Of a stretch of 64,000 bases of DNA, positions 1 through 64,000 are shown piece after piece. Under the pieces are notes generated by a model. The model was not told the DNA's origin, searched no databases, and was given only the letters and a program-made list of their open reading frames with translations. Origin of the DNA: Reyranella massiliensis 521 (GTDB lineage Bacteria > Pseudomonadota > Alphaproteobacteria > Reyranellales > Reyranellaceae); the NCBI GenBank assembly GCA_945862125.1, contig CAMAYC010000001.1, positions 43,649 through 107,648 on the forward strand, written 5' to 3'. The position numbers were made by a program, and so were the translations under genes. Numbering within the stretch: the first letter of the stretch is position 1; each line of letters opens with the position of its first letter.

Positions 1-243
1 GGTGTAGCGGAAACCCTGGTCGGTCGGCTGGTATTCGAGGCGCCAGGTCTTGCCGTCGAGCGTGACCGAAGCGCGATTCTTGGCGTAGACCACCGACACT
101 TCCTTGCGACCGTCGCAGAGATAGGCGATGCCCTGCGGAGTCGGGTCGTCGGCGGCGGGCCGCGGAATCAGGTTCGTCTGTGGTTGCTCTTGGGCGACAC
201 AGCCACACAACAAGGCAATCGCTGCAATCGACAGGCGCTTCAT
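1..243 (-). CDS. MliC-like (C-type lysozyme inhibitor) lipoprotein, 3'-truncated by window edge
   Basis: Reverse translation MKRLSIAAIALLCGCVAQEQPQTNLIPRPAADDPTPQGIAYLCDGRKEVSVVYAKNRASVTLDGKTWRLEYQPTDQGFRYT: lipobox (LLCGC) plus YxCDG...V.Y....A.V.LDG..W.L pattern. Not in ORF track because it runs off the window. Confidence 0.75.
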   Translation of the reverse strand, partial: MKRLSIAAIALLCGCVAQEQPQTNLIPRPAADDPTPQGIAYLCDGRKEVSVVYAKNRASVTLDGKTWRLEYQPTDQGFRYT

Positions 244-296
244 CCTGCGCTTTCCTCCCTGGACCGGCACCTTAAGGAAATCGGGGGAACGTGCAA

Positions 297-1100
297 ATGC
301 CACTCTTCAAACTGCGTGATGGCGCCGAGCTCTACTACGAAAGGAACGGAAGTGGGCCGCCCTTGTTCCTGGTGGCCGGTCTGGGAGGCGATGGCCGCTT
401 CTGGGGCGCCAATGTCGACGACCTCGCCCGGAATTTCACGGTGGTCGTGCACGATCATCGCGGCACCGCGCGCAGCACGCTGTCGCGACTCACCTACAGC
501 GTCGAGCAAATGGCCGACGATGCGCTGCAACTCATCGAGGGGCTGGGCTTCGACCGGGTCCATTGGTGCGGCCATTCGACCGGCGGCGCCATGGGGCAGG
601 TGCTGGCCATCGAACATCCCGAGCGCATCGACCGGCTGGTGTTGAGCTCGACCTGGGCGAAGACAGATGCCTTCTTCCGTCGCCTGTTCGAGGTGCGCTC
701 CCTGATGCTCCGCGAGCTCGGCCCCGAGGCCTACCTGAAATCGAGTGCGCTGGCGCTCAACATGCCGTCGTGGGTGCGCGACCATGACGCCGACCTGGTG
801 GCGGCCGAAGCCAAGGCCCGCGAGACCATTCCGGTCCCCGAGATCGTCCTGTCGCGCATCGCAGCCATCGTCGCCCACGACCGGCGGGAGCAGTTGCAGA
901 AGGTGCAGGCGCCGACTCTGGCGATCTGCGCCCGCGACGATACCGTGACCCCGCTCTATTTCACGGAAGAGCTGGTCCGGCTGATCCCGGGCGCGCGGGC
1001 CTATGTGCTGGCGGACGGCGGCCATGCATATCCGAACGTGCATGGCGCGGAGTTTCGGCGTGTAATGACCTCCTTCCTCCTGGAGTCCAGACTCTCATGA
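297..1100 (+). CDS. alpha/beta hydrolase (3-oxoadipate enol-lactonase-like)
   Basis: ORF with G-G-DGRFWG, HDHRGTARS, CGHSTGGAMGQ nucleophile elbow, DDTVTP and GGHAYPN motifs. Confidence 0.85.
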   Translation: MPLFKLRDGAELYYERNGSGPPLFLVAGLGGDGRFWGANVDDLARNFTVVVHDHRGTARSTLSRLTYSVEQMADDALQLIEGLGFDRVHWCGHSTGGAMGQVLAIEHPERIDRLVLSSTWAKTDAFFRRLFEVRSLMLRELGPEAYLKSSALALNMPSWVRDHDADLVAAEAKARETIPVPEIVLSRIAAIVAHDRREQLQKVQAPTLAICARDDTVTPLYFTEELVRLIPGARAYVLADGGHAYPNVHGAEFRRVMTSFLLESRLS

Positions 1101-2272
1101 ATATCGAGCCCAAGATCGCCGCCTTCGCCCACGAACTGACCGCCATCCGGCGTGACATCCACGCCCATCCCGAACTCGGCTTCGAGGAGGAACGGACCAG
1201 CACCATCGTGGCGCAGAAGCTGAAGGAGTGGGGCCTCGAGGTCACGACCGGCATCGGCAAGACCGGCGTCGTCGGAACCATCCGTGTCGGCAACAACCCG
1301 CGGGCCATCGGACTGCGCGCCGACATGGATGCACTGCCGATGGACGAGCTCAACACCTTCGATCATCGCAGCACCCACAAGGGCCGCATGCATGCCTGCG
1401 GCCATGATGGCCACACCACGATGCTGCTGGGCGCCGCCAAGTATCTCTCGGCAACGCGCAATTTCGACGGCACCGTGCATCTCATCTTCCAGCCGGCCGA
1501 GGAGGGCCGCGGCGGCGCCGAGGCGATGGTCAAGGATGGACTCTTCGACAAGTTTCCCTGCGAGCAGATCTTCGGCATGCACAACAGGCCCAAGCTCGAC
1601 GTCGGCAAATTCGCCATTCGTTCGGGTCCGCAGATGGCAGGCGGCGGTCTGTTCGACATCCACATCACCGGCAAGGGGGCCCACGGCGCGCGGCCGGAGA
1701 CCGGCGTCGACCCGGTGATCATCGCCACCCAGATCATCTCGGCGCTGCAGAGTGTAGTATCGCGCAATGTGGCACCGCTCGATTCGGCGGTGATCTCGGT
1801 GACTCAGATGCATTCCGGCGACGCCTACAATGTCATCCCCCAGGAGGCGGTACTGCGCGGCACGGTCCGTGCCTTCCGAAAGGAGACGATGGCACTGATC
1901 AAGGAGCGCATCGAGACGATCTCGGCCGGCATCGCGCACACGCTGGGCGGCAGCGCCAAGGCTGACGTGCGGATCGCCTTTCCGCCGCTGGTCAATGACA
2001 AGGATGCGGTGAAGTTCATCGCCGATGTAGCGGCTGAAATCGTCGGTCCCGAGAACATGAACCGCGAGGGGCCTTACGTGATGGCGTCGGAGGACTTCTC
2101 CTACATGCTCGAGAAAGTGCCCGGCGCCTTCATCAACATCGGCAACGGCGGTGGCGAGGGAGGCTGCGAGGTGCACAATCCCAGCTACGATTTCAACGAC
2201 GATATCCTGACCTTGGGCGCCACGCTGTGGTCGAGGGTCGTCGAAACCAAGCTCGCCAAGGACGCGCGCTGA
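1097..2272 (+). CDS. M20 family amidohydrolase (hippurate hydrolase-like)
   Basis: RRDIHAHPELGFEE, ADMDALPM, HACGHDGHTTMLLGAAKYL, FQPAEEGRGGAEAM motifs; 4-bp overlap with upstream gene. Confidence 0.92.
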   Translation: MNIEPKIAAFAHELTAIRRDIHAHPELGFEEERTSTIVAQKLKEWGLEVTTGIGKTGVVGTIRVGNNPRAIGLRADMDALPMDELNTFDHRSTHKGRMHACGHDGHTTMLLGAAKYLSATRNFDGTVHLIFQPAEEGRGGAEAMVKDGLFDKFPCEQIFGMHNRPKLDVGKFAIRSGPQMAGGGLFDIHITGKGAHGARPETGVDPVIIATQIISALQSVVSRNVAPLDSAVISVTQMHSGDAYNVIPQEAVLRGTVRAFRKETMALIKERIETISAGIAHTLGGSAKADVRIAFPPLVNDKDAVKFIADVAAEIVGPENMNREGPYVMASEDFSYMLEKVPGAFINIGNGGGEGGCEVHNPSYDFNDDILTLGATLWSRVVETKLAKDAR

Positions 2273-2291
2273 GCGAGGCACGGGAGGAAGC

Positions 2292-2819
2292 ATGGTGACG
2301 ACCAACGACACCCGGCACTGGCTGCTCAAGGACCTGCCGTACGCGGCCATGCTGGCACTTGCCGTGGGCGGTCTCGTGCTCACCAGCTTCCGCGGACCCA
2401 CGACCTATTACTACTGGATGGCGCTGGCGCCGATTTATGGGTTGATCTGCGTCGTGGCGGGGTGGCGACACCTCGACACGGGCGCCGGCCACATGCAGCT
2501 CGCGGTGACGCAGGCACTGCATTGGTTGGCCTTCGTCGGCGCCATGTGGCTGATGTTCCTGCCGCAGGTTCGCGGCATCGACAGCGACAATGCAACCAGC
2601 CTCACACTCCTGATCCTGCTGGCGCTCGGCACTTTCGTGGCCGGCGTGCATGCCCGCGTGTGGCGCATCTGTGCTGTCGGCGTCTTTCTTGCCGCCGCGG
2701 TGCCGGCAGTGGCCTGGGTCCAGGAATCGGCCATGCTCCTGCTGGTCGGCGCCCTGCTGGTGATCATGATTGGGCTCTTCTTCTGGTGGATGTGGCGCCG
2801 CGAGAGCGGACGGTTGTGA
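2292..2819 (+). CDS. multi-TM hypothetical membrane protein
   Basis: 175-aa ORF with about five hydrophobic segments, in operon orientation. Confidence 0.65.
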   Translation: MVTTNDTRHWLLKDLPYAAMLALAVGGLVLTSFRGPTTYYYWMALAPIYGLICVVAGWRHLDTGAGHMQLAVTQALHWLAFVGAMWLMFLPQVRGIDSDNATSLTLLILLALGTFVAGVHARVWRICAVGVFLAAAVPAVAWVQESAMLLLVGALLVIMIGLFFWWMWRRESGRL

Positions 2820-3415
2820 GCACAAAGGTCATTCTCTGGAGCGACTATGTCAGCCCCTATGCCTTCGTCGCCAGGGCATGGGCCTATGAGCTCGAGGCCG
2901 ACTACGATCTGACGCTTGAGTGGCGGCCCTACACGCTCGATATCGCCTCGTTCCAGGGCTCGGTGGCCGAGCGCGATGCCCACCACTGGCGCCGCGTGCG
3001 CTACGCCTACATGGACGCCAGGCGCTTTGCCAACAAGCAGGGCCTGACCCTGATGGGCCCGAAGAAGATCTTTCATGCCCGGCCGGTCAATGCCGGCATG
3101 CTCTACGCGCAGAAGCACGCTGTCTTCCGCCGCTACAACGATCGCGCATTCGATCTCTTCTGGCGGCGAGAGCTCGACCCCGAAAGTCCCGAGGCGGTGG
3201 CCGCGCTGCTGGTCGAGGCCGGTGCGCCTCCAGGCTTCGAGGATTTTCTCGCCGGTGAAGGCGGGGCCGAGCACGACCGGCTGCGCCTCGAAGCCGAGAC
3301 GTCGGGCGTGTTCGGCGTGCCCACTTTCAGCTTCGATGGCGAATTGTTCTGGGGCGGCGACCGGATCGCCCTGTTGCGCGAACGGCTCGACGAAAAGGGC
3401 GCGAAGCGACGCTAG
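2816..3415 (+). CDS. DsbA-family / 2-hydroxychromene-2-carboxylate isomerase-like thioredoxin-fold protein
   Basis: GTG start overlapping upstream stop; VILWSDYVSPYAFVA and C-terminal GVFGVPTFSFDGELFWGGDRI motifs. Confidence 0.85.
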   Translation: MSTKVILWSDYVSPYAFVARAWAYELEADYDLTLEWRPYTLDIASFQGSVAERDAHHWRRVRYAYMDARRFANKQGLTLMGPKKIFHARPVNAGMLYAQKHAVFRRYNDRAFDLFWRRELDPESPEAVAALLVEAGAPPGFEDFLAGEGGAEHDRLRLEAETSGVFGVPTFSFDGELFWGGDRIALLRERLDEKGAKRR

Positions 3416-3418
3416 CTG

Positions 3419-3805
3419 CTAGGCATCGGGCGGCTGGTCGATCGTGCGTTCGATGCGCTGGTGCAGCGTTTTCACCTCGCCGCGCTGCTTTTTCGCGCGA
3501 TCCTTGAGCAGGCGCTTGGCGCGCCGGAAGGCGTCGTTGACGGCAAATTGAGGGCTCGCGAAGCGGTCGTCGGCCTGCGGTGTGTGATCGATGTTGATGT
3601 CGATGCCACCCGGCAGGGTCGCATGGATGTTGGCGCTGAACAGGTTGCTGGTTCGGTGATGCTTGTCGGGAATTTTGACCACGACGTGGCAGGCGGTCAT
3701 GCGGCCGTACAACTGCTCAAGCGTCTCGACATGTCCGGTGATCAACTGGCTCAGCGCCTCGCTGGTATCGCCGCCCTGAAAGCTGATTTTGAGGGGTGTT
3801 TCCAT
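3419..3805 (-). CDS. HPF/RaiA-family ribosome-associated protein
   Basis: METPLKISFQGGDTSEAL...VETLEQLYGRMTACHVVVKIPDKHHRTSNLFSANIHATLPGG...DAFRRAKRLLKD. Confidence 0.75.
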   Translation of the reverse strand: METPLKISFQGGDTSEALSQLITGHVETLEQLYGRMTACHVVVKIPDKHHRTSNLFSANIHATLPGGIDINIDHTPQADDRFASPQFAVNDAFRRAKRLLKDRAKKQRGEVKTLHQRIERTIDQPPDA

Positions 3806-3873
3806 GTCGATCCTCCCTGCAGTGTTTCAACGTCCTTCTTGAACGTGGTGCGCGCGCGAGGCGTTGCAAGCGG

Positions 3874-4836
3874 TCATGGCGCAGGTTTCGCCGGCAATCC
3901 CCGGGCGGCGAGATAGGCTTCGAGCACGCCGGTCCACAGGGCGGGTGCCGATGAGATCTGATGGCCGTTCAGCCCTTCGGGCGGCTGGTACTCATGGAAC
4001 GTGCCTTTGCCGCCTGCCGCCTCGAAGGCGGCAAAATTTCCGCGGCTGTGGGCCAGCGAATAGAACGGATCCTTGTTGCCGTAGAGCCAGATAGACGGTT
4101 GGCCGTAGGCGGCGCCGCGATTGAACAGGTTCTGGTTGATGCCGCTTGCACTCCAGCAGGCGCCGCCCATCCAGCCGCCGACGAAGTTGATCGCCCCGCG
4201 CGGCGTGCCGGGCTGGCGGCCGGTCCAGGCAATGGCGAGGATGCCGCCGCGCGACTGGCCGCCGATGGCAACGCGGCTGCGGTCGACGAACGGTTGCGCC
4301 AGAATCACCGGTGTGATGGCGTCGATGTCGCGCAGCGCGCGCTCGGCGCCGGGGATCGAGAGTGTCGGCTCACACGCATAGCCCTGTGCCCTGTCGGCCG
4401 CGAAGCCTTCGTCGTAGCGCCCTTCCGAGCCGCCGCGGCCACGACGCGACGGCAGCACCACGGCCCAGCCGCGGGCCGTGAACCATTGGGCAAGCGTTCT
4501 TGGATCGTAGGGACGCGCGAAGAGCGAAGGATCGTTGCCGCGCCCTGTCGAGCCATGATGAAAGATCAGCGTCGGGAAGGGGCCGGCTCCAGCCGGCTTA
4601 TAGGTGATCGTGGCGAGCTTCACCTGCCCGCCATCGATCGTGACCGGCACCATCGATCTTTCCTGAGCCGCAACCGGAAGTGCGGCGATCAGGCCGACGG
4701 CAAGGAAGAACGAGCCTAGTCGCCCGCCGCGACGGCCTCGGTCGAGACGGCCTCGGCGGGTCGTGCGACGCGATGCGTCACCATGCGGTGATGCAGCGTG
4801 CGGACCGTATCGCTTCCGCGGGTCAGGCAGAGCCAT
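3874..4836 (-). CDS. exported alpha/beta hydrolase (dienelactone hydrolase-like)
   Basis: LIFHHGSTGRG, GGQSRGGILAI nucleophile elbow, signal-like LGSFFLAVGLIAALPVAAQE. True start uncertain (first canonical start at 4836). Confidence 0.75.
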   Translation of the reverse strand: MALPDPRKRYGPHAASPHGDASRRTTRRGRLDRGRRGGRLGSFFLAVGLIAALPVAAQERSMVPVTIDGGQVKLATITYKPAGAGPFPTLIFHHGSTGRGNDPSLFARPYDPRTLAQWFTARGWAVVLPSRRGRGGSEGRYDEGFAADRAQGYACEPTLSIPGAERALRDIDAITPVILAQPFVDRSRVAIGGQSRGGILAIAWTGRQPGTPRGAINFVGGWMGGACWSASGINQNLFNRGAAYGQPSIWLYGNKDPFYSLAHSRGNFAAFEAAGGKGTFHEYQPPEGLNGHQISSAPALWTGVLEAYLAARGLPAKPAP

Positions 4837-4967
4837 GGGAAGAAACCATGCACGAAGCAGGCGAGGCTGCCTAGCAGCATGCGACCGCCGAAGCCGAAGG
4901 CCATGCCCATGTGCTGGAAGTAGGTTTCGTTGACCTGGGCGGGATGATCGGTGAAGCGGCGAAGCAT
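4716..4967 (-). CDS. DUF6356-like small membrane protein
   Basis: MLRRFTDHPAQVNETYFQHMGMAFGFGGRMLLGSLACFVHGFFPWLCLTRGSDTVRTLH, typical DUF6356 pattern (from memory). Confidence 0.7.
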   Translation of the reverse strand: MLRRFTDHPAQVNETYFQHMGMAFGFGGRMLLGSLACFVHGFFPWLCLTRGSDTVRTLHHRMVTHRVARPAEAVSTEAVAAGD

Positions 4968-5052
4968 GAGAACAATTTTAACGACAGCGCCGGGAAACGG
5001 CTTGCTACCTTTGCACCAAAGGGCCCAGATTTGAGAAAGTCATTCCAAGGAA

Positions 5053-5538
5053 ATGCCAATGTCCGCGAAAATATCGCTCGATTCCTTTGACAAGAAGATT
5101 CTGGATTGCCTGCAGGACAATTCGGACATGGCCCTGGCCGAGATCGCCCGCCGGGTCGGACTCTCGACCACGCCGTGCTGGCGGCGCATCAACCGGCTTC
5201 AGGAGGAGGGGATCATCCGCGCCCGGGTGGCGCTGCTCAACCGCAAGGCCGTGAACGCTGGGGTGACGGTGTTCGTGGCGGTGCGCACTGCCCAGCATAC
5301 GGCGCCCTGGCTCGCCCGCTTCGCCAGGGCGGTGGCGTCGTTTCCCGAGGTCATCGACTGCTATCGCATGAGCGGCGAGATCGACTACCTGATTCGCCTC
5401 GCGCTGCCCGATATCGAGGCCTACGACGCCTTCTACAAGCGCCTGATCGCCAAGGTCGAACTCAGCGATGTCACCTCCATGTTCGCCATGGAAGAGATCA
5501 AGTCCACCACGCGGCTCCCGCTTTCCTACCTCCCCTAG
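5053..5538 (+). CDS. Lrp/AsnC family transcriptional regulator
   Basis: LDSFDKKILDCLQDNSDMALAEIARRVGLSTTPCWRRINRLQEEGII HTH plus AsnC ligand domain. Confidence 0.93.
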   Translation: MPMSAKISLDSFDKKILDCLQDNSDMALAEIARRVGLSTTPCWRRINRLQEEGIIRARVALLNRKAVNAGVTVFVAVRTAQHTAPWLARFARAVASFPEVIDCYRMSGEIDYLIRLALPDIEAYDAFYKRLIAKVELSDVTSMFAMEEIKSTTRLPLSYLP

Positions 5539-5599
5539 CGTCCGGCCGAACCGGGCTCTAGGATCGCCTGGAATTCGCTCCAGAAAAGCAGGGGAAACG

Positions 5600-6595
5600 A
5601 TGTCCACGAGCCCGACCGCAGGCAAGAATCGCAAGAAGGTGCTGATCGTCGGCCGCATGCCGCAGGCCGGCCTGGACGTGCTCAAGAAGCGCGACGACGT
5701 CGATTTCGAGATCCTGGCCGACGATACGGTTCCGTCGCTGCACCCCAAGCTCAAGGACGCCCATGCTGTGACCCTGGGCGGCACGCCGTTCCGCCAGGCC
5801 GAACTCACCGCCGCGCCGGAGATGATGGTTGTGGCCCGCCTCGGCGTCGGCTTCGACGCGGTCGAGATACCGGCCCTCAACAAACGCAAGATCCCGCTCA
5901 TGACCACGGGCATCGCGAACTCGGTGTCAGTGGCGGAGCATGCGATGTACATGCTGCTCGCCGCCGCGCGGCTCACCAAGAAGTCCGACCGCTGGGTGCG
6001 CACCGGCGCCTGGGGCGAGCGCCTCAGCGACCTGCCGTCCGACGTGGCGGGCAAGAAGGTCCTGGTGATCGGCATGGGCCGCATCGGCTCGCGCACGGTG
6101 AAGCGCTGCGTCGCCTTCGAGATGGAGACCTATGTGCTCGATCCGAACGTGTCGAAAGCCGACATCGAGAAAGCCGGCGCCACCAAGGTCACGGACCTCA
6201 AGGCAATCCTGCCGCAGGTCGACTACGTGTCGATCCACTGCCCGAAGGCGCCCGAGACGATCGACATGTTCAACGCCGAGACGCTGGCGCTGATGAAACC
6301 CACGGCATTCCTGGTGAACACCGCGCGTGGCGGCATCATCAACGAGGACGCCCTCTACAATGCGCTGAAGAGCGGCAAGCTGCGCGGCGCCGGCCTCGAC
6401 GTGCTCGACAAGGAGCCGCCGGATCCCACGAACAAGCTGTTCGAGCTCGAGAACGTCTTCTTCAGCCCGCACATGGCCGGCGTCACCCAGGAAGCAAGCG
6501 ATCGCATGGCGGTGACCGCCATCGAAAACATCCTGAGCGTTTTTGACGGCCGTCCCAACGCCGCCCATTGCGTGAACAAGGAAGTGCTGGGCTAA
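5600..6595 (+). CDS. D-isomer specific 2-hydroxyacid dehydrogenase (phosphoglycerate dehydrogenase-like)
   Basis: VIGMGRIGSRTVKRC nucleotide-binding motif, NTARGGIINEDAL, DVLDKEPPDP...HMAGVT. Confidence 0.9.
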   Translation: MSTSPTAGKNRKKVLIVGRMPQAGLDVLKKRDDVDFEILADDTVPSLHPKLKDAHAVTLGGTPFRQAELTAAPEMMVVARLGVGFDAVEIPALNKRKIPLMTTGIANSVSVAEHAMYMLLAAARLTKKSDRWVRTGAWGERLSDLPSDVAGKKVLVIGMGRIGSRTVKRCVAFEMETYVLDPNVSKADIEKAGATKVTDLKAILPQVDYVSIHCPKAPETIDMFNAETLALMKPTAFLVNTARGGIINEDALYNALKSGKLRGAGLDVLDKEPPDPTNKLFELENVFFSPHMAGVTQEASDRMAVTAIENILSVFDGRPNAAHCVNKEVLG

Positions 6596-6810
6596 CCCGG
6601 CACCAGATCCTCGATCTCCTCGTCGGTCGGAAAGCGGCCGGTCTTGCTGCGGGTGTATTTGAGCGCGCCGTCGACGGTGACGTCGAACTGGCCGGATTTG
6701 CCGGGGCGCAGCTCGATGTCGGCGGCGCCCCGCTTTTCGAGGTGTGCCCTCACACGGAGGGCCTGCGGCTTATAACCTCAAGCGCCGCAATACTCGATCA
6801 GGACTTTCAT
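6592..6810 (-). CDS. SelW/Rdx-family selenoprotein; in-frame UGA (6780..6778) read as selenocysteine
   Basis: ATG at 6810..6808; codons ATG AAA GTC CTG ATC GAG TAT TGC GGC GCT TGA GGT TAT AAG CCG...; 72 codons plus TAG, frame intact on both sides of TGA; YCGAUGYK motif; downstream hairpin. Missed by ORF track. Confidence 0.85.
6746..6762 (-). promoter_or_regulatory. putative bacterial SECIS hairpin of the SelW-like gene
   Basis: RNA 5'-GCCCUC CGUGU GAGGGC-3': perfect 6-bp stem, 5-nt loop, G at second loop position; 21 nt between UGA and loop. Confidence 0.65.
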
Positions 6811-6857
6811 CCTGTTAAGGTGGAGGTCAGGCCTCGCGCCATCAAGGGGGACATCGG

Positions 6858-7838
6858 ATGAAATACGGACCGCTCGGCCGCTCGGGCCTGATCGTGAGCA
6901 GGATCTGCCTCGGCGGCAATTCATGGGGCGCCAAGGGTCGCCGCGGCTGGGGCAAGTTCGACGAGGCCGAGGCGCCGGCCTACTTCAAGCGGGCGCTCGA
7001 TGTCGGGATCACCTTCTTCGACACTGCAGACGCCTACAACGCCGGCCGCTCCGAGGAGATCATGGGCGCTACGCTCATGAAGATGGCGAAGCGCGAGGAA
7101 TTCGTGTTGTCGACCAAGGTCGGCATCCGCATGAGCCCGGTGGCCAACGACCAGGGCACCGGCCGCAAGCATCTGATGGCCGCGGTCGACGAGCAGCTGA
7201 AGCGCCTGCAGACCGACTATCTCGACGTCTACCAGGTCCATCGGCTCGATCCGCACACGCCGATGGAAGAGACCATGTACTCGCTCGACCAGATCGTCCG
7301 CTCGGGCAAGGTCCGCTACATCGGCGGCTCGACCATGCCGGCCTACAAATTCGCCCAGATGGTGATGATCGCCGACTGGAAGGGCTATGCCCGGCCGATA
7401 GCGATGCAGAACCTCTACAATCTCATCCAGCGCGAGGAAGAGCGCGAGATGAACCGGCTGTGCGACGAGCAGGGCGTCGGGCTCATTCCCTACTCACCGC
7501 TGGCGCGCGGCTTCCTGGCCGGCAATCGCAGCAAGGACGGCGGCGGCTCGACCGAGCGCTCCAAGAACGACACGGTGGTGAAGGACGGAACCTATCGCGA
7601 CAGCGATTGGGAGATCGTGAAACGGCTGAAGAAGATCGCCAAGGAGAAGGGCGCGACGCCGGCCCAGGTGGCGCTGGCCTGGCTGCTGCACAAGCCCTAC
7701 ATGGGTGCGCCCATCATCGGCGCCACCGACCTCGACCAGCTCACTTCGGCCGCGAAATCGACCGAGATCGCACTCACGCCGGAAGACTCCAAGCTGCTCG
7801 AGCAGCCCTACGAATTCCGCGTGTCGCCCGAGAACTAA
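6858..7838 (+). CDS. aldo/keto reductase
   Basis: MKYGPLGRSGLIVSRICLGG..., FFDTADAYNAGRSEEIMG, YLDVYQVHRLDPHTPMEETM. Confidence 0.95.
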   Translation: MKYGPLGRSGLIVSRICLGGNSWGAKGRRGWGKFDEAEAPAYFKRALDVGITFFDTADAYNAGRSEEIMGATLMKMAKREEFVLSTKVGIRMSPVANDQGTGRKHLMAAVDEQLKRLQTDYLDVYQVHRLDPHTPMEETMYSLDQIVRSGKVRYIGGSTMPAYKFAQMVMIADWKGYARPIAMQNLYNLIQREEEREMNRLCDEQGVGLIPYSPLARGFLAGNRSKDGGGSTERSKNDTVVKDGTYRDSDWEIVKRLKKIAKEKGATPAQVALAWLLHKPYMGAPIIGATDLDQLTSAAKSTEIALTPEDSKLLEQPYEFRVSPEN

Positions 7839-9031
7839 GGACTGACGCGCCGCCGGATCGCCGCAGCGAACCAGAAGGCCAGAAGCGGCAGGACGACCGC
7901 GGCCGCCCAGAACACCGGCGGCGCACCCCAGCGGTCGACGATGGGGGCGGCCATCGGCACGCCAGCTGCCTGGCCCAGGAACAGGCAGAGCGCGAACAGC
8001 GCCATGCCGGCGCCGCGCGCTTCAGGCGCCATCTGCGTGCCGTGGGTCTGCAGCGTATTGTGGAACATGTAGAACGACACGCCCGAGAGCACGATGGCGG
8101 CGAACTCGACCTCGGCCGAGGGCGCGAGCGCCATGCCCGCGAAGGCCAGGCCAAGGCCCGTGCCGCCCCACATGCAAAGGCCGCGCTCGCCCAGCAGGCG
8201 CACGAGGTGGTGTGCCACCATCACGTACAGGAAGCCGCCGGCGCCGAAGGCGGCGACCGCAAGGCCGATGGCGGCGAAGCCCAGGCCGAAGCGCTGATGG
8301 AGATCGGCGCCGACGAAGGTGAAGGCGCCCCAGAACATGCCGCCTTCCAGCGCCACCACGAGGATCACCGTGAGCGCCCACGGCCGGCGCAGCACGCGGA
8401 GCATCTGGCCGACCATCGAGCCTTCGGCGCGCTCGCCCGGCCGGGCGAGGTCGGGGCGGGTGCGCATGACGGCGATCAAAGCGACACCGGCCATGACATA
8501 GATTGCGGCCAGCACCCAGAATACCGAGCGCCAGCCCAGCCAATCGCCGATGGCGCCGCCCAGCGCCGCGCCGGTCATAAGGCCCAGCGTCTGGCCGGTG
8601 AGGAAGCGGGCGAGCATCGCCTGGCGCCGCTCGTAGCTCACATTGTCGCCGACCCAGGCGATGGCCAGCGGGATGATGGCCGAACTGGCGAAACCGGTCG
8701 CGAAGCGGACCAAAGTGAGCATGCCCAGCGACCCCGCCAGCGCGCTCAGCACGCAGCAGGCCGCGGCGCCGATGCAGGCGATGGCGACCACCGGCATCTT
8801 GCCGTAGCGGTCGCCGAACGGGCCGTGCACCAGCACGAAAACGCCGTTGGCGAACAAAAAGGCGGTGGCCACGATCGAGGCGCCGCCGACCGTGGTGCCG
8901 AACTCGGCGGCGAGCTGGACCAGCAGCGGATCGGTCACGCGCATGTTGGCAGCCGAGGCGAAGGCCGCCAGGGACAGAAGAGCGATCGCGAGCATCGGGG
9001 CGGACCGCGGCGGCACGGCGGAGGGAGGCAT
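7835..9031 (-). CDS. MFS transporter
   Basis: 12-TM-like hydrophobic profile; [12 protein letters not shown] loop motif. Confidence 0.9.
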
Positions 9032-9090
9032 CGGCTGCCGGCTTAGCGGCTGGGCGACGTAAAGGAAAGGTCTCTTGGCAGGAGCCAGCG

Positions 9091-9849
9091 ATGACCTATG
9101 CTGAGCGAATGATCGAAGAACTCCTCGCCCTCGCCCGCGACCCCCATTCTTGGGCGGCTCTTGCCACCTTGATCATCATGGAAGTCGTGCTCGGCATCGA
9201 CAACCTGATTTTCATTTCCATCCTGACCAACAAGCTTCCCGAGCATCAGCGTTCGCGCGCGCGGAAGATCGGCATCGGCATGGCGGTCGTCATGAGGCTG
9301 GCCTTGCTCGGCACGGTGGCGTTCATCGTCCAGCTCACGCAGCCGCTGTTCGCGTTGTTCGGCCATGCCTTTGCGTGGCGAGACCTGATCCTGATCGCGG
9401 GCGGCCTTTTCCTGATCTGGAAGGCGACCAACGAGATCCATGCCAATGTCGCAGGCGAACATCCCGGCGAGACGACGGCGGCCGGTGTGGCGGGCATGAC
9501 GGTGGCGGGCGCCATCGGCCAGATCCTGGTGCTCGACCTCGTGTTCTCGCTCGACAGCATCATCACCGCCGTCGGCATGACCGACGATCTTCCGATCATG
9601 GTCATCGCCGTCGTGACCGCCGTCGTTCTGATGCTGCTCGCGGCCGATCCGCTGGCGCGATTCATCGGCGACAACCCGACCATCGTCATGCTGGCGCTGG
9701 GCTTCCTGCTGATGATCGGCGGCACGCTGCTGGCCGAGGGTATGGGTGTGAAGATCCCCAAGGGCTACATCTACGCTGCCATGGCCTTCTCGGCATTGGT
9801 CGAGGGGCTGAACATGATGGCGCGGCGAAAACGGCCGAAGAAGCCCTAG
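9091..9849 (+). CDS. TerC-family integral membrane protein
   Basis: [23 protein letters not shown]...[26 protein letters not shown]. Confidence 0.92.
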
Positions 9850-9862
9850 CGCCAAACCTGAT

Positions 9863-10462
9863 CTACGACTTGGGCGCCGGCCCCCACAGCTTTTCAAGCC
9901 GGCGGTCGCGGCCGCAGCTCCAGCGGTAGTAGGTATAGCTCGCCGAATTCTTGCGATAGTAGTCCTGATGATAGGCCTCGGCCGGATAGAACTTCGCTGC
10001 CGGCAGAATCTCGGTGACGATGCGGCCGGGCAGCTTGCCCGACTTTTCCAGGGCTGCCCTGGAAGCTTCTGCCATCGCACGCTGACTGTCGTCGAGGGCG
10101 AAGATGCCCGAGCGATACTGAGGGCCCTTGTCGCAGAACTGGCCGGCGGCATCGAGCGGATCGATGTTGCGCCAGAACACGTCCAGCAGCTGTTGATAGC
10201 TGACGCGCGCCGGATCGTACTCGACCTGCAGCGCCTCGTAGTGGCCGGTGCGCCCGGAAGTGACCTGCTCGTAGGTCGGATCGGCCTTGGTGCCGCCGAT
10301 GTAGCCCGAGGTCGTCGCGAGCACACCGTCGAGCTTGTCGAAGGGTGGCTCCATGCACCAGAAGCAGCCACCGGCGAAAATCGCGACGGCGCGCGTTTGC
10401 GCCTGTGCCGGCGCCAGAGCCAGCAGGGCGATCAGCGAGGCGAGCAGCGCGAGCTTTTTCAT
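9863..10462 (-). CDS. msrA: peptide-methionine (S)-S-oxide reductase with signal peptide
   Basis: MKKLALLASLIALLALAPAQAQTRAVAIFAGGCFWCMEPPFDKLDGV...; GCFWC active site. Confidence 0.93.
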   Translation of the reverse strand: MKKLALLASLIALLALAPAQAQTRAVAIFAGGCFWCMEPPFDKLDGVLATTSGYIGGTKADPTYEQVTSGRTGHYEALQVEYDPARVSYQQLLDVFWRNIDPLDAAGQFCDKGPQYRSGIFALDDSQRAMAEASRAALEKSGKLPGRIVTEILPAAKFYPAEAYHQDYYRKNSASYTYYRWSCGRDRRLEKLWGPAPKS

Positions 10463-10956
10463 GCACCTGTTCCGGTCGGTTTGAAGATCAAGGCCTCGCC
10501 GTTCATGCAATAGCGCAGGCCGGTGGGCTTGGGACCGTCCTTGAAGACATGGCCGAGATGGCCGCCGCAGCGCCGGCAGTGGACCTCGGTCTGGGACATG
10601 AAGAGGAATCCCGTCTCCTGCCGGGTGCCGATCGCCTTGTCGAGCGGCTGCCAGAAGCTCGGCCAGCCGGTGCCGCTGTCGTACTTGGTGGCCGAGGAGA
10701 ACAGCGGCAGTTCGCAGCCGGCGCAGTAGAAGGTCCCGGCGCGCTTCTCGCGGTCGAGCGGACTGGTGCCGGCACGCTCGGTGCCGGCTTTCCGCAGGAC
10801 GGCATATTGTTCCGGTGTCAGCAGGCGCCGCCATTCGGCATTGCTGCGGGTCACTTCGAAGGCGGGGGCCTGTGCATGCGCGCTTCTCGCGCCGATACCG
10901 AAGGCCATGAGGGTGGTGCTCCCCAGGAGGAAATCTCGTCGATCGATCGGGCTCAT
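10459..10956 (-). CDS. msrB: peptide-methionine (R)-S-oxide reductase with Tat-type leader
   Basis: MSPIDRRDFLLGSTTLMAFGIGARSAHAQ leader; GWPSFWQPLD, EVHCRRCGGHLGHVF, RYCMN; 4-bp overlap with msrA. Confidence 0.92.
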   Translation of the reverse strand: MSPIDRRDFLLGSTTLMAFGIGARSAHAQAPAFEVTRSNAEWRRLLTPEQYAVLRKAGTERAGTSPLDREKRAGTFYCAGCELPLFSSATKYDSGTGWPSFWQPLDKAIGTRQETGFLFMSQTEVHCRRCGGHLGHVFKDGPKPTGLRYCMNGEALIFKPTGTGA

Positions 10957-11061
10957 GGCATCGCTCTTAGCGCTGTCCGCGGGCCGGAAGTAAGGCGATC
11001 CACCATCACCGATGGTCACTTTGTCGTGCGGCCGTCGCGGTCCGGCGCTAAGCTTGTCCTT

Positions 11062-11823
11062 ATGAAACTCAAGGATCAGGTCGCCATCGTCACCGGCGCG
11101 GCGTCCGGCATCGGCGCCGCCTCGGCCCGTTTGTTCGCGGCGGAGGGTGCAAGGCTGGTGCTGGTCGACCAGGATACGGTCGGGCTGGGGCAGGTCGCGG
11201 CCGATATCGAGGCAAGAGGCGGCCGTGCCCTCACCATTCCTGCCGACGTGAGTTCAGACCAGCAGGCACGCGAGGGCGTCGCCAGCGTTATGGAGAAATG
11301 GGGCCGCATCGATGTGCTGCTGACGGCGGCTGGCGCCTCGACCGGCGGCACCGTCGACACGATCGAGGAGGCGGCGTGGGACCGCACCTTCGCCATCAAC
11401 GTTAAGGGCACCTATCTCTGGATCCATTACGCGATCGCCCCGATGATCGCAGCCAGGTCCGGCACCATCGTCACCATCGGCTCGCAACTCGCGCAGTCGA
11501 GCCCGGGCAAGAACGCGGCCTATATCGCCTCCAAGGGCGCCATCGCGTCCCTGACCAAGACCATGGCCGTCGACCACGCCGCCCAGGGGATCCGCGTCAA
11601 TGCGCTGATGCCGGGCGTCATCGACACGCCCATGCCGGCCAAGTCTCTCAAGCGCTATGCCGATCCCGAGGCGATGCGGGCGTTCTGGAAACTGCGCCAT
11701 CCCATGGGTCGCATCGGCCAGCCCGAGGAAGTGGCCAAGGCCGCGCTGTTCCTGGCCTGCGACGACTCCTCTTTCGTCACCGGCACGCTGCTGTTCGTCG
11801 ACGGCGGCTGGACGGCGCACTGA
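11062..11823 (+). CDS. SDR family oxidoreductase
   Basis: VAIVTGAASGIGAASARLF; YIASKGAIASLTKTMAVD; GTLLFVDGGWTAH. Confidence 0.95.
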   Translation: MKLKDQVAIVTGAASGIGAASARLFAAEGARLVLVDQDTVGLGQVAADIEARGGRALTIPADVSSDQQAREGVASVMEKWGRIDVLLTAAGASTGGTVDTIEEAAWDRTFAINVKGTYLWIHYAIAPMIAARSGTIVTIGSQLAQSSPGKNAAYIASKGAIASLTKTMAVDHAAQGIRVNALMPGVIDTPMPAKSLKRYADPEAMRAFWKLRHPMGRIGQPEEVAKAALFLACDDSSFVTGTLLFVDGGWTAH

Positions 11824-12665
11824 TGCCGAAGAAGCTCACGGCCGAGCAGATCTCGGGCTACGAACGGGACGGCTATGTCTGCCCGGTCGACGGTTTCACG
11901 ACTGAACAGGCGCGCGGTTGGCGCGACCGGCTGGAAGCGTTCGAGCGTGCCGAAGGCCGCAAGATGACTCGGGGTCACAATTTCAAGCCGCATCTTCTCT
12001 TTCCCTGGGTCGACGAGATCGTGCACTCGCCGCACGTGCTCGACGCGGTCGAGGACCTGATCGGGCCGGACATAAGGCTGTTCCATCTCACGGTGTGGCC
12101 CAAAGATGCGCAGAGCGGCGCCTATGTCAGCTGGCACCAGGATGCGACCTACTTCGCGCTGGAGCCCGCCTGCCATGTCACCGCCTGGGTGGCGCTGACC
12201 GATGCGCCGATCGAGGCGGGCTGCATGGAAGTGGTGCCGGGATCGCACAAGCTCGGCCAGATGCAGCACGCCGAGATGCAGGACCCGGAGAACCTGCTGT
12301 CACGCGGCCAGGCATTGGCCGTCGATGTCGACCGAACGCGCACCGAATTCATGCCGGTAAAGGCCGGACAGTTCTCGCTGCACCATACGCATCTCGTGCA
12401 CAATTCGCGGCCGAACCGCTCGAACGACCGGCGCATCGGACTCGGCGTCAGCTACATCCCGACCCATGCACGCTGCACCAGCACGACCCGCGTCACCGCC
12501 ATGCTGGTTCGTGGCCGCGACACCTATGGGCACTTCGACGACGAGCGCCGGCCGCGCGCCGAAGCCGGGCCGGAGGAGCGCGCCTTTCATGAAAAGGCCG
12601 TCGCCATTTTCCGGCAGATGAATGCCGAGCAGACCGAGAACAAGTCCGCGGTCGTGAAACGCTGA
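11823..12665 (+). CDS. phytanoyl-CoA dioxygenase (PhyH) family protein
   Basis: SWHQDATYF (HxD), AWVALTDAPIEAGCMEVVPGSHKLGQ, HNSRPNRSNDRRIGLGVSYIP. Confidence 0.9.
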   Translation: MPKKLTAEQISGYERDGYVCPVDGFTTEQARGWRDRLEAFERAEGRKMTRGHNFKPHLLFPWVDEIVHSPHVLDAVEDLIGPDIRLFHLTVWPKDAQSGAYVSWHQDATYFALEPACHVTAWVALTDAPIEAGCMEVVPGSHKLGQMQHAEMQDPENLLSRGQALAVDVDRTRTEFMPVKAGQFSLHHTHLVHNSRPNRSNDRRIGLGVSYIPTHARCTSTTRVTAMLVRGRDTYGHFDDERRPRAEAGPEERAFHEKAVAIFRQMNAEQTENKSAVVKR

Positions 12666-12674
12666 GGAGTGAAG

Positions 12675-13583
12675 ATGCTGCGCCTGCCCTATCACAACCG
12701 CTACGGCTACTCGCCCATCACCGAGCGCAAGGACTATTCGTGGCCGGAGGGCAGGCGGCTGGCAGTCTACCTCGGCCTCAACATCGAGCATTTTGCCTTC
12801 GGGGCGGGCGAGGGCCATCTGCTCACCGTCGCCGGCACGCCACCCGACCCGCGCACCTTTGCCTGGCGGGATTACGGCAACCGGATCGGCGTCTGGCGCT
12901 GTCTGGAACTGTTCGACGAACTCAACCTGCCGGCCGCACACCTCATCAACACCACGGTGTTCGATTATGCGCCCCAGATCGTCGATGCGCTGAAGGCCCG
13001 TGGCGACGAGTTCATCGGCCATGGCCGTACCAACGCCGAGCGTCACGGCCATATGTGGGAGGCCGACGAGAAGCGCTTCCTCGAGGAGGTGCGCGACGCC
13101 ATCGAGAAGGCCTCCGGCAAGCGACCGCGCGGCTGGATGGCGCCATGGATGGCGTCGACCCATCACACGCCGGACCTCCTGAAAGAGGTGGGTTTCGACT
13201 TCCTGATGGACTGGCCGGCCGACGATCAGCCGCTCTGGATGAAGACCCGCTCGGGCCCCTTGATGAGCGTGCCCTATCCGATCGAGATCAACGACAGTCC
13301 GCAGGTCCTGGTGCGGCACCATACACCTGAACAGTTCCGCGATTTCATCATCGGCCAGTTCGAGGAATTGCTGCGCCAGTCGGCGAAGCAGCCGCTGGTC
13401 TGCGGTATCGCGCTCCACACCATGATCGTGGGCCAGCCCTATCGCCTCAGGATGCTGCGCGAGGCGCTGCAGCACATTGCGCGCCATCCGCAGAAGGACA
13501 AAGTGTGGTTCACGCGACCCTCGGCGATCTACGATCATTGCGCGGCCCTGCCTAAGGGGACGATGGCGCCGCCGCCGGCGTGA
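12675..13583 (+). CDS. polysaccharide deacetylase family protein
   Basis: RDYGNRIGVWRCLELFDELNLPA, GDEFIGHGRTNAE, GWMAPWMASTHHTPDLLKEVGFDFLMDW. Confidence 0.88.
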   Translation: MLRLPYHNRYGYSPITERKDYSWPEGRRLAVYLGLNIEHFAFGAGEGHLLTVAGTPPDPRTFAWRDYGNRIGVWRCLELFDELNLPAAHLINTTVFDYAPQIVDALKARGDEFIGHGRTNAERHGHMWEADEKRFLEEVRDAIEKASGKRPRGWMAPWMASTHHTPDLLKEVGFDFLMDWPADDQPLWMKTRSGPLMSVPYPIEINDSPQVLVRHHTPEQFRDFIIGQFEELLRQSAKQPLVCGIALHTMIVGQPYRLRMLREALQHIARHPQKDKVWFTRPSAIYDHCAALPKGTMAPPPA

Positions 13584-15663
13584 GGGGCCGCGCCACCGCC
13601 AGGCCGACCGTCATCAGGGCAAAGGCATAGGCGATCGCGACCTCGTCCAGCCGATCGAAGCGCCCGGACGATCCGCCGTGTCCTGCCCCCATGTTTGTTC
13701 TGAGGACGACGGGTCCGCCGGAGGTCATGGTGGCCCTGAGGCGGGCGACCCATTTGGCGGGCTCCCAGTAGGTGACGCGCGGATCGGTGAGGCCTGCCAT
13801 GGCGAGGATCGCCGGGTAATCCCTTGAGGCCACGTTGTCGTAGGGCGAATACGAGAGGATATGGCGGAACGCCGCCCCGTCGGTGATCGGGTTGCCCCAT
13901 TCGGGCCACTCGGGCGGCGTGAGCGGCAGCTTGTCATCCAGCATGGTGTTGAGCACGTCGACAAAGGGTACTTCGGCCACGATGCCGGCGAAGAGTTCGC
14001 CGGCCCGGTTGGCGACCGCGCCCATCAGCATGCCGCCGGCGCTGCCGCCATGGCCGACGATGCGCTTGGCGGACGTGAATTTCGCGGCGATGAGCGCGCG
14101 GCCGGCGGCGGCGAAATCGTCGAAGGTGTTCGTCTTCTTGTCGAGCTTGCCGTCGAGATACCACGACCAACCCTTGTCCGAGCCGCCGCGGATATGGGCG
14201 ATGGCATAGACGAAGCCACGGTCGACCAGGGAGAGGCGATTGGCCGAGAAGGAAGCCGGCATCGCCATACCGTAGGAGCCGTAGCCGTAAAGCAGGAGAG
14301 GTGCACTGCCGTCGAGCGCGAGACCGCGGCGATACAGGATCGACACGGGGACCTCGGCGCCGTCGTGCGACACGGCCATGATCCGCGTCGTGACATAGGC
14401 GGCGGGATCGTGGCCGGAAGGAATTTCCTGGCGCTTCCGCAGGGTACGTGCCCGGCTCACCATGTCGTAGTCGTAGACCTCGGCTGGTGTCGTCATCGAC
14501 GAATAGGCGAACCGCAAATTCGTCGTGTCGAATTCGTAGCCGCCGACGATGTCGAGCGAATAGGCCGCCTCGTCGAAGGCGATAAAGTGTTCGGAGCCGT
14601 TGCCGAGATCGCGGATCACGATCGAGGGCAGGGCGTTCGCGCGCTCGAGCCGCACGAGATGGCCGGCGAAAAGCTCCATGCCGAGGATGTAGGTGCCCGG
14701 CCGGTGCGGGACCAGTTCGCGCCAGTTCGCACGGCCGGGGGCTGCGAGCGGCGCTGTGACGATGCGGAAATCGATCGCGCCGCCGTCGTTGGTGAGGATG
14801 AAGAGTTCATCGCCACGGTCGGCAACTTCGTAGCGCAAGCCGGTCTGCCTGGGAGCGACGAGCCGCGGCGTGGCGTCTCTGTCGGACAGATCGATCAGGC
14901 TTTGCTCCGAGGTGTCGTGATCGCCGCCGGCGATGATGCAGAAACGGCCGCTGGCGCTTCTCTCGATGCGCGTGAACCAGCCGATGTCCTTCTCCTCGTA
15001 GACGAGGACATCTTCGGACTGCGGAGTGCCGAGACTGTGTCGGTAGACTTTCAGCGGGCGATGGTTGTCGTCGACCTGGACGTAGAAGAAGAACGTCGAG
15101 TCGAGGCCCCAGACAACGCTACCGCCGGTTTGCGTCAGCATGTCGGGAAGGTCCCGACCGTCGTCCCAGCGCCGCACGCGGAGGGTAAAGAATTCCGACC
15201 CGCGCAGGTCGGCGCTCCAGGTTTCCAGCCGATGATCCGGCGAATGCCGTGTGCCGCCGAACTTGAAGTAGCCGGAGGTCTTCGCCAGTGCATCGCCGTC
15301 GAGAATGACCTGGACGTCACCGCCCGCCCGCGGCGAACGGCCGATCTGCTGGTGCTGGCCGCCCTCGCGAAACCGCCACAGATAGGCGAAAGGTCCGTCC
15401 GGCATGGGCACCCCGGAATCGTCCTCCTTGATGCGTCCGCGCATTTCCGCGACCAGCGTCTTCTGCAGAGCCTGTGTCGGCGCCAGAAGGGCTTCGGCGT
15501 AGCGGTTCTCGGCTTCGAGATAGTCCCTTATGTCGGGATCGAGCAGCGACGGTTCGCGCAGCACCTGCTGCCATCGCTCGTCCTTCAGCCAGGCATAGTC
15601 GTCGGCAATGGTGACGCCATGCAGCGTGCGCTGCGACGGTCGTCGCGGCGCACGGGGTGGCAG
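13552..15663 (-). CDS. S9 family peptidase (prolyl oligopeptidase / oligopeptidase B-like); start codon non-obvious
   Basis: GGSAGGMLMGAVANRAGELF catalytic serine, RGGSDKGWSWYLDGKLDKKTNTFDDF, AGHGGSSGRF. Conserved HGVTIADDYAWLKDERWQ lies upstream of the first GTG. Confidence 0.92.
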   Translation of the reverse strand: MPPRAPRRPSQRTLHGVTIADDYAWLKDERWQQVLREPSLLDPDIRDYLEAENRYAEALLAPTQALQKTLVAEMRGRIKEDDSGVPMPDGPFAYLWRFREGGQHQQIGRSPRAGGDVQVILDGDALAKTSGYFKFGGTRHSPDHRLETWSADLRGSEFFTLRVRRWDDGRDLPDMLTQTGGSVVWGLDSTFFFYVQVDDNHRPLKVYRHSLGTPQSEDVLVYEEKDIGWFTRIERSASGRFCIIAGGDHDTSEQSLIDLSDRDATPRLVAPRQTGLRYEVADRGDELFILTNDGGAIDFRIVTAPLAAPGRANWRELVPHRPGTYILGMELFAGHLVRLERANALPSIVIRDLGNGSEHFIAFDEAAYSLDIVGGYEFDTTNLRFAYSSMTTPAEVYDYDMVSRARTLRKRQEIPSGHDPAAYVTTRIMAVSHDGAEVPVSILYRRGLALDGSAPLLLYGYGSYGMAMPASFSANRLSLVDRGFVYAIAHIRGGSDKGWSWYLDGKLDKKTNTFDDFAAAGRALIAAKFTSAKRIVGHGGSAGGMLMGAVANRAGELFAGIVAEVPFVDVLNTMLDDKLPLTPPEWPEWGNPITDGAAFRHILSYSPYDNVASRDYPAILAMAGLTDPRVTYWEPAKWVARLRATMTSGGPVVLRTNMGAGHGGSSGRFDRLDEVAIAYAFALMTVGLAVARPLTPAAAPSSP

Positions 15664-15676
15664 GCTCGCGGGATGC

Positions 15677-16561
15677 TCAGGCGTAATTGCCGCGCGCCTT
15701 GCCGTTGGCGCCCTTGGCCGAAGCCTTGGGCGCGGGCTTCGCTGCTGCCTTGCCGGGTTTGGCTTTCAGCAGGTTGCGCATGACGGCGCCTTGCGTATCC
15801 CACCAGTCGGCCAGGATGCGGACGTCCCAGCCGATGCAGAAGTGCTTTACGCCCATGTCGAGATAGCGGCCGGCCTGGGCGGGATCGCGCAGCTCGACGC
15901 GCGGGTGCAGTCCCTTCTTCAGCGCCATCTTGATGGTCTTGGTCTCGGCCGCCAGGACCTCGGCATCGCCATACTGGCCGGTCTTGCCGATGCTCATCGA
16001 GAAGTCGGAAGCGCCGAACTGGACCATGTCGATGCCGGGCACCGAGAGAATGCGGTCGAGATCGTCCACGCAGGACTTCTTTTCGACCATGATGGCGATC
16101 ACCACCTCGTTCAGCGCGTCGACATAGGCGGGCGTGCCGCCTGTGCGCACCGTGCCGACATCGCGCCGCATGCCGACGCCGAGGCGTCCGCGGCCGCGCG
16201 CGCCCTTGGCCATCGTGGTCTCGGCGCGGACTGCATCGACCGCCGCCTTGGCGTCCTCGACCGAGCGGATGTCGGCGAACAGCACGCTCTGGAAGCCCGC
16301 GCCGATCGCCCGCATCGCCTGGTGCGTGTACTGGGTCTGCTCGATCTTGATCATGCCCGACATGTTCATGAGCTCGAAGGCGCGGCCGAGATTGTCGAGG
16401 TCGTGCATGGTGAAGGGCGCATATTCCGCAGTGAACTCGACATAGTCGTACTGCTTGGAATGGCCAATCAGCTCGACCAGCGTCGGCCACGCCGACAGGA
16501 TGTGTGTGCCCACGGTGGGCTTGCCGGCGTCGAGACAGTCGCGGAGCGGATTGCGGCTCAT
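15677..16561 (-). CDS. HpcH/HpaI aldolase family protein
   Basis: RDCLDAGKPTVGTHILSAWPTLVELIGHSKQYDYVEFTAEYAPF...; VPGIDMVQFGASDFSMSIG. Confidence 0.88.
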   Translation of the reverse strand: MSRNPLRDCLDAGKPTVGTHILSAWPTLVELIGHSKQYDYVEFTAEYAPFTMHDLDNLGRAFELMNMSGMIKIEQTQYTHQAMRAIGAGFQSVLFADIRSVEDAKAAVDAVRAETTMAKGARGRGRLGVGMRRDVGTVRTGGTPAYVDALNEVVIAIMVEKKSCVDDLDRILSVPGIDMVQFGASDFSMSIGKTGQYGDAEVLAAETKTIKMALKKGLHPRVELRDPAQAGRYLDMGVKHFCIGWDVRILADWWDTQGAVMRNLLKAKPGKAAAKPAPKASAKGANGKARGNYA

Positions 16562-16620
16562 GAAATTTCCCCCTGAGGTCCAGTTCGGGCTAGTCTGACA
16601 TCTTGTGTAGGGGGAGTGCC

Positions 16621-17589
16621 ATGTTTCCGACGAGGGATAGTCTGACGATCTGCTTTGCGCATGCGGCATACCAGATGAAGGACCGGTTCGACGCGCGTGA
16701 CACCGGGATCAAGAATTTCCAGGTCCGCACCTACGACGAGCTGGTGAAGCGAATCGGCGAAGCCGACGTCGTCCTGGCCTCCGGCATGTGGAAGAACGAG
16801 GTGATTCCGCACGCCGGCAAGCTCAAGTTCATTCAGTCCATCAGCTCCGGCATGGACCAGTATTCCAAGGAATTGCTGGGCGCCAAGGGCATTCGTCTCG
16901 CCAGCGCCGCCGGCGTCAACGCTCGCGCCGTGGCCGAGCACGCCATCGCCCTGATTCTCGCGATCGCCCGGCGCCTGCCCGAGGCGCGCGATAACCAGCA
17001 CAAGAAGATGTGGCGCGGCATGATCGGAGATCTCGCCCAGCGCGAGGACGAACTCGGCGGCAAGACGCTGCTGGTGGTCGGTATGGGCCGTATCGGCAGC
17101 CACCTCGCCAAGCTCGCCAAGGCCTTCGACATGAAGGTGGTCGGTATCCGCCGCGATCCCAAGGCCGGCGCCAACGGCGCCGACTCGATCCACGGCATGG
17201 GCGAGCTGGTGAAGTTGGTGCCCGACGCCGATTTCGTGGCGCTCACCTGTGCGCTGACGCCCGAGACCACTGGCCTGATGAGCGCGGCCGCTTTCGCGGC
17301 CATGAAGCCTTCATCGGTGTTCGTGAACGTGGCGCGCGGCAAGGTGGCCGACGAGGCGGCGCTGATCGCCACCATGAAGGCCGGCAAGATCTGGGCGGCA
17401 GGCCTCGACGTCACGGTCGACGAGCCGTTGCCTGAGAGCTCGCCACTCTGGACGATGCCCAATGTATTCATCACACCGCATACGGCGGGCGAGACGCGCG
17501 CCTACGAGGACAATGTCATAGACATTCTGATCGAGAACCTCGACCGTCTGTGGCGGGACGAGAAGACGCTGCGCAACCAGGTACTCTAG
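16621..17589 (+). CDS. D-isomer specific 2-hydroxyacid dehydrogenase
   Basis: LLVVGMGRIGSHLAKLAKAF; VNVARGKVADEAALI; SPLWTMPNVFITPHTAGET. Confidence 0.92.
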   Translation: MFPTRDSLTICFAHAAYQMKDRFDARDTGIKNFQVRTYDELVKRIGEADVVLASGMWKNEVIPHAGKLKFIQSISSGMDQYSKELLGAKGIRLASAAGVNARAVAEHAIALILAIARRLPEARDNQHKKMWRGMIGDLAQREDELGGKTLLVVGMGRIGSHLAKLAKAFDMKVVGIRRDPKAGANGADSIHGMGELVKLVPDADFVALTCALTPETTGLMSAAAFAAMKPSSVFVNVARGKVADEAALIATMKAGKIWAAGLDVTVDEPLPESSPLWTMPNVFITPHTAGETRAYEDNVIDILIENLDRLWRDEKTLRNQVL

Positions 17590-17595
17590 GCTCGT

Positions 17596-19953
17596 CTACT
17601 TCTTCTCGTCCTTCTTGGACTCTTCTTCCTTGTCGTCAGCGGCAGGCTTCGCCGCCGGCTGAACGACAGGCGCCGGAACTGCAGTCGGCAGTGGCACGGC
17701 CACCTTCGGCTCGACCGCGACGGGCGGCTTCGGCGGCTGCACCGCGGGAACAGCGACGGGCGGTACGGCGACGGGCGGGGCGGCAACCGGCGGCGCCGGA
17801 ATCGACGGCGTTACGGCCGCACCCTTTTCAGGAGCCTTGGTGTCGACTGGCGGTGGCGTGCGGATGTCGGCCGGACGCGGCGCGGCAGGTGCCGGCTGAG
17901 CCTGCGGCGGTGCTGCGGCCTTCGGCACTTCCGGCTTCGCTGGTTCGGCGGGCTTGGCAGGCTCAGCAGGGGTTGCCCGCTGTGCAGGTGCTGCCGGTGG
18001 CGTCGCGGGCTTGGCAGGTTCGGCAGGCGTTGCCCGCTGGGCCGGTGCTGCCGGCGGCGTCGCAGGTTTGGCCGGCTCGGCAGGCGCTGCCCGTTGAGCA
18101 GGCGCTGCCGGAGGCGTCGCGACCGGCGCGCTCGGTGTCTTGATGTCGTTAGCGGCCGGCGCCTTGGCTTCGGGCGTGGCAGGAGCGGGCGTGACCGGCG
18201 CCTTGCCGTCGTCCTTCAGGACAGGCGGGGCGGCGCCGGTGCGCGGCACCAGGGGCGGTGCAGTGACCTTTGCCTGCGGCGTGGCCGTGGTGTTGGTTGT
18301 CGCCGTGCCAGTCGCCGTGCCAGTCGCCGTACCCGTCGCGGGAGTGGTGGCAGCCGGCGTGGCCGGCGCCGTCGCAAGCTTGGGCCCCGGCGCGGCGGCT
18401 TTCGCCGTCGTGGGCTTGGCGAGAGTCGGCATGTCGGCAACGGCTGTCTTGGCGACCGGCAGGTTGGCGTTGGCACCCGCAGAGGCCTTGGCTTCGGCAT
18501 CCGCCTTGGCTTTGGCATCCGCCTCAGCCTTCGGATCGGCAACAGGGGCCGTCGTCGTGGCCGGTGCGGCGCGCGCGGCCGGCGCCGCGACGGGAGCAGC
18601 AGCCGGTGCGGTCGCGATCGAGGCGGTGGGCGCCGGCGGCGCCGAGACGGGCGCAACCGGTGCGGCGGCGATCTGTGCGGGTGTTACCTGCAGTGCCGCT
18701 CGTGCGACTGGCTGCGAGCCCACGAAAACGGTGGACGGGACCACGGTCGCGAAGCGCTGGTTCGCCATCACCGAGTTCTGTCCGGCGATGTAGGCTTCGC
18801 GGCGTTGCGCCCGCTGCCAGCGATCTTCCTGCGTCTGTGCTTGGACCTGGTTGGAGCTGTTGAGGCGGGTGTAGTAGGCGCGGTCGGTGCTGTACGAGGG
18901 AACATAAGCCTCGCGCGGCGCGAGCGGAAACCAGCCCACCGGCGAGCTGGCTTGCGCGGACGTGTTGCCGCCCAGCAGGGCCTGCACGAGTTGGATGCCG
19001 CCGATGAAGTTGACCAAGGCGGGCGCATAGACCGGTTGCGCCTCGCGCTGCGGCGGCACCCAGACCCAGCGATTGTTGCTGTTTGCCCAGCGGCCGTAGT
19101 GTGAGGGCGCATAGCCCCAGGGCTGATCGTCGACCCAGGTCCAGCCCCACGGCTTCACGTAGGACCAATGGCCTTCCTTGTAGGGCTGCCAGCCCGCCGG
19201 CACCGAGCGCGGCGTCCAGACGTTGCCGTACTGGCTGTCGTTGCTCCAGCTGCCGTAGCTGTTGAGATCCTCATAGCCGGTGATACCGGCCGACACATAT
19301 TGCGACGGCGGATCGTAGTTGATCTGGCGATCGCGGGCGGCCCATGAGGCCGGCTGCACCGGCGGTGCGGTGTTGAGGGTGCGCAGCTGCAACGCGCCGG
19401 TATCGCCGAAGACCTCGGCGACCTGGCCTGCGTTGACCGTCGCGGTCCTGCCGTCAAGGCTCTGGATCTGCGCCGCGCCGGTGCGGACGCCCAGCCGCGT
19501 GGCATCCTGCGTGGAGCCCGCCTCGACGTAATAGTCGCCCTGCTGGCGCAGGTTGACCGTGCCGCGCGGCGTCACAATCTGATAGGGCGTGTTGGGGTTG
19601 AGCGCGAATGTCTTGATGTCGACCCGGCCCTGGCCGACCTGCAGGCGGGTCTGGTTGTCGTTGATCTCCAGCAGGTTGAGCTGCGTGCTGCCGTCCATGC
19701 GCACGCGCGTTCCCGCGACCGAGACTTCGCTACGGGCATTGGGCTCCGTCCAGATCGAATCACCCGACGTCAGTGGCGTATTGATGACAGCAGGGCTCCA
19801 GCCGGCCTGCTCGTCATCGTGGAACGAAACGGTGCCTTCCGTATAGGCCAGGCGTCCGGCCTGCGAGGGCGGCTCGTTGAGGGCATAGGCGCTGCCGGCA
19901 AAGGCTGCGATGCAGAGCGTGGCGCCTATGGCGACGCGAAAGGATTGACCCAT
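17596..19953 (-). CDS. FecR-domain / DUF6600-like exported protein with long Pro/Ala-rich C-terminal tail
   Basis: Signal peptide, FecR-like VRTGAAQIQSLDGRTATVNAGQVAEV, DUF6600-like YGSWSNDSQYGNVWTPRSVPAGWQPYKEGHWSYVKPWGWTWVDDQPWGYAPSHYGRW, then low-complexity tail. Confidence 0.82.
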   Translation of the reverse strand: MGQSFRVAIGATLCIAAFAGSAYALNEPPSQAGRLAYTEGTVSFHDDEQAGWSPAVINTPLTSGDSIWTEPNARSEVSVAGTRVRMDGSTQLNLLEINDNQTRLQVGQGRVDIKTFALNPNTPYQIVTPRGTVNLRQQGDYYVEAGSTQDATRLGVRTGAAQIQSLDGRTATVNAGQVAEVFGDTGALQLRTLNTAPPVQPASWAARDRQINYDPPSQYVSAGITGYEDLNSYGSWSNDSQYGNVWTPRSVPAGWQPYKEGHWSYVKPWGWTWVDDQPWGYAPSHYGRWANSNNRWVWVPPQREAQPVYAPALVNFIGGIQLVQALLGGNTSAQASSPVGWFPLAPREAYVPSYSTDRAYYTRLNSSNQVQAQTQEDRWQRAQRREAYIAGQNSVMANQRFATVVPSTVFVGSQPVARAALQVTPAQIAAAPVAPVSAPPAPTASIATAPAAAPVAAPAARAAPATTTAPVADPKAEADAKAKADAEAKASAGANANLPVAKTAVADMPTLAKPTTAKAAAPGPKLATAPATPAATTPATGTATGTATGTATTNTTATPQAKVTAPPLVPRTGAAPPVLKDDGKAPVTPAPATPEAKAPAANDIKTPSAPVATPPAAPAQRAAPAEPAKPATPPAAPAQRATPAEPAKPATPPAAPAQRATPAEPAKPAEPAKPEVPKAAAPPQAQPAPAAPRPADIRTPPPVDTKAPEKGAAVTPSIPAPPVAAPPVAVPPVAVPAVQPPKPPVAVEPKVAVPLPTAVPAPVVQPAAKPAADDKEEESKKDEKK
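17951..18121. repeat. three tandem 57-bp units (17951-18007, 18008-18064, 18065-18121) encoding PATPPAAPAQR(A/T)(A/T)PAEPAK-type 19-aa repeats
   Basis: Direct alignment of consecutive units, for example ggcttggcaggctcagcagg.. / ggcttggcaggttcggcagg.. / ggtttggccggctcggcagg.. Confidence 0.88.
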
Positions 19954-20052
19954 GCTGTTGCTCCTCGATAGGCTCGCGCCGCCTGTCGCTGATGCGGCTC
20001 GCCCTCAAGCACAACACGCCAATGACCAGGCGGTTCCATCAGGGAGACAAGA

Positions 20053-20634
20053 ATGCCCGTCGCAGACCCCAACCGCGTGATCGTCACCGGCGAAAACCCG
20101 TTCATCCGCCTCAGCGAAAAGGACGGCGATCCCAATTCAACGGAAGCCAGCTTCTGGCGAATCCTGTTCTGCCCGGCCGGGCCGGGCCACGTGCTCTATC
20201 TCAAGAGCGAGCTGACGCACGGCCGCTGGCGTATCTATTCCGACAACATCGCCATGGCGCGCTGGCTGCAGCAGACCGTGCAGGGCATGCTCAATCCCGA
20301 GCTGAAGGATCTCTCGATCGCCGTGATCGATGCCGAGTTCTCGCGCTCGGGCGATCCGCACTATTTCTGGACCGAGCATGTCTCGGCGGCCGACTCCGAG
20401 GTGGCGCTCACCTGGCACGACATCGGCGATCCGCTGCTGATCCACACCCATCCCAACGAGGCGCCGAACCCGCGCCCCTACGGTGTCTGCACCGTGCTGG
20501 TGCCGGCGCTCGGCGCGCGGCTGACGGTGGACGGAGTCCAGGCCAAGGGCCTGCCGTGGAAGCGCGAGCGCGAGGGCCGGCCCTTCAGTACCTGCGCGCT
20601 GGCCTTCTCCGAAAGCTGGACGGAAGCGCGGTAG
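20053..20634 (+). CDS. conserved hypothetical protein
   Basis: 193-aa ORF with coding-like composition, clear start after agacaaga. Confidence 0.7.
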   Translation: MPVADPNRVIVTGENPFIRLSEKDGDPNSTEASFWRILFCPAGPGHVLYLKSELTHGRWRIYSDNIAMARWLQQTVQGMLNPELKDLSIAVIDAEFSRSGDPHYFWTEHVSAADSEVALTWHDIGDPLLIHTHPNEAPNPRPYGVCTVLVPALGARLTVDGVQAKGLPWKREREGRPFSTCALAFSESWTEAR

Positions 20635-20649
20635 GCGGGAGCCCGCCAG

Positions 20650-21669
20650 CTAACCCTTGAGGTCGAAGGCGCGCGCGAGCTGGGTGTAGCTCTCGCGTCG
20701 CACGTCCTCGTCGTGTGTCCAGGTGACGACGGCCATTTCCTGGACACCGACCTCTGTCGCCAGGTCGCGGATCCTTGTCGCGACCTCGGGGCCGGTGCCG
20801 ACGAAGGAATCCTTGCGGAACTGCTCCATGCGCGCCTGCTCATGCACGGTGAGCGGCGCTTGTGCCGCGATCTCGGGCGCTTCCAGCGGCACCAGGATGC
20901 CCTTGTCGCGGTTTATGCGGGAGAGGGCGCGCGAAGTGAAATGGTACTGCGCCTGCTCCATGGTCTCGGCGGCCAGCGCCCAGACGCAGAGCCCGGCGTG
21001 TGGCTCGGGATGGCGGGCGCTCGGCCTGTATGTGCGCTGGTAGAGATCGATGGCGCGCTTGCCGCCGGCGCCGTCGCTGAAGAACCAGGCGTAGCAGTAG
21101 GGCAGGCCAAATAGCGCGGCGACCTGGGCGCCATAATCGGAGCTGCCGAGGATCCAGACTTCCGGCGCCGTCGCACCTTGCGGAAAGGCCTTCACCGCCG
21201 CGAACGGATGTCGGTCGACCAGGGGCTCGTTGTGTACCCAGGCGATCAGGTCGCGCACGTCGGAAGGAAAATGCTCGGGCCGCTCGTTGGCCGCGGGATT
21301 GAGCGCAAACGCCGTGCGCCCGTCCGAGCCCGGCGCGCGGCCGAGCCCCATGTCGATGCGGCCCGGCGCCAGTGCATCGAGCACGCGGAAAACCTCGGCC
21401 ACTTTGAACGGCGCATAATGCGGCAACATGATGCCGGCGCTGCCGATCCGGATGCGTTCCGTCGTGGCCGCGATCGCCGCGATCACGATCTCGGGCGCGG
21501 TGCCGACGATGGTCGGGTGATTGTGGTGCTCGGACACCCAGAAGCGCTGATAGCCCAGCGCCTCGCAATGCTTGGCGAGCGCCACGGTGTTGCGGATCGA
21601 CTGGTCCTGCGGGCGCCCGGCGACGGCGATCGACTGGTCGAGGACGGAAAGACGCGTGAGCTTTGACAT
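20650..21669 (-). CDS. LLM class flavin-dependent oxidoreductase (luciferase-like)
   Basis: LSVLDQSIAVAGRPQDQSIRNTVALAKHCEALGYQRFWVSEHHNHPTIVGTAPEIVIAAIAATTERIRIGSAGIMLPHYAP. Confidence 0.93.
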   Translation of the reverse strand: MSKLTRLSVLDQSIAVAGRPQDQSIRNTVALAKHCEALGYQRFWVSEHHNHPTIVGTAPEIVIAAIAATTERIRIGSAGIMLPHYAPFKVAEVFRVLDALAPGRIDMGLGRAPGSDGRTAFALNPAANERPEHFPSDVRDLIAWVHNEPLVDRHPFAAVKAFPQGATAPEVWILGSSDYGAQVAALFGLPYCYAWFFSDGAGGKRAIDLYQRTYRPSARHPEPHAGLCVWALAAETMEQAQYHFTSRALSRINRDKGILVPLEAPEIAAQAPLTVHEQARMEQFRKDSFVGTGPEVATRIRDLATEVGVQEMAVVTWTHDEDVRRESYTQLARAFDLKG

Positions 21670-21693
21670 TGCCCCAGACGTAAGGCGTGCGCG

Positions 21694-22551
21694 CTACTCC
21701 GGCAAGGTCGCGATCATGTAGAGCGCCTGCAGTGTGGGCGTCGGCCGCTCTTTTTCGCCGAACGCCTTGGTGAAGATGGTGGCGATCTCGCCCGATCTAT
21801 AGATGTGGCTCAGCGCCCGATCGACGGCGATGCGGAAGTCGCCATCGCCGCGACGCATCGCCAGCGCAAACGGCTCGATGGTGAGGGAATTGCTGGCCAG
21901 CAGGATGCGGGCGGCATCGGGATGGCCCTTGATCATGGAGGCAAGCATGGCGCGGCCGGCGAAATAGGCGGCGATCTGACCTTTCTCCAGGGCGACCATC
22001 GCCTCCTCGAAGGTCTTGAACGCCACGAATTCGGCATTGACGTGGAGCCCGGCCAGCGACTTTCGCGTGATCTCCTCGGTAAGCGTGCCGGCGGCGACGC
22101 CGACTTTCTTGCCGGTCAGCAGCTTGAGGTCCTGCGGTCCGTCGTTGCGGATGGCGAAGCTGGTGCCATCGACGAAGGTCGGAACAGAGAAGTCGACGAT
22201 TGCGCGCCGTTCCAGAGTCTGGGTGAGCGAGTCGCAGATCAGGTCGGCCTTGTTCTGTGTGATCGCATCGAGGCGGTTGGACGTGGTCACCGGAACGTAA
22301 ACCACCTTCAGGTCCGGGATTTTCAGCTGCTGGCCGAGATCCTTGGCGACCGCCTGGCAAAGGTCGATCATGAAGCCGGCGGGCTGGCCGGCCGGCGTCT
22401 TGTAGGCGAAGGGCGCGGCATCCTCGCGGTAGGCAACGCGCAGTGTCTTGCTCGCACGGACGTCGTCGAGCGTGGCGGCCATGGCGTTGCCGCCGAAGAC
22501 AGCGCCCATCGCCAGCGTCAGAAGACCAAGCTTTTTCGACATCGCGTTCAT
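21694..22551 (-). CDS. amino-acid ABC transporter substrate-binding protein
   Basis: Signal peptide, ASKTLRVAYREDAAPFAYKTPAGQPAGFMIDLCQAVA, LLTGKKVGVAAGTLTEEI. Confidence 0.9.
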   Translation of the reverse strand: MNAMSKKLGLLTLAMGAVFGGNAMAATLDDVRASKTLRVAYREDAAPFAYKTPAGQPAGFMIDLCQAVAKDLGQQLKIPDLKVVYVPVTTSNRLDAITQNKADLICDSLTQTLERRAIVDFSVPTFVDGTSFAIRNDGPQDLKLLTGKKVGVAAGTLTEEITRKSLAGLHVNAEFVAFKTFEEAMVALEKGQIAAYFAGRAMLASMIKGHPDAARILLASNSLTIEPFALAMRRGDGDFRIAVDRALSHIYRSGEIATIFTKAFGEKERPTPTLQALYMIATLPE

Positions 22552-22751
22552 GAATCTCTTTCCTTGTCTGGTCTGGCCTGCGGCGGACGGAAAACATCGG
22601 ACATCCCGTCTCAGATGACCACCTGAATTACAGAAGAGTGCGCAGTGATGGCCATACCGTCATCCACTCAAGTGTTTGAAATAATGTAATATAAATTCTT
22701 CCTTAAATTAGTTCTGCGAATGACTTGCAATTAATGGTCAAGCCAGCATAT

Positions 22752-22771
22752 TAGAATCGTTCCAGTCTAAT
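22752..22771. promoter_or_regulatory. inverted repeat TTAGA-N10-TCTAA upstream of peroxiredoxin gene (possible operator)
   Basis: ttagaatcgttccagtctaa in an AT-rich divergent intergenic region, 19 bp before the ATG. Confidence 0.35.
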
Positions 22772-22790
22772 TTGCCTCAAGGAGCGTTTC

Positions 22791-23330
22791 ATGCTGACCA
22801 TCGGAGACAAGTTTCCCTCGTTCGACCTCAAGGCGGTGGTGAGCACCGACGCCAAGACCGCCTTCACCCAGCTCTCCGACAAGAGCGACAAGGGCAAGTG
22901 GAAGATCGTGTTCTTCTGGCCCAAGGACTTCACCTTCGTCTGCCCGACCGAGATCGCGGCCTTTGGCAAGATCAACAAGGAATTCAACGAGCGCGACGCG
23001 GTGGTCTACGGCGTGTCGACCGACTCCGAGTTCGTCCATCTCGCCTGGCGCCAGAACCATGCCGACCTGAAGGCGCTGCCGTTCGCCATGTTGGCCGACC
23101 TCAAGCGTGAGCTCTCGACCTCGCTCGGCATTCTCGACAAGAACGAGGGCGTTTGCCTGCGCGCCACCTTCATCGTCGATCCCGAGGGCATCATCCGCTT
23201 CGTGTCGGTGAACGACCTCTCGGTCGGCCGCAACCCGCAGGAAGTGCTGCGCGTCCTCGATGCCCTGCAGACCGACGAACTCTGCCCGTGCAACTGGCAG
23301 AAGGGCGACGACGTCCTCAAGGCCGCCTAA
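22791..23330 (+). CDS. peroxiredoxin (AhpC/TSA family)
   Basis: [30 protein letters not shown]...; resolving region [15 protein letters not shown]. Confidence 0.93.
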
Positions 23331-23340
23331 GGAGACTGCA

Positions 23341-23892
23341 ATGTCGCTCGACGTCCTGAAGGATCGGCTGCCCGACTACGCACGCGACCTGAAGCTCAAT
23401 CTCTCGAGCCTGGCCGCCGAGCAGTTGCTCAGCCCGCAGCAGAGGGCCGGCAGCTTCGTCGCTGCCGCGCTCGCGGCAAACCATGCTCCGACCATGCAGG
23501 CCGTGGTCGGAGCCTTCGCGGCCGAAATGTCGCCGGAAGCGCTCAACGCCGCCAAGATCGCGGCGTCGCTGATGGCGATGAACAACATCTACTACCGCTT
23601 CGTGCATCTCGTGCACGCGGCCGACTACAAGACCCTGCCGGCCAAGCTGCGCATGACCGCCATGGCCAGGCCCGGCGTCGACAAGGTCGATTTCGAGCTG
23701 TGGTCGCTGGTGGTCTCGGCCGTCAACGGCTGCGGCATGTGTCTGGAAGCGCACGAGAAGGTCTGCCGCGAGGCCGGCCTCTCGGCGGAGCAGGTCCAGG
23801 CCGCTGTGCGGATCGCTGCCGTGGTGCATGCGGTTGCGCGCACGCTTGCTGCAGAAGAGGCGCTGGCGCCTGAACTGGCGGCGGCAGCCTGA
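23341..23892 (+). CDS. AhpD-like alkylhydroperoxidase (carboxymuconolactone decarboxylase fold)
   Basis: [38 protein letters not shown]; immediately downstream of peroxiredoxin. Confidence 0.93.
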
Positions 23893-23959
23893 CCTTGTCG
23901 CGTCACGACATGCGGGCCAAACTCCGGCCGATTTTTTTGTAACCGGACGGAGAGCCCGC

Positions 23960-25459
23960 ATGTCGATGACCGCCACCCAGCCGAAATCCGCGCCGGTCGC
24001 CGGCACATACCAGCCCAAGGGCATGCTGATCGGCGGCAAGTGGGTGGAGAGTGCTTCGGGCCAGCGCATCGCCATCGAAAATCCGGCCAAGCGCACGACC
24101 GTGGCCGAAGTGCCGCGCGCCGCCGCCGCCGATGTCGACGCCGCGGTCGCGGCGGCGGAGAAGGCGTTCGCGGCGTGGAAGAACGTGGTGCCGCGCGAAC
24201 GCGGCAGGATGCTGCTCAAGGCCGCCGAGGCCCTGGAGGCGCGCGCCGAGGAGATGGCCCGCACCATCGCGCTCGAGACGGGCAATGCGCTCCGCACGCA
24301 GGCGCGCGGTGAAGCCAAGCTGGCGGCCGACGTCTTTCGCTATTTCGGCGGCCTTGCGTCCGAGCTGAAGGGCGAGACCGTACCGCTGGGCGAGCACGTG
24401 CTGTCCTACACCCGCCGCGAGCCGATCGGCATCGTGGGCGCCATCATCCCGTGGAATGCCCCGGTCATGCTGGGCGCGCTGAAGATCGCGCCCGCGCTCT
24501 GCGCCGGCAATGTGCTGGTCCTGAAGGCCGCGGAAGATGCGCCGCTGGCCGTCCTGCTGATGGCCGACATCGTCCAGGAGTTCGTCCCGGCCGGCGTGTT
24601 GAACGTGATCACCGGCTACGGCGAGGAGTGCGGCGGGCCGCTCGCCAACCACCCCAAGATCCGCAAGCTCTCGTTCACCGGCTCGACCGAGGTCGGCAAG
24701 GTGATCATGCGCGCCGCGGCCGAACGCATCGTGCCGGTGTCGCTGGAGCTCGGCGGCAAGAGCCCCTCGATCGTCTATCCCGACGCCGACGAGGATTGGG
24801 CGGTCGACGGCATCATCAACGCCATGCGCTTCACGCGCCAGAGCCAGAGCTGCACCGCAGGCTCGCGCATGTTCCTGCACGAGGACATTTTCGACTCCTT
24901 CCTGAAGAAGCTCGAGAAGAAGACGACGGCACTGAAGATCGGCGATCCGCTCGACGAGGCCTCCGACATCGGCACCATCATCAACAACAAGCAGTTCACC
25001 AAGGTCTGCAAGTATGTCGACGAGGGGCTGAAGCGCTCCGACGCCCAGCTCGTGTTCGGCGGCCTGCCGCCCAAGACCGGGCCGCTCTCCGAGGGCTACT
25101 TCACCATCCCGACGGTGTTCGCCGACCGTTCCAACGACTGGCGCCTGGCGCGCGAGGAGATCTTCGGGCCGGTGCTGGTGGCGATCCGCTGGAGCGACGA
25201 GGCCGAGGCCATCCGCATGGCCAACGACAGTCACTACGGTCTCGCGGCCTATGTCTGGACGCATGACATCGGCAAGGGGTTGCGCGCCGCGCACGCCATC
25301 GAGTCGGGCTGGGTGCAGGTCAACCAGGGCGGCGGCCAGACGCCCGGCATGTCCTACGGCGGCTACAAGCAGAGCGGCCTGGGCCGCGAGTTCTCGCTGG
25401 AAGGCATGCTCGACAGCTTCACCCAGCGCAAGAGCGTGACGGTCAACCTCGCCGTCTAG
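23960..25459 (+). CDS. aldehyde dehydrogenase family protein
   Basis: IIPWNAPVMLGALKIAPALCAGN, ELGGKSPSIVYPDAD, QSQSCTAGSRMFLHE, EEIFGPVL. Confidence 0.95.
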   Translation: MSMTATQPKSAPVAGTYQPKGMLIGGKWVESASGQRIAIENPAKRTTVAEVPRAAAADVDAAVAAAEKAFAAWKNVVPRERGRMLLKAAEALEARAEEMARTIALETGNALRTQARGEAKLAADVFRYFGGLASELKGETVPLGEHVLSYTRREPIGIVGAIIPWNAPVMLGALKIAPALCAGNVLVLKAAEDAPLAVLLMADIVQEFVPAGVLNVITGYGEECGGPLANHPKIRKLSFTGSTEVGKVIMRAAAERIVPVSLELGGKSPSIVYPDADEDWAVDGIINAMRFTRQSQSCTAGSRMFLHEDIFDSFLKKLEKKTTALKIGDPLDEASDIGTIINNKQFTKVCKYVDEGLKRSDAQLVFGGLPPKTGPLSEGYFTIPTVFADRSNDWRLAREEIFGPVLVAIRWSDEAEAIRMANDSHYGLAAYVWTHDIGKGLRAAHAIESGWVQVNQGGGQTPGMSYGGYKQSGLGREFSLEGMLDSFTQRKSVTVNLAV

Positions 25460-26877
25460 GCCGGCACCTTGCGGTGAAAGTCGGTCGCGCCCTGGTAGGC
25501 GTGGCCGACGCGGTAGAGCAGCGCCTCGTCGAATGGCCGGCCGATCAGCTGCAGCCCGATCGGCGCGCCGTTCGAATCGAAGCCGCACGGCACCGATAGC
25601 GCCGGCAGGCCCAGCGTATTGAACGGCCGTGTGAGTCCGGTGAAGCCCGCCACCATCTTGAGCACGGCAGGCCCGCCCTTGGTCTCGGTGTCGGTCTCCT
25701 CGATGGTCGGGATCGGGAAAGGGATGGCGGGCAGCATCACGGCGTCGACACCGTCCATGGCCAGCGCCAGGAACTCCTTCACGAAATGCGAACGAAGGCG
25801 CAGCGCATCTATGTAGTGCGTCGCCGGAATGAAGAACCCCGCTTCCATGCGCGAGCGCACCTGGTTGGCGTAGAGTTCCGGCGTCTCCTCCATCCACGGC
25901 CGGTGCATGGCGGCAGCCTCGCACTTCACCATCACCTCGGCGGCGCGATAGAGCGCGGTGAAGTCGGGCAGCCTGGCCGTGGTCACCCTGGCGCCCAGCT
26001 GGCCCAACGCGTCGGCGGCGGCCTGCACCGCCGCACCGACCTGGGCATCGAGGGCGGCGGGGCCGTCGTTCGGCAGCGCGAGTCCGATCCTGAGACCGCC
26101 GACGCCGCCTTCCAGCAGCGCCTCGTAGTCCGGCACCGGCTTCTCGCTGGTGGTCGAATCCTCGGGATCGTGGCCGGCGAGGATGCCCAGCATGCGCGCG
26201 TTGTCGCGCACCGTGCGGGTGAGCGGGCCGACATGATCGAGGCTCCACGAGCGCGCGACGGCGCCGGCACGGCTCACGCGGCCGTAGGTCGCCTTCATGC
26301 CCACGACCCCGCAGGCCGAGGCGGGCAGGCGGATCGAGCCGCCGGTGTCGGACCCCAACGCGCCATAGACCATGCGCGCCGCCACCGAGGCGCCCGAGCC
26401 ACTCGACGAGCCGCCAGTCACGCGTGAAGCGTCCCAAGGATTGCGGCAATGGCCGTGATGCACATTGTGGCCGGTCGGACCGGCGGCGAATTCCGCCATG
26501 TTGAGGAAGCCTAATTCGACCACGCCCGCGGCATCGAGCTTCTGCAGTGCCGTCGCCGTCACGGGCGCCGTCCAGTCGCGGCGGATCGCGCTGCCGCCGA
26601 TCGAGAGCTCGCCCTTGCGATAGTACATGTCCTTGTGCGCCATCGGCACGCCGTGCAGCGGACCGCGACGCTTGCCGGCGGCCAGTTCTCTGTCCATCGC
26701 TCGCGCCTGTTCCAGCGCCTTTTCCTCGTAGAGACGCAGGAAGGCATTGGTGCGCGGCTGCCAGATTTTTGTGCGCGCGAGGCACGCCTCGGTCGCTTCC
26801 ACCGACGTAATGCGCCCCTCGGCGATGGCATCGGCGATCGCCGTCAGGTCTTCCAGGGCGAGATCGTCGTTCCTCAC
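25456..26877 (-). CDS. amidase signature family protein
   Basis: GVPMAHKDMYYRKG, TGGSSSGSGASVAARMVYGALGSDTGGSIRLPASACGVVGMKATYG; GTG start overlapping upstream small ORF. Confidence 0.93.
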   Translation of the reverse strand: MRNDDLALEDLTAIADAIAEGRITSVEATEACLARTKIWQPRTNAFLRLYEEKALEQARAMDRELAAGKRRGPLHGVPMAHKDMYYRKGELSIGGSAIRRDWTAPVTATALQKLDAAGVVELGFLNMAEFAAGPTGHNVHHGHCRNPWDASRVTGGSSSGSGASVAARMVYGALGSDTGGSIRLPASACGVVGMKATYGRVSRAGAVARSWSLDHVGPLTRTVRDNARMLGILAGHDPEDSTTSEKPVPDYEALLEGGVGGLRIGLALPNDGPAALDAQVGAAVQAAADALGQLGARVTTARLPDFTALYRAAEVMVKCEAAAMHRPWMEETPELYANQVRSRMEAGFFIPATHYIDALRLRSHFVKEFLALAMDGVDAVMLPAIPFPIPTIEETDTETKGGPAVLKMVAGFTGLTRPFNTLGLPALSVPCGFDSNGAPIGLQLIGRPFDEALLYRVGHAYQGATDFHRKVPA

Positions 26878-27044
26878 GGCTTGGCTTCCTTCGCGAGTAC
26901 GCTGGCGAACGACGCCGGATCGTCGTCGAAGGTGAGGCGCGCACGCGAGGCGTCGAGCACCGCCTTGCACAGGATGTCGACTTCGTCCTTCAGCTCGGCG
27001 AGGCGCTTTTCGTCGAACTTCGGTCCATCGAATGTCGGAGTCAT
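26874..27044 (-). CDS. 56-aa small protein translationally coupled to the amidase
   Basis: MTPTFDGPKFDEKRLAELKDEVDILCKAVLDASRARLTFDDDPASFASVLAKEAKP*; stop overlaps GTG start of amidase (GTGA); agga-type SD upstream; below ORF-track size cutoff. Confidence 0.65.
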   Translation of the reverse strand: MTPTFDGPKFDEKRLAELKDEVDILCKAVLDASRARLTFDDDPASFASVLAKEAKP

Positions 27045-27053
27045 CGTTTCTCC

Positions 27054-27932
27054 TCAGAACTTGATCCGGCGCGCGGCCAGGCGTGCCTGGTCCTCGGCGC
27101 TGAAACTCATGATCTTGCGGACCTTCTGGTCGAACTTCATGCCCACGGCCTCGGCACAAGCAGCAAGCGTGCCGGTTTCGGCCTCGAACAGGAAATGCGT
27201 GAAGACCAGTACCTTGCTGGTGAAGGAAGCGAGGCCGCTCATCACCACGGCAAGGTCGCCGGCGCGCAACGGGCGGCGGTAGTGGTTCAGCATCTCGACC
27301 ACCACCGAGCCCTCCTCGCGGGTCTGCATGGCGGCACGGTCGAAGCCCAGATGGTTCCACAGCATCGGCGCGCCGTCGGAGTAGCGGCCGAACTGATGGC
27401 GCGGCAGGAAGCAGCCGTGCTCGTCGCATTCGTCGGGCGTGATCACCGTGCGGCCAACCTCGATCATGCCGGTCGCGGGCGCATCGTCGAGCGTGAGATC
27501 GGGCAGCGCGAGCGTGCCGACGCTGCGTGGTTTGGCGGCCTCGGGCAGCGACATGAGGGCGGCTTCGGCGCGGGCACGGAAGGCGTCGGGCCATGGCCGG
27601 TCGCAGACGATGCGGCGGCGGACGGTAGCGGCCACGCGCCCGTCGGCCGGATTGCGGATTTCGTGATAGGCGACGAGATGTTGGGCGCCGATCTCGACCG
27701 GGGCCGAGCGGACCTCGACCGCATCGACGACCCGGAACTCGCGGAGGTAGCGGACATGGTCTTCGGCCGCCGTCACGGCGAGGCCCTGGGCCCGTTGCGC
27801 GCGCGGTCCCAGGCCCAGGCCTTGGAGCAGGTGCGCCGACGCCTCGTGGCCGAACTCGGTGTAGAATTGGACGTTCAGATGGTCGTTCTCGTCGCACTGC
27901 CAGGTGTTCACGGCGGTGCTGAAAGTCGGCAT
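27054..27932 (-). CDS. acyl-CoA thioesterase-like (hotdog fold) protein
   Basis: MPTFSTAVNTWQCDENDHLNVQFYTEFGHEAS..., second half RTVITPDECDEHGCFLPRHQFGRYSDGA. Confidence 0.75.
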   Translation of the reverse strand: MPTFSTAVNTWQCDENDHLNVQFYTEFGHEASAHLLQGLGLGPRAQRAQGLAVTAAEDHVRYLREFRVVDAVEVRSAPVEIGAQHLVAYHEIRNPADGRVAATVRRRIVCDRPWPDAFRARAEAALMSLPEAAKPRSVGTLALPDLTLDDAPATGMIEVGRTVITPDECDEHGCFLPRHQFGRYSDGAPMLWNHLGFDRAAMQTREEGSVVVEMLNHYRRPLRAGDLAVVMSGLASFTSKVLVFTHFLFEAETGTLAACAEAVGMKFDQKVRKIMSFSAEDQARLAARRIKF

Positions 27933-28136
27933 CAATTCGGGCGTTGGCACGCTACACACTCTCTGCTGTCTGTGGATGGCCGTCCAAATGGCCGAAAAAG
28001 CCACAGAAATCGACATTTTTCGGGTGTTCCGGGCTTGCGGGATGACGATTCGTGGATAACCTTGGCTCGCCAGCGCTGTCCTGGGGCGTCAGGAAGACGC
28101 TGGTGAAACTTAAAAAACGTAAGGGACCCCTCCACT

Positions 28137-28433
28137 ATGGCTACCAAAACCACTGTTCCGACTGTCCCGCTGTCCAAGGTCGCGGCCGAGCTGGCCGAGA
28201 AGACGGGCATGACCAAGAAGGACGCCACTGGCGCCCTCGATGAGTTCATCGGTCTGGTCGTGAGACACCTCAAGAAGGGCAACAAGGTCCGCGTTACGGG
28301 CCTCGGCATCTTCCAGGTGCGCGCGCGTCCGGCCCGCATGGGTCGCAACCCGGCCACCGGCGAAGCGATCAAGATCAAGGCGTCGAAGAAGGTTGCCTTC
28401 CGCGTTGCCAAGGATCTCAAGGAAGCGATCTAA
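28137..28433 (+). CDS. HU/IHF-family DNA-binding protein
   Basis: VPLSKVAAELAEKTGMTKKDATGALDEFIGLVVRHLKKGNKVRVTGLGIFQVRARPARMGRNPATGEAIKIKASKKVAFRVAKDLKEAI. Confidence 0.95.
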   Translation: MATKTTVPTVPLSKVAAELAEKTGMTKKDATGALDEFIGLVVRHLKKGNKVRVTGLGIFQVRARPARMGRNPATGEAIKIKASKKVAFRVAKDLKEAI

Positions 28434-28453
28434 GCCGCTTCCGACTGAAGATC

Positions 28454-28492
28454 GGGCGGGCGCCGGTGAGAGCCGGGTCCGCCCTTCTTTTT
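28454..28492 (+). terminator. Rho-independent terminator after HU-like gene
   Basis: GGGCGG gcg CCGG tgagag CCGG gt CCGCCC followed by TTCTTTTT. Confidence 0.75.
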
Positions 28493-28524
28493 GCCTGCGA
28501 TTCGATTCCCCTGCGATTCTATTC

Positions 28525-28917
28525 CTATGCCGCATCGTGGCAGCAGACGCAGATCTTGTTGCCGTCGGGATCGCGGAAATAAGCGCCGTAGTAGTTGGCG
28601 TGATACTGCGGCCTTGGCCCCGGTGGGCCGTCATCGCTTCCGCCGCCGGCAAGTGCCTTGGCGTAGCACGCATCGACCGCCGCCCGGGTAGGCGCGAGCA
28701 ACGCGACCATCTGGCCGTTTCCCGGCGTGGCGCCATCGCCGTTCTCCGGCCGGCCGATCAGGAAGAGCGGCCGTGCCGCCGCCGTCGGCATCCAGCCCGC
28801 CCATGGACGGTCGCGCTCGCAGAACTTCAGCGGGAAGCCGAGCGCATCCATCACGCTCGAATAGAAGACGAAGGCGCGATCGAAGTCGGTCACACCGACA
28901 TGCACATGCGAAATCAT
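28525..28917 (-). CDS. VOC family (glyoxalase/bleomycin-resistance) protein
   Basis: MISHVHVGVTDFDRAFVFYSSVMDALGF...YYGAYFRDPDGNKICVCCH. Confidence 0.92.
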   Translation of the reverse strand: MISHVHVGVTDFDRAFVFYSSVMDALGFPLKFCERDRPWAGWMPTAAARPLFLIGRPENGDGATPGNGQMVALLAPTRAAVDACYAKALAGGGSDDGPPGPRPQYHANYYGAYFRDPDGNKICVCCHDAA

Positions 28918-28968
28918 CGGGGAATTCCTGCCGTTTACCGGCTGCGTCGTGGGCTACTATAGCGTGGC

Positions 28969-29760
28969 ATGGAAATGTTCGTTGTCCTGAAATTCCTCGG
29001 CCAGCTGGCCCTGCCGCCGGCATCGCTGGCGCTCGGCCTGCTCGTGGGTGGCGTCCTGGCGGTGTTGGGCCTGCGGCGCCTCGGGCGGCTGGTTGCCGTG
29101 CTGGCCGTTGCCGAGTTGCTCGTGCTGTCGCTGCCGCCGGTGGCCGATGCGCTGGTGATGCCGCTGCAGGCGGAAGCGCGCGCGGCGGCGCAAGCGGCAC
29201 CCGCCTGCTGCTACGATGCCATCGTGGTGCTGGGCGGCGGCATCGCACCGGCGGCGCCGCCCTACATTCCCGAGCCGGACCTCAAAGACTCCGCGGATCG
29301 CATCTGGCAGGCTGCCCGTCTTTTTCATCGTGGCGTGGCGCCGCGCATCATCGTGAGCGGTGGCAATCCGCGGGCCGAGGCGGGCGGCACAGCGGTGATG
29401 TCTGAAGCCGAGGCGATGCGCATCTTCCTGCTCGCCCTCGGCGTGCCGGCCGAGGCGATCGTCCTCGAGGGCGGCTCGCTCAACACCATCCAGAACATCC
29501 GGGGCGTGCGCGAGCTGGCGAAGGGCGGGCGGGTCGCCCTGGTCACGTCGGCCTCCCATATGCCGCGGGCGCTGCGCCTGGCGCGTATCGCCGGGCTGGA
29601 TGTCGCGGCTTTCCCGACCGACTGGCGGGCGCCGGCTGAGGTGCGCGCTTCGTGGGAGAACTGGCTGCCGTCGCTGGACGCGCTGTCGATGTCTTCGGGC
29701 GCGTTGTGGGAGATCATGGCCAACGTCTTCGATCGCCGCGGCGCGAGTCTCGCGCCGTGA
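28969..29760 (+). CDS. YdcF family (DUF218) membrane protein
   Basis: DAIVVLGGGIAP, RAARLFHRGVAPRIIVSGGNPRAEAGG, VTSASHMPRALRLARIAGLDVAAFPTDW. Confidence 0.9.
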   Translation: MEMFVVLKFLGQLALPPASLALGLLVGGVLAVLGLRRLGRLVAVLAVAELLVLSLPPVADALVMPLQAEARAAAQAAPACCYDAIVVLGGGIAPAAPPYIPEPDLKDSADRIWQAARLFHRGVAPRIIVSGGNPRAEAGGTAVMSEAEAMRIFLLALGVPAEAIVLEGGSLNTIQNIRGVRELAKGGRVALVTSASHMPRALRLARIAGLDVAAFPTDWRAPAEVRASWENWLPSLDALSMSSGALWEIMANVFDRRGASLAP

Positions 29761-30785
29761 TCGCTCATGGAACAGTCTGGAGTCTGAACCGGCGCGCAGC
29801 GTTGGGGTTTGCCCTGGCCGGTCCGCTGCTGGTGCCGCTCGCCCGCCGGCCGCGCGCCCAGACGCTGGAGAAGGTGAGCTTCCAGACTGACTGGCGGGCC
29901 CAGGCCGAGCATGGCGGCTACTACCAGGCGATCGCCGCCGGCCTCTACGCCAGGGCCGGGATCGAGTGCGACCTTCGCCAGGGTGGGCCCAGCCTCAACA
30001 TCGGCCAGCTGCTGCTCAACGGGCGTGTCGACATGATCATGTCGAACAGCTTCGAGGCCTTCACCTATGTGCGCGAGGGCGCGCCGTTCTTCACCATCGC
30101 CGCGATCTTCCAGAAGGATCCGCAGGTCCTGATCGGCCATCCCGGCTCGGGTTTCGACGGCTTCGAGAAGCTCAAGGGCCGCACCTTGCTGATCGGCAAC
30201 GGCGGGCGCGTGACCTACTGGCCCTATCTCAGGAAGAAGTACGGGCTCCGCGACGAGCAGCTCCGGCCCTACACCTTCAACATGGCGCCGTTCCTGGCCG
30301 ACAAGAATGCCGTGCAGCAGGGGTTCCTGTCGTCCGAGCCCTATTCGCTCGGCCAGGCGCTCGGCCGCCCGCCCGAAGTGCTGCTGATCGCCGATGCCGG
30401 CTTCAGCGCCTACCAGACCACCATCGCGATCTCGCGCAAAATGGCGGTCGAGAAGAAGGAGCTGGTGCAGCGCTTCGTCGACGCCACGCTCGAGGGTTGG
30501 GCGCAGTATCTCAAGGGCGGGCCGGCGACGGCCGCCGCCAACGATCTCATCAAGAAGCATAATCCGGATCAGACCGACGACCGTATCGCCTATGCGCTCA
30601 AGGTTCTGAACGAGCGCGGCATCGTGATGTCGGGCGACGCGCTGGGAGACGGCGTCGGCGCCATGAGCGCCGCGCGCTGGAAGGGTTTCTACGACCAAAT
30701 GGCCGATGTCGACGTGCTGCCCAAAGGGCTGGACTTCGCCAAGGCCTATACGCTGGAATTCGTGAACAAGGGCATCGGCAGATAG
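29757..30785 (+). CDS. ABC transporter substrate-binding protein (NMT1/SsuA-like)
   Basis: Signal-like leader, KVSFQTDWRAQAEHGGYYQAIAAGLYARAGIECDLRQGGPSLN. Confidence 0.87.
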   Translation: MIAHGTVWSLNRRAALGFALAGPLLVPLARRPRAQTLEKVSFQTDWRAQAEHGGYYQAIAAGLYARAGIECDLRQGGPSLNIGQLLLNGRVDMIMSNSFEAFTYVREGAPFFTIAAIFQKDPQVLIGHPGSGFDGFEKLKGRTLLIGNGGRVTYWPYLRKKYGLRDEQLRPYTFNMAPFLADKNAVQQGFLSSEPYSLGQALGRPPEVLLIADAGFSAYQTTIAISRKMAVEKKELVQRFVDATLEGWAQYLKGGPATAAANDLIKKHNPDQTDDRIAYALKVLNERGIVMSGDALGDGVGAMSAARWKGFYDQMADVDVLPKGLDFAKAYTLEFVNKGIGR

Positions 30786-30794
30786 CCACAGGGG

Positions 30795-31961
30795 ATGACA
30801 ATGCATCAGGTCAGCGAAGAGCATCAGATGTTGCGCGAGTTGGTGAAGAAGTTCGTGCGCAACGAACTGCTGCCGCTGGAGAAGAACATCCTCGATCGCT
30901 TCGCCGCCGGCCAGCCGGCGGCGCTCAATGACGAGGAGAACGCGCGGCTCTTCAAGCAGTGCAAGGAACTGGGCCTGTGGGCACTCGACGTGCCGGAGGA
31001 GGTGGGCGGCGCCAACCTGCCGGCCGTGGCACTGGTCGGCGTCAACGAGGAGATCGGCTACACCTGCGTGCCCTTCACCTTCCCGCCTGATTCGCCCAAC
31101 CTGCACATGCTGCTGGCCACGGCCAGTCCCGAGCAGCGCAAGAAATACCTCGAGCCCTATGCGGCAGGCCTCACCAGCTCGGCCATTGCCATCTCCGAGC
31201 CCGGCGCCGGCGGCGATCCGGCCGGCATGAAGACGCGCGCGGTGAAGGACGGCAACGACTGGGTGATCAACGGCCGCAAGATCTGGATCAGCCGTATCGC
31301 CAAGGCCGACTTCACCATTGCGATGGCGGTGACCGACACCGCCCTGGGCTCGCGCGGCGGCATCACCGCCTTCCTGATCGACAAGGGCACGCCCGGCCTC
31401 ATTGTGGCGCGCGCGATTCCGATGCTGGCCGGCCAGCGCACCTACGAGGTCGTGTTCGAGGATTGCCGCGTGCACGAGAGCCAGGTGCTGGGCAAGGTCG
31501 GTGCAGGCTTCGCGCCGATGCAGTTACGCCTCACCGTGCGCCGCCTGCAGATGGGCGCCTGGTGCACTGGCATGGCCCAGCGCGCGCTCGACATGCTGGT
31601 CGAGCATGCCAACCAGCGCGTCACCTTCGGCGAGAAGCTCGCCGACCGGCAGGCCATCCAGTGGTGGGTGGCGGACGCCGCCATGAAGCTGCACGCCTGC
31701 CGGCTGATGGTGATGGACGCCGCCGTGAAGCAGGACGACGGCCGCGACGTGCGCATGGAAGCCTCGATGATCAAGGTCTACGCCACCGAGATGGCGACCG
31801 AGATCATCGACCATGCCCAGCAGGCCTTCGGCGCCATGGGCGTGACGCAGGAACTGCCCCTGTCGATCATGGCGCAGAAGGTGCGCACCATGCGCGTCTA
31901 CGAGGGCCCGTCGGAGGTCCACCGCATGGTGATCGCGCGGCGTATTCTCGGTGGGCGCTAG
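30795..31961 (+). CDS. acyl-CoA dehydrogenase family protein
   Basis: AIAISEPGAGGDPAGMKTRAVKDGNDWVINGRKIWIS; C-terminal KVRTMRVYEGPSEVHRMVIARRILG. Confidence 0.95.
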   Translation: MTMHQVSEEHQMLRELVKKFVRNELLPLEKNILDRFAAGQPAALNDEENARLFKQCKELGLWALDVPEEVGGANLPAVALVGVNEEIGYTCVPFTFPPDSPNLHMLLATASPEQRKKYLEPYAAGLTSSAIAISEPGAGGDPAGMKTRAVKDGNDWVINGRKIWISRIAKADFTIAMAVTDTALGSRGGITAFLIDKGTPGLIVARAIPMLAGQRTYEVVFEDCRVHESQVLGKVGAGFAPMQLRLTVRRLQMGAWCTGMAQRALDMLVEHANQRVTFGEKLADRQAIQWWVADAAMKLHACRLMVMDAAVKQDDGRDVRMEASMIKVYATEMATEIIDHAQQAFGAMGVTQELPLSIMAQKVRTMRVYEGPSEVHRMVIARRILGGR

Positions 31962-32030
31962 ACCGCCGACGTTGACACCCACAGCCGGGCGGGCGGATCA
32001 TTTCCGCCTGCATTCAGGGGAGCCGCCGCC

Positions 32031-32573
32031 ATGACCTACACGCTCGATACCTTCGTCAAGGACGCCCAGGCCGCGCTCAAGGCCCACGATGGACCGGCCG
32101 GCCGCGAGCAGGTGCGTGTCCTCCTGGAGAAGCTGCTGGCGAACAAGAGTTTCGTCGATGAAGCCGTCGGTCCGGCGGCACCGCTCGGCGCCCGCAAGCT
32201 CTATGAGGACAAGGATCTCGGCTTCGTCGTGCTGGCGCACTGCAATGCCAAGCCGCACAAGAGCCCGCCGCACGATCACGGCCCGTCCTGGGCGGTCTAC
32301 GGCCAGGCCGTCAACTACACCGACATGAGCGAGTTCCGGCGGATCGACGGCGGCAAGACCGAAGGCGACGCCAAACTGGAGCAGGTCAAGGCCTATCGCC
32401 TCAATCCCGGTCAGGCCGGCGTCTACGATGTCGGCGCCGTCCATGCCATCGACTATCCCGAAGGCAGCCGCTTCGTGCGCGTGACCGGACGCGACCTCGA
32501 CTATGTGCGGCGGCTGAAGTTCGACATGGCCGCCGGCAAGGCGATCACCATCGAGAGCGCCTCGGCGAGCTGA
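32031..32573 (+). CDS. conserved hypothetical (cupin-like) protein
   Basis: LGFVVLAHCNAKPHKSPPHDHGPSWAVYGQ, HxH-type cupin motif. Confidence 0.7.
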   Translation: MTYTLDTFVKDAQAALKAHDGPAGREQVRVLLEKLLANKSFVDEAVGPAAPLGARKLYEDKDLGFVVLAHCNAKPHKSPPHDHGPSWAVYGQAVNYTDMSEFRRIDGGKTEGDAKLEQVKAYRLNPGQAGVYDVGAVHAIDYPEGSRFVRVTGRDLDYVRRLKFDMAAGKAITIESASAS

Positions 32574-32584
32574 ACGGTCTTCCT

Positions 32585-34039
32585 CTAGTCCGCGTTCGCC
32601 GGCGCCTGGGGCCGCGAGAATTCCTCGGCGGCGACGGCGAAGTTCAGGTTCTGGCCGGCCTTGAAGTAGAAGGTCGTGATGCCGAGCAGTTCACCCTGGG
32701 CATCGAACAGGCCACCGCCGGACGAACCCTGCGAGATCGGCGCCGAGGTCTGGATCAGCTTGGAATCGTTCTGGCTGCGCTTGGACGAGACGATGCCTTC
32801 CGCGACCGTGAGCTCCAGACCCTGCGGTGTGCCGATGGTGATCGCGCGTTCGCCAACCTTGATGTCGCTGTAGGGGCGGACGCCGACCCATTTCGGCAGC
32901 TTGCTCTCGACCCGGAGTACGCAGCGGTCGGCATTGATGTTCATCGACACGACCGTGGCCTTCAGTTCCTGCCGGTCGCGGACCAGCAGCACCCGGGTCT
33001 TGTCGCCCACGACGTGGCAGTTGGTCAGCAGGTCGCTCTCGCTCACTGCCACCGCCGAGCCGATGCTCTTGTCGGCCTTCACCATGTAGACCGCGCCGGC
33101 GGCCTTCTCGAAGATCTCCTCGGCGCTCAGGTCGCCCGCGACGCGGCGCACGAGTTTCAGCCGGTCGGTCATGCCCGCGGTGTCGAGGTTCGCCGGCGCG
33201 GTGCCGGTGGGCCGTGGCCGCGCGACCTGTCCGTCGGCCGCCTCCATCGGCGCCGCCGGCAGCTCCTCGAGCTTCGGCCGTGGCCGCGCCGAGGGATTGA
33301 ACGTCCGGTTGATGACCGTGCCCGCCATGGTCGCGGCGAACAGTGCGCGCTGCAGCTCGGGCCGGTCGTTGGGAACCGTGGTGACGGTAAAGATGATGCC
33401 GCCGGGATGGCAGAGGGCCCGTGTCAGGACCTGGCTGTTGCCGGAAGGGGACACGATCGCGAAGCCTTCCTCGGACTTGGTGCGGTACGAATCGCCTTTC
33501 TTCTGAAGCGACGTGTAGAGCGTGCCGAGCGCGACGCAGCTCGCGCCGCCGTATCGGACGCCGACCGACTGACCGACACTGCCGTCAGCGTGGTACCACA
33601 GCACCGAGCCCTCGGCCTGCGGCGGCGACAGCTTGGCGAGCCGGGTCGGCATGCCGACGGCGAAGCCCACCGAGTCGTCGCGCAGGATCGCCCAGCCCGC
33701 GGCGTCGCGCTTCTTCAGGCCTTCGGAAACCAGTTCGATCGCCTGATTGTCCGGCAGGTTTTCGGTGACGGTCCGACGCTTGGCGGTCTGCCAGGCCTGG
33801 CTGGCCTTGCGCACCGCGGTCGTGCCGCCGTCATTGTCCATGCCGATATGCCCGGTCCAGATCAGGGCCTGCACGATGTCGGCGGGGGTGATCATGTCGG
33901 CCGGCACCGAGGCGTTCCACTTGTAGGCGAAGACGCCGGGCGCCGGTTCGGCGACCGCAGCACCCGACATCAGCAGCGTGACGCTGCCGGCCGCCGCCAG
34001 GAACAGTGAACGAAATGAGCCAGAAAAAAGGGTGCGCAC
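32585..34039 (-). CDS. trypsin-like serine protease, exported
   Basis: LLTNCHVVGDKT (catalytic His), SAPISQGSSGGGLFDAQGELLGITTF (catalytic Ser); GTG start with signal peptide. Confidence 0.88.
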   Translation of the reverse strand: MRTLFSGSFRSLFLAAAGSVTLLMSGAAVAEPAPGVFAYKWNASVPADMITPADIVQALIWTGHIGMDNDGGTTAVRKASQAWQTAKRRTVTENLPDNQAIELVSEGLKKRDAAGWAILRDDSVGFAVGMPTRLAKLSPPQAEGSVLWYHADGSVGQSVGVRYGGASCVALGTLYTSLQKKGDSYRTKSEEGFAIVSPSGNSQVLTRALCHPGGIIFTVTTVPNDRPELQRALFAATMAGTVINRTFNPSARPRPKLEELPAAPMEAADGQVARPRPTGTAPANLDTAGMTDRLKLVRRVAGDLSAEEIFEKAAGAVYMVKADKSIGSAVAVSESDLLTNCHVVGDKTRVLLVRDRQELKATVVSMNINADRCVLRVESKLPKWVGVRPYSDIKVGERAITIGTPQGLELTVAEGIVSSKRSQNDSKLIQTSAPISQGSSGGGLFDAQGELLGITTFYFKAGQNLNFAVAAEEFSRPQAPANAD

Positions 34040-34155
34040 GCGGCGATCCTCCCGGGCCCATTTTCGTCGATACCGGGAGTCCGGCCTACCGCTCGATTGT
34101 ATCAAAAGCGTGCAGGTGGCCTGCGCGGCGGGGCTTCCGGGCGGATGGCTTCGTG

Positions 34156-34617
34156 TCAGATCCAGCGTCGCGTTCGGCGCCGGTAGTCATCGAAGGCCAA
34201 TCCAAACCTGGCGGCCAGCGCCCTTTCCTCGGGCACGATCTGGAAGCGATTGATGTAGAGAAGGAACAGCAGTGGGCCCACGAAAGTGACGGCGTTCGAC
34301 AGATAGATGGCCCACCCGGCAAGCACCAGCAGGAGACCCAGGTACATCGGGTTGCGCGTGAGGCGGTAGACTCCGGTGACGACCAGCGACGAGGCGGCGT
34401 CGGGCCGGGTCGGATTGACGGTGGTCTTCGCGCGCCAGAACGACACGGTGCCGGCCGCGGAGATCGCGACGCCGAGGGCCGCCACGGCCAATGCGATCGC
34501 AAGACGGGCGGGCAGCGTGAAAGCGAGAGAACTCGATGCACTCGCCGCCAGCCACATGGCGATGGCAACAAGCAGCGCCACGACGGGAGGCGGGATCTTC
34601 AATTCGAGCGTCTTCAC
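34156..34617 (-). CDS. isoprenylcysteine carboxyl methyltransferase-like membrane protein
   Basis: SLVVTGVYRLTRNPMYLGLLLVLAGWAIYL...IVPEERALAARFGLAFDDYRRRTRRWI. Confidence 0.9.
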   Translation of the reverse strand: MKTLELKIPPPVVALLVAIAMWLAASASSSLAFTLPARLAIALAVAALGVAISAAGTVSFWRAKTTVNPTRPDAASSLVVTGVYRLTRNPMYLGLLLVLAGWAIYLSNAVTFVGPLLFLLYINRFQIVPEERALAARFGLAFDDYRRRTRRWI

Positions 34618-34684
34618 GGTCGCAATCTAGATATCGACGCCGGGACGCGCAAACGAGTGTGCCTCGTTCCGCGGTCGGAATTGT

Positions 34685-35371
34685 CTAGGCGAGCTTTGCC
34701 GCTGCTTCCGCATTGGCCTTGGACCGGGTCTCCAGCATGCCCGACAAGCGCTCGCGGATGCGCTTCACGCGCTCGACGCCCGCCTTCTCGGGGCTGCCCG
34801 AATCGAACGGCGGCTGCGGGTCGTATTCCAGGACGAGCTGGATCGACTTGGCCACTTCCTCGCCCGCAAGTTCGGCCGCGACAGTGAGCCCGAAATCGAT
34901 GCCGGCGGTGACGCCACCGCCCGAGATGCGGTTGCGGTCGCGCACCACGCGCTCGGCCACCGGAATGGCGCCGAAGGCCGGCAGCATGTCCCGCCAGGCC
35001 CAGTGGCAGGCGGACTTGTAACCTTTCAGGAGTCCCGCGGCGCCGAGGACCAGCGAGCCGGTGCAGACCGAGGTGACGTAGCGCGCCGTGGCGGCCTGCT
35101 TGCGCAGGAAGTCGAGCGTCTCCTCGTCGGTCATCAGCGCCACCTGGCCGCCGCCCCCCGGCACGCAGATCACGTCGAGCTTGGGACAATCGGCGAAGGT
35201 GGTGGTCGGCACGATCGAGAAGCCGGCGTCGGTCGGTACCGGAGCCAGCGTCTTCCAGATCATGTGCAGGGTGGCGCCCGGCACCCGCGCCAGCACCTGG
35301 GCCGGGCCGGTGGCGTCGAGCTGGGTGACGTTGGGATAGAGCAGGATTCCGATGTGGAGGGGGCTGGCCAT
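34685..35371 (-). CDS. DJ-1/PfpI family protein
   Basis: IGILLYPNVTQLDATGPAQVLARVPG...VTSVCTGSLVLGAAGLLKGYKSACHW. Confidence 0.9.
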   Translation of the reverse strand: MASPLHIGILLYPNVTQLDATGPAQVLARVPGATLHMIWKTLAPVPTDAGFSIVPTTTFADCPKLDVICVPGGGGQVALMTDEETLDFLRKQAATARYVTSVCTGSLVLGAAGLLKGYKSACHWAWRDMLPAFGAIPVAERVVRDRNRISGGGVTAGIDFGLTVAAELAGEEVAKSIQLVLEYDPQPPFDSGSPEKAGVERVKRIRERLSGMLETRSKANAEAAAKLA

Positions 35372-35408
35372 GGGAGTCTCCGGTGTACTTTTGTCGATGC
35401 GCGATCGG

Positions 35409-35479
35409 TGTCATCCCGAGCGCAGCGAGGGATCTTTGTCGGGCGTCTCGAAAGGTCCCTCGCTGCGCTCGGGATGACA
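35409..35479. repeat. large inverted repeat: 29-bp arms (one mismatch), 13-nt spacer
   Basis: tgtcatcccgagcgcagcgagggatcttt ... aaaggtccctcgctgcgctcgggatgaca. Confidence 0.93.
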
Positions 35480-35543
35480 ATGGTGCCTGTATAGGCGCTT
35501 CCGACTGTTGGCAGGAATGACAAAGATCGTCTATTTTCTGCCA

Positions 35544-36509
35544 ATGACTAAACTCCATCGCGTCGTCATCGTCGCCTACGAGGGCTGCCAGCTCCTCGAC
35601 GTCACCGGTCCTGCCGCCGTGTTCGGCGCCGCCAACGAAGGGCGCTCCCATCAGGTCTACGACGTGACGATCGTCTCGCCCGACGGCGGCGCGGTCGTCA
35701 CCAATTGCGGCGTGGCGTTGCAGAGTCGCAGGATCGGCGGTCAGCCCGAGACGCTGCTGGTGGCCGGCGGCTCGCGCGGGCTGAAGGCCGCGACGATGCG
35801 CCCCGATCTGCGGCGCTGGCTGCGCAAGGTGGCGCCAAAGACCCGGCGCTACGGCTCGGTCTGCACCGGCGCTTTCGTGCTGGCCGCGGCCGGGCTCCTG
35901 GATGGCAAGCGCGTGGCCACGCACTGGGCGAGCTGCCAGCGTCTCGCCGAGCGTTACGCGACGCTCGATGTCGATGCCGACTCGCTCTATGTCGTCGACG
36001 GCAAGGTCTGGACCTCGGCCGGGGTCACGACCGGGATCGACATGGCCTTGGCGCTGGTCGAAGCCGATCTCGGTGCCGCCACGGCCAACCTGATCGCGCG
36101 GCACTTCGTGCTCTATGCCCGCCGCCCGGGCTACCAGTCGCAGTTCAGCCCGCTGCTGCAGGCCCAGACCTCAGCCCAGAGCGCGGCCGAAGCACCGTTC
36201 GTGACGCTGATCGACTGGATGCAGGCCCATCTCGACCAGCCGCTCGACGTGCCGGCGCTGGCGGCGCGCGCCGGCCTGTCGGAGCGCAGCTTCTATCGCA
36301 AGTTCACCGACGCCACCGGCAAGACACCGGCACATTTCGTGGAAAGCCTGCGGCTCGACGCGGCGCGCACCTTGCTGGCCGAGGGCCTGCCGCTGAAGGC
36401 GATTGCGGCTCGCGTGGGCCTGCGCTCCTCGGCGCGGCTCGGCCAGGCCTTCGAACGCCGCTTCGGCATGGCGCCATCGCTGTTCCGGGAGATGCATGCG
36501 GCGGCCTGA
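35544..36509 (+). CDS. GlxA-family (DJ-1/PfpI + AraC HTH) transcriptional regulator
   Basis: DVTGPAAVFGAAN, GSVCTGAFVLAAAGLLDGKRVATHW, C-terminal AraC HTH LAARAGLSERSFYRKFTDATGKTPAHFVESLRLDAAR. Confidence 0.95.
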   Translation: MTKLHRVVIVAYEGCQLLDVTGPAAVFGAANEGRSHQVYDVTIVSPDGGAVVTNCGVALQSRRIGGQPETLLVAGGSRGLKAATMRPDLRRWLRKVAPKTRRYGSVCTGAFVLAAAGLLDGKRVATHWASCQRLAERYATLDVDADSLYVVDGKVWTSAGVTTGIDMALALVEADLGAATANLIARHFVLYARRPGYQSQFSPLLQAQTSAQSAAEAPFVTLIDWMQAHLDQPLDVPALAARAGLSERSFYRKFTDATGKTPAHFVESLRLDAARTLLAEGLPLKAIAARVGLRSSARLGQAFERRFGMAPSLFREMHAAA

Positions 36510-36759
36510 CTTGACTTTCCTGCTGAAATCCTATTAAATCCTGTCGAAAATCCCGAGCCCTTATTGCGTCTGCGTGAATCGAGTCGTCACCGAATAGGAA
36601 ATGAAGGAAGGGAGTCAGGAGTCGTGGGTTTCGAAATGTCCCACTTCAGGAGACATTTTCTGGGCGCCCAGCGGCAATTCGGATGGTGGATCAGACGGTT
36701 GGCCGATCCGCAAAACGTCAAAGTCGCTTCTTGCTTTGTCTCTTTTGGCGACTCCGACT

Positions 36760-38133
36760 CTAGTGACGCAGCCGCAGGCTCCCGATCACCAGGGCCAGCG
36801 CGGCGAACCCCGCGCCCAGCCAGATCGCGGCACGGGCGGCATCGGCCGCCCCTCCGCCGGAGAAGTCGAACAGGCCGAACACCAGCGCCACCAGCGCGGC
36901 GCCCATCGTTTGGCCGAGTGTGCGGGCCGAGGCGATGATGCCGCCGGCGCTGCCGCTTCTTTCGCGTGGCACGGCGTTCATCATCAGCCGGTTGTTGGGG
37001 GCGGCGAAGATGCCGAAGCCCGCGCCGCACAGTACCAGCCGCCACATGATGTCGATGGCGGATGGGTCGGGCGGCAGCAGCGCGGTCAGCACGAGGCCCG
37101 CGGTCATGCTGGTGAGGCCGATGGCGCCCAGCAGGCCGGCATGGTGGCGGTCGGCGAGGCGGCCGGCGATCGGCGCCATGAAGGCCAGGGCCAGCGGCCA
37201 GGCCGTCAACAGAATGCCGGTGTCGGTGGCACTCCGGCCGAGCACGGTGGCGAAGTAGAAGGGCAGGCTGACGAAGGCGAGGCCCTGCGCGGTGAAGGTG
37301 CAGGCGCCGGCGCTGATCGAGAGCGAGAAGATCGGCCGGCGGAAGATCTCGACCGGCATCATGGGATCGGCGAGCCGGGTCTGGCGCCACACGAACAGCG
37401 TGCCGAGCAGGAGGAAGCCCGCGAGTTCGGCCAGGATCAGCCAGAGCGGGTGGCCGTGTGCCATGCCGTCGATGCCGAAGATCAGCAGGCCGAAGGTGAA
37501 GCCCGACAGGAGAGCGGAGAGGACATCGAAGGGCCGGCGGGTGTGCGTCGTGTGCGGCAGGTATTTTTCGGCGAGCAGGAACGAGATCACGCCCAGCGGC
37601 ACGTAGACGGCGAACAGGATCGGCCACGAGGTGATGGAGAGCAGCGCAGCGCCGAGGCTGGGACCGGCGGCGAGCGACGTGGCAACCACGGTGGTGTTGA
37701 AGCCGAGGCCGCGGCCGAGCTGGGCGCGGGGATAGATCGAGCGCACCAGCGCCGGCTGGATCGCCATGATCGCCGAGCCGCCCAGCCCCTGCAGCGTGCG
37801 GGCCGCGATCAGCCACGGCAGCGACGGTGCCAGCGCGCAGCCGAGCGAGGCCAGGCAGAAGAGGGCAAGGCCGAAGCGGTAGACGTGGCGGTAGCCCACG
37901 ATGTCGGCCAGCGCCGCCACCGGCAGCAGGCAGACCATCAGCGCGATCTGGCTCGCGTTGACGATCCAGATCGAGCTTTCGGCGGTGATGTTGAGATCCT
38001 GCGCGATGTAGGGCAGCGCGAGGTTGGTCATGGAATTGCTGAGCACCGACATCGACAGGCCGATGGTGATGGTGACCACCGCCAGCAGGCGCGGCAGCCC
38101 CGCCGGCATTCCGTCCTGAAGCGGCTCGGCCAT
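36760..38133 (-). CDS. MFS transporter (DHA2/EmrB-like)
   Basis: SNSMTNLALPYIAQDLNITAESSIWIVNASQIALMVCLLPVAALADIVGYRHVYRFGL. Confidence 0.93.
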   Translation of the reverse strand: MAEPLQDGMPAGLPRLLAVVTITIGLSMSVLSNSMTNLALPYIAQDLNITAESSIWIVNASQIALMVCLLPVAALADIVGYRHVYRFGLALFCLASLGCALAPSLPWLIAARTLQGLGGSAIMAIQPALVRSIYPRAQLGRGLGFNTTVVATSLAAGPSLGAALLSITSWPILFAVYVPLGVISFLLAEKYLPHTTHTRRPFDVLSALLSGFTFGLLIFGIDGMAHGHPLWLILAELAGFLLLGTLFVWRQTRLADPMMPVEIFRRPIFSLSISAGACTFTAQGLAFVSLPFYFATVLGRSATDTGILLTAWPLALAFMAPIAGRLADRHHAGLLGAIGLTSMTAGLVLTALLPPDPSAIDIMWRLVLCGAGFGIFAAPNNRLMMNAVPRERSGSAGGIIASARTLGQTMGAALVALVFGLFDFSGGGAADAARAAIWLGAGFAALALVIGSLRLRH

Positions 38134-38136
38134 CGC

Positions 38137-39012
38137 CTACTGCGGGACCGTCAGCTCGTCGCCGCCAATGGTCGTGCGTTGCATAAAGCGCTTGTACTTG
38201 ACGGCATCGTAGTAGGTCGCGCGGTGCAGCACGGCGCGATTGTCCCACACGATCACGTCGCCCTCGCGCCAGGCATGCGAGAGCATGAACTCCGGCTGCT
38301 CGGCGCGATAGGCGAGTTCGTACAGGATCGCTTTGCCGATCGGCTCGGGCCAATCGACGATGTGGCCGGCATGGGCGCCGATATAGAGCGCGCGGCGGCC
38401 GTTGATCGGATTGTCGCGGAACAGGCGCTGCTTGACCGGCGGCAGCTCCGCCAGCGCCTTGGCGCTCAGGATGCCCTTCTGCACGCGGTCGCGCGAATGC
38501 GAAAGCGCATGCTCGGCGACCAGCGGATGGACCGTGGCCTGCAGCGCCGGCGGCAGCGCCTCCCAGGCGGCGCGCATGTTGAGGAACTCGGTGTTGCCGC
38601 CCTCCGGCGGGCAGATCCGCGCGGTCAGGATCGAGCACAGCGAAGGGATGCGCTTGAACGAGGAGTCGGAGTGCCAGAAGTAGTTGGCCTTCTGGTAGAT
38701 CATGCGCATGTCGTCGGGCGGGATCGGCTCGCCCGTCATGATGTCGAGGTTGGACTGGCGCTGGAACTTGGTGCCGGCGGCGGGATTGGACGCGCTGGTG
38801 GTCTCGAGCGGCCCGAAGTTCTCGCTGAAGGCGATCTGCGCGTCGTCATCCATCGGCTGGTCGCGGAACAGCAGAACCGAATGCTCCTCGAACGCCGCCC
38901 GGATCGGCCCGAATTCGCGGGCCGACAGTGGACGCGTGATGTCGATGCCGGAGACTTCCGCGCCGAACAGCGGATGCAGCTTGCGGACGGCGATGGGGCC
39001 GGTGTTGCGCAT
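38137..39012 (-). CDS. TauD/TfdA family dioxygenase
   Basis: HPLFGAEVSGIDITRPLS..., NYFWHSDSSFKRIPSLCSIL (HxD), HAWREGDVIVWDNRAVLHRA. Confidence 0.95.
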   Translation of the reverse strand: MRNTGPIAVRKLHPLFGAEVSGIDITRPLSAREFGPIRAAFEEHSVLLFRDQPMDDDAQIAFSENFGPLETTSASNPAAGTKFQRQSNLDIMTGEPIPPDDMRMIYQKANYFWHSDSSFKRIPSLCSILTARICPPEGGNTEFLNMRAAWEALPPALQATVHPLVAEHALSHSRDRVQKGILSAKALAELPPVKQRLFRDNPINGRRALYIGAHAGHIVDWPEPIGKAILYELAYRAEQPEFMLSHAWREGDVIVWDNRAVLHRATYYDAVKYKRFMQRTTIGGDELTVPQ

Positions 39013-39026
39013 GTGCGTTGCTCCGC

Positions 39027-40256
39027 TCAGTCGATAATCGCCTGGTAGGTGAGCACGCGCAGCTCGCGGCGGATCGGATAGGTCGAGGACGGCATGAGCT
39101 GGGTCAGCAGCACCACGGCCATGTCTTCCTTGGGATCGATCCAGAAGGCGGTCGAGGCGGCGCCGCCCCAGGCATATTCGCCGGGGGTCCCGGCGATGAA
39201 GGCCTTGGCCGGATCGATCATGACCGAGAAGCCCAGGCCGAAGCCGATACCGGTGTAGGTCGATTCGGAGAAACGCGGCGTGCCCATGTCGGCCATGTCG
39301 CCCTTGAGGTGGTTCATGGTCATGAGCTCGACCGTCTTGCGGCCGAGCAGGCGCACGCCGTCGAGTTCGCCCTTGTTGAGCATGAACTTGCAGAAGCGGA
39401 GATAGTCGGAGGCGGTCGAGACGAGGCCGCCGCCGCCCGAGTTCACCTTGCGCGGGGCGAGGTAGCGGCTCTTGCCCGGATCGTCGATCAGGTCGAGCTT
39501 GCCGCCGGCGCCGGCACTGTAATTGGCGGCGAAGCGGTCGTGCTTGTCGGCGGGCACATGGAAGTCGGTATCGACCATGCGCAGCGGGTCGATCACCTTC
39601 TCCTTCAGGTACTTCTCGAAGGGCTGGCCGGAGATTACTTCGACGAGGTAGCCCAGCACGTCGGTGGAGACGGAATAGTTCCAGGCCTTGCCGGGCTGCG
39701 CGATCAGCGGCAGTTGCGCCAGCCGCTCGACGAGCTGTTTTAGGCTGGTGTCGGCGGTCTGGAAATCGACGCCGCCTTCCTTGGCGCGGTAGGCGGCATC
39801 GACCGGATTGCTCTCCATGAAGCCGTAGGTGAGGCCCGATGTGTGGGTCAGCAGGTCGCGGAAGTTGATCTCGCGCTCGGCCGGCATGGTCTCGATCTTG
39901 CCGCGGCTGCCGCCCGTCATGACGCGCGGGTTGGCGAAGGCGGGGATGAACTTCGAGATCGGATCGTCGAGCTGAAAGCGGCCCTCTTCGTAGAGCATCA
40001 TGATCGCCGTCGAGGTCAGCGGCTTGGTCATGGAGTAGATGCGGAAGATCGTGTCGGGCCGCATCGGCTTGTTGCGCGCCACGTCGGCCTTGCCATAGAC
40101 CTCGGCGAAGGCGAGCTCGCCCTTGCGCATCACGCAGGTGACCATGCCGGCCAGCTTTCCGCTGTCGACCCAGCCGTGCATCCACTTGCGTACGCGGTCG
40201 AGCCGCGCTGCGGAAAGGCCGACCTGTTCGGGGGTAACGAGCGGCAGCGTGTCCAT
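39027..40256 (-). CDS. serine hydrolase (class C beta-lactamase-like)
   Basis: IFRIYSMTKPLTSTAIMMLYEEGRFQLDDPISKFIP (SxxK), NYSVSTDVLGYLVE (YxN-like). Confidence 0.93.
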   Translation of the reverse strand: MDTLPLVTPEQVGLSAARLDRVRKWMHGWVDSGKLAGMVTCVMRKGELAFAEVYGKADVARNKPMRPDTIFRIYSMTKPLTSTAIMMLYEEGRFQLDDPISKFIPAFANPRVMTGGSRGKIETMPAEREINFRDLLTHTSGLTYGFMESNPVDAAYRAKEGGVDFQTADTSLKQLVERLAQLPLIAQPGKAWNYSVSTDVLGYLVEVISGQPFEKYLKEKVIDPLRMVDTDFHVPADKHDRFAANYSAGAGGKLDLIDDPGKSRYLAPRKVNSGGGGLVSTASDYLRFCKFMLNKGELDGVRLLGRKTVELMTMNHLKGDMADMGTPRFSESTYTGIGFGLGFSVMIDPAKAFIAGTPGEYAWGGAASTAFWIDPKEDMAVVLLTQLMPSSTYPIRRELRVLTYQAIID

Positions 40257-40330
40257 GGCGATCCTCCTCGGTAGGCCGCTAGACTAGCGCAGGACGGCGG
40301 GCCCAGACACGCCAGAAACGGGAGGGAGCA

Positions 40331-41230
40331 ATGGCTAGATTGTGCGAGGGACGGGTGGCGATCGTGACCGGCGGCGCCCGTGGCGTGGGCCGCGAGCATT
40401 GCCTGATGCTGGCCGAGCATGGCGCCAAGGTCGTGGTCAACGACCTGGGCGGCGACCGCGCCGGCGCCGGCCAGGACATTTCGGCCGCCCAGCAGGTGGT
40501 GAACGAGATCAAGGCCAAGGGCGGCGAGGCCGTGGCCAACGGCGACGACGTCTCCGACTGGGATGGCGCCAAGCGCATGATCGACCAGGCCGTCTCGACC
40601 TTTGGCAAGCTTGACGCCGTGGTGCTGAACGCCGGCATTTTGCGCGACCGCATGCTGGTCAACATGAGCGAGCAGGAGTGGGACGCCGTCATCAAGGTGC
40701 ATCTGAAAGGCACCTTCGCGCCGGCGCGCCACGCCGCCGCCTACTGGCGCGACCAGGCCAAAGCCAAAGGCGGCCCGGTCGATGCACGCATCATCACCAC
40801 CACATCGGTGTCGGGCATCTACGGCAACATCGGCCAGACCAACTATGGCGCGGCCAAAGCCGGCATCGCCTCGTTCACGGTCATCGCCGCGCGCGAGCTC
40901 GCCCGTTACGGCATCACGGTGAACTCGATCTCGCCGTCGGCCTTCACGCGCATGACCGAGGATCTCCGCGAATACACCGAGGAAGACAAGAAGACGCGCA
41001 GTCCGCGCTGGATCGCGCCGGTCGCGACGTGGCTGGCAAGCGAGGAGAGCCGCGAGATCACCGGCCGCGTCTTCCAGGCAGGCAATGGCATTTTCGCCGT
41101 GGCCGAAGGCTGGCATAAGGGCCCGCAGGCCGAGCAGATCGAGGATCCGCGCCAGGCCGGCAAGATTCTGACCGAACTGGCGAAGAAAGCCCGCAAGAAC
41201 GCCGGCATGAACGGCCTCGATCTGGACTAA
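40331..41230 (+). CDS. SDR family oxidoreductase
   Basis: VAIVTGGARGVGREHCLMLAEHGAKVVVNDLGGD; NYGAAKAGIASFTVIAAREL. Confidence 0.95.
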   Translation: MARLCEGRVAIVTGGARGVGREHCLMLAEHGAKVVVNDLGGDRAGAGQDISAAQQVVNEIKAKGGEAVANGDDVSDWDGAKRMIDQAVSTFGKLDAVVLNAGILRDRMLVNMSEQEWDAVIKVHLKGTFAPARHAAAYWRDQAKAKGGPVDARIITTTSVSGIYGNIGQTNYGAAKAGIASFTVIAARELARYGITVNSISPSAFTRMTEDLREYTEEDKKTRSPRWIAPVATWLASEESREITGRVFQAGNGIFAVAEGWHKGPQAEQIEDPRQAGKILTELAKKARKNAGMNGLDLD

Positions 41231-41262
41231 GAGTCGACTGAAACAGGGAAGGAAAAACAATC

Positions 41263-42237
41263 ATGAGCAAGATCAACCGACGCACCGTCCTGACGGCAAG
41301 CGCCGCCGTGGCGCTCGCGCCCTCGTCGCTCCGCGCCCAGGCGTGGCCCGCCAAGCCGATCCGCTGGGTCGTGCCCTACACCGCAGGCGGGCTCACCGAC
41401 TCTGTGACGCGGCTGACGCTGGAGAAGATGAACGTCGGCCAGCCCTTCGTGATCGACAACAAGCCCGGCGCCAATTCGCTGATCGGGGCGGAGATCGTGG
41501 CCAACGCTCCGCCCGACGGCTACACCTTCCTGACGGTGATCGCGGCCCACGCCGCCAACAAGACACTCTATGCCGGCAAGCTGAAGTTCGATCCGGTGAC
41601 GAGCTTCGCGCCGGTGTCCCTGGTCGGCATCGCGCCGATCATGATCCTGGTGACCAACGAGTTGCCGGTGAAGAACGTCGGCGAACTGATCGCCTACGCC
41701 AAGGCCAACCCGGGCAAGATCTCGTTCGGCTCGTCCGGCGTGGGTGCCGCCGCCCATCTCACCAGCGAGTTGATCATGCAGGTGACCGGCACCCAGATGG
41801 TGCATGTTCCCTACAAGGGCACGGCACCGGCGCTGGCCGACCTGATGTCCGGCAACATCCAGATGCTGCTCGACGTGCCGATCGGCACGATGAGCCAGGT
41901 CAAGGCCGGCAAGGTGCGGGCGCTGGCCATGATGTCGAAGGAGCGTGTGCCCGGCGCCGAGGAGGTGCCGACCATCGTCGAGTCGGGCGGACCTCTGATC
42001 GAATCCTCGAGTTGGGTGATGTTCATGGCGCCCGCCGGCACGCCCAAGGAGATCGTCGACCGGATGGGCGGCGAAGTTGCCAAGGCGATGAAGGACGAAA
42101 GCCTGCGCAAGCGGTTGGCCGATCAGGCCGTGATTCCCGTCGGCGCCACGCCGGCCGATACGGTGAAGTTCCTCCAGGCCGAGGTCGAGAAGTGGGAGAA
42201 GGTGATCACGAAGGCGGGCGTGAAGATCGACTCATAG
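41263..42237 (+). CDS. tripartite tricarboxylate transporter substrate-binding (Bug family) protein
   Basis: WPAKPIRWVVPYTAGGLTDSVTR...NKPGANSLIGAEIVANAPPDGYTFL. Confidence 0.93.
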   Translation: MSKINRRTVLTASAAVALAPSSLRAQAWPAKPIRWVVPYTAGGLTDSVTRLTLEKMNVGQPFVIDNKPGANSLIGAEIVANAPPDGYTFLTVIAAHAANKTLYAGKLKFDPVTSFAPVSLVGIAPIMILVTNELPVKNVGELIAYAKANPGKISFGSSGVGAAAHLTSELIMQVTGTQMVHVPYKGTAPALADLMSGNIQMLLDVPIGTMSQVKAGKVRALAMMSKERVPGAEEVPTIVESGGPLIESSSWVMFMAPAGTPKEIVDRMGGEVAKAMKDESLRKRLADQAVIPVGATPADTVKFLQAEVEKWEKVITKAGVKIDS

Positions 42238-42253
42238 AGGGCATCGGCATCCC

Positions 42254-42751
42254 ATGGCTCCACCGGACTCTCCGGTTAGCTTGACGGCCAACTGGCGGTT
42301 CGTTGCCGGCGTCTCCGTCCTCGGCCTAGCCATGGCGCTTCCGTTCTGTGCGCTGCTGATCCCGTTGCTCGATCTGCCGGCGGCGCAATCGGCGTTGATC
42401 GCGGGCGCCCTCGTAGCCGGGGCGCCCGAGGTCCTGATGCTGCTGGCGGTGGCCCTGCTCGGCCGGCAGAACTTCGATCGCATCGTCGGTACGGCGAAGA
42501 AGTTCCTGTTCACGACCTTCTTCTCCAAGCCGGTGTCCCGGGGCAGGTATTACGTCGGGCTCGCGATCTGCCTCCTGAGCTTCGTGCCGATCTACGTCGC
42601 GGGCTACGTGCCGTCCTGGATGCCGGCGGGCAGTGGCCGGATCGCCGTCCTGGCAGCGGCCGATCTTGCCTTCATCTTCAGCTTCTTTGTCATGGGCGGC
42701 GAATTCTGGGAGAAGTTCCGCCGCCTTTTCGTCTGGGAAGGGAAAGTGTGA
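42254..42751 (+). CDS. transporter suffix domain-like membrane protein
   Basis: About 4 TM segments; LLGRQNFDRIVGTAKKFLFTTFFSKPVSRGRYYVGL; resembles annotated 'transporter suffix domain' proteins from memory. Confidence 0.75.
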   Translation: MAPPDSPVSLTANWRFVAGVSVLGLAMALPFCALLIPLLDLPAAQSALIAGALVAGAPEVLMLLAVALLGRQNFDRIVGTAKKFLFTTFFSKPVSRGRYYVGLAICLLSFVPIYVAGYVPSWMPAGSGRIAVLAAADLAFIFSFFVMGGEFWEKFRRLFVWEGKV

Positions 42752-42771
42752 AGCCTCGCTGCAGGCGCAGC

Positions 42772-43443
42772 TCAGTTGGCCGCGAAGCAGTAAATCAACC
42801 CGGCCCCGCCGGTCGTGACCAAGGACGCGGCATTGCAGGCGCGCGAGGGATGCGACGCATTCCACGACTTCGAAGCCTCGTCGTCCCGCAGCCCCATGCG
42901 GTCGTGATGGCCGACCATTGCGGAGCCTTCGTTGCCGCCCTTGGTCCAGTTGCCGCAGGTCATGTCCTTGTCCGGCGGCGGCGCCGTGCCGTCGGCCAGC
43001 GTACCCGTCAGGATGTCGTGCTGGTTCACGACGAACAGGCGACTCGGAATCATCCGGCCGGTTTCCGCCCGGCCGTTCTCGGTATTGATCTTGTTGTTGG
43101 CCGAATGCAGGTCCTCGACGCTTGCGGCGATCTGCACGCCCGCGCTGTTGACCCAGGGGCCCTTGCCGATCCGGTCGCGGGCATTGATCGCCGGCTTGCC
43201 GTCGACCGCCTGCACACTGAGGTATGCACGCCAGGTCCTGCCGCCTGCGCCGACGCGGGTGGCCAGCATCTGGCAATGGCGGTCCGCTCCTTCGATGCCG
43301 CCGAAATCGGCACCGAACGGGCTGCCGACACTGCTGATGAAGAAGGTCATGTTCGACGCCTGCGGCTGCTGCGCGATGGCCGTACCGGAGAGCGCGAGCA
43401 GGATGGACGCAGCCGCGACGGCGACGCGAGAATGTTGGGACAT
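42772..43443 (-). CDS. secreted lectin-like (endostatin/C-type-lectin-fold-like) protein
   Basis: Signal peptide MSQHSRVAVAAASILLALSGTAIAQ; GADRHCQMLATRVGAGGRTWRAYLSVQ, CGNWTKGGNEGSAMVGHHDR, GAGLIYCFAAN. Confidence 0.65.
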   Translation of the reverse strand: MSQHSRVAVAAASILLALSGTAIAQQPQASNMTFFISSVGSPFGADFGGIEGADRHCQMLATRVGAGGRTWRAYLSVQAVDGKPAINARDRIGKGPWVNSAGVQIAASVEDLHSANNKINTENGRAETGRMIPSRLFVVNQHDILTGTLADGTAPPPDKDMTCGNWTKGGNEGSAMVGHHDRMGLRDDEASKSWNASHPSRACNAASLVTTGGAGLIYCFAAN

Positions 43444-43541
43444 GAAGCTCCTCCGGGCGGTTTCTTGGTCGGCGAATCGTCGCCTCCCGGACCGACCGGA
43501 CACTATTACATTGCCGATAACATTCCCGTGCGCGGGCGCGG

Positions 43542-44963
43542 TCAGAGCCTGCCCAGCGTTTCCAGAACCTTGGCTTGGGGCCAGATCCAGCTGCTCGCGC
43601 TCTCGTAGGCACGCATGGCGCGCAGCACGAGATGATCGGCGCGGGGCGGGCCGATGATCTGTAGGCCGACCGGCAAGCCGGCCGACGTTAGTCCGGCGGG
43701 CATCGAAGCGGCGGGTTGGCCGGTAAGGTTGCAGGTCAGCGTATAGGGTGCGCCCTTGGTCCAGCGCGGGAAGGCGTCGGAATTGTAGAGCGTCTCCACC
43801 GGCGGCGCGGCGGTCGGCGTCACGGGCGCAAGCAGCAGGTCGAAGGTCTGGTGCCAAAGCGCCAGATCGCGTGCGAGCTTGGACTTCGCCTCGTAGGCCC
43901 GAGCGTAGTCGGCGAGCGTGATGGCCAGTCCCTTCTCGGCGGCGGCGCGGAAACCGGGATCGAGCTTGCCGTGGAGCTGCGTCGGGATCTGGCGCAAGCG
44001 GGTGGCGAAACTGCCGATCCACAATGGTTCGAAGAAGTTCTGCAGCGGCTCGATCAGCGGGCCGACGTCGTCGACATGGGCGCCGAGTTCCTCGAAGCGT
44101 TGCGCGGCCGCGGCCACCAGAGCACGAACCTCGGCGTCCGCCTTCACATGCCCGAAGTCGAGGCTAAGGCCGATCCTGAGGCCGCGCACGCCGTCTTCGA
44201 GGCCGATCGTATAGTCGCGTGGATCAGCCGGCAGCGACCTCCAATCGCGCGGGTCGGGTCCGGCCGTGACGTTCAGCGCCAGTGCCGTGTCGCGCACAGT
44301 GCGCGACAGTACGCCCTGGCTAATGACGTCGGCGAATGGTGAATCGGCGGGATACTGCGCGATGCGGCCGTAGCTCGGCTTCAGCCCGACCAGCCCGGTA
44401 TGCGCGGCGGGAATGCGGATCGAGCCACCACCGTCGTTGCCGTGGTTGAAGGGATTGATGCCCGCGGCCGTGAGCGCCGAGGCGCCGCCAGACGAACCGC
44501 CGGGTGAATGCTTCAGGTTCCAGGGGTTGCGCGTGGTGCCCTGCAGCGGCGAGTCGGTCAGCGCCTTCCAGCCGAATTCCGGTGTCGCGGTCTTGCCGAG
44601 GAGGACCAGTCCGGCGGCGCGCAGCCGCCCGACGACCGGGGCGTCCTCGGTGGCGGGCGTCTCGTCGGTCGCGTGCGAGCCGTAACGCGTCGGCCAACCC
44701 TTTACCTGGGTCGTATCCTTGATCGTTGTCGGCACGCCATCGAGCGGCGACAGCGGCGCGCCAGCTCGCCATCGCGCTTCCGAAGCCTTTGCCGCGAGGC
44801 GCGCGCCATCTGGATCGATCTTAACGAACGCATTGAGAGATGGTTGCAGCGTCGATGCGCGAAGCAGCATCGCATCGACTGTATCGACCGGTGAGACGGT
44901 CTTCCGAGCGTAAAGTGTTGTGAGCTCGAATGCGGAAATCCACTCCAGAGGGAACTCAGCCAT
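43542..44963 (-). CDS. amidase signature family protein
   Basis: GVPTTIKDTTQVKGWPTRYGS, SPGGSSGGASALTAAGINPFNHGNDGGGSIRIPAAHTGLVGLKPSYG. Confidence 0.95.
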   Translation of the reverse strand: MAEFPLEWISAFELTTLYARKTVSPVDTVDAMLLRASTLQPSLNAFVKIDPDGARLAAKASEARWRAGAPLSPLDGVPTTIKDTTQVKGWPTRYGSHATDETPATEDAPVVGRLRAAGLVLLGKTATPEFGWKALTDSPLQGTTRNPWNLKHSPGGSSGGASALTAAGINPFNHGNDGGGSIRIPAAHTGLVGLKPSYGRIAQYPADSPFADVISQGVLSRTVRDTALALNVTAGPDPRDWRSLPADPRDYTIGLEDGVRGLRIGLSLDFGHVKADAEVRALVAAAAQRFEELGAHVDDVGPLIEPLQNFFEPLWIGSFATRLRQIPTQLHGKLDPGFRAAAEKGLAITLADYARAYEAKSKLARDLALWHQTFDLLLAPVTPTAAPPVETLYNSDAFPRWTKGAPYTLTCNLTGQPAASMPAGLTSAGLPVGLQIIGPPRADHLVLRAMRAYESASSWIWPQAKVLETLGRL

Positions 44964-45073
44964 GCGCTTTCGTTGGTTTCCGATTTTTTGAGATTGTTTC
45001 ACAATAGTCGCTATCAACAAGTGTCGACTCTGAATTCTCACAAGTCGAGAGCGTATTGCAGGAGTCCCTTCCG

Positions 45074-45370
45074 ATGGAAACCATCACGGCCTTGGTCGCT
45101 TGCGGCGCTGCCTTTGCGCTGAGCTACTACCTCGGCCATTCGCGGGCGCCGACGACGTTCATTGCCGCGCTGTTGGGCGCGGTGAGCGGCATCGGTTTCG
45201 CGGTCGTCTTCTTCGCTCTCACGCTCGCGGTCACGATCCTGCTGCCGGATACGTTCGATGCCCGGACGCTGGGCGTGCATTTCACCCGTCTGCTGGTGCT
45301 GGCACCGATCGGTGCCGCGGCGATTGCCGCTCTTACGCATCGATTCTCCGCGACCAAGACGCAATTCTAG
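45074..45370 (+). CDS. small hypothetical membrane protein
   Basis: 98-aa ORF with three hydrophobic segments. Confidence 0.6.
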   Translation: METITALVACGAAFALSYYLGHSRAPTTFIAALLGAVSGIGFAVVFFALTLAVTILLPDTFDARTLGVHFTRLLVLAPIGAAAIAALTHRFSATKTQF

Positions 45371-45439
45371 AGCGAAACGCCGCCCTTCCCGAGGGCCGGC
45401 CGGCAACGCTAAGCTCCCCCGCCATCGGGGAGAGGCTGC

Positions 45440-46327
45440 ATGACCGAAGTGAAGCTCGGCGCCGCAACGGTGCGGCGTATCGAGGAAAGCTACGAGCCCA
45501 ATTTCGACGCCAAGGCTTTCTTTCCGGATTGGGATCCCGCTGTCGTCGACCGGCATGCCGCCTGGCTGATGCCCGCCCACTACGACAAGGACTCGGGCTT
45601 CCTCAAGCTCAGCGTCCATAGCTGGCTGCTCACGATCGGCGGCAAGCGCATCCTCATCGATACCTGCGTCGGCAATCACAAGCCCAGGCCGCACCGGCCG
45701 AAGTGGCATCTCATGGAGACCAAGTATCTCGAGCGACTGGCTGCGGCCGGCGTGAAGCCCGACGAGGTCGATATGGTGATGTGCACCCATCTGCATGTCG
45801 ATCATGTGGGCTGGAACACCCAGCTCGAGAACGGCAAGTGGGTGCCGACCTTCAAGAATGCGAAGTATGTGTGGAGCCGCGCCGACTACGAGCACTATCT
45901 GAAGCTCGACAGCGACCCCAAGACGGGGCCGGTCAATGCCGGTTCATTCCGCGACTCGGTGCTGCCCGTGGCCGAGGCGGGACTGATGCAGATGGTCGAT
46001 GGCGCCGCCCAACTCGACGAGAACATGAGCGTCACGCCGGCACCCGGTCACACGCCCGGCACCATCGCCATAAAATTCGAATCGAAGGGCGAGAAGGCGT
46101 TGTTCTGCGGCGATATCCTGCACCATGCGCTGCAGGTCTATCACCCGGAGTGGAACAGCTTCGCCTGCGCCGAGCCCATCGGCGCCCGCAAGAGCCGGCG
46201 CGAGGCGCTGGAGCATTGCGCCGGCACGGGCGCGCGGCTGATGCCTTGCCATTTCGGCGCACCGTTCACCTGCCACATCGACCACAAGGGAAGCGGGTTT
46301 GTGCCGCGCTTCGACGGCAGTTTCTAG
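45440..46327 (+). CDS. MBL-fold metallo-hydrolase
   Basis: MVMCTHLHVDHVGWNTQLENGKWVPTF, PAPGHTPGTIAIKF, FCGDILHH. Confidence 0.95.
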   Translation: MTEVKLGAATVRRIEESYEPNFDAKAFFPDWDPAVVDRHAAWLMPAHYDKDSGFLKLSVHSWLLTIGGKRILIDTCVGNHKPRPHRPKWHLMETKYLERLAAAGVKPDEVDMVMCTHLHVDHVGWNTQLENGKWVPTFKNAKYVWSRADYEHYLKLDSDPKTGPVNAGSFRDSVLPVAEAGLMQMVDGAAQLDENMSVTPAPGHTPGTIAIKFESKGEKALFCGDILHHALQVYHPEWNSFACAEPIGARKSRREALEHCAGTGARLMPCHFGAPFTCHIDHKGSGFVPRFDGSF

Positions 46328-46337
46328 GGAGGAAGAG

Positions 46338-46664
46338 ATGATCTACGAAATGCGAGTCTACAAGTGCCTGCCGGGCCGTCTGCCGGCGCTGCTCAACCGC
46401 TTCGCCACCATCACGCTCAAGATCTGGGACAAGCATGGCATCAAGCAGGCCGGCTTCTTCACCACCCTGGTCGGCGAGTCCAATCAGGAACTCACCTACT
46501 TTCTCGCCTGGGAGTCTCTGGCCGATCGCGAGAAGAAGTGGAACGCCTTCGCGGCCGACCCGGAATGGCATGCCAAGCGCGCGGAGACGGAAAAGGACGG
46601 CCAGATCGTGGCCAACGTGTCGGTGCAGATGCTGTCGCCGACCGCCTTCTCGTCGGTCAAATAG
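46338..46664 (+). CDS. NIPSNAP family protein
   Basis: MIYEMRVYKCLPGRLPALLNRFATITLKIWDKHGIKQAGFFTTLVGESNQELTYFLAWESLADREKKWNAF. Confidence 0.93.
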   Translation: MIYEMRVYKCLPGRLPALLNRFATITLKIWDKHGIKQAGFFTTLVGESNQELTYFLAWESLADREKKWNAFAADPEWHAKRAETEKDGQIVANVSVQMLSPTAFSSVK

Positions 46665-46670
46665 CGCCGC

Positions 46671-47648
46671 TCACTCCGCTTTCAGTCCGGCTTCCTTGGC
46701 GAGGCGGGCCCACTTGGCGAGGTCGTCCGCGACATAGGTGGCGAACTCGGCCGGGGTGCCGAACTGGGGATCTGCGCCCAGTTCGGTGAAGCGGCGCGAG
46801 ATCTCGGGCGAGCGGATCGTGGCGTCGACGGCATCGTGCAGGCGGGCGACCAGAACCGCGGGCGTACCGGCCGGCACGAAGATGCCGTAAGAGATCGCGG
46901 CCTCGTATCCGGGCAGGCCTGCTTCGGCGATGGTAGGAATGTCCGGAGCCGCCGGAGAGCGCACCTGCAGGGTCTGGCCGAGGGCGCGCATCTTGCCAGC
47001 CTTCGCATGCGGCAGTGCGGTCGAAAGTCCGCCGAAATAGAGATCGACCTGACTGGCCATGAGATCGACCATTGCCGGTCCACCGCCCTTGTAGGGCACG
47101 TGGACGATGTCGACCCGGCCCATCGACTTGAACAGTTCGAGCGCCAGATGGGTGGCGCCGCCGGCACCTGCCGACGCGCCGTTGAGCTTGCCCGGCTGAG
47201 CGCGGACCAGCGTCAGCAGTTCGGCGACATTCCTGGCCGGCAAGTCGTTGCGCACCACCAGCAGCATGGGGTTGATGCCGACGGGCGCCACCGCGATGAA
47301 GTCGGTGCGAATATCGTAAGGCACGTTGCGGCTGAGCGCGGGCGCTATCGTGGTCGAGCCGTTCGACCCCAGCATGATGACGCCCCCGTCTGCGGGCGCC
47401 TTGGCGACCGAGGCGGCAGCGATCTCGCCGTTGGCGCCGGCGCGGTTTTCGACCAACACCGTGCGCTTCAGCCGCTCGCCGATGCCCGGCGCAATCAGGC
47501 GTGCCAGAAGGTCATTCGGTCCGCCCGGTGGAAAACCGACGACGAGACGCAGTGGACGATCGGGAAAGTCAGCCGTCTGTGCGCTGGCCGAGACCAGCGG
47601 CAGAGCTGTAAGTCCGGCAATCGCGGTGCGACGAGAAAGCTTGACCAT
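46671..47648 (-). CDS. tripartite tricarboxylate transporter substrate-binding (Bug family) protein
   Basis: FPDRPLRLVVGFPPGGPNDLLARLIAPGIGERL...VENRAGANGEIAAASVAKAPADG. Confidence 0.93.
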   Translation of the reverse strand: MVKLSRRTAIAGLTALPLVSASAQTADFPDRPLRLVVGFPPGGPNDLLARLIAPGIGERLKRTVLVENRAGANGEIAAASVAKAPADGGVIMLGSNGSTTIAPALSRNVPYDIRTDFIAVAPVGINPMLLVVRNDLPARNVAELLTLVRAQPGKLNGASAGAGGATHLALELFKSMGRVDIVHVPYKGGGPAMVDLMASQVDLYFGGLSTALPHAKAGKMRALGQTLQVRSPAAPDIPTIAEAGLPGYEAAISYGIFVPAGTPAVLVARLHDAVDATIRSPEISRRFTELGADPQFGTPAEFATYVADDLAKWARLAKEAGLKAE

Positions 47649-47691
47649 TGTGGATTCATGGTAGGCTCTCTTCGTTTTGGGAGGAAACTAA

Positions 47692-48666
47692 ATGCAACGT
47701 AGAACATTCGTAAGTGCAGGTACTGCCGCTGCGCTCGGCACCTTGGCTGGTGTCCCGGCGTGGGCACAGAAGATCAGCGGCGATGCCCGCATCATGTGCG
47801 GCTTCCCGCCGGGTGGCACTGCCGACCTGCTCTGCCGTATCTTGGCCGATGCGGTCAAATCGGAGATCGGCCAGAACGTCATCGTCGATACCAAGAGCGG
47901 CGCCAGCGGCTTCATCGCCAACGAGACGGTGGCAACCGCCCCGCCGGACGGCCGGACCGTCGGGCTCGCCGCCATGGCCGCGATGTGCGTCTCGCCGGTT
48001 ATGCCGGGACAGAAGCTGCCGATCAACGTCGATACCGACCTGACGCCGATCGCCAACATCGCCGGCGTTTACAACATGCTGGTGTTCGGCAAGCAGGTGA
48101 CGTTTCGCACGGTGCCGGAGATGATCGCCTACGCCAAGGCCAACCCCGGCAAGCTCACCTACGCGTCGGCCGGCAACGGCACGTCGCAGCACCTGGCGGG
48201 CGAGCTGTTCAAGAAGATGGCCGGCGTCAACATCGTGCATGTGCCCTACCGCGGCGGCGCGCCCGCGATTCAGGACATCGTCGCGGGCAACGTCCAGATG
48301 ATGTTCGGCAACATGCCGGAGTTCCTGGGCCAGATCGCCGGTGGCAACTTGATCCCCATCGCCTTCGGATCGCCGCGGCCGTCGCCGCTCTTTCCCAACC
48401 TGCCGCTGATCTCGCAGTTCCTGCCGGGGTACGAGGTGGTCAACTGGTTCGCCATCTTCGGACCGAAGGCGTTGCCTACCGACCTGATCGACGTGTGGAA
48501 CAAGGCATTGCGCGCTGCCGTCGCCAAGCCCGACGTCCAGAAGCGGTTCCTCGAGAACGGCATGGACACGGTGATCGGCTCTCCGGCGGAATTGAAGGCC
48601 ACCATCGTCGTCGACCGCAAGAAGTGGTCGGAGGTCATCCAGGCGGCCGGGATGCGGGCGGACTGA
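47692..48666 (+). CDS. tripartite tricarboxylate transporter substrate-binding (Bug family) protein
   Basis: DARIMCGFPPGGTADLLCRILADAVKSEIGQNVIVDTKSGASGFIANETVATAPPDG. Confidence 0.93.
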   Translation: MQRRTFVSAGTAAALGTLAGVPAWAQKISGDARIMCGFPPGGTADLLCRILADAVKSEIGQNVIVDTKSGASGFIANETVATAPPDGRTVGLAAMAAMCVSPVMPGQKLPINVDTDLTPIANIAGVYNMLVFGKQVTFRTVPEMIAYAKANPGKLTYASAGNGTSQHLAGELFKKMAGVNIVHVPYRGGAPAIQDIVAGNVQMMFGNMPEFLGQIAGGNLIPIAFGSPRPSPLFPNLPLISQFLPGYEVVNWFAIFGPKALPTDLIDVWNKALRAAVAKPDVQKRFLENGMDTVIGSPAELKATIVVDRKKWSEVIQAAGMRAD

Positions 48667-48682
48667 GGCGTCGCCGCGCGCC

Positions 48683-49492
48683 ATGCCATCGGTTGAGACG
48701 GCGCACGGCGCGCTGCACTACGACATCGTCGATCAGGTCGCACCCTGGCAGACGGGGAGCGACCCAATCCTGTTCCATCACGGCATCGGCGCCAGTGCCG
48801 AGCTCTGGACAGGCTGGCGGCCGGCGCTTGCCGACCGCTACCGGCTCGTGGCCTTCGACATGCGCGGCTACGGCCGCTCCCACATTCCGCGGGCGGATTT
48901 CAGATGGTCGCTTGATCTGCTGGTCGACGATGTATTCGCTGTCGCCGATGCGGCCGGCCTGAAACGATTCCATCTCGTGGGTGAGTCGATCGGCGGCACG
49001 GTGGCGCTGGCGGCGGTGCTGGCGCGGCCGGAGCGGATCGCCTCGCTCACGGTCAGCAACGGCGCCCATCTCGGCGCGTCGATCCAGCGTGTCGAGGCGT
49101 GGCGCCGCCAGCTCGACACGGGCGGGGTGAAGGCCTGGTCGGACGCCTTCATGACCGACCGCTTCCACGACGACGCGCTGTCGCCAGAACGCCGGGCCTG
49201 GTTCGCGGCGCAGCAGGAAAAATGGCCCCGCGACTCCATCCTCAATGCCTTGGGCGTGCTGGTCGGCACCGATCTCACGGCCCGTCTGGGCGAAATCGGT
49301 TGTTCGACCTTGCTGCTGCATCCCGACGGCAGCCCGTTCATCCCGGTTCCCATCATAGCCGAGCTGCATCGGCACCTGCCCGATGCCCAACTCAACGTCA
49401 TCGGGCATTCGCGGCATGGCTTGCCTTATTCTCATGCCGATCGGTGTGCGATGCTGTTGCGGGCCTTTCTCGACTCGCGCGAGACCGGCTGA
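48683..49492 (+). CDS. alpha/beta hydrolase
   Basis: ILFHHGIGASAELWTGWRPALADRYRLVAFDMRGYGRS; LVGESIGGTVALA. Confidence 0.92.
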   Translation: MPSVETAHGALHYDIVDQVAPWQTGSDPILFHHGIGASAELWTGWRPALADRYRLVAFDMRGYGRSHIPRADFRWSLDLLVDDVFAVADAAGLKRFHLVGESIGGTVALAAVLARPERIASLTVSNGAHLGASIQRVEAWRRQLDTGGVKAWSDAFMTDRFHDDALSPERRAWFAAQQEKWPRDSILNALGVLVGTDLTARLGEIGCSTLLLHPDGSPFIPVPIIAELHRHLPDAQLNVIGHSRHGLPYSHADRCAMLLRAFLDSRETG

Positions 49493-49512
49493 CGGCAATT
49501 CGAGAGGACATC

Positions 49513-50880
49513 ATGAGACCCGTGCTGGCTGCAGCGACTGCCCTGGCGATCGCCCTTTCCTCGACGGCTGGGGTCGCCCAGGAGAAGCTCTCGGTCTGGT
49601 GGGAGAAGGGCCTCTACGAGGCCGAGGACGAATCTCTTCTTGTTGCGGTCAAGAAGTACGAAGCCAGGACCGGCATAAAGGTCGACCTGTCGCAATACGG
49701 AGCCCAGGAAATGGCGGCGAAACTCGCTGCGGCTGTCGCCTCCGGTACGCCGCCCGACGTTGCCTATGCCGATGCGCTCGACATGCAGTTTGCCGGCACG
49801 TGGGCGTTCGAGGGTAAGCTCGAGGATATTTCCGACCTCATCGAGCCCATGAAGGGGCGCTTGTCGCCCAACACGATCGAGACGGTTTTTCTCGCCAACG
49901 GCAAGACGGGGAAGAGGGCCTACTATGCCTTCCCGATCAAGCAGCAGACCCTGCAGGTCCAGTACTGGAAGGACATGCTTGGGGTTGCCGGCTTCAAGGA
50001 AAGCGACATTCCGGGCACCTGGAAGGACTACTGGTCGTTCTGGTGCGACAAGGTTCAGCCCGGCTATCGAAAGGCCACCAACAGCGGCATCTTCGCGGTC
50101 GGCAGCCCGATGGGAATGGAGTCGAGCGACTCCGTCTGGTCGTTCCTGAGCTGGGCCGACGCATACGGCGTGAAGCTGGTCGACGATGCGGGCAAGTTGC
50201 TGGTCGATGACCCCAAGGTGAAGGCAGGCCTCGTCGCGGCGCTGCGCGACTACACCGCCCTCCATGCAAAGGGCTGCACGCCGCCAGCTGCGACGGCGTG
50301 GAAGGATACCGACAACGATGACGCGTTCGACAGCCGCTCCGTCATGCTGACGCACGCCCGCGCCATGTCGATCGTCGCGAAGTGGCTCGACATCGCCAAC
50401 AATAACGCGCTCAGCGCCGAGCAGCGCGCCGCCGGCCGCAGGGCTTACGATCAGCTGATAGCCAGCGCTGGATTTCCCACCAAGCCAGACGGCTCTCCGA
50501 TGACCTACCGGGCCTCCGTCAAGGTGGGCGTCATCTTCCTGGAGTCACAGAACAAGAAACGCGCGCGCGAGTTCGTGAAATTCGTGCTCGAGGAGGAAAA
50601 CCTGCGGCCCTATGTCGAGAGTGCGATGGGCCGCTGGTTCCCGGTGACCAAGGCCAGCCAGGAGAGTCCGTTCTGGAAGGCCGACAAGCAGCGCGAGTCC
50701 GTCTACTACCGCTTCAAGGCGGGCACGGTGCCGTTCGAGTTCACGAAGAACCACAAGTTCGCCGCGGTCAACAGCGAGAATGTTTGGGCCAAGGCAATGG
50801 CCCGCGTCGTCACCGACAAGATCGCCGTCGAGCAGGCAGTCGACGAGATGATCGCCGGCATCAAGAAGATCGTGAACTGA
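49513..50880 (+). CDS. ABC transporter substrate-binding protein (sugar-type, family 1)
   Basis: Signal peptide, KLSVWWEKGLYEAEDESLLVAVKKYEARTGIKVDLSQYGAQEMAAKLAAAVASGTPPDVAYADALD. Confidence 0.92.
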   Translation: MRPVLAAATALAIALSSTAGVAQEKLSVWWEKGLYEAEDESLLVAVKKYEARTGIKVDLSQYGAQEMAAKLAAAVASGTPPDVAYADALDMQFAGTWAFEGKLEDISDLIEPMKGRLSPNTIETVFLANGKTGKRAYYAFPIKQQTLQVQYWKDMLGVAGFKESDIPGTWKDYWSFWCDKVQPGYRKATNSGIFAVGSPMGMESSDSVWSFLSWADAYGVKLVDDAGKLLVDDPKVKAGLVAALRDYTALHAKGCTPPAATAWKDTDNDDAFDSRSVMLTHARAMSIVAKWLDIANNNALSAEQRAAGRRAYDQLIASAGFPTKPDGSPMTYRASVKVGVIFLESQNKKRAREFVKFVLEEENLRPYVESAMGRWFPVTKASQESPFWKADKQRESVYYRFKAGTVPFEFTKNHKFAAVNSENVWAKAMARVVTDKIAVEQAVDEMIAGIKKIVN

Positions 50881-50890
50881 GCGGAGAGGG

Positions 50891-52243
50891 CTAGGCTCGG
50901 ACGGGCTGAAGTGGCACGGCGACGGCATGTGCCGCCAACCGCTTGCGATCGGTCTCGGGACGGATAAAGAGAAGACCGATGATGCCGCCGGCCAGCAGCA
51001 GCGCCCCCAGGACGACGAAACCCTGCTCGTAGCCGGCCTGGCGCGTTGCAGCGTATTGCACGACGCGGCCCATGGCGAACGGTGCGATGACGCCGGCGAA
51101 GGTCACCGTTGACGTGACGATGGCGAGCATGGCGGCGCGCTGCGGATGCGGCGTGAGCTCGCTCACGATCATCGGCATGACGACGAAGATGGTGCTGCCG
51201 ACCGCGGTGCCGACCACCAGCAGCGCTATTTTTGCACCCGGGTCCGACACCAGGGCGATGAAGGGCAGCACACAGCCGCCCAGGGTCACCGTGGCGGCGG
51301 CAAAGGCGCCACGGCAGAGCCGGCTCGACACGCCCGCCTTCTTCAGTCGCTGGGAGTACCAGCCGCCGCCCAGCACGACCAGCATGCCGAAGATCCAGGG
51401 CAGGATGAAGAGATTGCCGCCCATCGTCTGACTGAAGCCGAGGCCATCGACGAGGTAGGCGGTGAACCAGGTGAGCCCCAGCGCCAGACCCCAGTAGCTC
51501 GCGAAGCCGGCGCAGCACACAGCGAGGATGCTGGGACAGGTGAGCAGGTAGCGGTAGGGGATGCGCTCGGCGGTGGCCTCACCCGCAGCCGCGCCTGCGA
51601 TCACGACAGGCTGGTCGACCAGCGTGCCCTCGCGGCCGAGGAACAGCCAGAGCACGGCCCATATCAACCCGACGGCGCCCAGCGCGCCGAACGCCCAGTG
51701 CCAGGAATAGTTGACGATGATGTAGTTGAGCAGCGGCACCGCCACGATGACGCCGAGGGCGGAGCCCTGCGCCACGATGGCCGTCGGGATGCCGCGCAGC
51801 GCATCGGGAAACCATTTGTAGAGGGCGTGCGTGGCCACGGGGCCGGCCGGCCCTTCGCCGGCGCCCAGCACGATGCGGCAGGCGATCAGCAGTTCCAGGC
51901 TCACCGTGCCCAGCATGGGGAACTGCACGAGCGACCAGACGATCGCCATGACGAGCAACATGTGGCGCGTCTGTACCCGGTTGGCGAGGAAGCCGCCGGC
52001 GACGCCGGTGATGGCGAACAGGAAGAAAAACGAGGATCCCAGGAAGCCGAACTGCTCGGGTGTGAGGTTGAGCTCCGCCATGATCGGCTTGGCGGCCAGG
52101 CCGACCACCACCTTGTCGGCGAAGTTGATCAGCATGAACAGGAAGATGAGGGCGGTCATGCCCCAAGCCCCCTTGAGGGGGCGGTCGTGCTGCGTCACGC
52201 GGCGTTTCTCCTCGCTGTCCCGTTGGCCGGGCCCTGACGACAT
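50891..52243 (-). CDS. MFS transporter (paralog 1 of tandem pair)
   Basis: DRPLKGAWGMTALIFLFMLINFADKVVVGLAAKPIMAELNLTPEQFGFLGSSFFFLFAI. Confidence 0.93.
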   Translation of the reverse strand: MSSGPGQRDSEEKRRVTQHDRPLKGAWGMTALIFLFMLINFADKVVVGLAAKPIMAELNLTPEQFGFLGSSFFFLFAITGVAGGFLANRVQTRHMLLVMAIVWSLVQFPMLGTVSLELLIACRIVLGAGEGPAGPVATHALYKWFPDALRGIPTAIVAQGSALGVIVAVPLLNYIIVNYSWHWAFGALGAVGLIWAVLWLFLGREGTLVDQPVVIAGAAAGEATAERIPYRYLLTCPSILAVCCAGFASYWGLALGLTWFTAYLVDGLGFSQTMGGNLFILPWIFGMLVVLGGGWYSQRLKKAGVSSRLCRGAFAAATVTLGGCVLPFIALVSDPGAKIALLVVGTAVGSTIFVVMPMIVSELTPHPQRAAMLAIVTSTVTFAGVIAPFAMGRVVQYAATRQAGYEQGFVVLGALLLAGGIIGLLFIRPETDRKRLAAHAVAVPLQPVRA

Positions 52244-52267
52244 CTGACAGGCTCCGGGGCCGCGGCG

Positions 52268-53593
52268 TCAACCGGCGAGGCGGCTGCGGTCGGCCTCAGG
52301 CCGGATAAAGAGGAGACCGATGACGCCGCCCGCCAGCAGCAGGCCGCCCAAGAGGGTGAAGCCGCGGTCGTAGCCGATCAGGCGCGTGGCGGCGTCCTGC
52401 ACGACGACACCCATGGCAAAGGGCGCAATAACGCCGCCCAGGGTCACGATCGAGTTCACGATGGCGAGCATGGCGGCGCGCTGCGGCTGCGGCGTCAACT
52501 CGCTCACGACCATGGGAATGACGACATAGATCGTGCTGCCGATCGCCGTACCCGCCACCAGGATCGCAAGCTTCAGGGCGGGGTCGGTCGTCAGGCCGAT
52601 GAACGGCAGGATGCAGCCGCCCAGGATGACGGCGGCGGAGGCGAAGACACCGCGGGAGACCCGGCTCGAGGCACCGCTGGCCTTCAGCCGCTGCGAAATC
52701 CAGCCGCCGGCCAGCACGACCACCATGCCGAACACCCAGGGCAGGACGCTGAGGTTGCCGCCAGCGGTCTGGCTGAAGCCCAGTCCCTCGACCAGATAGG
52801 GCGTGAACCAGGTGAGGCCGAGCGCCAGGCCCCAGTAGCTGGCAAAGCCCGTGCAGCAGACCGCCACGATGCTGGGACAGGTGAGAAGGCGGGGATAGGG
52901 GATGGGCGCGCTGCCGTGCGCGCCCGCGACCACCGGCGGATCGACCAGCGTGCCTTCGCGGCCGAAGAAGAACCACAGCACCGACCAGAGAAGCCCGGCG
53001 ATGCCAAGTGCGCCGAACGCCCAGTGCCAGGAATGGTGCACGATGATCCAGTTGAGCGCGGGTACTGCGACGATAACGCCGACCGCCGATCCCTGGGCGA
53101 CGACGGCCGTCGGCACGGCGCGCAGAGAATCGGGAAACCACTTGTAGATCGCGTGGGTGGCGACCGGGTTGGCCGGCCCTTCGGCGGCACCGAGCAGGAC
53201 ACGGCAGGCGATCAGCGCCTCGAAGCTGATGGCCCCCAGCATCGGGAACTGCAGCAGCGACCAGAAGGCCGCCATCACCAGCAGCGTGTGTCGCGCCTGG
53301 ACGCGGTTGGCGATGAAGCCGACCAGCACGGCGGCGAACGGGAAGACAAAGAAGAACGCCGAGCCGATCAGACCGAATTGCTCGGGGCTGAGCTTCAGTT
53401 CCTCCATGATCGGCTTGGCGGCGAGCCCGATCACCATCTTGTCGGCGAAGTTGATCAACATGAACAAGAAGATCAGGGCGGTCACGCCCCACGCCCCCTT
53501 GAGAGGCCGGTCAGGCAACGTCATGCGCCGCATATGACAAGGCGTGCCTATGGCGCGCAAGGGTCGACGCCTTGATGGCGAGCGATATGGCAA
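52268..53593 (-). CDS. MFS transporter (paralog 2 of tandem pair)
   Basis: DRPLKGAWGVTALIFLFMLINFADKMVIGLAAKPIMEELKLSPEQFGLIGSAFFFVFPF; likely start is the internal MTLPDRP. Confidence 0.92.
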   Translation of the reverse strand: MPYRSPSRRRPLRAIGTPCHMRRMTLPDRPLKGAWGVTALIFLFMLINFADKMVIGLAAKPIMEELKLSPEQFGLIGSAFFFVFPFAAVLVGFIANRVQARHTLLVMAAFWSLLQFPMLGAISFEALIACRVLLGAAEGPANPVATHAIYKWFPDSLRAVPTAVVAQGSAVGVIVAVPALNWIIVHHSWHWAFGALGIAGLLWSVLWFFFGREGTLVDPPVVAGAHGSAPIPYPRLLTCPSIVAVCCTGFASYWGLALGLTWFTPYLVEGLGFSQTAGGNLSVLPWVFGMVVVLAGGWISQRLKASGASSRVSRGVFASAAVILGGCILPFIGLTTDPALKLAILVAGTAIGSTIYVVIPMVVSELTPQPQRAAMLAIVNSIVTLGGVIAPFAMGVVVQDAATRLIGYDRGFTLLGGLLLAGGVIGLLFIRPEADRSRLAG

Positions 53594-53640
53594 GCTGGGG
53601 CAAGGTCATCCGCGACGGCAACATCAGGATCGAGTAGGGC

Positions 53641-53670
53641 AAAGAAAAAGGGCGCCCGCAGGCGCCCTTT
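53641..53670 (-). terminator. Rho-independent terminator of the minus-strand ABC substrate-binding gene
   Basis: Perfect 10-bp stem AAAGGGCGCC-TGCG-GGCGCCCTTT followed on the minus strand by TTCTTT. Confidence 0.8.
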
Positions 53671-53689
53671 CGATTCAGTTGGCGAAGGA

Positions 53690-54916
53690 TCAGCCCTTAA
53701 CGAACGGGCACTTGCCGTCCTTCATGGGGCGGTAGGCCTCGCTGCCGGGCACGGTGGCCAGCAGCTTGTAGATGTCGTCCTTGCCCTTGGACTCCGCCGG
53801 CGTCTTGACCTGGAAGAGATACATGTCGCGCTCGAGACGGCCGTCCTCGCGCAGCTTGCCGTTCTTGGTCATGGCGTCGTTGACGGGGATCTCCCGCATC
53901 GTGGCCATCACGGCCTTGGGCTCGTCGGGGCCCGCAGCCTGCACGGCCTTCAGGTAGTGGAGCGTCGAGCTGTAGACGCCGATGGTCAGCATGCTCGGCA
54001 GCTTGTCCTTCTTGGCGCGGTAACGCTTGGTCCAGGCGCGGGTCTCGTCGTTGAGATCCCAATAGAATGCTTCGGTCAGCACCAGGCCCTGCGCCACCGG
54101 CAGGGTCAGCGCCTGCACGTCGGTGGCAAACACCAGGAGACCAGCCAGACGCTGGCCCGACTTCACGATTCCGAACTCACCCGCCTGCTTGATCGAGTTG
54201 ATCGTGTCCTGGCCGGCATTGGCGAGGCCGATGATCTTGGCCTTGGAGGACTGGGCTTGCAGCAGGAACGACGAGAAGTCCTGGGTGCTGAGCGGATGCT
54301 TGACGCCGCCCACCACCTTGCCGCCGGCAGCCGTCACGACGGCCGTCACATCGCGTTCCAGCGCATGGCCGAAGGCGTAGTCGGCCGTGAGGAAGAACCA
54401 CGAATCGCCGCCGTCCTTCACGACCGCGCCGCCCGTCACTTTGGCCAACGCATAGGTGTCGTAGACCCAGTGCGCGCCGGTCTCGGAGCAGGCGGGTCCC
54501 GTCAGGTCAGCCGAGGCGGCGCCGGTGTTGATATCGATCATGCCCTTTTCCTGGGCGATCTTCCGCACCGCGAGCGCGACCGAGGAGGTGCCGATGCCGG
54601 TGATCATCTTGACGCCGTCGACGTCGTACCATTTGCGCGCGATCGCGGCGCCGACGTCGGGCTTGGTCTGATGGTCGGCCTGCAGGATCTCGATCGGCCG
54701 GCCGAGAACCTTGCCCCCGAAATCGTCGATCGCCAGCTGCATGGCCTCGACCTCGCCCTGGGTGAGGTCGCCGTAAACGCCGGAGAAACCTTCCATGACG
54801 CCGATTCGAAGCGGCGCGGGTGCTTGGGCGTGCGCGATCGTGGCAAGGCCGATGGCGGCCAGGCCGACGGCGGCCGCGGCCGCGCCGGCGAACCGGACAG
54901 TGGTTCCAAGTTTCAT
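53690..54916 (-). CDS. branched-chain amino-acid-type ABC transporter substrate-binding protein
   Basis: Signal peptide, LRIGVMEGFSGVYGDLTQGEVEAMQLAIDDFGGKVLGRPIEILQADHQTKPDVGAAIARKWYD. Confidence 0.93.
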   Translation of the reverse strand: MKLGTTVRFAGAAAAAVGLAAIGLATIAHAQAPAPLRIGVMEGFSGVYGDLTQGEVEAMQLAIDDFGGKVLGRPIEILQADHQTKPDVGAAIARKWYDVDGVKMITGIGTSSVALAVRKIAQEKGMIDINTGAASADLTGPACSETGAHWVYDTYALAKVTGGAVVKDGGDSWFFLTADYAFGHALERDVTAVVTAAGGKVVGGVKHPLSTQDFSSFLLQAQSSKAKIIGLANAGQDTINSIKQAGEFGIVKSGQRLAGLLVFATDVQALTLPVAQGLVLTEAFYWDLNDETRAWTKRYRAKKDKLPSMLTIGVYSSTLHYLKAVQAAGPDEPKAVMATMREIPVNDAMTKNGKLREDGRLERDMYLFQVKTPAESKGKDDIYKLLATVPGSEAYRPMKDGKCPFVKG

Positions 54917-55042
54917 ACTTTAATTCCTCCGAGAACGACGCTCCCCGTCGCGGGGGCGAAATCTAGCCTTCGGGCGGCCGCGACGCCAGTGCTGGACAGC
55001 AGCACAAACCTTCGATTAATTCGCCACACCGCAGGGGGGCGG

Positions 55043-55801
55043 ATGGCCGAACAAGAAACGATCCTCGAGGCGACCGGGCTGACGAAGGAGTTCAAGGGCT
55101 TCGTGGCGGTCAAGAATGTGGATTTGCGCGTTCGCCGCCATACGATCCATGCCCTGATCGGCCCCAATGGCGCCGGCAAGACCACGTGCTTCAACCTCCT
55201 GACGCACTTTCTGTCGCCGACCGCCGGGCGCATCCATTTCAACGGCCGCGACATCACCGGCAGCTCGCCGGCGGCCATCGCCCGCATGGGACTGGTCCGC
55301 TCGTTCCAGATCTCCGCCGTATTCCCCCATCTTTCGGTGCGCGAGAACGTGCGTGTCGCCTTGCAGCGCAAGCTTGGCATCTCTTTCCAGTTCTGGCGCT
55401 CCGAAGCGGTGCTGGACAAGCTCAACGCACGCGCCCTGGAGTTGGTCGAGGCGGTGGGTCTCGGCGCCTTTGCCGAACTGGCCGCGGTCGAGCTGCCCTA
55501 CGGCCGCAAGCGGGCGCTCGAGATCGCCACCACGCTCGCCCTCGAACCCGAGATGATGCTGCTCGACGAGCCGATGGCCGGGCTCGGCCAGGAGGACATC
55601 AAGCGCATCGCGGCCCTGATCCGCGAGGTCGCCAAGGATCGAACCGTGCTGATGGTCGAGCACAACATGTCGGTCGTTGCCGACCTCTCCGACACCATCA
55701 CCGTTCTGGCTCGTGGCGAGGTTCTGGCCGAGGGTCCCTATGCCACGGTGTCGAAGCATCCGTCGGTCATCGAAGCCTACGTTGGGACTGGTCATGGCTG
55801 A
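55043..55801 (+). CDS. livG: branched-chain amino-acid ABC transporter ATP-binding protein (LivG-like)
   Basis: LIGPNGAGKTTCFNLLT (Walker A), MMLLDEPMAGLG (Walker B), VLMVEHNMSVV. Confidence 0.94.
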   Translation: MAEQETILEATGLTKEFKGFVAVKNVDLRVRRHTIHALIGPNGAGKTTCFNLLTHFLSPTAGRIHFNGRDITGSSPAAIARMGLVRSFQISAVFPHLSVRENVRVALQRKLGISFQFWRSEAVLDKLNARALELVEAVGLGAFAELAAVELPYGRKRALEIATTLALEPEMMLLDEPMAGLGQEDIKRIAALIREVAKDRTVLMVEHNMSVVADLSDTITVLARGEVLAEGPYATVSKHPSVIEAYVGTGHG

Positions 55802-56498
55802 GGCACTCCTGAAAGTGGACGACCTGCAGGCCTGGTACGGCGAATCGCACATTCTCCATGGCGTCGGCTTCGAGATCGGCCACGGCGAACTCGTGACGCT
55901 GCTTGGCCGCAACGGTGCGGGCAAGACGACGACCCTGAAGTCCGTCATGGGCATCGTCGAGAAGCGCACGGGCTCGGTGACGTTCGAGGGCCGCCAACTC
56001 GTCGGCCATCCGTCCAACGAGATTGCCAGGCTCGGCATCGCCTACTGCCCGGAGGAGCGCGGCATCTTCTCCAGCCTCAACGTCGAGGAGAATCTGCTGC
56101 TGCCGCCGGTGGTGAAGCCAGGCGGCATGAGCCTGGCCGAGATCTACCAGCTTTTTCCCAACCTCGAGGAGCGGCGGCGCAGCCAGGGTACCAAGCTGTC
56201 GGGGGGCGAGCAGCAGATGCTGGCGATTGGCCGCATCCTGCGCACCGGCGCCCCGCTGCTGCTTCTCGACGAGCCGACCGAGGGCCTGGCTCCGGTCATC
56301 GTGCAGCGCATCGGCGAGATTATCCGCACGCTCAAGGGGCGCGGCTTCACGATCCTGCTGGTCGAGCAGAACTTCCACTTCGCCGCCACCGTGGCCGACC
56401 GTCACTACGTGATGGAGGACGGCCGCGTGGTCGACATGATCGCCTCCGCCGATGTGCAGCAGAACATCGGCAAGCTGCAAACATACCTGGGGGTCTAG
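55794..56498 (+). CDS. livF: branched-chain amino-acid ABC transporter ATP-binding protein (LivF-like)
   Basis: LLGRNGAGKTTTLKSVMGI, LSGGEQQMLAIGRIL, LLLLDEPTEGLAPVI. Confidence 0.95.
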   Translation: MAEALLKVDDLQAWYGESHILHGVGFEIGHGELVTLLGRNGAGKTTTLKSVMGIVEKRTGSVTFEGRQLVGHPSNEIARLGIAYCPEERGIFSSLNVEENLLLPPVVKPGGMSLAEIYQLFPNLEERRRSQGTKLSGGEQQMLAIGRILRTGAPLLLLDEPTEGLAPVIVQRIGEIIRTLKGRGFTILLVEQNFHFAATVADRHYVMEDGRVVDMIASADVQQNIGKLQTYLGV

Positions 56499-56503
56499 GC
56501 GCC

Positions 56504-57385
56504 ATGTTCGAACTTCTCGGCATCCCGCCGCAGGCATTGTTCGGCCAGCTCCTGCTCGGCCTCATCAACGGCGCCTTCTACGCAATGCTGAGCCTCGGCC
56601 TCGCCGTGATCTTCGGTATGCTGAACGTCATCAACTTCACGCACGGCGCGCAGTACATGATGGGCGCCTTCGCCGCCTGGCTGATGCTGACCCAGCTCGA
56701 CATTCCGTTCTGGGCGGCGCTGGTGCTGGCGCCTCTGATCGTCGGACTGTTCGGCATCGTGCTGGAAAAAGTGTTGCTGAAACGCATCTACCATCTCGAT
56801 CATCTCTACGGCTTTCTGCTCACGTTCGGCCTCGCCCTCATCATCGAGGGCCTGTTCCAGTGGAAGTGGGGATCGTCCGGCGCGCCCTATCCCAGCCCGA
56901 TCCCCGGGGGCACCAATCTCGGCTTCATGTTCCTGCCGACCTATCGCGGCTTCGTCGTGGTGGCTGCCCTCGTGATCTGCCTCCTCACCTGGTATGGCAT
57001 CGAACGCACCAAGTTCGGCGCCTACCTGCGCGCCGCGACCGAGAATCCGACGCTGGTACGTGCCTTCGGAATCAACGTGCCGCGCCTGATTACCCTCACC
57101 TACGGGCTGGGCGTCGGGCTGGCGGCACTTGCCGGCGTGCTGGCGGCGCCGATCCAGCAGGTCTCGGCGCTGATGGGCGTCAACCTGGTGCTCGTCGTGT
57201 TTGCCGTCGTGGTCATCGGCGGGATGGGATCGATCATGGGATCGATCGTCACCGGCTTCGGTCTCGGCCTGGTCGAGGGCCTGACCAAGGTGTTCTATCC
57301 GCCGGCCTCCAACACGGTAATCTTCGTCGTCATGGCGATCGTCCTGCTGGTCAAGCCAGCCGGCCTGTTCGGGCAGACCAAATGA
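56504..57385 (+). CDS. livH: branched-chain amino-acid ABC transporter permease (LivH-like)
   Basis: LLLGLINGAFYAMLSLGLAVIFGMLNVINFTHGAQYMMGAF. Confidence 0.95.
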   Translation: MFELLGIPPQALFGQLLLGLINGAFYAMLSLGLAVIFGMLNVINFTHGAQYMMGAFAAWLMLTQLDIPFWAALVLAPLIVGLFGIVLEKVLLKRIYHLDHLYGFLLTFGLALIIEGLFQWKWGSSGAPYPSPIPGGTNLGFMFLPTYRGFVVVAALVICLLTWYGIERTKFGAYLRAATENPTLVRAFGINVPRLITLTYGLGVGLAALAGVLAAPIQQVSALMGVNLVLVVFAVVVIGGMGSIMGSIVTGFGLGLVEGLTKVFYPPASNTVIFVVMAIVLLVKPAGLFGQTK

Positions 57386-58314
57386 CCACGCAGAGAACGG
57401 TCGCCCTCGTCCTTCTCGCGGCGGCGCTGGTGGCGCCGTGGTTCGCCTATCCGGTGTTCCTGATGACGGCGCTCTGCTTCGCGCTGTTCGCCTGCGCCTT
57501 CAATCTGCTGCTGGGCTATGTCGGCCTGATGAGCTTCGGCCACGCCATGTTCTTCGGCATGGCGGGCTATTTCTACGGCCACGTCGTGAAGGCGTGGAAC
57601 ATGCCGCCGGAACTCGGCCTGCTGGCCGGCGTCGCAGGTGCGGCTGCCCTCGGCGTGGTCACCGGGGCGCTGGCGATCCGCCGCCAGGGCATCTACTTCG
57701 CCATGATCACGTTGGCCTTTGCGCAGATGGTCTACTTCTTCTGCATCCAGGCGCCGTTTACCCACGGTGAGGACGGGTTGCAGGGCATTCCTCGCAAGGC
57801 GCTGCTGGGCGGGCTGATCCCGACCAAGGACGACCGGGTTCTCTACTACGTGGTGCTGGCTATCTTCCTGTTCGGCTACGCCGCCATCTATCGTTTCATC
57901 CATTCGCCGTTCGGCCAGGTGCTGAAAGCGATCCGCGACAACGAACAGCGGGCGGTGTCGCTGGGCTACGAGGCCGACCGCTACAAGCTGCTGGCCTTCG
58001 TTCTATCGGCCGCGCTGGCCGGGCTTGCCGGCGCCACCAAGGCGATGGTGCTGCAGTTCGCGACCTTGACCGACGTCAGCGCCGCGATGTCGGGCGAAGT
58101 CGTGCTGATGGCGCTCGTCGGCGGACTTGGCACGATCATCGGTCCGGTTGTTGGCGCCTTCATCATCATCACCATGCAGAACTACCTGGCCGCTACCGGC
58201 GAATTCGTGCTGGTGATCCAGGGGGTGATCTTCGTCGTCATCGTCATGGCCTTCCGCAAGGGCCTGGTGGGCGAACTCACCGACTGGTGGAAGTCCCGCC
58301 GCCCGACCGGCTGA
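57382..58314 (+). CDS. livM: branched-chain amino-acid ABC transporter permease (LivM-like)
   Basis: CFALFACAFNLLLGYVGLMSFGHAMFFGMAGYFYGH; GGLGTIIGPVVGAF; ATGA overlap with livH. Confidence 0.95.
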   Translation: MTTQRTVALVLLAAALVAPWFAYPVFLMTALCFALFACAFNLLLGYVGLMSFGHAMFFGMAGYFYGHVVKAWNMPPELGLLAGVAGAAALGVVTGALAIRRQGIYFAMITLAFAQMVYFFCIQAPFTHGEDGLQGIPRKALLGGLIPTKDDRVLYYVVLAIFLFGYAAIYRFIHSPFGQVLKAIRDNEQRAVSLGYEADRYKLLAFVLSAALAGLAGATKAMVLQFATLTDVSAAMSGEVVLMALVGGLGTIIGPVVGAFIIITMQNYLAATGEFVLVIQGVIFVVIVMAFRKGLVGELTDWWKSRRPTG

Positions 58315-58317
58315 AGC

Positions 58318-59424
58318 ATGATGAGCGCGTGCAGGCGCTGGATCTGGCGGCTGGCACCGCTGCTCGGCCTCGCGGCGGCGCTCGGCGTGTCGGCGATTGC
58401 CGATGCGAATGCGCTGCCGCCGGCGCTTCGCGCGATGGTATCGGTGCTGGAGCTCGTCGTGTTGATGGCCGTGGTGTTCGCCTCAGTCCATCACGCCGAT
58501 GTCATTGCCCACCGCACGGGAGAGCCCTACGGCACGCTGGTGCTGACCGTGGCCGTCACCGTGATCGAAGTGGCGCTGATCCTGTCGATCATGCTGGCGG
58601 GCGAGGGTAGGGCGGCGCTGGCGCGCGAGACGGTGTTCTCGGTGATCATGGTGGTATGCAACGGCATGGTCGGGCTCTGCCTGATCGTGGGCGGCTTGCG
58701 CTACGGCGAGCAGGGCTTTCGGGTGACCGGCGCCAGCGCTTATCTCGTCGTGCTGATGCCGCTGACGGCCCTGACGCTCATCCTGCCAACCTACACCACC
58801 AGCGCGGCCGGGCCGTTCTACTCGCCGGTCCAGCTGGGCTTCGTCAGCGCCGTGACGCTCGTGCTCTACGGCGTGTTCCTCTACGTCCAGACCGTGCGTC
58901 ACCGCGACTATTTCCTCTCGGATCCCGGTGGTGCGCCCGCCGGCGAGGTCCCGCCCGGCGGACCGACTCCGCGCCAGTTCTGGGAGAGCGTCGCTCTGCT
59001 GGCGGTCGCGCTCGTGGCCGTGGTGTTGCTGGCCAAGCACTTCGCCGGATCGATCGAGGCCTTTGTCGCTGTGGTGGGCGCGCCTGTCGACGCTGTCGGT
59101 CTGCTGGTGGCGCTGCTCGTGCTGCTGCCCGAGACGCTGGCGGCGTTGCGCGCGGCTCGGAACAACCAGTTGCAGAAGAGCCTCAATCTGGCGCTGGGTT
59201 CCTCGCTCGCCACCATCGGGCTCACCATCCCGGCGGTGAGTATCCTGGCGATGATCCTGAACCAGCCGCTGGAGCTCGGCGTCGGCCCGCACGACATCCT
59301 GCTCCTGGCACTCACCTTCGGCGTCAGCCTCGTGACTTTTGGCGGCGGCCGCACCAACATTCTGCCGGGCTTCGTGCATCTCGTGATCTTCGCGACCTTC
59401 GTCTTCCTGATTTTCGTCCCGTGA
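58318..59424 (+). CDS. calcium:proton antiporter (ChaA-like)
   Basis: VASVHHADVIAHRTGEPYGTLVLTVAVTVIEVALILSIML; LVALLVLLPETLAALRAARNNQLQKSLNLALGSSLATIGLTIP. Confidence 0.93.
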   Translation: MMSACRRWIWRLAPLLGLAAALGVSAIADANALPPALRAMVSVLELVVLMAVVFASVHHADVIAHRTGEPYGTLVLTVAVTVIEVALILSIMLAGEGRAALARETVFSVIMVVCNGMVGLCLIVGGLRYGEQGFRVTGASAYLVVLMPLTALTLILPTYTTSAAGPFYSPVQLGFVSAVTLVLYGVFLYVQTVRHRDYFLSDPGGAPAGEVPPGGPTPRQFWESVALLAVALVAVVLLAKHFAGSIEAFVAVVGAPVDAVGLLVALLVLLPETLAALRAARNNQLQKSLNLALGSSLATIGLTIPAVSILAMILNQPLELGVGPHDILLLALTFGVSLVTFGGGRTNILPGFVHLVIFATFVFLIFVP

Positions 59425-59502
59425 GGCTGCCTGGGCCGATGCCCTTGCCTGCCGCCGGCATTCGGGCGAAGAACGAGTGAACCAACCGGGGAAATGCCTG
59501 CC

Positions 59503-60237
59503 ATGACCGAGCCAAGCGACGACCAGCTCTTCAGCGAACTGCGCAAGATCGACACACCCACGATCACCAACGTGGTGGCGACCTATCCGAAGAATCCGCT
59601 GTGCCTCGGGCTCTACAATCCCTGGACCGAAAACTGGTATACGGACACCTCGATCCGCTGCATCTATCCCGAGATGGGCGCGATCGTAGGCCATGCCGTG
59701 ACTTGCGTGTATGGTCTGCCCGACCCGAACTATGCCGGCCGGCTGTCCTTCATGGACGTGGTCGATGCGCTCGACGCGATGAAGAAGCCGACGATCCTCG
59801 TGATTCAGCAGAAGTGGCCGCCGGAGCTGATGAACAAGGCGGGCCTTGCCGGCGAGATGATGATCAGCTCCATGATGGCGGTGGGCTGCGTCGGCATGCT
59901 GTCCAACGGTCCGTCGCGCGACGTCGACGCCATCCGCAAGCTGAACTTCCAGCTCCTGCTGGGCGGCGTGACCGCCGGCCACGGCGAGATGGCGGTGCAG
60001 TCGGTCAATGTGCCGGTCTCGGTCGGCGGCATGGACGTGGCGCCGGGTGACCTGATCCACATGGACGAGAACGGCGCCGTGAAGTTTCCGGCAAAGCACG
60101 CGCCGGCGGTCCTGAAGAATGCCCGCGCCATGCTCGACGACGAGGCGGCCAGGCTGGTTCTCCTGCGCAAGGCCAAGACCGCTGCCGAGGTCCGTGCGGC
60201 CTCGTCGGGCGGCGCCTATACGCCGAAGAAGGGATAG
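59503..60237 (+). CDS. RraA family protein (ribonuclease E inhibitor / HMG aldolase-like fold)
   Basis: LRKIDTPTITNVVATYP, GMLSNGPSRDVDAIRKLNFQLL, APGDLIHMDENGAVKFP. Confidence 0.9.
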   Translation: MTEPSDDQLFSELRKIDTPTITNVVATYPKNPLCLGLYNPWTENWYTDTSIRCIYPEMGAIVGHAVTCVYGLPDPNYAGRLSFMDVVDALDAMKKPTILVIQQKWPPELMNKAGLAGEMMISSMMAVGCVGMLSNGPSRDVDAIRKLNFQLLLGGVTAGHGEMAVQSVNVPVSVGGMDVAPGDLIHMDENGAVKFPAKHAPAVLKNARAMLDDEAARLVLLRKAKTAAEVRAASSGGAYTPKKG

Positions 60238-60240
60238 TCT

Positions 60241-62379
60241 TTGGCCTCGGACAGCGAAGTTCCAGCCGATACCGCGCGCCCAGTGCGGTGGGGGCTCTCG
60301 CTTCGGCTGTTCGCGATCCTGACCTTGCTGGGGGCGATCGCCGTCCTCGTCACCGGCACCCTGGGCTATGTCCGTGCGCACGATGCGCTTGAACAGGCGA
60401 TCTACAACCAGCTCACGACGGCGCGCCAGATCAAGGCGCGCCAGGTCGAGACCTACTTCCGGACGATCCATGCCGAGCTGCGCTTGCTCGCGACTTCGAA
60501 GATGGTCGTCGAGGCGTCGCGCGAGTTTCGCGTTGCGTTCAACGAGCTCGACCGCGAGCCGTTGACCGACGACATCCGTCAAAAGGTGAGCGACTGGTAC
60601 GGCGTGCATTTCGTGCCCGAGATCAGCCGCGTCCTCGGCACGGCGCCGGTCCTTGCCGATTACCTGCCGGTCGGTTCAGGCGCCAACTATCTCCAGTACC
60701 ACTACATCGTGACGAATCCGCACGCCGAGGCGCGCCGGCGACTGGTCGACGATCCTGGCGACGGCAGTCGCTACAGCAAGTTGCACGCAATCTATCACCC
60801 GCTCATGCGCGCCGCCGCCACGACCGTCGGATTCGACGATTTCATGATTGCCGATCCGAAATCCGGCCGCCTGATCTACACCGTCGACAAGGAAGTAGAT
60901 TTCGCCACATCGACCCACGTCGGGCCTTATCGGAAGACCAGTTTGGCGGCCGCCATCGCCCGTTGTTCCGGGATGGCCGACCGATCCGCCGTATGCCTCG
61001 AGGATTTTACGCTGTATGCGCCGGCGGGCGGTGAGCCGACCGCCTTCATGGCCGCCCCTGTGATCGACGAGGGGGTGGTGATCGGCGTGCTGATCGCCCA
61101 ACTGTCGGACAACGAGATCGACAAAGTCGTGACCGGCGACAGGCGTTGGAAGCACGAAGGGTTCGGCGACACCGGCGAGGCCTACCTCGTCGGTCCAGAT
61201 CATTTGCTGCGTTCCGGCCCGCGCGCGTTCTATGAGAATCGCGAGCGCTACTTCGCCGAACTGAAGGCCATCGGTACGCCCGAGGCGGAGATAGAGGCCA
61301 TCCGCCGCTTCGACACGCCGATCCTGATCCAGCACATCGACACCAAGGCAAGCCAGTCCGCGCTGGCCGGCGCCGAAGGCATCGGCGAGATCATCGGTTA
61401 TCGCGGCATCCCGACGCTGGCGTCATGGGGGCCGCTCTCCATCGCCGGTGTCAAGTGGGCGCTTATCGCCAAGATCGACAGCGCCGAAGCCTTCGCGCCG
61501 ATCTACAAGCTGCGGCAGGACCTGGTGATCGTGGGCGGGCTCGCGCTGATGGTGGTGGTCCTGACCGGAGGATGGCTGTCGCGCGCCCTGCTCGGGCCGT
61601 TGCGCGAGCTTACCGCTGGCGTGAAGCGCTTCGCCGCCGGCGATTACGGCGCCAAGGTGGCTGTCCGGACCCACGACGAGATCGGCCAGCTCTGCTTTGC
61701 CTTCAACGGCATGGTCGATGAGCTGCGCGAGAAGAACCTCATGATCGAGGGCAAGAACCGCGAGAACGAGGAGCTGCTGTTGAACGTCCTGCCGGCGCCG
61801 ATCGCAAACCGGCTGCGCGGCGGCGAGCAGGGCATCGCCGACGGTTTCGCCGAGGTCACGGTCGCCTTTGCCGATCTGGTGGGCTTCACGGCGCTGTCCT
61901 CGGAGATGCCCCCGCAGGAAGTCGTGACGCTGCTCAACGGTCTGTTCACACGCTTTGATGTCGCGGCCCAGGAGCTGGGCATCGAGAAGATCAAGACCGT
62001 GGGCGACGCCTATATGGCGGTCTGCGGCCTGCCCGTGCCCGTCGCCAATCACGCGGAGCGCATGGTGCGTATGGCGATCCGCATGGTCCACATCACGCGC
62101 GAACATGCTCTGGAGCACCAGGTATCAATGAAGCTGCGCGTCGGCATCAACAGCGGCCCGGTGGTGGCCGGCGTCATCGGCAAGAGCAAGTACATCTACG
62201 ACCTGTGGGGAGATACGGTAAATCTTGCCAGTCGCATGGAATCGGGTGGTATTCCCGACTCCATACAGGTCACTCGCCCGGTCTATGAGAAGTTGCAGGG
62301 TCTGTTCGCCTTCGAGCCGCGTGGCGCCATTGAGGTCAAGGGCAAGGGCAACGTCGAAGCGTGGCTCCTGAGGCTGTAG
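60241..62379 (+). CDS. adenylate/guanylate cyclase with N-terminal TM-flanked sensor domain and HAMP
   Basis: TTG start; HAMP-like LLGPLRELTAGVKRFAAGDYGAKVAVRTHDEIGQLCFAFNGMVDELREKN; class III cyclase VTVAFADLVGFTALSSEM...KTVGDAYMAVCGLP...GINSGPVVAGVIGKSKYIYDLWGDTVNLASRMES. Confidence 0.94.
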   Translation: MASDSEVPADTARPVRWGLSLRLFAILTLLGAIAVLVTGTLGYVRAHDALEQAIYNQLTTARQIKARQVETYFRTIHAELRLLATSKMVVEASREFRVAFNELDREPLTDDIRQKVSDWYGVHFVPEISRVLGTAPVLADYLPVGSGANYLQYHYIVTNPHAEARRRLVDDPGDGSRYSKLHAIYHPLMRAAATTVGFDDFMIADPKSGRLIYTVDKEVDFATSTHVGPYRKTSLAAAIARCSGMADRSAVCLEDFTLYAPAGGEPTAFMAAPVIDEGVVIGVLIAQLSDNEIDKVVTGDRRWKHEGFGDTGEAYLVGPDHLLRSGPRAFYENRERYFAELKAIGTPEAEIEAIRRFDTPILIQHIDTKASQSALAGAEGIGEIIGYRGIPTLASWGPLSIAGVKWALIAKIDSAEAFAPIYKLRQDLVIVGGLALMVVVLTGGWLSRALLGPLRELTAGVKRFAAGDYGAKVAVRTHDEIGQLCFAFNGMVDELREKNLMIEGKNRENEELLLNVLPAPIANRLRGGEQGIADGFAEVTVAFADLVGFTALSSEMPPQEVVTLLNGLFTRFDVAAQELGIEKIKTVGDAYMAVCGLPVPVANHAERMVRMAIRMVHITREHALEHQVSMKLRVGINSGPVVAGVIGKSKYIYDLWGDTVNLASRMESGGIPDSIQVTRPVYEKLQGLFAFEPRGAIEVKGKGNVEAWLLRL

Positions 62380-62403
62380 GATTCATCCTGAAGCAGGGGC
62401 CTT

Positions 62404-62640
62404 GTGGTCGAGCGCTCGCGCACTGTAGATGAGGCAACTAGCGCATCCGGGAGTTCATTCGTGCCGAACGAGTCCGCCAAAATCGATCTTGCGAATCTCA
62501 TGATCAGGAAAGCTGGCCTGATCCGCACCGTGCGGGACGAATTGGCCAAGCAGGGCGTGGTCTATTGGGCTGGCCTCACCGAGATTCTCGATGCCATCGA
62601 ACGGGCGCGCGGCGAGGAGTCCGGCGAGCAAGCCCGATGA
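62404..62640 (+). CDS. small hypothetical protein
   Basis: 78-aa ORF, stop overlaps start of next gene (ATGA). Confidence 0.5.
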   Translation: MVERSRTVDEATSASGSSFVPNESAKIDLANLMIRKAGLIRTVRDELAKQGVVYWAGLTEILDAIERARGEESGEQAR

Positions 62641-63014
62641 CGCTCGGGGGGCTCACGCTCATCTACCTGGCCTGCGGTGCGGCGACCCTGCCACTCAGCA
62701 TCGTGGTACTTCGGTTCATCGTGTCGCTGTCGGCGCCGAATGGCGAGGCGCGCGAGATCGATCGCGTGTTCGATCGCGCCATCGACGTGTCGGTCTTCCT
62801 CTGGATCGTGGGCGGCCTGGTCTTCTATTTCTGCGCGGCGCATATCGAGCGCCGGAAGCCCTGCGGCGAGCAGCGCACCAATCAACTGACCGCTGACTGT
62901 CGGCGGCAGCTCGGGGCATTCAATATCAGGGGCGACGCAGAAGATCGCATTGAGCAGCTCGTCGCGCGCGCGATGCTTCAGGCTAGTTCGACGCCTCGCC
63001 GCGAGCCAGCCTGA
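62637..63014 (+). CDS. hypothetical membrane protein
   Basis: MTLGGLTLIYLACGAATLPLSIVVLRFIVSLSAPNGEAREIDRVFDRAIDVSVFLWIVGGLVFYFCAAHIERRKP; two hydrophobic segments. Confidence 0.55.
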   Translation: MTLGGLTLIYLACGAATLPLSIVVLRFIVSLSAPNGEAREIDRVFDRAIDVSVFLWIVGGLVFYFCAAHIERRKPCGEQRTNQLTADCRRQLGAFNIRGDAEDRIEQLVARAMLQASSTPRREPA

Positions 63015-63348
63015 CATAGCGCAAGGCCCTGGCGTCGTTGTCCGCCATGATCGCCGCTGTCACCTGTGGGTCCTGGTAGGGGTTGGTGACGGCAATGAGC
63101 TGGTTGGTCTCGGGCATGCACGACAGGGAAACAGCCCTGGCAACGCTGGCAACATCCGGCTCGCCGGTTGTCGGAGCGGCATTCTTCGTAAAGCAAGCGT
63201 CTCGCGCGTCGTACGCCCGCTCGACCTTGGTAACCTCCCTGGGGTGGCTGTAGCCGCCGGCCTTGAACAGCGCCGGGCTGTTGCAGGCACCCAGCGTCAG
63301 CGCCAGGAGCACCAGGCCGGCTCGGGTCGGATGATGCAGGGTTATCAA
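62983..63348 (-). CDS. hypothetical lipoprotein (paralog A)
   Basis: Lipobox LTLGACNS; YDARDACFTKNAAP; RAVSLSCMPETNQLIAVTNPYQDPQVTAAIMADNDARALRYVR. Confidence 0.7.
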   Translation of the reverse strand: MITLHHPTRAGLVLLALTLGACNSPALFKAGGYSHPREVTKVERAYDARDACFTKNAAPTTGEPDVASVARAVSLSCMPETNQLIAVTNPYQDPQVTAAIMADNDARALRYVRLARGEASN

Positions 63349-63716
63349 CGCGGTGCCCTCATGATGTACAGCATTGCCCGCCGGTCCGTGTCGTTGCGGA
63401 TCGCCAGGGCGACTTGCGGGTCGCGGTCGGGATTGCTCGCGACGATGAGCCGGTCGGTCTCGGGCGCACAGGCCAAGGCAACGGCCTTGGCGATGCTGGC
63501 AATGTCCGAATTGCTGGTGTCCGAGGGGACGGCATTCTTGGCGAGACAGGCGTCCCTGGCCTCGTAAAGGCGCTTGATGCGGTTGACCGTCATCGGACTG
63601 CTGTATTCGTTGCTTTCGAAAATGACGTCACGGCTGCAAGCCCCCAGGGAGAGCGCGAGGACGGCCACGGCGGCTCGCGGCAACGATCTCAGAGACTTCA
63701 TCAGTAGAGTGCTCAC
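63345..63716 (-). CDS. hypothetical lipoprotein (paralog B)
   Basis: Lipobox LSLGACSR; YEARDACLAKNAVP; KAVALACAPETDRLIVASNPDRDPQVALAIRNDTDRRAMLYIMR. Confidence 0.7.
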   Translation of the reverse strand: MSTLLMKSLRSLPRAAVAVLALSLGACSRDVIFESNEYSSPMTVNRIKRLYEARDACLAKNAVPSDTSNSDIASIAKAVALACAPETDRLIVASNPDRDPQVALAIRNDTDRRAMLYIMRAPR

Positions 63717-63746
63717 GCTCGTCCTGGGACCAGGTCACGGAAAACT

Positions 63747-63793
63747 TGGCGGACCCGGCGAGATTCGAACTCACGACCTCTGCCTTCGGAGGG
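63747..63793 (-). tRNA. truncated tRNA-Arg(CCG) 3' half (fragment, not a complete gene)
   Basis: CCCTCCGAAGGCAGAGGTCGTGAGTTCGAATCTCGCCGGGTCCGCCA: anticodon loop CTCCGAA, variable loop, complete T-arm (GTGAG TTCGAAT CTCGC), CCA end; D-arm and 5' acceptor absent. Confidence 0.75.
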
Positions 63794-63876
63794 TCTGGCT
63801 CCCGTCTCGCTAAGTCCTTGATATTGCGGCGGGATCGATAGCGCGGTTTCCGCCGCGTGGCAACAACGTGCCATCG

Positions 63877-64000
63877 TCACTGTGAGGAATCACCCGGTCC
63901 CGGCTTGGTGCCCTGGTCCGCGGTGCCGGCGTCGAGGGCGGCGATCATCATCTTCTTCATCTCGCGGAACATGTTGAGCCGGACGATCTCGTGATCGGTC
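63877..64000 (-). CDS. C-terminus of an unidentified CDS running off the window
   Basis: ...TDHEIVRLNMFREMKKMMIAALDAGTADQGTKPGPGDSSQ*. Confidence 0.5.
   Translation of the reverse strand, partial: TDHEIVRLNMFREMKKMMIAALDAGTADQGTKPGPGDSSQ

Follow-up and report, generated by a model that had tools for sequence, protein, structure and literature searches.

A conserved hairpin with the features of a bacterial SECIS element in the coding sequence of an alphaproteobacterial SelW-like selenoprotein gene

INTRODUCTION

The consensus for bacterial SECIS elements (bSECIS) describes a hairpin with a loop of 3–9 nt and a stem of 4–16 bp, located 16–37 nt from the UGA and with a minimum free energy (MFE) below −7.5 (PMC13188914 Fig. 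2; PMC1088965). Under the accompanying loop rule, one of the first two loop bases is a G, and the base after it is G or U (PMC13188914; PMC1088965). In Epsilonproteobacteria, the genes for SelW, FDH, and SelD carry a 5/6-bp hairpin with covariation at pairs 1–5 and an invariant loop G (PMC4607533). SelW-like proteins are a leading bacterial selenoprotein family in the marine surveys of the Sargasso Sea and GOS (PMC1088965; PMC2398784), and their Cys forms are few, or lacking, in organisms that use Sec (PMC1794560).

Here, we describe a SelW-like gene in a 64,000-nt stretch of the genome of Reyranella massiliensis 521 (hereafter, the window). Like the SelW-like selenoproteins of the surveys, its product combines a CxxU motif with an Rdx/SelW domain, and its UGA is followed by a bSECIS; it differs from them in belonging to an alphaproteobacterial subfamily, YCxxU[G/N]Y[K/E]PxALR, in which the SECIS sequence is nearly fixed. 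The element shares with its counterparts in Epsilonproteobacteria a 5/6-bp hairpin a few nucleotides past the UGA, covariation at pairs 1–5, and an invariant loop G (PMC4607533), although it comes from another bacterial class and the comparison is one of geometry. Both the SelW-like family and this type of SECIS are already known, and the element, as their counterpart in Alphaproteobacteria, adds a member to a known kind.

RESULTS

The SelW-like gene and its in-frame UGA

The SelW-like (Rdx family) gene occupies 6592..6810 on the minus strand (219 nt), ends with a TAG stop codon at 6594-6592, and encodes 72 residues when UGA is translated as U: MKVLIEYCGAUGYKPQALRVRAHLEKRGAADIELRPGKSGQFDVTVDGALKYTRSKTGRFPTDEEIEDLVPG. 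The in-frame UGA (6780-6778, minus strand), read as selenocysteine, takes the second position in the redox motif CxxU, here YCGAU, and aligns with the Cys of distant homologues. Accompanying the motif is an Rdx domain, with scores of 60.8 bits against Pfam Rdx PF10262 (cut-off 22.6) and 47.6 bits against NCBIfam TIGR02174 CXXU_selWTH (cut-off 34.2); the score against the Campylobacter equivalog NF041051, 72.3 bits, was under its cut-off of 88. The profile of the protein also matched solved structures of the SelW type, 2fa8, 2p0g, and 2npb among them. As part of the SECIS explanation as a whole, we are confident that the product is a 72-residue CxxU protein, which, judging from established knowledge, would have a redox role. 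A convergent, plus-strand 2-hydroxyacid-dehydrogenase-like gene ends with a TAA (6593-6595) that overlaps the TAG of the SelW-like gene (window 6592-6595), and a divergent aldo/keto-reductase-like gene begins beside it at 6858.

In the family, 55 of the 75 genomes surveyed carry the SelW-like gene, with exactly one internal TGA in 55/55 and Cys in 0/55. The sample of the wider class (386 genomes) yielded the UGA form in 28 genomes and a distant Cys form in 18. The 55 family genes, together with 25 from the wider class, make up our set of 80 alphaproteobacterial UGA homologues.

An in-frame TGA, in a gene that was missed by standard gene finding, could be a true stop codon or a sequencing error, followed by a pseudogene or read through by a near-cognate tRNA with the help of a hairpin that is a generic readthrough stimulator. 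Such an explanation is highly unlikely, as UGA is found at the same codon, with the protein intact on both sides, in 80/80 alphaproteobacterial homologues, the UGA form co-occurs tightly with SelA (see below), and tRNA-Sec, SelB, and SelD are encoded. An ordinary stop codon was therefore rejected, based upon the 80/80 UGAs and the Sec machinery.

Sec machinery and a second selenoprotein

The R. massiliensis 521 genome encodes selA, selB, selD, and a tRNA-Sec with a UCA anticodon. Three of these (tRNA-Sec, selB, and selA) share a 10.7 kb contig, C155, with a UGA-containing fdhA, and selD is located on contig C48. The tRNA-Sec lies about 50 nt 3′ of the selB stop; since the stop region is at L002:1446-1448, and tRNA-Sec starts from L002:1500, the two do not overlap in this genome. 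Within the class sample, SelA scored over the cut-off in 27/28 genomes with the UGA form versus 29/358 others (Fisher p = 8e-25), and the sole UGA-form genome without it is 77% complete. By comparison, just 2/18 Cys-form genomes have SelA over the cut-off. The same was true of 71/75 family genomes, some of them without the SelW-like gene, which fits FdhA as another user of the Sec machinery. The SelW-like gene is absent from 20/75 family genomes, nearly all with SelA, indicating loss or gain of the gene against a background of retained Sec decoding.

FdhA is the second UGA selenoprotein of this genome, and its hairpin, GGCC-AGUCUU-GGCC, begins 14 nt past the UGA. This hairpin, or a variant of it, follows the fdhA UGA in about 20 family members, as counted among loci found with a search motif that missed about ten FdhA loci. 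The two hairpins of this genome both lie past a UGA and both expose a G-U close to where the loop begins; they differ in that the stem of FdhA is GGCC/GGCC and its loop, AGUCUU, starts 18 nt past the UGA. Presumably, the same SelB reads both hairpins via the common loop G-U.

A hairpin downstream of the UGA

The initial annotation had proposed a candidate SECIS hairpin at 6746..6762, with 21 nt between the UGA and a CGUGU loop, and both letters and minus-strand coordinates proved to be exact. The 5′ arm, GCCCUC, is at 6762-6757, the loop at 6756-6752, and the 3′ arm, GAGGGC, at 6751-6746 (all minus strand). Between the UGA and the foot of this 6-bp stem is a 15-nt spacer (6763..6777, minus strand; DNA sequence GGTTATAAGCCGCAG), and the length of the spacer is constant across all UGA homologues in the ungapped alignment. 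Read continuously, the spacer GGUUAUAAGCCGCAG is followed by GCCCUC-CGUGU-GAGGGC (6762-6746, minus strand). The RNAfold check suggested by that annotation placed the hairpin within the MFE structure of the first 40–50 nt past the UGA, with −13.2 kcal/mol for 45 nt.

It had also been claimed that the geometry fits that of a bacterial SECIS, and the published constraints (PMC13188914) bear this out. The hairpin lies in the coding region, 3′ of an in-frame UGA, at a distance of 21 nt (allowed, 16–37 nt); its stem is 6 bp, of which 5 bp are conserved (allowed, 4–16 bp); its −13.2 kcal/mol compares with an MFE limit of −7.5; and its 5-nt loop has G at position 2 and U at position 3, with G at position 2 followed by U or G in 80/80 alphaproteobacterial homologues. 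In a departure from the common pattern, no pair forms here between the first loop base (C) and the last (U or C), so that the optional N1-N2 closing pair is absent. An Rfam scan of the whole window, and of a 311-nt region, matched no family to the hairpin and found no SECIS family. A covariance model made from the alignment of UGA homologues found the element once in the window, at 50 bits (a match by construction); the next-best match was only 11 bits, and there is thus no second SECIS of the same type in the window.

As a single-sequence observation, however, the hairpin is weak. The window contains 1545 TGAs on its two strands (797+748), and 330 of them (174+156; 21%) precede a stem of 5 bp or more in accord with the bSECIS loop and spacing rules, with a model-fitting stem of 6 bp or more after 150 (10%). 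When the SelW-like protein was synonymously recoded, model hairpins of at least 6 bp arose in 0.8% of the recodings and those of at least 5 bp in 18%. Furthermore, 39% of the recodings folded at least as stably as the native sequence, so MFE alone does not discriminate. The case must rest on comparative data.

Conservation of the hairpin among UGA-containing homologues

The 80 alphaproteobacterial UGA sequences align without gaps over 45 nt past the UGA (80/80). Most of them have the core stem CCCUC/GAGGG, and the variants are CGCUC/GAGCG, CUCUC/GAGAG, CCCGC/GCGGG, and CUCGC/GCGAG, some of which entail an amino-acid change. In the 25 wider-class relatives, the loop CG[U/G] and the five inner pairs are maintained, with compensatory changes. 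One core pair is broken in 7/80 homologues (L011, L017, L020, L038, L099, L106, L108), and the 45-nt MFE favors another fold for several sequences.

Covariation was assessed with 32 distinct sequences, 31 of them alphaproteobacterial and one from Myxococcales, which is the entire cross-phylum sampling of the UGA form; the sequences are related and the counts below are consequently of non-independent events. RNAalifold recovered exactly the inner five pairs, with compensatory changes in 3/5. A count over all six pairs gave 10 double-change cells, compared to 1.4 ± 1.0 in shuffles (0/500 as high), and the covariation score of the stem was 0.193 versus at most 0.083 for slid partners. Whether judged by paired cells, double-change cells, pair types, or score, the stem exceeds all 500 shuffles, and it exceeds every slid register. 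The stem is therefore conserved among UGA orthologues, in that its inner five pairs are kept through compensatory changes. The perfect 6-bp stem of the initial annotation is present in the R. massiliensis sequence itself, but the conserved stem is one pair shorter: the outermost G-C pair forms in just 6/32 distinct sequences and was accordingly excluded from the conserved element. We therefore define the SECIS as a 5-bp hairpin, CCCUC/GAGGG with loop CGUGU (6747..6761, minus strand), delimited by RNAalifold, compensatory changes, and codon preference, and separated from the UGA by 16 nt.

Cys homologues

No Cys orthologue of the SelW-like gene was found within the family (75 genomes). Among the sampled classes, all five core pairs were formed in register in 0/41 distant Cys homologues. 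The stem is thus not equally conserved in Cys homologues, although the 41 belong to a distant, YCTQC-type subfamily with different residues and the Sec/Cys contrast therefore lacks codon-by-codon matching. In two nearer Cys homologues, 3 and 2 of the five core pairs are formed in register. One Cys-subfamily match (L084, on contig C179 of genome G409, which has SelA and counts among the 18 Cys-form genomes) is broken by a TAA and is possibly a pseudogene.

A scan of the genome collection with the protein alignment, in which a Cys codon was required at the Sec position, found two loci. One, L112 of a Myxococcales MAG, has tandem SelW-like genes at about 590-1142, the first with UGA and the second with Cys, which make up a natural Sec/Cys paralogue pair. 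The UGA gene of L112 has a hairpin, GCUGCC-AGUCU-GGCGGC, in the same register, with stem letters unrelated to those of Alphaproteobacteria, and the adjoining Cys gene lacks the hairpin. A Verrucomicrobiales Cys homologue is likewise without the hairpin.

Codon usage under the hairpin

Codons under the hairpin were compared to those further downstream in the same 55 family genes. Three codons are invariant there (55/55 genes each): GCC, CUC (24% in the background), and GUG (10%). AGG is used in 50/50 cases of Arg (4% in the background), and the Arg codon at the loop is CGU in 49 genes, CGG in 6, and CGC, the background choice in 63%, in 0 of 55. These preferences have p values of 1e-13 to 1e-72, which are too small since they treat the sequences as independent, and usage is normal further down the gene. 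Confinement to CGU and CGG, with CGC excluded, agrees with the prediction of the published loop rule, G[G|U] (PMC13188914).

The initial annotation had cautioned that the stem overlaps conserved coding sequence, and the protein stretch concerned, QALRVR, is indeed conserved. The stem might accordingly be a by-product of that stretch without a role of its own, and hairpins of at least 5 bp in 18% of the recodings, and after 21% of the window TGAs, add to the appeal of the idea. Yet the codon pattern goes beyond what coding constraint alone can account for, as CUC, CGU/CGG, GUG, and AGG, all rare codons, are fixed under the hairpin, against normal usage further downstream, and a purely coding origin was rejected on codon usage. 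Moreover, the stem is kept through compensatory changes that alter the amino acid (Leu to Arg in L091, Arg to Ser in L095), and the Myxococcales homologue attains equal geometry with unrelated stem letters. We consider it very improbable that the stem is such a by-product.

At 36–39 nt past the UGA (window 6739-6742, minus strand), 39/55 family genes, and 0/25 of those outside, have the motif CCUC; the Leu codon at this site is CUC in 47/55 family genes versus 24% in the background. The motif could pair with GAGG of the SECIS 3′ arm, in competition with the hairpin. That the family uses CCUC/GAGG pairing and the SECIS hairpin as a two-state switch that tunes Sec insertion is, in our opinion, very unlikely. 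The potential competition, together with the lack of an Rfam match and hence of a library assignment, could also be taken to mean that the hairpin acts as a terminator, a small-RNA, or a ribosome-stalling element, besides or instead of Sec decoding. We regard this as extremely unlikely: the hairpin agrees with bSECIS in position, size, and loop rule, it goes together with UGA genes, and a terminator was rejected as there is no U-tract past the hairpin.

DISCUSSION

We conclude that the hairpin is, with high probability, a bacterial SECIS inside the reading frame of a SelW-like selenoprotein gene, where it would direct the insertion of Sec. This conclusion is based upon the conservation and covariation of the hairpin, the selection on its codons, its absence from Cys forms, and the presence of selA, selB, selD, and tRNA-Sec. 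In the mechanism that we envisage, the mRNA would fold 15–16 nt past the UGA into a 5-bp stem with a 5-nt loop that exposes G-U at loop positions 2-3. From established knowledge, SelB, carrying Sec-tRNA-Sec, would be expected to bind this hairpin through its C-terminal domain, the complex would thereby be on hand at the ribosome as the UGA reaches the A site, and Sec would be inserted in place of termination.

The gene adds an alphaproteobacterial family, of 72 residues, to the known selenoproteins, one that standard gene callers would truncate at the UGA. Covariation and codon-level data indicate that the SECIS of the SelW-like gene is under selection, and the fixation of CGU/CGG, to the exclusion of CGC, amounts to natural selection on the G[U/G] rule of the loop in the genes of 80 species. 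The SelW-like and FdhA SECIS elements, which have different stems in the same genomes, help to define what a single SelB must recognize.
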